NCBI GenBank assembly: GCA_019242065.1
Contig: JAFAWJ010000880.1
Span: 1 to 6,554, forward strand
Origin: Chloroflexota bacterium
Lineage (GTDB): Bacteria; Chloroflexota; UBA6077; CF-72
DNA length: 6,554 nucleotides
Direction: 5' to 3'
Position numbers and translations under genes: made by a program. The notes beneath the pieces were generated by a model, which saw only the letters and a program-made list of their open reading frames with translations, did no database searches and was not told the DNA's origin. Each line of letters begins with the position of its first letter. The first letter of the stretch is position 1. Below, in pieces: positions 1-6,554 of the stretch.

Positions 1-103
1 CGTGCGCGGCCAACCTCAGCGATCCATACGCCCGGCGAAGTGCCCGCAGCGCCGGCACCGCCAGCAGCGTGTCGCCCAGCGCGCCTGGCCGCAGCACGAG
101 CAC
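1..103 (-). CDS. Glycosyltransferase family 9 (heptosyltransferase-like), N-terminal fragment
   Basis: Only the first 34 or so codons are inside the window; the gene continues past base 1. The translation begins VLVLRPGALGDTLLAVPALR and goes on RALRRAYGSLRLAAH. This is the typical start of GT9 / ADP-heptose:LPS heptosyltransferase-like proteins: a first beta strand, a glycine-rich RPGALGD turn and a helix with the TxPALRALR pattern. Family members transfer sugars from nucleotide donors onto envelope glycans, but acceptor and sugar cannot be read from this fragment. The start is GTG at 103, five bases after the stop of the LON-domain gene. A second GTG at 97 has a better-placed AGAGAG purine stretch seven bases upstream and is a real alternative. 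The gene is the last visible member of the minus-strand operon and is probably expressed by read-through or coupling. Confidence 0.75.
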   Translation of the reverse strand, partial: MLVLRPGALGDTLLAVPALRALRRAYGSLRLAAH

Positions 104-108
104 GCTCT

Positions 109-747
109 CTAGTTCAGCGAAAACGGTCCAATCGTGCGCGGCATCTCCCGCTTGAGTAGCACCAGCTCCTGCTGCAGCCGCTGCGTCACGTCGTCGATTT
201 CGAGCAGTCGCTGCCGCTCCCGCGAATCGACGTACAGCGCCGAGGCCACCCGATACGACAGACGCACCGGATCGCCTGGCAGCTCCGGCGCGTTGGCCGG
301 ATCACGACCCGTCAGGCCGAGGATGGCTTGCTGATAGCGCGTGAACTCCTGGGTAATGCTGGTCACCAGCGCGGACTCGACGGGAGGTTCAGTTGGCTCG
401 GCCAGCATGTGCACGTCGCCCACCAGGTACCCCTCGGGCATGACCCGTGAGGGACCGATCAGACGAAAGCGCTGCTCGCCCATGGTCAGAATGTTCATGC
501 GGCCATCCGGGATGCGGTCGACGCGCACCATGCGCGCGGTGCACCCGACCTGCTCGGGCTCAGCCGGATCGCCGACCTCGCTGCCGCTGTGGATGAGCAC
601 GACGCCAAACAACTGATCGGTCACCTGGCACGCGCCAATCATGAACTTGTAGCGCTCTTCGAAGATGCGCAGCGGAAGGGACATGCCGGGAAACAGGACG
701 ACCTGCTCCAGCGGAAACAGTGGCAGCACGCGTTGTGTCTCAGACAT
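109..747 (-). CDS. Stand-alone LON substrate-binding domain protein
   Basis: This 212-residue protein consists of a LON (Pfam LON_substr_bdg type) domain. The N-terminus RVLPLFPLEQVVLFPGMSLP is diagnostic, followed by LRIFEERYKFM (about residues 26-36), a GVVLI strand near 48-52, and GCTARMVRVDRIPDGRMNIL with GEQRFRL (about residues 68-96). The C-terminal part is helical. There is no Walker A/B ATPase and no Ser-Lys protease domain, so it is not a Lon protease. Such short proteins are common and annotated as LON peptidase substrate-binding domain proteins; their role is poorly known and is often guessed to be substrate or peptide binding. I chose the ATG at 747 because a GGCGGGGA Shine-Dalgarno stretch lies six bases upstream; a GTG one codon earlier (750) is possible. 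The start overlaps the end of the M20 gene by eight bases, which indicates coupling. Confidence 0.88.
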   Translation of the reverse strand: MSETQRVLPLFPLEQVVLFPGMSLPLRIFEERYKFMIGACQVTDQLFGVVLIHSGSEVGDPAEPEQVGCTARMVRVDRIPDGRMNILTMGEQRFRLIGPSRVMPEGYLVGDVHMLAEPTEPPVESALVTSITQEFTRYQQAILGLTGRDPANAPELPGDPVRLSYRVASALYVDSRERQRLLEIDDVTQRLQQELVLLKREMPRTIGPFSLN

Positions 748-1921
748 CACTCATCCCCGCCTCGAGGAATTCCAACGCGACACTCGTCAGCATCTGCACT
801 CCAATATCCAGCGCGCGTTCGTCGAAATCGAACGTGGGGCTGTGGTGCGGACTCTGCAGGCCCCGCTCGACGTTGGCCGCACCCACGAAGAAGTAGCACC
901 CCGGCACCGCCGCCAGGAACTCGGACATGTCGTCGGCGCCCATCGTCCGCTGCAGCTCGCCAACGTTCTCGGCGCCCAGCACGCGCTGCCCCACCCGCCG
1001 CACCAGGCCAGCCATCTCAGGGTCGTTGACGCACGCCGGGCAGACGTCGCTCATCTGCAGGTGAGCAGCGACGCGAAACGCACGGGCGATGTCGGTCGTC
1101 AGGGCGTCGATACGCGCGAGAAGTCGGGTGTGCAGCCCCGCGTCGAAGACGCGCAGCGTGCCCTGGATCTCCACCCGCGAGGGGATGATGTTCGGCGCTG
1201 TGCCACCGTGAATGCTGCCGATGGTCAGGACGGCGGGCTCCATCGGCGGTGATTCACGCGCCACGAGCGTCTGCAGCGCGACGATCAACTCGGCGGCGGC
1301 GACGATCGGGTCGGCCACCTGGTGCGGCATGGCCGCGTGGCCGCCGCTGCCGCTCAGTTCGATGGTGAACGCGTCGGCGGACGCATAGATCGGGCCGGGC
1401 CTGACGTCGATGCGCCCGACCTCGATTTCGTTCCACAGATGCAGGCCGAAGCAGGCGTCGGGTTTCTCCTCGAAGACGCCATCCCGCAGCATGCCGGCGG
1501 CGCCGTCGACGCGCTCCTCGGCCGGTTGGAACACGAACTGCACGCTGCCGCGCAGCGACTCGCGTTCGGCCGCGAGCACCTCGGCAACGGTCAGCAGGAT
1601 GGCCATGTGGCCATCATGCCCGCAGGCATGGTGCACGCCTTCACACTGCGAGCGATACGGCTGGCCATGGTCGCTTTCGGTCAGCGGCAGGGCGTCGATG
1701 TCGGCGCGCAACATCACTCGGCGGCCAGGGCTGCCGCCGTTCAGGACGCCGACAATGCCGGTCTGTCCGACCCCGTCGCGAACGGCGTCCAGATCGAGGC
1801 GCCGCAACTGGTCGGCAATTACGCCGGCAGTCCGCCGCTCCTGATGGGCCAGCTCTGGATGGCGATGGAAATCGCGGCGCAGGTCCACGAGATGCTGGCG
1901 CTGAGGCGCGGTGAGGGTCAT
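740..1921 (-). CDS. M20 family (M20D-like) metallo-amidohydrolase / N-acyl-amino-acid hydrolase
   Basis: A 393-residue cytosolic dimetal hydrolase of the M20D group (hippurate hydrolase, IAA-amino-acid hydrolase, AbgB-like), expected to cleave N-acyl or N-aroyl amino acids. The sequence opens with a DLRRDFHRHPELA motif. The metal and catalytic set is complete: Cys100 and His102 in HACGHDGHMA, the Glu135-Glu136 pair in QPAEERVDGA, His161 in GLHLW and His360 in HHSPTFDFDE. The lid/dimerisation domain carries SGSGGHAAMPH (His195) and HGGTAPNIIP, and GADDMSEF precedes the last ligand. The frame is open to 2017, but the family N-terminus begins at MTLTAPQRQHLV, so I use the ATG at 1921. This ATG overlaps the preceding stop as ATGA; no clear Shine-Dalgarno is seen, so initiation probably relies on re-initiating ribosomes. 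The true acyl substrate cannot be inferred. Confidence 0.92.
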   Translation of the reverse strand: MTLTAPQRQHLVDLRRDFHRHPELAHQERRTAGVIADQLRRLDLDAVRDGVGQTGIVGVLNGGSPGRRVMLRADIDALPLTESDHGQPYRSQCEGVHHACGHDGHMAILLTVAEVLAAERESLRGSVQFVFQPAEERVDGAAGMLRDGVFEEKPDACFGLHLWNEIEVGRIDVRPGPIYASADAFTIELSGSGGHAAMPHQVADPIVAAAELIVALQTLVARESPPMEPAVLTIGSIHGGTAPNIIPSRVEIQGTLRVFDAGLHTRLLARIDALTTDIARAFRVAAHLQMSDVCPACVNDPEMAGLVRRVGQRVLGAENVGELQRTMGADDMSEFLAAVPGCYFFVGAANVERGLQSPHHSPTFDFDERALDIGVQMLTSVALEFLEAGMSDV

Positions 1922-2274
1922 GGGGCGCGGCGCCAGTGCACTTTGACCGTGCCAGATGACGGCGTCGTCTCGTCGTCCGCGCGACCGCCGCGCTCGAACT
2001 CCCAGTAGTCGGGCCACATGCCTGGATAGCGCAGAAAGTCAATCATGATGCGCGGATCGCCCGTATGCGGTGCCTTGAACACCACCGCCAGGTTGCCGTC
2101 GTCGTCCTCGGTCAACACGTATTCCGTGAGGCGGCGTCGCCGAAAGACATCGGCTGCTTCCGGCCCGTTCAGCCACTCGACGAAGCGTTGCTGGTCGGCG
2201 GCATGTCCGCTGCTGACGCGTCCGATCCACACGCGCGTGTCTTCGCCTGGCGTGTCAGCAGCCTCAGGCGGCAC
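1918..2274 (-). CDS. Small protein of unknown function, possible ABM/ferredoxin-like fold
   Basis: I do not recognise this family. From the GTG at 2274 the product has 118 residues. Residues 13-95 alternate predicted strands and helices: RVWIGRVSSG strand, a helix in AADQQRFVEWLNGPEAADVF, strands around LTEYVLTED and NLAVVFKAP, a helix DPRIMIDFLRYPG, and an aromatic strand MWPDYWEFE. That order resembles dimeric alpha-beta barrel (ABM/Dabb-like) proteins, but no catalytic signature is seen, so this is only a fold guess. The C-terminal 25 residues are charged and probably disordered. The frame is open to 2379, but such a start would run across the fumC start; GTG at 2304 or 2232 (104 residues) are alternatives. 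The 2274 start is favoured by a TACGCT hexamer six bases upstream, which suggests a leaderless mRNA. The stop overlaps the M20 ATG by four bases, so the two proteins are probably made together. Confidence 0.7.
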   Translation of the reverse strand: MPPEAADTPGEDTRVWIGRVSSGHAADQQRFVEWLNGPEAADVFRRRRLTEYVLTEDDDGNLAVVFKAPHTGDPRIMIDFLRYPGMWPDYWEFERGGRADDETTPSSGTVKVHWRRAP

Positions 2275-2280
2275 GCTCCA

Positions 2281-2286
2281 AGCGTA
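2281..2286 (-). promoter_or_regulatory. Candidate -10 hexamer for a leaderless operon
   Basis: On the minus strand TACGCT is followed by six bases (TGGAGC) and then the GTG at 2274. This is the TAnnnT-N6-start spacing typical of leaderless bacterial transcripts. There is no convincing -35 box. A GGAG lies within the six-base gap, but only one base from the GTG, too close for a normal ribosome binding site. It would drive the four-gene minus-strand operon. This is an inference from motif and spacing only. Confidence 0.35.
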
Positions 2287-2351
2287 CCGCAGGGTCGAGC
2301 CCACCGGGTGACTGCTGCTGGCCTTAGTCGGCGCCTGCACCCCAAGATCAC

Positions 2352-2357
2352 TACACT
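2352..2357 (+). promoter_or_regulatory. Candidate -10 hexamer for leaderless fumC
   Basis: TACACT is followed by six bases (GAAATC) and the GTG at 2364, so transcription would begin at or next to the start codon. No Shine-Dalgarno sequence lies upstream of this GTG, which agrees with leaderless initiation. No good -35 element is visible at 16-18 bases upstream. The arrangement copies that of the divergent gene, with the same hexamer pattern and the same six-base gap. Confidence 0.4.
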
Positions 2358-2363
2358 GAAATC

Positions 2364-3814
<1,451 letters not shown>

Positions 3815-3818
<4 letters not shown>

Positions 3819-5020
3819 GGGGACTGATACCTCGATAAGAATTCGTCTTGAAGATCGATGAGGTAGTCCCCGCGAACCGCCTCGCGGATCTGGCGCATTA
3901 GCTCCAGGATGAAGTGCAGGTTGTGCAGGCTCGCCAGCGTGTATGCCAGCAGCTCGTTGGCCGCGAACAGGTGCCGCAGGTAGCCCCGCGAAAACCCCGT
4001 GCGGCAGGTATAGCAGCCGCACGCCGCGTCGATCGGCCCCGCATCTTCGGCAAACTCGGGCCGCGTCACGTGGAGCCTCCCCATCGGCGTATACAGCACC
4101 CCATGCCGCCCCAGGCGTGTCGGCGACACGCAGTCGAACTGATCCACCCCCCGCGCCACACAGGAGAACAGGTCCTCGGGCTCGCCAATCCCCAGCAGAT
4201 GCCGTGGCCACTCGGCCGGCAAGCGCGGGAACGACCAGTCCAGCACCGCGTGCATGTCCGCCTTGGAGCGTCCCAGCGAGCCACCAATCGCCGCGCCGTC
4301 AAACGGCAGCGAGCCGATGAACGCCGCGCTGGCCGACCGCAAGTCGTCAAAGGCGCCGCCCTGCACGATCCCGTACAGCGCCTGGTCCGACCGGGTGCGC
4401 GCCGCCAGGCACCGCGCCGCCCAACGATGCGTCCGCTCCATCGCCTCGCGCGTGTAGTCGGCGTCGTGCAGCGGCGAGGTCGGCTCGTCGAACGCCAGCA
4501 CGATGTCCGCGCCGAGCATCTCCTGGGTTGCCATCGACACCTCTGGGGTCAACCGCTGTCGCGAGCCGTCGATGTGTGACGTGAACGTCGCACCGTCCTC
4601 GTCGACTTTGACCAGTCGGGCCGCCTGACCTCGTGGTCGACGACCGGTATCGGGCACGTCGTCGCCGGGAAACATGCCGATCTGCTTGCCGACCCCGTGC
4701 TCGATGCCCGAGCCAAGGGAAAAGACCTGGAACCCGCCACTGTCGGTGACGATCGGGCCATCCCAGCCCATGAAGCGGTGCAGCCCACCCAGATGACCCA
4801 CGACGTCCGCGCCAGGCCGCAGGAACAGGTGGTAGGTATTGGCCAGCAGCACGCCGGCGCCGAGGTCGCGCAGCTCGTTGGGCGTGATGCCTTTGACCGT
4901 GCCGGCGGTCCCGACGACACAAAAAAAGGGCGTGTCGATCGGCCCGTGCGGGGTGTGCAGCACGCCAGCCCGAGCCGGGCCGTCCTTCGCCTGGTGAGTC
5001 AGCTCGAATCGAACGCTCAG
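3815..5020 (-). CDS. tgt: Queuine/preQ1 tRNA-guanine transglycosylase
   Basis: Tgt exchanges guanine-34 of GUN-anticodon tRNAs for a 7-deazaguanine in the queuosine pathway. In the 401-residue reading, Asp93 in TDSGGFQ, Asp178 in VLAFDE, Gln220 in YGIVQGG and the nucleophile Asp296 in DQFDCVSPTR are present. So is the zinc site CGCYTC (Cys334, Cys336, Cys339) with the later His in LASLHNLH. The first ATG/GTG/TTG in frame is GTG at 4963, but family homology begins 19 codons earlier (VRFELTHQAKDGPARAG). No ATG, GTG or TTG exists between 4963 and the in-frame stop at 5069-5071. The CTG at 5020 sits exactly where the family Met is expected and overlaps the anti-sigma stop as CTGA, so I call it the start. 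Two oddities are an insertion of about 30 residues after VFSLGSG and a pocket loop GGSLG in place of the usual GGLAVGE. It is the last gene of the sigma/anti-sigma operon. Confidence 0.92.
3819..3871. terminator. Interrupted stem-loop right after the fumC stop; possible 3'-end element
   Basis: The base after the fumC TAA begins GGGGACT (3819-3825), which pairs perfectly with AGTCCCC (3865-3871). Inside it ACCTC (3829-3833) pairs with GAGGT (3860-3864), GAT (3834-3836) with ATC (3854-3856), and AAGA (3837-3840) with TCTT (3846-3849) around an ATTCG loop. That makes about 19 pairs, broken by small bulges. No T-run follows on either strand, so it is not a canonical intrinsic terminator. It lies inside the last codons of tgt. 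It could define or protect the fumC mRNA 3' end, or act in both directions. Confidence 0.35.
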
Positions 5021-5571
5021 GGCAGCTGCACGCCGCTGGCCGCGAGGCGGCGGCCGATCAGCCCGTTTTCAGAGATCAGCCAACCAGCCATCCCAACCAG
5101 TAACCACAGCCCCAGGCTCTGGAAGTCGATCGAGATGTTGCCGAGGTACGCCACCGCCGGCGAGGCGGCCACCAGCTCCATGGCGTACGCCACATCCCCC
5201 ACAACCGGCTGAAACGCCGACAGCCAGCCAAAGATCTGCCAGCTCGCCAGGGCCAACATGACCGCGGCCAGCCCCTGCACGGCGATCATTTGCGGTCGCT
5301 GCGCCAGCCAGGTGCTGAGCTCGGGTACACGCACTCGCTGCCAGAGGGTCTGGCGTACGGGCAGACCCGCTTCCAGGACAAGCTGCGAGAGCCGGAACTG
5401 CAGCTCCGCGGGTGGCACGACGACCACGGTCGTGCTCAGGATTGCGTCCACGCGTGCCAGGCCGCGCGCCATGTGGCCGCAGCCGGCGCACTCTCGCACG
5501 TGCGCGTCGAGCTCGGCGTCGGCCCAGGGCTCCTGAGCCAGCAATCTGTCGACGACGTCTACGCAGTCCAC
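5017..5571 (-). CDS. Membrane anti-sigma factor with zinc-finger (zf-HC2/ZAS) domain
   Basis: A 184-residue protein with a cytoplasmic N-terminal zinc-type anti-sigma domain: Cys3, then HVRECAGC giving the H24-x3-C28-x2-C31 pattern of ZAS proteins. These domains bind ECF sigma factors and keep them from RNA polymerase. A linker (about 40-92) leads to a hydrophobic helix at about 93-118, a short extracytoplasmic loop of some 30 residues, and a second helix at about 152-168, followed by a short basic tail. The expected topology is both ends inside. There is no large external sensor domain. The start is GTG at 5571, with GAGGA six bases upstream; it overlaps the sigma gene by 13 bp, the usual arrangement for cognate sigma/anti-sigma pairs. 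The TGA stop shares CTGA with the proposed tgt start. Assignment as anti-sigma is strong; the signal it senses is unknown. Confidence 0.88.
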   Translation of the reverse strand: MDCVDVVDRLLAQEPWADAELDAHVRECAGCGHMARGLARVDAILSTTVVVVPPAELQFRLSQLVLEAGLPVRQTLWQRVRVPELSTWLAQRPQMIAVQGLAAVMLALASWQIFGWLSAFQPVVGDVAYAMELVAASPAVAYLGNISIDFQSLGLWLLVGMAGWLISENGLIGRRLAASGVQLP

Positions 5572-6164
5572 GACTGTTCCTCGGCCGGATTGCTGAGAAC
5601 CAGCGCCAGCCGCTCCTTGCCGCGCCGTATGTGACTTTTCACCGTGTTGAGCGGCAGGTGCATTGTCTCCGCAATGTCCTCGTAGCGCATATCTTCGAAG
5701 TAGTGCAGTGTGAGCGCAAGACGCTGGGCTGCCGGCAAATCGTTGAGCGCGGCGCGCACCTCGTCGGCCGATTCGCGCAGCGCAAGCTCTTGCTCGGGTT
5801 GCGTCCAGCGATCGCTGTCCGCGAGTCGCTCGCCGGTGGCCTGGGTCTCGTCACCGCCTCGCGCGCCGCCTGGCTCGTCGAGCGATTCCACTGGCCGACC
5901 TCGCCGCCGCAAACCATCCAGGCAGATGTTGGTCACGAGTCGATAGAGCCAGGTCGTGAACTTGGTTTCGGCGCGATAGGTACCCAGCGATCGCAGGAGG
6001 CGGATGAACGCTTCCTGGGTCATGTCGGCCGCGTCGGCTGGGTTGTGCATGAGACTCATCGCGATGCTGTACACGTACGTTTGTTGACTCTGAACCAGCG
6101 CCGACAGGGCCTCGGGGTCACCGGCCTGCGCTCGTTGGACGAGTGCAGGGCTCGGTTCGGCCAT
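5559..6164 (-). CDS. ECF-subfamily RNA polymerase sigma factor
   Basis: A 201-residue sigma-70 family protein of the ECF (group 4) type with only regions 2 and 4. Region 2 covers about residues 10-90, with the core-binding stretch DAADMTQEAFIRLLRSL (44-60) and the -10 recognition part FTTWLYRLVTNICLDGLRR (69-87). A charged, probably flexible linker at about 90-127 is longer than in many ECFs. Region 4 (about 128-188) has ALNDLPAAQRLALTLHYFED followed by the helix-turn-helix around YEDIAETMHLPLNTVKSHIRR, which reads the -35 element. The start is ATG at 6164, with AGGTGAGG just upstream. It heads an operon with the anti-sigma factor and tgt. A GCAAC-N17-CGTC promoter 21 bases upstream has the ECF form, so positive autoregulation is likely. 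The linker has no recognisable extra domain. Confidence 0.95.
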   Translation of the reverse strand: MAEPSPALVQRAQAGDPEALSALVQSQQTYVYSIAMSLMHNPADAADMTQEAFIRLLRSLGTYRAETKFTTWLYRLVTNICLDGLRRRGRPVESLDEPGGARGGDETQATGERLADSDRWTQPEQELALRESADEVRAALNDLPAAQRLALTLHYFEDMRYEDIAETMHLPLNTVKSHIRRGKERLALVLSNPAEEQSWTA

Positions 6165-6184
6165 GCCTCACCTGGCCCACATAC

Positions 6185-6210
6185 GACGCACGTGAGCCGG
6201 AACAAGTTGC
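6185..6210 (-). promoter_or_regulatory. ECF-type promoter of the sigma/anti-sigma/tgt operon
   Basis: Minus-strand GCAAC (6210-6206), a 17-base spacer, then CGTC (6188-6185). An AAC-containing -35 and a CGTC/CGTA -10 at this distance are the hallmark of many ECF sigma factors. Transcription would start near 6176-6179, giving a leader of only about 12-15 bases that just includes the AGGTGAGG ribosome site. The upstream position relative to an ECF gene suggests autoregulation. Binding by this particular sigma factor is inferred. Confidence 0.55.
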
Positions 6211-6217
6211 GTGCAAC
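6206..6217. repeat. Small palindrome GTTGC-GT-GCAAC joining two -35 elements
   Basis: Two five-base inverted arms separated by GT. Each arm is the GCAAC of one of the two divergent ECF-type promoters, so the -35 boxes lie back to back on opposite strands. The symmetry is explained by the promoter pair and need not be a separate repressor operator. Confidence 0.6.
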
Positions 6218-6238
6218 AAGTGGCGACTGTCTGACGTC
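6213..6238 (+). promoter_or_regulatory. ECF-type promoter of the PspC-domain gene
   Basis: Plus-strand GCAAC (6213-6217), a 17-base spacer, then CGTC (6235-6238). The two elements and spacing are identical to those facing the sigma gene. Transcription would start near 6245, leaving a leader of about 75 bases that contains a stem-loop before the ribosome binding site. It suggests that the PspC-domain gene belongs to the regulon of the neighbouring sigma factor. Confidence 0.55.
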
Positions 6239-6260
6239 CCATCGAACACGAGACGATACT
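6231..6260 (+). promoter_or_regulatory. Weak housekeeping-type promoter candidate for the PspC-domain gene
   Basis: CTGACG (6231-6236) and GATACT (6255-6260) are separated by 18 bases, each matching four of six bases of the TTGACA/TATAAT consensus. It overlaps the ECF-type -10 and could give a basal level of expression. Matches this weak can arise by chance. Confidence 0.2.
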
Positions 6261-6263
6261 GCA

Positions 6264-6304
6264 CGTCCGGCCGTCGCGGCGATATGTCGCCAGTGGCCGG
6301 AACG
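6264..6304 (+). other. Two-part stem-loop in the leader of the PspC-domain gene
   Basis: An outer stem pairs TCCGGCC (6266-6272) with GGCCGGA (6295-6301), extendable by CG/CG across a one-base bulge. An inner stem pairs GGCGA (6278-6282) with TCGCC (6287-6291) around a TATG loop. The structure ends five bases before the GGAGGAG ribosome site (6309-6315). No T-run follows, so it is not an obvious terminator. It may affect mRNA stability or translation. Confidence 0.35.
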
Positions 6305-6321
6305 ATTCGGAGGAGCGTGCA

Positions 6322-6554
6322 ATGGCCGACTATCCACCCACACCCCCGTCGCCGCCCCCCGCGGCGCCACCACCGCCGTACTACCCCCCGTACAGCCCGC
6401 CACCGGCCCAGCGCCGGCTGGTCCGCAGCAGCCGCGAGCGCATGTGGGCGGGCGTCGCCGGCGGCATCGCCGAATACGTCGACCTGGATCCTTCGCTGGT
6501 GCGGCTGCTGTGGGTGCTGGCTACGGTGGTCACGGGCGGCCTGGCCGTGCCCGT
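6322..6554 (+). CDS. PspC-domain membrane protein with polyproline N-terminus (partial)
   Basis: The first 77 codons are in the window and the gene runs off the right edge. Residues 1-30 are a proline/tyrosine-rich tail, with 16 prolines including runs at 11-13, 16-19 and 26-28. The PspC domain follows: RRLVRSSRERMWAGVAGGIA and then EYVDLDPSLVRLLWVLATVV, with the family's GVxGGIAEYxxxDPxxVRLxWV pattern leading into the first membrane helix. PspC proteins are inner-membrane proteins of the phage-shock/envelope-stress response; PspC domains also occur in many less characterised membrane proteins. The ATG at 6322 has a perfect GGAGGAG six bases upstream. It is divergent to the ECF sigma gene and shares a symmetric promoter region with it, which supports a role in envelope stress. 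The missing C-terminus prevents telling a short PspC from a larger multidomain protein. Confidence 0.9.
   Translation, partial: MADYPPTPPSPPPAAPPPPYYPPYSPPPAQRRLVRSSRERMWAGVAGGIAEYVDLDPSLVRLLWVLATVVTGGLAVP

Follow-up and report, generated by a model that had tools for sequence, protein, structure and literature searches.

The relevant sections of the SigW literature name yvlA to yvlD of Bacillus subtilis as core genes of this ECF factor and list pspA as a secondary SigW-dependent gene (PMC3498285). YvlC is described as homologous to PspC and YvlB as belonging to the DUF4097 proteins, and in the same account the phage shock response of E. coli (pspABCDE) uses PspF together with sigma-54 (PMC9239133). 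The original criteria for ECF systems, which have since been narrowed, are given as AAC in the -35 element, CGT in the -10 element, an anti-sigma gene alongside and positive autoregulation (PMC8103513), and Hx3Cx2C is given as the motif of class I zinc-type anti-sigma factors (PMC7406223). According to Ravi and co-workers, PspC/Toastrack neighbourhoods have links to sigma factors, which the passages concerned state in general terms only (PMC11237479). In the literature consulted we found no paper on the regulon described here; the 2021 re-classification of ECF factors may already list the group and its motif.

The DNA analysed, called the window in the following, is a stretch of 6554 bp from a Chloroflexota bacterium. 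It carries an ECF sigma gene and a divergent pspC gene, which are separated by a spacer of 157 bp (6165-6321). The following features were assigned:

5017..5571, minus strand, probable membrane-bound zinc-type (Hx3Cx2C) anti-sigma factor, 184 aa (invariant H/C residues, hydrophobic segment)
5559..6164, minus strand, ECF sigma factor, 201 aa (Pfam Sigma70_r2 and r4_2 above cut-off)
6185..6188, minus strand, -10 element CGTC (CGTCGTA) of the putative sigma-gene promoter (direct reading, pattern search)
6206..6210, minus strand, -35 element GCAAC of the putative sigma-gene promoter (direct reading, pattern search)
6213..6217, plus strand, -35 element GCAAC of the putative pspC promoter (direct reading, pattern search)
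6235..6238, plus strand, -10 element CGTC (CGTCCCA) of the putative pspC promoter (direct reading, pattern search)
6244..6261, plus strand, conserved element GAACACGAGACGATACTG at the predicted 5' end of the pspC transcript (alignment of L001-L003)
6322..6554, plus strand, first 77 codons of pspC, truncated at the end of the window (PF04024, E 7.8e-16)

Direct reading and a pattern search both gave GCAAC-N17-CGTC on the minus strand (6210-6185) and on the plus strand (6213-6238), with 17 nt between GCAAC and CGTC in either copy and with the two -35 boxes 2 bp apart (GTTGC-GT-GCAAC). A preliminary description of the window had reported a motif with identical elements and spacing on both strands and two bases between the -35 boxes, and it was re-read exactly so. 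Both copies have the ECF form, with AAC in the -35 and CGT in the -10 element, and both carry an A as the third base after CGTC. They are the only two matches in the whole window, where 0.17 are expected from dinucleotide shuffles, and two or more matches occurred in 1 of 200 such shuffles. When the spacer alone was shuffled 20000 times in the same way, the motif was found on either strand in 95 cases and on both strands in none; together with the conservation in relatives given below, this excludes chance, which the preliminary description had considered an unlikely origin. The sigma-gene transcript is predicted to start at about 6177 with a leader of about 13 nt, and the pspC transcript at about 6246 with a leader of about 76 nt. 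A direct repeat, AACAAGTTGCG / AACAAGTGGCG, at 6201-6225 overlaps both -35 boxes and their flanks.

The flanking genes had already been named as those of an ECF sigma factor and a PspC protein, and Pfam domains confirm both. The sigma factor is furthermore above the cut-off of the NCBIfam sigma70-ECF superfamily model; its best NCBIfam model is SigW, at 129.3 bits against an equivalog cut-off of 209, and it is thus not a SigW equivalog by that test. Its start codon is supported by a conserved N-terminus. The reading frame that follows overlaps the end of the sigma gene by 13 nt, so the candidate anti-sigma factor is encoded together with its ECF factor. In this protein, H24, C28 and C31 of Hx3Cx2C do not vary across the 40 homologs that were aligned out of 120 listed, and one hydrophobic segment was located after the motif by script. 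There was no Pfam match, and a comparison with PDB profiles gave RsiW as the only plausible match, weak (E 0.2) and in the right place. The structure model, inspected for the helical ASDI fold of class I anti-sigma factors, had a mean pLDDT of 63.7, i.e. low confidence, with residues 1-70 helical at block pLDDT values of 78-92, and this low-confidence model found no fold match in the PDB. Among 55 loci the script found Hx3Cx2C after the sigma gene at 30, including all 11 pairs of divergent sigma and pspC genes; at the other 25 it is lacking or was missed. Taken together, the gene after the sigma gene probably encodes a membrane-bound zinc-type anti-sigma factor.

When species genomes were scanned, four loci of Chloroflexota (L001-L004) were found whose sigma gene has 93, 90, 85 and 65-66% identity, and both promoters, each with the 17-nt spacer, are found at all four. 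In an alignment of the window with L001-L003 both -35 boxes, both -10 boxes and the pspC leader element are conserved, and in L003 the two -35 boxes are 26 bases further apart. Additionally, 400 Chloroflexota genomes were searched at E <=1e-33, with 8 candidates scored in most genomes, and a relative of the sigma factor was found in at least 54 of them. A divergent PspC gene, detected by tblastn with the PspC domain of the window, lies beside the sigma gene in 10 of these 54. The pspC-facing GCAAC-N17-CGTC is exact in all 11 pairs (10 relatives and the window) and the sigma-facing one in 10 of the 11, the exception being GAAAC-N17-CGTC at L043, so that the spacing of 17 nt is kept in both directions in every pair. 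The gap that separates the -35 boxes was calculated by hand from the coordinates of the pairs and is 2 bp in the window, L001 and L002, -2 in L004, 13 in L046, 19 in L023, 28 in L003, 31 in L041, 45 in L045, 46 in L043 and 113 in L042, i.e. at most 2 bp in four pairs and 13 to 113 bp in the other seven. Since the 17-nt spacer is kept while this gap varies, it is each single promoter that is conserved, and not the distance from one to the other. Loss of the motifs from orthologous spacers had been named as the observation that would speak against the promoter reading; all 10 relatives that have the pair have retained the motifs.

The exact sigma-facing motif was present within 300 nt upstream in 50 of the 54 relatives, where shuffles gave 0.125 on average. 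This includes 41 of the 44 relatives without a detected divergent pspC, where the three exceptions are CGTA in place of CGTC (L022), a 16-nt spacer (L060) and no motif at all (L062). Sigma relatives that carry the motif range from 48 to 93% identity, and L062, the weakest match at 38%, may be a paralog. At none of the same 44 loci was an exact motif facing the opposite way found within 300 nt, the scan at L044 being limited to about 215 nt by the end of the contig. In 21 of these genomes the lack of a divergent pspC is based on tblastn with the PspC domain of the window, and in the remaining 23 the positions of the PspC genes agree with it. The A at the third base after CGTC was seen in the logos of all 79 pspC promoters and in 37 of 53 sigma promoters.

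PspC domains were searched in 23 of the 44 genomes without the pair, giving 78 matches, all of which were examined and none of which adjoins the sigma gene. An exact GCAAC-N17-CGTC was found within 450 nt upstream of the domain in 66 of the 78 genes (shuffle mean 0.18). The 12 misses comprise eight genes with a 16-nt spacer, two with CGTA, one with GAAAC and one without any form of the motif (L138), i.e. 11 of the 78 differ in one element. Counting sense matches at spacings of 8 to 27 nt gave 67 sites for N17, 8 for N16 and at most 3 for any other value, and the antisense N17 form occurred once upstream of these genes. In the ten genomes with the pair, 13 of 16 PspC genes have the exact motif, namely the 10 divergent ones and 3 of 6 elsewhere; the remaining three (L177, L188, L189) have no motif in any form. 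Combined, 79 of 94 PspC genes carry it exactly in 33 genomes with an ortholog of the sigma factor, and by promoter motif PspC genes would belong to this ECF factor as they do to SigW. The eight PspC genes with the 16-nt spacer (L091, L116, L118, L122, L128, L130, L136, L139) look like one paralog group by domain sequence, the shift being uniform within that group. L138, L177, L188 and L189, with PspC open frames of 80 to 161 aa, may be a kind of PspC outside this control.

As a control we used 23 genomes of the phylum in which no ortholog of the sigma factor was found, 16 of them with PspC, giving 21 genes, and the exact motif was present at none of the 21. Seventeen of these genomes (18 of the 21 genes) came from a class search (E <=1e-27) in which every candidate was scored, and six from the phylum search, where in five of them the absence holds among the candidates scored. 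Comparison of the two sets thus ties the motif at PspC genes to the presence of the sigma factor. One control genome (G034) has GCAAC-N16-CGTA before both of its PspC genes (L165, L174), which suggests a diverged ECF factor with a shifted motif or an ortholog outside the candidates scored. Two further control PspC genes show related strings: GCAAC-N16-CGTC 260 nt upstream of L159, and GGAAC-N17-CGTA at L173.

PspA and DUF4097 were searched in 29 genomes with an ortholog. PspA was found in 26 of them, as 34 matches of which 30 loci were examined, and the exact motif was present at none of the 30, so that the pspA part of the SigW regulon has no counterpart among them. GCAAC-N16/17-CGTA occurs upstream of four of the 30 (L229, L237, L239, L240), three times at 148-157 nt, and a weaker or different ECF control of PspA is possible. 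DUF4097 was found in 18 of the same 29 genomes; five of the 25 matches were second hits in the same frame and were dropped. The 900 nt upstream of the domain contain the exact motif in 12 of the 20 DUF4097/Toastrack genes examined, and these are sharply divided between the genome groups: the motif precedes 11 of the 12 genes from genomes where the pair is absent and 1 of the 8 from genomes that have it (G001, at 746 nt). Because of this split, membership of Toastrack is proposed for the genomes without the pair and not for the clade of the window. One of the misses (L262) had only 214 nt of scannable sequence.

Genome-wide pattern counts gave little information on the regulon, since the bare pattern is too short and is barely above its reversed control. 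TGCAACWW-N15-CGTC had 15 sites in G001-G004 against 5 for the reversed control, five of the 15 being at the sigma/pspC locus, and a similar pattern had 22 sites against 15 in G176. Comparison of 32 genome-wide sites with frames called by script placed 25 inside a frame; the test is blunt, as three PspC promoters (L196, L202, L211) were also scored inside frames. Four sites stand before plausible membrane or VWA proteins and are regarded as leads (L068, L072, L205, L207; L072 was also flagged as lying inside a frame). Small membrane proteins in G001-G002 and a VWA protein in G176 are suggested as members by position and are likewise leads. When three 120-residue pieces were compared with Pfam, the VWA domain alone was clear; the L207 piece gave no DUF4097 match because it was N-terminal, and DUF4097 was located further along the L207 gene (judged to be the same gene by position and a length of 338 aa).

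Since the same promoter precedes both the sigma gene and the majority of the PspC genes studied, a single sigma factor appears to activate itself together with PspC genes. The two motifs of the window are very probably independent promoters of the ECF factor encoded beside them, which would be autoregulated, controlled by an anti-sigma factor and directed at PspC as its core target. What the comparison shows is the motif, its spacing and conservation, its occurrence at PspC genes and its absence from them where the sigma factor was not found; the course that we infer is as follows. The membrane-anchored Hx3Cx2C anti-sigma factor would keep the sigma factor inactive until an envelope signal releases it, whereupon RNA polymerase with this sigma would bind GCAAC-N17-CGTC, which in every pspC promoter studied is followed by an A at the third base. 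The sigma-facing promoter would drive the operon of sigma and anti-sigma factor, i.e. positive autoregulation, and the other would drive pspC, which is divergent here and elsewhere on the chromosome in other genomes. Sigma factor and PspC would rise together once the sigma is freed. Counted against this reading are the A found in only 37 of 53 sigma promoters, the four PspC genes without a motif in genomes bearing an ortholog (L138, L177, L188, L189), L062, the genome-wide counts barely above the reversed control, the 25 of 55 loci where the script found no Hx3Cx2C, and the weak model of the anti-sigma factor.

Other explanations of the motif pair were weighed against the same data. Chance matches in a GC-rich spacer could be considered since the motif has only 9 bases, with 0.17 matches expected in the window, but this practically negligible possibility is refuted by the absence of both copies from all 20000 spacer shuffles and by the conservation in relatives. 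GTTGC-GT-GCAAC could also be read as the palindromic operator of a dimeric regulator with incidental CGTC matches, and the window, L001 and L002 do share a palindrome with the same 2-bp centre. This was rejected as highly improbable, since the half-sites drift apart (-2 to +113 bp) while each retains CGTC at exactly 17 nt, and since single copies precede PspC genes elsewhere, with the antisense N17 form in one case only. Less remote, though still improbable, is that the promoters are real and are read by another ECF sigma of the same cell, the adjacent sigma factor being only a target. Cross-recognition among ECF factors is well known, and each of G001-G004 has one or more additional ECF-like factors. 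The motif was, however, found at none of the paralogous ECF genes of these genomes (0 of 4 examined, of 5 matches), it precedes this sigma factor's own gene in 50 of 54 relatives, and it is absent from all 21 PspC genes where no ortholog was found.

Independent promoters read by the adjacent sigma factor remain the preferred reading, and one possible addition to it comes from the preliminary description, which had proposed that, with a gap of only 2 bp, the sigma operon and the pspC gene may compete. Polymerase binding would then be exclusive in the window and its close kin, so that sigma and pspC would share the output. Polymerase footprints would overlap at a gap of 2 bp, and four of the 11 pairs have a gap of at most 2 bp. 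Gaps of 13 to 113 bp in the other seven show that mutual exclusion is no conserved trait of the arrangement, and we consider the addition unlikely; exclusion may occur in the four close pairs. The competition idea is thus not supported as a conserved property, given gaps from -2 to +113 bp over 11 pairs. The promoter reading of the same description, divergent ECF promoters with one for each gene, is well supported: the 10 relatives with the pair, the shuffles and the PspC genes elsewhere all agree with it.

Our best reading is that the arrangement resembles SigW acting on yvlABCD, without PspA. As in that system, an ECF factor with an anti-sigma factor is predicted to control a PspC gene and, in one group of genomes, a DUF4097/Toastrack gene, and the likeness extends to SigW as the best NCBIfam model of the sigma factor and to RsiW as the weak PDB profile match (E 0.2) of its neighbour. 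SigW has TGAAAC as its -35 element, in contrast to GCAAC here. Further differences are the score below the equivalog cut-off, the position of pspC, which is divergent from the sigma gene or present in several copies away from it, and the PspA genes, which carry the exact motif in 0 of 30 cases whereas pspA of B. subtilis is SigW-dependent. With ECF operons in general, the locus shares the AAC/CGT promoter, the anti-sigma gene beside the sigma gene and, as we infer, positive autoregulation; unlike them, it has a second, back-to-back copy of the promoter that would serve a PspC gene, and the further predicted targets that tested positive are PspC genes elsewhere and, for one genome group, Toastrack genes. 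The E. coli Psp system likewise has a PspC-domain membrane protein, presumably under envelope-stress control in both, but an ECF promoter replaces PspF and sigma-54 here, and the PspA genes do not have that promoter.

The main result is a predicted ECF regulon centred on PspC, in those Chloroflexota genomes where this sigma factor is encoded. An ECF factor on which we found no study, and which occurs in at least 54 of 400 Chloroflexota genomes, thereby obtains a likely role, a predicted set of core targets and a prediction of the PspC paralogs that would be induced together with it. It also suggests that the ECF control of PspC and Toastrack known from Bacillus SigW exists in a distant phylum, minus PspA. 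We regard it as somewhat better than an even chance that the Psp response is split in the Chloroflexota with this sigma factor, with the ECF factor commanding nearly all PspC genes, of which a genome often has several paralogs, and, in one group, Toastrack, with PspA controlled elsewhere, and with PspC from the divergent promoter perhaps feeding back on the anti-sigma factor.

Two minor observations concern the transcripts. A sigma-70 promoter in the conserved pspC leader, with GATACT as the -10 element, was checked by eye, and no conserved -35 was seen. The leader element GAACACGAGACGATACTG was not found in G004 at up to 2 mismatches; under the same limit it is present as a single copy, at the sigma/pspC locus, in each of G001-G003, and it is kept in L001-L003 with one base changed in L002. 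On the other side, tgt (tRNA-guanine transglycosylase, 3815-4963) lies on the same strand about 53 bp downstream of the anti-sigma gene and could be transcribed by read-through from the sigma promoter.
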